NCBI GenBank assembly: GCA_030039095.1
Contig: JASHQP010000455.1
Span: 1 to 9,071 of the forward strand
DNA length: 9,071 nucleotides
Source of the DNA: Streptosporangiaceae bacterium
GTDB lineage: Bacteria > Actinomycetota > Actinomycetes > Streptosporangiales > Streptosporangiaceae
Direction of reading: 5' to 3'
The notes under the pieces were generated by a model, which worked only from the letters and a program-made list of their open reading frames with translations, ran no database searches and was not told the DNA's origin. A program made the position numbers and the translations under genes. Positions 1-9,071 of this stretch are shown here, in pieces; the first letter of the stretch is position 1; each line of letters starts with the position of its first letter.

Positions 1-3
1 GAG

Positions 4-29
4 AGACATCCCAGGAGCTTAGATGTCAA
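4..29 (-). promoter_or_regulatory. Right-end half of the circle-junction promoter
   Basis: A perfect TTGACA lies at 29-24 on the minus strand, pointing out of the element and overlapping the transposase stop codon. In the integrated copy it faces the flank and no good -10 follows. When the right end is joined to the left end at the CT core, a 17-bp spacer (23-7) is followed by TCTAAT. That box is built from base 6, the core CT, and 1502-1500, and is one mismatch from TATAAT. IS110 circles are known to assemble such a junction promoter to drive the bridge RNA and transposase. Confidence 0.75.
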
Positions 30-1276
30 GCCGCGACGGAAGATTGAGGGAGGTTTTCCCGGTGGCCCCATGCGGTGGCCTCGTCGTAGAGGGTGTGTGT
101 CTTCAGGCATCCGTGCAGGATGCCGACAAGCCGGTTCGCCAGGCGGCGCAGGGCGTCATTGTGTTCGATTCCGCGGCTGCGGAGGTCGTCGTAGAAGACG
201 CGGGCGCCGGCCGAGGCATTCAGGGCTGCAAAGGCCTGCGCGTGGAGCGCGTCGATGAGCCGGTCATTGTGGATGAACCGGGCGGCGACCACCTTTTTCT
301 TGCCCGAGGCGCGGGTGATCGGGGAAGTGGCGGCATAGTTCTTGCGGGCCTTGCCGTCGGCGTACCGGTGCGGGTCGTCGCCGAACTCGCCGAGCACCCG
401 GGCGCCGAGGACCGCGCCGATGCCGGGCTGGGACCGGTAGATCTCAGCGTCCGGGTGCCGGCCAAAATGCTCCCTCACCTGCTCTTCCAGCGCCTTGGCC
501 TGCGCGTTGAGGGCGGTGATCACCGCGATCAGGGCACGGGCAGTGGCGGCGTAGGCGGCGGTCAGGGCCGGGGGCTGGCCCAGCTGGTCACTGCGCAGCG
601 CCGCGAGGATGGCCGTGGTCTTGTCCGCGATGGCGCGGCGGCGGGCCCGCTTGAGCGCCGCGGCGACCTGGGCGCGAGTCAGCCGCCGTGCCCGGGCCGG
701 GTCCGGCGCCTTGGCCAGCAGCTCCAGCGCATCGGGGGCGTCCAGGTCCTCGAACGCCTCGATCGCGGCGGGGAAGTACTCACGCAGCTGATGCCGCAGC
801 CGCTGCACGGCGCGGGTGCGGTCCCAGATCAGCGTCTTGTGGGTGCGCGCCACCACCTTGATGGCCGCGGCCTGCGGGGAGTCACCCGCCGCCCGGCGCA
901 GCTGATGCGAGTCGGTGCGCACCATGTCCGCAAGCATGTGCGCGTCACCCCGATCGCTCTTGGCGCCGGACACCCCGTGCCGCTCCCGGTACCGCGACGC
1001 CTGCAGCGGGTTCACAGGGAACACCGTGTACCCCGCCGCGACCAGCGCCGCGACCCACGGGCCGCGGTCAGTCTCGATCCCGATCACCACCTCGGCATCG
1101 TCAGCGTCCTCGGGCACGAACCGGCCGATCAGCTCGTGCAACAGCGCTATCCCGGCCACCCCCTCAGACAGCCGGCGCTTCGCCAGCACCTTCCCGGCCT
1201 CGTCCATCACCTCGATGTCGTGATGGTCCTGCGCCCAGTCATCACCCGCGAACAGCCGCACACCCGCTCCCGTCAA
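26..1276 (-). CDS. IS110-family transposase (DEDD/serine bridge recombinase)
   Basis: This 416-residue protein is the recombinase that excises the element as a circle and inserts it at RNA-chosen sites. The N-terminal RuvC-like DEDD domain shows GDDWAQDHHD (Asp13), GIETDRGP (Glu68) and KSDRGDA (Asp108, Asp111). A helical, coiled-coil-prone linker covers about 130-275. The C-terminal Tnp_20 domain starts at SQPGIGAVLGARVLGEFGD (282-300), and the motif PITRASGKKK (319-328) holds the probable nucleophilic serine, about Ser324. Length and motifs are normal and I see no frameshift, so the gene is probably active. The start is TTG at 1276. GTG at 1263-1261 (VRLFAG) is an equally good choice because family members often begin there, and neither has a strong Shine-Dalgarno. 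The stop codon overlaps a TTGACA box at 29-24. The long open frame on the opposite strand is a codon-bias shadow. Confidence 0.95.
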   Translation of the reverse strand: MTGAGVRLFAGDDWAQDHHDIEVMDEAGKVLAKRRLSEGVAGIALLHELIGRFVPEDADDAEVVIGIETDRGPWVAALVAAGYTVFPVNPLQASRYRERHGVSGAKSDRGDAHMLADMVRTDSHQLRRAAGDSPQAAAIKVVARTHKTLIWDRTRAVQRLRHQLREYFPAAIEAFEDLDAPDALELLAKAPDPARARRLTRAQVAAALKRARRRAIADKTTAILAALRSDQLGQPPALTAAYAATARALIAVITALNAQAKALEEQVREHFGRHPDAEIYRSQPGIGAVLGARVLGEFGDDPHRYADGKARKNYAATSPITRASGKKKVVAARFIHNDRLIDALHAQAFAALNASAGARVFYDDLRSRGIEHNDALRRLANRLVGILHGCLKTHTLYDEATAWGHRENLPQSSVAA

Positions 1277-1302
1277 CGATGCCCAATCCGGCCGGCAGCC
1301 AG

Positions 1303-1495
1303 CGGGAGAACCATCAGCGACCTAATAAAACAGTGCTCACGCCACCCGGCGGGCACGACATCCCAGCAGCGATCAACTCTCCCGGACACCGGCAGGGGCA
1401 CGATCTCTCGTCAGGGCTCCAGGCCCAGGAGACAACAGTGCTCACCTGCCGGCGGCCACCACACCCCGAGTCTGCCGGATGGCGGACCCGCTAAC
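1303..1495 (-). ncRNA. IS110 bridge RNA (seekRNA) with target and donor loops
   Basis: Minus-strand RNA, read 5' to 3'. (1) A 5' stem-loop, CCGCCA (1485-1480) with TGGTGG (1461-1456). (2) The target-binding loop. Its basal stem is CCGGCAGG (1452-1445) with CCTGCCGG (1396-1389), continued by GCAC (1441-1438) with GTGC (1401-1398). The left guide TCTCCT is at 1432-1427, the apical hairpin GGGC-CTGGA-GCCC at 1426-1414, and the right guide with GAGAG at 1409-1405. (3) The donor-binding loop. Its basal stem is CGGGAGA (1384-1378) with TCTCCCG (1309-1303). The left donor guide CTGGGATGTC is at 1366-1357, an apical hairpin at 1356-1333, and the right donor guide TTATTAG at 1328-1322. Guide matches to the element ends and flanks are in the findings. 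The order 5' stem, target loop, donor loop, then transposase is that known for IS621 and IS110 bridge RNAs. The ends are inferred: 5' from the junction promoter, 3' from the last stem. Confidence 0.85.
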
Positions 1496-1499
1496 ACTT

Positions 1500-1504
1500 A
1501 TTAG
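1500..1504 (-). promoter_or_regulatory. Left-end half of the circle-junction promoter, with core CT
   Basis: The minus strand reads CT (1504-1503, the core) then AAT (1502-1500). Together with base T6 of the right end these form the -10 hexamer TCTAAT in the circular form only. Transcription would start near 1495-1493, just before the 5' stem of the bridge RNA. In the integrated state this half has the ligK leader upstream of it and no matching -35. Confidence 0.7.
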
Positions 1505-1514
1505 GAGAACCCAG
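1503..1514 (+). promoter_or_regulatory. ligK ribosome-binding site, rebuilt at the IS junction
   Basis: AGGAG at 1503-1507 is followed by 7 nt and then GTG at 1515. The AG at 1503-1504 is the IS core dinucleotide seen on the plus strand, and the remaining bases are original flank. At the other end of the element the plus strand reads GAG (1-3) plus the core AG (4-5). The empty site would therefore read GAGAGGAGAACCCAG before the GTG, a strong Shine-Dalgarno. The insertion thus cut inside the ribosome-binding site yet left AGGAG intact. This site also decides the ligK start: the in-frame ATG at 1479 has no Shine-Dalgarno and lies inside the element. Confidence 0.8.
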
Positions 1515-2213
1515 GTGCCGGTAGTCGTACGGAACACCCCCCGAACCGGCCTCGAGGTCGTCGACGGCCTCGCGGCCGCCGGGGTGGCGACGGTGCACGA
1601 AGCCCAGGGCCGGACCGGGCTGCTGCGGGCCGACATCCGCCCGATCTTCCGGCCAGCGCGCATCGCGGGCAACGCGCTCACCTGCGAGGTAGCGCCGGGC
1701 GACAACTGGTCGATCCACATCGCCGTGGAGCAGGCGCAGACCGGCGACGTCCTCGTGGTCACCCCGACCAGCCCGTGCGACGACGGCTACGTCGGCGACC
1801 TGCTGGCCAGCAGCCTGCTGGCACGCGGAGTCCGTGGCGTGGTCATCGACGCCGGCGTGCGCGACGTGGCCATGCTGACCGAGATGGGCTTCCCGGTCTG
1901 GTCCAGGGCAATCTCCGCCAAGGGCACGGTGAAGGAGACGCCGGGCAACGTGCAGACGCCGATCGTCTGCGCGGGCGCGTACGTGCGGCCCGGCGACGTG
2001 ATCGTCGCCGACGACGACGGAGTCGTGGTCGTGCCGCGCGAGCGGGCCGCGACCGTGCTCGGGGCGGCCCAGGACCGCGAGGCCAGCGAGGCGTCCAAGC
2101 GGCCGCGGCTGAGCGGCGGCGAGCTCGGCCTGGACATCTACGGCATGCGCGGCAGGCTCGCCGACAAGGGGCTGCGCTACGTGGACTACTCCGATGATGT
2201 GGAGTCACAGTGA
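1515..2213 (+). CDS. ligK: 4-carboxy-4-hydroxy-2-oxoadipate aldolase / oxaloacetate decarboxylase
   Basis: This is the last enzyme of the pathway. It cleaves 4-carboxy-4-hydroxy-2-oxoadipate to pyruvate and oxaloacetate, needs a divalent metal, and in this family also decarboxylates oxaloacetate. It belongs to the RraA-like class II pyruvate aldolases (LigK, GalC, ProA). From GTG 1515 the protein has 232 residues, close to the usual 225-240, and begins PVVVRN like its relatives. Visible signatures are [15 protein letters not shown] (24-38), the active-site stretch [15 protein letters not shown] (94-108), and VIDAGVRD (110-117), where Arg116 and Asp117 match the substrate-binding Arg and metal-site Asp of the family. 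It is the first gene of the operon, and its stop overlaps the galD start by 4 bp (GTGA). An upstream ATG at 1479 would add 12 residues encoded by the IS, so I reject it. Confidence 0.93.
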
Positions 2214-3316
2214 CCCAGACACCGATCCCCTGCGCCGCGATGCGCGGCGGCACGTCCAAGGGGCTGGTGTTCCTCGCCGGCAGCCTGCCCGCCGACCGCG
2301 CGACCCGCGACGCGGTGCTGCTCGCCGCGATGGGCTCCCCGGACCCCCGGGAGATCGACGGCATGGGCGGCAGCCACCCGCTGACCTCGAAGGTGGCCGT
2401 GGTGAGCGTGTCGTCCCGCGACAACGCCGACGTCGAGTATCTGTTCCTGCAGGTGTGGCCGGACCGGCCGGAAGTCTCCGACAGCCAGAACTGCGGCAAC
2501 ATGCTGGCCGCCGTCGGGCCGTTCGCGATCGAGCACGGCCTCGTGGCCGCCGCAGACCCGGTGACGCCGGTCCGGATCTGGATGCGCAACACGCAGACGC
2601 TGGCCACCGCGTTCGTGCAGACCCCCGGCGGCGGCGTCAGCTACGACGGGACCGCGCGGATCGACGGCGTGCCCGGCACCCACGCGCCGATCCCGATCGA
2701 GTTCTCCGACGTCGCCGGCTCCTCGTGCGGCGCGCTGCTGCCGACCGGCAACGTCGCCGACGTGATCGAGGGGACGAGCGTCACCTGCATCGACAACGGC
2801 ATGCCCGTGGTCTGCCTCGCAGCGTCCGACTTCGGCCTGTCCGGGCAGGAGTCACCGGCCGACCTGGAGGGCAACGGCGAGCTGACCAAGCGGGTGGAGG
2901 CGATACGGCTGGCCGCCGGGCCGCTGATGAACCTCGGCGACGTGACCGGCAAGACCGTGCCGAAGATGAGCCTGCTGTCGCCGCCCGCCCACGGCGGCAC
3001 CGTGTCGACCCGTACGTTCATCCCGCACCGCGTGCACGAGGCGATCGGGGTGTTCGGCGCGGTGTCGGTCGCCACCGCGTGCGTGCTTCCCGGCTCCCTG
3101 GCGCACGAGGTCGCAGCCTCCGGTGACCGGGCCGCGGGGACCGAAGGGTCGCTGGACATCGAGGTGGAGCACCCGACGGGCTTCTTTACCGTCACCATCG
3201 ACGTCGAGCCCGGAGCCGCCGGGCCCGTTGTCACCAGGTCGGCGCTGCTGCGCACCGCCCGCCTGCTCATGCGCGGCGAGGTCATGGTGCCCTCGTCGGT
3301 CTGGAGCCCGGCATGA
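2210..3316 (+). CDS. galD: 4-oxalomesaconate tautomerase / 1,3-allylic isomerase (PrpF family)
   Basis: This enzyme converts 4-oxalomesaconate, the product of PDC hydrolysis, into the form hydrated by LigJ. In Pseudomonas it is GalD and is described as a tautomerase. In sphingomonads it is LigU, shown to be an allylic isomerase. The 368 residues fit the PrpF fold (two diaminopimelate-epimerase-like halves). Motifs are MRGGTSKG (11-18), [15 protein letters not shown] (51-65), DSQNCGNM (91-98), [10 protein letters not shown] and LMRGEVMVP near the end. Lys61 and Cys95 sit where LigU has its proposed acid/base pair Lys66 and Cys100 (numbers recalled from the LigU work). GTG 2210 is used, with TGGAG six bases upstream, and the gene is coupled to ligK and ligJ by 4-bp overlaps. 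PrpF proteins act on several tricarboxylates, so the function rests mainly on operon context. Confidence 0.9.
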
Positions 3317-4341
3317 ATCAGATGATCATCGACTGCCACGGTCACTACACGACCGCGCCACCGCAGCACGACGCGTGGCGCAAGCGGCAGCTCGAGGCGT
3401 TCGCCGAGGGCCGTCCGGCGCCGGCCTACCCGCAGATCTCCGACGACGAGATCCGCGAGTCGATCGAGCAGAACCAGCTGCGGCTGCTGCGCGAGCGCGG
3501 CGCGGACATGACGATCTTCTCGCCGCGGGCGTCGGCCATGGCCCACCACCTGGGCGACGAGCGGGTCAGCATCGAGTGGTCCCGGGCGTGCAATGACCTC
3601 ATCGCACGGGTGGCCGGGCTGTTCCCCGACGCGTTCGTCGGCGTCTGCCAGCTGCCGCAGTCGCCAGGCGCCGGCCTGAAGGCGTCCGTGGCCGAGCTGG
3701 AGCGGTGCGTGCTCGAGCTGGGGTTCGTGGGCTGCAACCTCAACCCCGACCCGAGCGGGGGCATGTGGACCGGCCCGCCGCTCACCGACCGCTACTGGTA
3801 CCCGATCTTCGAGAAGATGACCGAGCTCGACGTGCCCGCGATGGTGCACGTGTCCGGCAGCTGCAACCCCAACTTCCACGCCACCGGCGCGCACTACATC
3901 AACGCCGACACGACCGCGTTCATGCAGTTCATCCAGGGGGACCTGTTCGCCGACTTCCCGGGCCTGCGGCTGGTGATCCCGCACGGCGGCGGGGCGGTGC
4001 CGTATCATTGGGGACGCTACCGCGGGCTCTCCGACATGCTGAAGAAGCCGCCGCTGCGCGAGCACGTCATGAACAACGTGTTCTTCGACACCTGCGTCTA
4101 CCACCAGCCGGGCATCGACCTGCTGCTGCGGGTCATCGACACCGGCAACGTGCTGTTCGGCTCGGAGATGGTGGGCGCGGTCCGCGGCATCGACCCGGAG
4201 ACCGGGCACTACTTCGACGACACCAGGCGGTACATCGACGCGGCCGGCCTGACCGAGGCCGAGCGCGCCCAGGTCTTCTCCGGCAACGCGCGGAAGGTCT
4301 ATCCGCGCCTTGACGGGGAACTTCGGGAGCGTGGTCTGTAG
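3313..4341 (+). CDS. ligJ: 4-oxalomesaconate hydratase (amidohydrolase superfamily)
   Basis: LigJ adds water to the isomerised oxalomesaconate to give 4-carboxy-4-hydroxy-2-oxoadipate, the LigK substrate. It is an amidohydrolase-fold protein used as a lyase. The 342 residues match the roughly 341 of the Sphingobium enzyme, and long blocks are recognisable: DCHGHYTTAP at the N-terminus, FSPRASAMAHH (69-79), NLNPDPSGG (142-150), HATGAHYINADTTAFMQ (189-205), IPHGGGAVPYHWGR (222-235), and FFDTCVYHQPGIDLL (257-271). The expected zinc ligands are present as His9, His11, His179 and Glu285 (in FGSEMVGAVRGIDP), with His224 as a likely catalytic residue. Each is offset by one from the numbering I recall for the solved LigJ structure. 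The ATG overlaps the galD stop (ATGA) with GGAG six bases upstream, and the stop abuts ligI directly. Confidence 0.95.
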   Translation: MNQMIIDCHGHYTTAPPQHDAWRKRQLEAFAEGRPAPAYPQISDDEIRESIEQNQLRLLRERGADMTIFSPRASAMAHHLGDERVSIEWSRACNDLIARVAGLFPDAFVGVCQLPQSPGAGLKASVAELERCVLELGFVGCNLNPDPSGGMWTGPPLTDRYWYPIFEKMTELDVPAMVHVSGSCNPNFHATGAHYINADTTAFMQFIQGDLFADFPGLRLVIPHGGGAVPYHWGRYRGLSDMLKKPPLREHVMNNVFFDTCVYHQPGIDLLLRVIDTGNVLFGSEMVGAVRGIDPETGHYFDDTRRYIDAAGLTEAERAQVFSGNARKVYPRLDGELRERGL

Positions 4342-5235
4342 ATGGGGGAGACCTTTCAGCCCGACGCCGACTGGCTGCCGTATGACCCGCACCCCGGCAA
4401 GCCGGTGTTCGTGCCGCCGCCGGGAGCCGTCGACGCGCACTGTCACGTGTTCGGGCCCGGCGACGTGTTCCCGTACGCCCCGGAGCGCAAGTACACCCCG
4501 GCCGACGCGGGCAAGGACAAGCTGTTCGCGCTGCGCGCGTTCCTGGGCTTCGAGCGCAGCGTGATCGTGCAGGCCACCTGCCACGGCGCCGACAACCGGG
4601 CCCTGGCCGACGCGCTGGTGGCCGACGGGGGCCGGTCCCGCGGCGTGGCCACGATCCGGCCAGGCGTGTCCCGGTCCGAGCTCGCCGACCTGCACGCGGC
4701 CGGCGTGCGGGCCATCCGGTTCAACTTCGTCCGCCGGCTCGCCGACCCCAAGCCGGACGGCTACTACCGGCCCCTGGTCGACCTCGTGGCCGAGTTCGGC
4801 TGGCACATCGTGGTCTACTTCGAGGCCGCGGACCTGGCCGAGCGCTGGAACCTGTTCACGAGCCTGCCCACGCCCGTGGTCGTCGACCACATGGGCCGGC
4901 CGGACGTGACGCAGCCGGTCGACGGCCCGGACTTCTCGCTGTTCCTGCGGCTGCTGGCCGAGAACGAGAACGTCTGGTCCAAGGTCAGCGGGCCGGAACG
5001 GCTGTCGAAGTCCGGGCCACCGCAGTACGCCGATGTGGTGCCGTTCGCGCAACGCGTCGTCGAGACGTTTCCGGACCGGGTGCTGTGGGGCACCGACTGG
5101 CCGCACCCGAACATGAAGAGCCACATGCCCGACGATGGCGCGCTCGTGGACGTGATCCCGCGCATCGCCCGCACCGATGACCTGCAGCGGCGGCTGCTGG
5201 TCGACAACCCCATGCGGCTTTACTGGGAGGCCTGA
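4342..5235 (+). CDS. ligI: 2-pyrone-4,6-dicarboxylate (PDC) hydrolase
   Basis: LigI opens the lactone 2-pyrone-4,6-dicarboxylate to 4-oxalomesaconate. It is an amidohydrolase-superfamily enzyme that works without a bound metal. The 297 residues agree with the 293 of Sphingobium LigI. Residues matching its active site are visible: DAHCHVFG (His33, His35), Tyr51, RFNFVRR (Arg126, Arg132), Tyr159 in VVYFEA, VDHMGRPDV (His183), and WGTDWPHPNM (Asp252, the catalytic acid/base). The ending DNPMRLYW is also typical. The ATG follows the ligJ TAG with no gap. GGGAG at 4325-4329 is 12 bases upstream, rather far, so translation probably depends on coupling with ligJ. The stop and the ligA start share one base (TGATG). 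Confidence 0.95.
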   Translation: MGETFQPDADWLPYDPHPGKPVFVPPPGAVDAHCHVFGPGDVFPYAPERKYTPADAGKDKLFALRAFLGFERSVIVQATCHGADNRALADALVADGGRSRGVATIRPGVSRSELADLHAAGVRAIRFNFVRRLADPKPDGYYRPLVDLVAEFGWHIVVYFEAADLAERWNLFTSLPTPVVVDHMGRPDVTQPVDGPDFSLFLRLLAENENVWSKVSGPERLSKSGPPQYADVVPFAQRVVETFPDRVLWGTDWPHPNMKSHMPDDGALVDVIPRIARTDDLQRRLLVDNPMRLYWEA

Positions 5236-5630
5236 TGGCGACCGATTACACCTCAGAGTTCGATGACATCCCCGGTACCCGCGTGTTCACCGCGCGGCGG
5301 GCCAAGCAGGGCTTCGGCCTGAACGAGTTCTGCATGAGCCTGATGAAGCCGGAGAACCGGGAGCGGTTCAAGGCCGGCGAGCGCGCCTACCTCGACGAGT
5401 GGCCGATGACCGAGGGCCAGAAGCAGGCCGTGCTCGACCGGGATTACAACGCCATGCTCGACCAGGGCGGCAACATCTACTTCCTGGCCAAGATCTTCGC
5501 CACCGACGGGCTCAGCTACCTGCAGGCGGTGTCGACGATGACCGGCATGGCCATCGACGATTACCAGCAGATGATGATGTCCGGCGGGCGGTCACCCGAG
5601 GGCTGGCGCTCGGTGAAGGACGGTGACTAG
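5235..5630 (+). CDS. ligA: Protocatechuate 4,5-dioxygenase, alpha (small) subunit
   Basis: This is the small subunit of the extradiol (class III) dioxygenase LigAB, which cleaves protocatechuate between C4 and C5. LigA packs over the LigB active site and helps shape the substrate pocket; it binds no iron. The 131 residues fall within the family (about 120-140) and carry its hallmark blocks: EFDDIPGTRVFTA (8-20), FCMSLMKPENRERF (32-45), YLDEWPMTEGQK, RDYNAMLDQGGNIYFLAK, and SMTGM near the C-terminus. The N-terminus is somewhat shorter than in Sphingobium LigA. GGGAGG four bases before the ATG is a strong Shine-Dalgarno lying within the end of ligI. The stop abuts ligB. The match to LigA proper rather than a fused DesZ/GalA-type enzyme supports protocatechuate as the substrate. 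Confidence 0.95.
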   Translation: MATDYTSEFDDIPGTRVFTARRAKQGFGLNEFCMSLMKPENRERFKAGERAYLDEWPMTEGQKQAVLDRDYNAMLDQGGNIYFLAKIFATDGLSYLQAVSTMTGMAIDDYQQMMMSGGRSPEGWRSVKDGD

Positions 5631-6485
<855 letters not shown>

Positions 6486-6488
6486 CCC

Positions 6489-7439
6489 ATGAGAATCGCA
6501 GTCGCCGGGGCCGGCGCCTTCGGCATCAAGCACCTCGACGGTCTCGCCCAGATCGACGGCGTCACGGTCACGTCCATCGTCAGCCGCCGGCAGGAGCAGG
6601 CCGAGGAGGTTGCGCGCAAATATGGCGCGGACCAGGCCACCACCGACCTCGGGGAGGTACTCGCCCGCGACGACGTGGACGCGGTCATCTTGTGCACCCC
6701 GACCCAGATGCACGCCGCGCAGTCGATCGCGGTCATGCAGGCGGGCAAGCACGTCCAGGTGGAGATTCCGCTCGCGGACAGCTGGACGGACGCGCTCGGG
6801 GTCGACCGGGTGCAGCGGGAGACCGGCCTGACGTGCATGGTCGGGCACACCCGCCGGTTCAACCCCTCCCACCAGTGGATCCACCGCCGGATCGGCGCCG
6901 GGGAGCTCTCCATCCAGCAGATGGACGTGCAGACGTACTTCTTCCGCCGCAAGAACCTGAACGCACTCGGCGAGCCGCGCAGCTGGACCGACAACCTGCT
7001 CTGGCACCACGCCGCGCACACCGTGGACCTGTTCCAGTACCAGACCGGCGAGGACGTCGAGATCGCGCACGCGGTGCAGGGGCCGCTGCATCCCGAGCTG
7101 GGCATCGCGATGGACATGTCGATTCAGCTGCGCACGCCGGCGGGCCGCGTCGCCACGCTGTCGCTCAGCTTCAACAACGACGGCCCGCTGGGCACGTTCT
7201 TCCGCTACATCTGCGACAACGGCACCTACATCGCCCGGTACGACGACCTGGTCACCGGGCGGGAGGAACCGGTCGACGTGTCCGCGGTCGACGTGTCGGC
7301 CAACGGGATCGAGCTGCAGGACCGCGAGTTCGTCGCCGCGATCCGCGAGGGCCGCGAGCCGAACTCCAGCGTGGCCTCGGTGCTGCCCTGCTACCGGGTG
7401 CTCGGCGAGCTTGACACGGAGCTGGCCCGGGGGGTCTAG
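6489..7439 (+). CDS. ligC: 4-carboxy-2-hydroxymuconate-6-semialdehyde dehydrogenase
   Basis: LigC oxidises the ring-cleavage product, probably as its cyclic hemiacetal, to 2-pyrone-4,6-dicarboxylate. It is a Gfo/Idh/MocA-fold enzyme of 316 residues, against about 315 in Sphingobium. The Rossmann motif is GAGAFG (7-12). SRR at 32-34, after the second strand, suggests NADP+ rather than NAD+. CTPTQMHA (69-76) and VEIPLADSW (91-99) follow; Glu-Ile-Pro replaces the usual Glu-Lys-Pro of the superfamily, as I recall for LigC itself. VGHTRRFNPSHQW (118-130) and LLWHHAAHTVDLF (170-182) line the substrate site. It starts 3 bp after ligB, with AAGGA 13 bases upstream, and is the last gene of the operon. 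Its place after ligAB rather than beside ligI breaks the otherwise roughly reverse-pathway gene order. Confidence 0.95.
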   Translation: MRIAVAGAGAFGIKHLDGLAQIDGVTVTSIVSRRQEQAEEVARKYGADQATTDLGEVLARDDVDAVILCTPTQMHAAQSIAVMQAGKHVQVEIPLADSWTDALGVDRVQRETGLTCMVGHTRRFNPSHQWIHRRIGAGELSIQQMDVQTYFFRRKNLNALGEPRSWTDNLLWHHAAHTVDLFQYQTGEDVEIAHAVQGPLHPELGIAMDMSIQLRTPAGRVATLSLSFNNDGPLGTFFRYICDNGTYIARYDDLVTGREEPVDVSAVDVSANGIELQDREFVAAIREGREPNSSVASVLPCYRVLGELDTELARGV

Positions 7440-7443
7440 CGGT

Positions 7444-7480
7444 GGCGATCGCCTCGCTGGCCGCCCGGCCGGTACCGGCC
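7444..7480. terminator. Tandem palindromes after ligC, possible terminator
   Basis: Two perfect palindromes follow the ligC stop: GGCGATCGCC at 7444-7453 and GGCCGGTACCGGCC at 7467-7480. The second can form a five-pair GC stem with a GTAC loop. There is no U-tract, which is common for terminators in high-G+C actinobacteria, so the assignment to the end of the lig operon rests on position only. A protein-binding site is also possible. Confidence 0.35.
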
Positions 7481-7577
7481 TGAACAGGGTCTTCTGGCGT
7501 AATACCCGCCTCCACATCTCGTCCACAGCGTCTGCACCCCGGCTGCACCGTGCCGGTGTCTCTTAATCATGAGGACG

Positions 7578-7650
7578 GGCGGCAGCCGCCACGACCGGAT
7601 GTCGTCCACGGGGGTAGCAGGCGGTGCCCGCCAGCGAAGCGCCAGTTCGC
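7578..7650. other. Cluster of four small hairpins in the convergent intergenic region
   Basis: The 343-bp stretch 7440-7782 holds no convincing gene. Within it four perfect stem-loops follow one another: GGCGG/CCGCC (7578-7590), ACGAC/GTCGT with loop CGGAT (7591-7605), GGCGG/CCGCC with loop TGC (7620-7632), and GCGAA/TTCGC (7634-7650). They could be a 3' UTR structure of either converging transcript, a termination zone, or a small RNA. I recognise no known riboswitch or RNA family. From 7651 to 7782 I see nothing definable. Confidence 0.4.
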
Positions 7651-7782
7651 CACCTTCCGGTCGAGCGGGGGGCGTAACCGGGGAGAGCAGGGTGGCGGCC
7701 GGCGTTGGCGTGAGCCGCGGTCGCGGCAGTCGGGCACCGCCAGCTACCTGTTTGCGTGGATCTGGCCGGCCGAGCGCCGCCG

Positions 7783-8478
7783 TCAGGCATCGCGGGTGAG
7801 GCCCAGCCGGTAGCCACCGCCCAGCACGGTCTGGACGATCCTGGGGTTCGCCGGCTCCTGCTCGATCTTTCGGCGCAGGTTCTTCACGTGCGAGTCGACG
7901 GTGCGCTCGTACCCCTCGAACTCATATCCCCGGACGCGGTTGATCAGCTCGAACCGCGAGTACACCCGGCCCGGGATTCCTGCGAGCGCCACCAGGATTC
8001 CCCACTCGGTCGGGGTGAGGTCCACGGCGGTGCCGTGCACCATGGCCTGCCGCTGCGGTTCGTCGATGACCAGGGCGCCGTCGCCGTAGGAGGCGCGTCC
8101 CTGCCCGGTGGCGGGCGCGCCGCGGCGCAGAATCGCCTGGACCCGCAGCACGAGCTCGCGAGGGCTGAACGGCTTCGTCACGTAGTCGTCGGCGCCCAGC
8201 TCCAGGCCGGCGATCCTGTCCTCTTCGGCCGCCTTGGCGGTGAGCATCAGGATCGGTGTGTTCCCGGCCGCACGTACCTCGCTCGCGACGGTCTCGCCGG
8301 GCACGTCCGGCAGGCCGAGGTCAAGGATCACCAGGTCCGGCGATGCCGAGGCGGCCAGCGTGAGGGCCTCGGCCCCGGAATCCGTGGACAGGACCGTGAA
8401 CCCGGCTCCCTCCAGGTAGGAGCGGATCAGCTCCCGCAGCTTGCGCTCGTCCTCGACCAGCAGCACTGTCGCGGCCAT
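7783..8478 (-). CDS. OmpR/PhoB-family response regulator
   Basis: This 231-residue two-component response regulator is a DNA-binding transcription factor. The receiver domain (about 4-118) has the acidic pair Glu9-Asp10, the phospho-acceptor Asp53 in VILDLGLPD, Thr80 in LMLTAK, and Lys102 in TKPFSP. The C-terminal winged-helix domain (about 130-228) shows LTPTEWGILVALAG, the recognition-helix region ERTVDSHVKNLRRKIE (191-206) and the wing VQTVLGGGYRLG. The ATG at 8478 has an AAGGGGGG-type Shine-Dalgarno about 7 bases upstream. No histidine kinase gene follows it: downstream is the non-coding region converging on ligC, and upstream are a tiny ORF and a LuxR regulator. It is an orphan within the window, and its signal and targets are unknown. 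A role in lig control is possible but nothing shows it. Confidence 0.95.
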   Translation of the reverse strand: MAATVLLVEDERKLRELIRSYLEGAGFTVLSTDSGAEALTLAASASPDLVILDLGLPDVPGETVASEVRAAGNTPILMLTAKAAEEDRIAGLELGADDYVTKPFSPRELVLRVQAILRRGAPATGQGRASYGDGALVIDEPQRQAMVHGTAVDLTPTEWGILVALAGIPGRVYSRFELINRVRGYEFEGYERTVDSHVKNLRRKIEQEPANPRIVQTVLGGGYRLGLTRDA

Positions 8479-8500
8479 CGCCGCACCCCCCCTTCTGCCC

Positions 8501-8549
8501 GACCGTGAGGCTGCGGCTCCACACGGTCATCACGGGGCCTCCAACGGTC
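8501..8549. promoter_or_regulatory. Candidate operator: three phased ACGGTC/GACCGT half-sites
   Basis: Between the response regulator start (8478) and the small plus-strand ORF lie GACCGTG (8501-8507), its exact reverse complement CACGGTC (8522-8528), and ACGGTC again at 8544-8549. The half-site centres are 22 and 21 bp apart, close to two helical turns. This suits cooperative binding on one face of the DNA, for example autoregulation by the adjacent response regulator. No clear -35/-10 pair is visible. Confidence 0.45.
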
Positions 8550-8605
8550 CAGCATCCCGACGCGAGAGCTTAGTGGCACTAGTCCCGGCAGATAAGGCGG
8601 CGCAG

Positions 8606-8707
8606 ATGACCCGCGGTGATCTGGTCATGCTGCTGCCCTGGCTCGTCTTCGGTGTCGCACTGGGGCTCATCACCTTCCGGCTGCTGCGTCGCCGCGGCCC
8701 TCGCTAG
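8606..8707 (+). CDS. Possible 33-residue single-pass membrane protein
   Basis: From ATG 8606 the product is MTRGDLVMLL followed by a hydrophobic stretch to about residue 24 (PWLVFGVALGLITF) and the basic tail RLLRRRGPR. This is one transmembrane helix with a positively charged C-terminal end that should lie in the cytoplasm. AAGG at 8594-8597 is 8 bases upstream. An in-frame GTG at 8573 would give 44 residues. The open frame continues upstream antisense to the response regulator, but that part has no hydrophobic character. The 3' end overlaps the converging LuxR gene by 38 bp. I do not recognise the family. The TM-plus-basic-tail layout argues for a real gene, but its small size and the overlap keep confidence moderate. 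Confidence 0.45.
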   Translation: MTRGDLVMLLPWLVFGVALGLITFRLLRRRGPR

Positions 8708-9071
8708 CCGGAAATTCGTCGAAAAGGCGCAGCCGGTGCGCGGTCGCGGCGGCCTCGCCGCGGCCCGCCACCCCGAGCTTGGCCAGGATGTTGGACACGT
8801 GCACGCTCGCCGTCTTGGCCGATATGAACAGTTCTGCGGCAATCTCGCGATTGCTGCGGCCGGCCGCGACCAGGCGCAGCACCTCGAACTCGCGCGCGGT
8901 CAGGCCCAGCCGGTCTTGCTGGGCCGGCACCGCGCCCCCCACGCCGGTGCTCCCGGCCGCTGCCTCGTCGTCCTGGCCGCCGAGGCTGACCCTGGCACGC
9001 CTGGCGAGCAGGGCGATGTCATCGCCGAGCGCGCCGGCGCCGAGCCGGCGCGCGAGCTTTGCGGCCCGCCG
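8670..9071 (-). CDS. LuxR-family transcriptional regulator, C-terminal part (probably LAL type)
   Basis: The frame stays open from the right edge of the window to the stop at 8670, giving 133 residues with the N-terminus missing. The LuxR/FixJ helix-turn-helix is clear: LTAREFEVLRLVAAGRSNRE, then IAAELFISAKTASVHVSNIL, then AKLGVAGRGEAA. The residues before it, with AAKLARRLGAGALGDDIALLARRAR followed by an acidic linker, resemble the end of the TPR-like helical region of large ATP-binding LuxR (LAL/MalT-like) regulators, which are common in actinobacteria. The GTG at 8942 is inside this frame and is not the real start, since coding character continues beyond it. The target is unknown. The gene converges on the small membrane ORF. 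Confidence 0.88.
   Translation of the reverse strand, partial: RRAAKLARRLGAGALGDDIALLARRARVSLGGQDDEAAAGSTGVGGAVPAQQDRLGLTAREFEVLRLVAAGRSNREIAAELFISAKTASVHVSNILAKLGVAGRGEAAATAHRLRLFDEFPASEGRGDAAAGR

Follow-up and report, generated by a model that had tools for sequence, protein, structure and literature searches.

An IS110-group insertion sequence from Streptosporangiaceae with a predicted bridge RNA whose target loop very probably specifies a host Shine-Dalgarno site

It has long been known that IS900 inserts between the ribosome-binding site (RBS) and the start codon. Its published target motif is CATGNNNNNNTCTCCTT (CATGN6TCTCCTT), an antisense ORF, hed, runs over the whole element, and the element is rarely found inside coding sequences (PMC8141618, whose text contains neither "Shine" nor "ribosom"). 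For IS621, two papers describe the mechanism and layout of the bridge RNA (PMC11208160, PMC11208158), in which the core dinucleotide is present in all four pairings (PMC11208160). In our own reading, the IS900 motif would correspond to a Shine-Dalgarno (SD) sequence plus start codon in the same orientation as in the element described here, a likeness that rests on the published motif and not on an alignment of the IS900 sequence. The literature that we searched, mainly open access and without bioRxiv, yielded no paper that treats bridge RNA and IS900 together and no statement that bridge RNAs target SD sequences; insertion at RBSs is already known, and it is the RNA basis of this target class that we did not find spelled out there.

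The window, by which we mean the whole 9,071-nucleotide stretch analysed, contains an insertion sequence of the IS110 group with a predicted bridge RNA in its left end, an assignment that our comparisons confirmed. The target loop of this RNA very probably specifies a host SD site, with the element entering an RBS antisense to the gene. The features on which the argument draws are these:

4..5, minus strand: right core CT (element sense); GGGATGT and then CT stand at the right end
5..25, minus strand: right end (left donor), very short, 21 nt from stop codon to core, read from the sequence
26..1276, minus strand: IS110-group transposase, 416 aa, TTG start, from Pfam matches and alignment to the IS621 and ISCro4 recombinases
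1303..1490, minus strand: predicted bridge RNA, 5′ stem-loop to donor-loop base, from a profile match over the entire left end and stem covariation
1303..1309, minus strand: donor-loop base, 3′ arm (helix 5)
1322..1328, minus strand: right donor guide (RDG) TTATTAG, which tracks the left end at positions 6 and 7
1333..1356, minus strand: hairpin capping the donor loop (helices 6 and 7), with covariation in helix 7 only
1357..1365, minus strand: left donor guide (LDG) TGGGATGTC, the part conserved in 49 elements, matching right end 13-5
1378..1384, minus strand: donor-loop base, 5′ arm (helix 5), 4 of 7 pairs changed on both sides
1389..1396, minus strand: target-loop base, 3′ arm (helix 1)
1405..1413, minus strand: right target guide (RTG) TGACGAGAG, compared with the right target in 83 elements, window excluded
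1414..1426, minus strand: hairpin capping the target loop (helix 3), two pairs changed on both sides
1427..1434, minus strand: left target guide (LTG) TGTCTCCT, core CT at its end, last six bases matching the flank
1445..1452, minus strand: target-loop base, 5′ arm (helix 1), 7 of 8 pairs changed on both sides in 48 sequences
1467..1490, minus strand: 5′ stem-loop, from the fold of the single sequence
1503..1504, minus strand: left core CT (element sense)
1503..1507, plus strand: SD sequence AGGAG of the gene that follows, in which the opening AG is the core, read from the sequence
1515..2213, plus strand: RraA-like aldolase gene, GTG start (Pfam RraA-like, 7.4e-42), with the element at its SD

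The transposase matches the Pfam families DEDD_Tnp_IS110 (2.8e-36) and Transposase_20 (1.2e-09), and the recombinases of IS621 and ISCro4 are its sole matches among solved structures at E 0.01. In the alignment, judged by eye, it retains the D, E, D and D residues and the SG, with the catalytic serine, of the Tnp domain; the predicted combination of a DEDD RuvC-like domain and a Tnp domain with a serine is a feature of the IS110 group. So is the layout of the element, with a non-coding left end of 228 nt (1277-1504) that carries the RNA and a right end of 21 nt.

The close relatives that we found are actinobacterial. One scan of GTDB genomes gave 79 loci, and further loci from genome searches and plasmid records brought the set to 211 sequences including the window, with 200 hits to a left-end profile that was itself built with the window included. 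Removal of 34 partial, 36 duplicate and 1 flankless hit left 129 distinct elements, or 128 once the broken element L017 was set aside. Order-level searches found the left end in 61 of 249 genomes for the order that includes host genome G005 (E 1e-10), in 5 of 293 for that of G006 (E 1e-20) and, at E 1e-12, in 11 of 298 for that of G011 and 7 of 200 for that of G004, the last two sets having genomes in common. In viral contigs the target loop had no exact match and the transposase no relative, and the phages searched gave one distant match only. At gathering thresholds, Rfam matched no bridge RNA in the window. In other copies the ends lie at homologous places, as the boundaries first proposed for this element would have them: the left-end core is CT in 122 of 128 elements, and the core-to-core length has a median of 1494.5 (range 1253-1797, n=84). 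The CT core had been placed at 1504-1503 and 5-4 in the initial annotation, and the letters there are as it gave them. The right ends of relatives were located by a consensus pattern that includes CT, so that CT there is not independent evidence; the bases past CT in this pattern were left unused.

Both donor guides stand out in the window alone. RNA 1370-1357, GCTGCTGGGATGTC, matches the right end, GCTCCTGGGATGTC, at 13 of 14 positions, a score reached in 0 of 2000 shuffles, and TTATTAG is the exact complement of CTAATAA at the left end (1504-1498), 7 of 7 positions, reached in 1 of 2000. The initial annotation had proposed both matches. Its 14-nt left match has the right letters and is too long, the part conserved among 49 aligned elements being approximately TGGGATG(T/A)C; its right match stands as described and also follows the left end in relatives. 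Although position 6 is occupied by three different letters, the right donor guide and the left end agree there in 49 of 49 elements. They agree at position 7 in 44 of 49; over both positions 93 of 98 cells follow the left end, against 50.7 after shuffling (0 of 2000 shuffles). The right donor guide thus matches the left end fully. The left donor guide matches the right end, but of the core dinucleotide it takes in the first base only. The mismatch at the second core base (G1356), which had been pointed out before, is a trait of the lineage, since the left donor guide reads CG at the core in 122 of 126 parsed elements (128 examined, 2 unparsed). G1356 can pair with C1333 in the capping stem, which begins with a G-C pair in all 48 sequences. 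For the donor and structure counts, 4 of 53 rows were excluded as broken or misaligned, and one further duplicate was excluded from the structure count.

Within one sequence the predicted stems and target guides are weakly above chance. A perfect 8-bp stem with a loop of 30-120 turned up in 152 of 1000 dinucleotide shuffles, and 35 of 1000 had at least four 7-bp stems; TCTCCT occurred anywhere in 98 of 2000 shuffles and GAGAG in 939 of 2000. The energy of the fold is not exceptional (z -0.90; 38 of 200 shuffles are as stable or more so), and we rejected single-sequence folding as proof of an RNA on this value. Since only the donor guides hold on the window alone, the remainder had to be established through relatives, and the proof is comparative.

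The loop bases consist of CCGGCAGG/CCTGCCGG around the target loop and CGGGAGA/TCTCCCG around the donor loop; all stem and guide letters read earlier are correct. In alignment A1, 48 sequences comprising 47 relatives and the window, 94.4% of cells in the named structure are paired, against 86.7% after shuffling and 39-54% when the structure is slid, the slid control being biased towards the window since the structure was drawn on it. Seventeen pairs and 122 cells are changed on both sides, against 10.3 and 35.0 after shuffling, and 0 of 500 shuffles scored as high on all five structure measures, with the caveat that related sequences may exceed shuffles in a covariation measure. The covariation that the initial annotation had named as a check on its stems is therefore present, in the target-loop base, the donor-loop base and both capping hairpins. 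RNAalifold, given no structure, found 31 pairs, 18 of them double-changed, and recovered the same two loop bases and caps, placing the inner donor stem in a different register. The inner GCAC/GTGC pairs are near-invariant and so say nothing about covariation, and the donor-loop base is the weakest stem, with 89.6% of cells paired and one column pair failing in 12 of 48. The alignment thus shows two loops with covarying stems, as expected of a bridge RNA. GAGCAC (1438-1443 and 1333-1338, minus strand) lies upstream of both the left target guide and the right donor guide, and GTGCC (1397-1401 and 1352-1356, minus strand) lies downstream of both the right target guide and the left donor guide; these form a repeated, highly conserved frame around the guides and possibly mark protein contacts.

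Could the left end be no more than a structured or antisense region, without a guide RNA? An antisense ORF of 493 aa (23-1504, plus strand) does span the whole element, ending with TAG in the left core, and IS900 has a similar one, hed, which it resembles (PMC8141618). We dismissed this ORF as a gene, as codon-preserving shuffling of the transposase gene left the antisense frame open over its full length 500 times out of 500; codon usage explains an antisense frame over the transposase gene. As such a reading would also leave the covariation of guides and stems without an explanation, we give it almost no credence beside a bridge RNA. The sole Rfam hit in the window is Ms_AS-4, an actinobacterial sRNA, at 350-431 (plus strand, 67.9 bits), antisense to the transposase; at a guess, this family may derive from such transposase genes.

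The two target guides were read in the initial annotation as TCTCCT, equal to 1508-1503, and GAGAG, complementary to 5-1, of which the core and three flank bases are visible in the window; both readings are right to the letter. Among the 83 of 128 elements with a confident right end and 9 bases of flank, the right target guide matches the right flank at 4.48 of 5 non-core nucleotides (shuffled 2.02), or 4.26 (shuffled 1.89) with one element per distinct guide (39). Within the 21 elements of the CTTTC class, the next two guide positions match at 1.43 of 2 (shuffled 0.74). The left target guide matches the left target at 4.92 of 7 non-core nucleotides over all 128 elements (shuffled 2.35), at 4.96 with one element per distinct guide (90; shuffled 2.37) and at 4.21 within CTTTC (34; shuffled 3.00). 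The register of the left guide was taken from the capping hairpin, with lengths outside 11-14 reset to 11 after the first results had been seen. Each of these scores was reached by 0 of 2000 shuffles; the left guides are nonetheless imperfect, positions -7 and -6 matching at 0.44 and 0.48. Within one genome, copies that have the same guide agree in most of the letters that it specifies close to the core. Exceptions are the right side in L042 and in L120, both with right-end scores below the cut, the left side in L104, and a single base in L178. A comparison of other copies' target sites with their guides, which had been proposed as a check, thus finds sites that follow the guides, and the target loop is predicted to pair with the insertion site on both strands and across the core, as a bridge RNA should.

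Past CT, copies that carry the same guide have about 5-7 bases in common, and these might belong to the right end of the element, so that the right target guide would be a second donor guide. An empty site bears on this. When its two flanks are joined, L169 has matches in 37 of the 80 genomes of its genus, counting its own, and nine such loci that we aligned are all contiguous across the junction. Three of them, in congeners (L252-L254), read TTCTTCCTGAAAGGACCTTCCGGTG as in the joined flanks, with the core present once and nothing lost or gained; in the other six the motif has diverged. It follows that for L169 the right-target bases are host DNA, and its boundaries and core are confirmed, with insertion free of target duplication, as in the IS110 group. 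The base is small, one site of one guide class: for L010, two of four aligned loci span the junction, neither with an identical motif, and for L128, where the matches are mostly gene-side, we found no identical site. As in the three congeners of G835 a single CT links the left flank directly to the right-target bases, the second-donor reading is refuted for L169, and in other copies the shared run ends at about the sixth or seventh base; overall we consider it very improbable, and a right guide that reads host DNA is preferred.

What the target is was missed in the initial annotation, which did not recognize the site as an SD sequence. In the window, AGGAG lies seven bases upstream of the GTG at 1515, and the element adjoins the SD of the first gene of a run. 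In 30 of 30 aligned homologues of this RraA-like gene (30 loci out of 78 matching genomes), a start codon, 29 times ATG or GTG and once TTG, lies no more than three codons from the position of this GTG. The run (1515-7439, plus strand) encodes an RraA-like aldolase, a PrpF-like isomerase, two Amidohydro_2 proteins, LigA, LigB and a Gfo/Idh dehydrogenase; it resembles a protocatechuate 4,5-cleavage (lig/pmd) operon. The guides CTCCT and CTTTC (CTCTC in the window) resemble the anti-SD tail of 16S rRNA, and in host sense CTTTC and CTCTC guides give GAAAG-GAG or GAGAG-GAG, an SD sequence. The element-sense consensus CTCC-TTTC has the letters of the 16S 3′ end, from which the right guide CTCTC of the window is one base off. 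An exact copy of the 16S-like 3′ end GGATCACCTCCTTTCT is present in 2 of the 6 host genomes searched, and its absence from the others may reflect missing rRNA or a differing end.

Among the 36 elements with CTTTC or CTCTC guides, the window included, 16 have a start codon 8-15 nt past the core A followed by an ORF of at least 150 aa, compared with 2 of 92 elements with other guides; 20 of the 36 have no such start codon and ORF. With a threshold of at least 60 aa the counts are 17 of 36 and 11 of 92. Fisher tests give 4e-5 (60 aa) and 8e-9 (150 aa), which are indicative only, as the elements are related. At 100 aa or more, 16 of 36 compares with 3-9 of 36 in 11 windows shifted downstream. Of the genes of at least 150 aa outside the window, 11 of 15 have a Pfam match at E 0.001, 10 of them above the curated cut-off, and the Pfam domain starts at residues 3, 3, 4 and 8 in L007, L006, L018 and L073 and at residue 13 in L010. 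This class was adopted after the result of a looser one was known. In the looser class (all CTTT and CTCT guides, n 57), 18 of 57 elements had an ATG at 8-16 nt; 14 control windows gave 2-8, and elements with other guides gave 5 of 69. Once GTG was counted as well, the figure was 28 of 57, with 8-21 in the control windows. The looser class was dropped because it mixes in CTTTT guides, which have another target. In 400 kb of G003, 7 of 18 GAAAGGA sites are followed by a start codon and an ORF of 60 aa or more, compared with a fraction of 0.140 for 3288 AGGA sites and 0.142 for 239 GAAAG sites; in this small sample the full motif, and not GAAAG alone, is enriched at RBSs.

It is also conceivable that the bridge RNA is real but does no aiming at SD sites, and that insertions within genes were lost and those in front of genes kept. 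Selection does filter natural insertions, and IS900 is seldom found within coding sequences (PMC8141618). However, elements of the same lineage with other guides are seldom so placed (the 2 of 92 above, against 16 of 36), the right flanks track the guide letter by letter, and the GAAAG half lies upstream of the retained AGGAG, where it would not obviously be required for survival. We regard survival as an improbable explanation of the SD link. The likely alternative is that bridge RNAs of this actinobacterial IS110 lineage mimic the anti-SD tail (CTCCTTTC, split across the two target guides) and so seek RBSs, which would also explain the IS900 motif.

The nearest kin of the transposase, in a quick tree of 87 rows, are L001 and L002 (both CTTTC), L123 (CTAGC) and L003 (CTTGG), which group with the window with a support of 100. 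L003 (CTTGGGC) and L123 (CTAGCGG) carry other target guides with matching flanks, and have a donor loop and right end of the same kind; compared with the window, they appear to be cases of natural retargeting with the donor loop retained. Nine changes of the SD-guide label in the tree were not used as a count of switches, because the tree is quick and five of its rows have branches above 7, probably since the longest frame there is not the transposase. Other guide classes are CTGACCC, CTGCCGC and CTGTCAA. The CTGCCGC class (L023, L028, L031-L036, L046, L054, L068 and others) has hosts including Nocardioides, Micromonospora, Actinoplanes and Ornithinimicrobium, and its targets mostly have CAT, GAT or CTT ahead of CT-GCCGC. 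The left flanks of the CTTTT-guide elements L015, L030 and L201 share a CCGGT-like sequence beyond the guide, which suggests one specific repeated target. ATG directly follows the core AG on its 3′ side in 9 of 69 elements with non-CTTT/CTCT guides. Counting against the SD reading, the left flank of L153 (reverse strand), GGTTCGAGTCCC, is like a tRNA T-arm; ARAGORN calls no tRNA at the locus.

How would the element move? The guides, the stems, the target rule and one relative's empty site were demonstrated by comparing sequences; expression of the RNA, a circle intermediate and catalysis would follow by analogy with IS621. The donor loop would pair with the element's own ends, TGGGATGT-CT at the right (C alone of the core being matched) and CT-AATAA at the left, and the target loop with both strands of the host site, TCTC-CT-CTC in element sense and GAG-AG-GAGA in host sense, the candidate target sequence being GACGAGAGGAGA. 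The left target guide resembles the 16S anti-SD tail and its right counterpart the mRNA side, and the recombinase would join donor and target at the CT core. The element would enter the RBS antisense to the gene, leaving AGGAG and the start codon attached to it. Such insertions are thus predicted to keep AGGAG and the start codon on the gene and to sever the upstream sequence. The RBS is a target present ahead of many genes, and the lineage offers a natural case in which a bridge RNA predicts an insertion site that a relative's empty site confirms. It also offers a mechanism for RBS insertion of the kind suggested by the IS900 motif, and the natural differences in targeting between close relatives should help to learn which guide positions matter.

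Insertion of the SD type is not new, since the published motif of IS900 has the same form. The seekRNA of IS1111/IS110 elements is the same RNA concept under a different name, described in a paper whose abstract stresses IS1111 elements with subterminal inverted repeats (PMC11187229). The closest counterpart is IS621, as described in PMC11208160 and PMC11208158: both elements have a DEDD/Tnp-serine recombinase, an RNA in the left end and a CT core at both ends, and in both a 5′ stem-loop is followed by target and donor loops in the LTG/RTG/LDG/RDG layout. The transposase of the window, however, is only distantly similar to that of IS621 (E 2.2e-09). Unlike in IS621, the right target guide of the window's lineage reads the core plus about 5 nt, and the second core base of the left donor guide is G in nearly all parsed elements. 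Finally, whereas the target of IS621 is a REP element, that of the element in the window would be an SD sequence.
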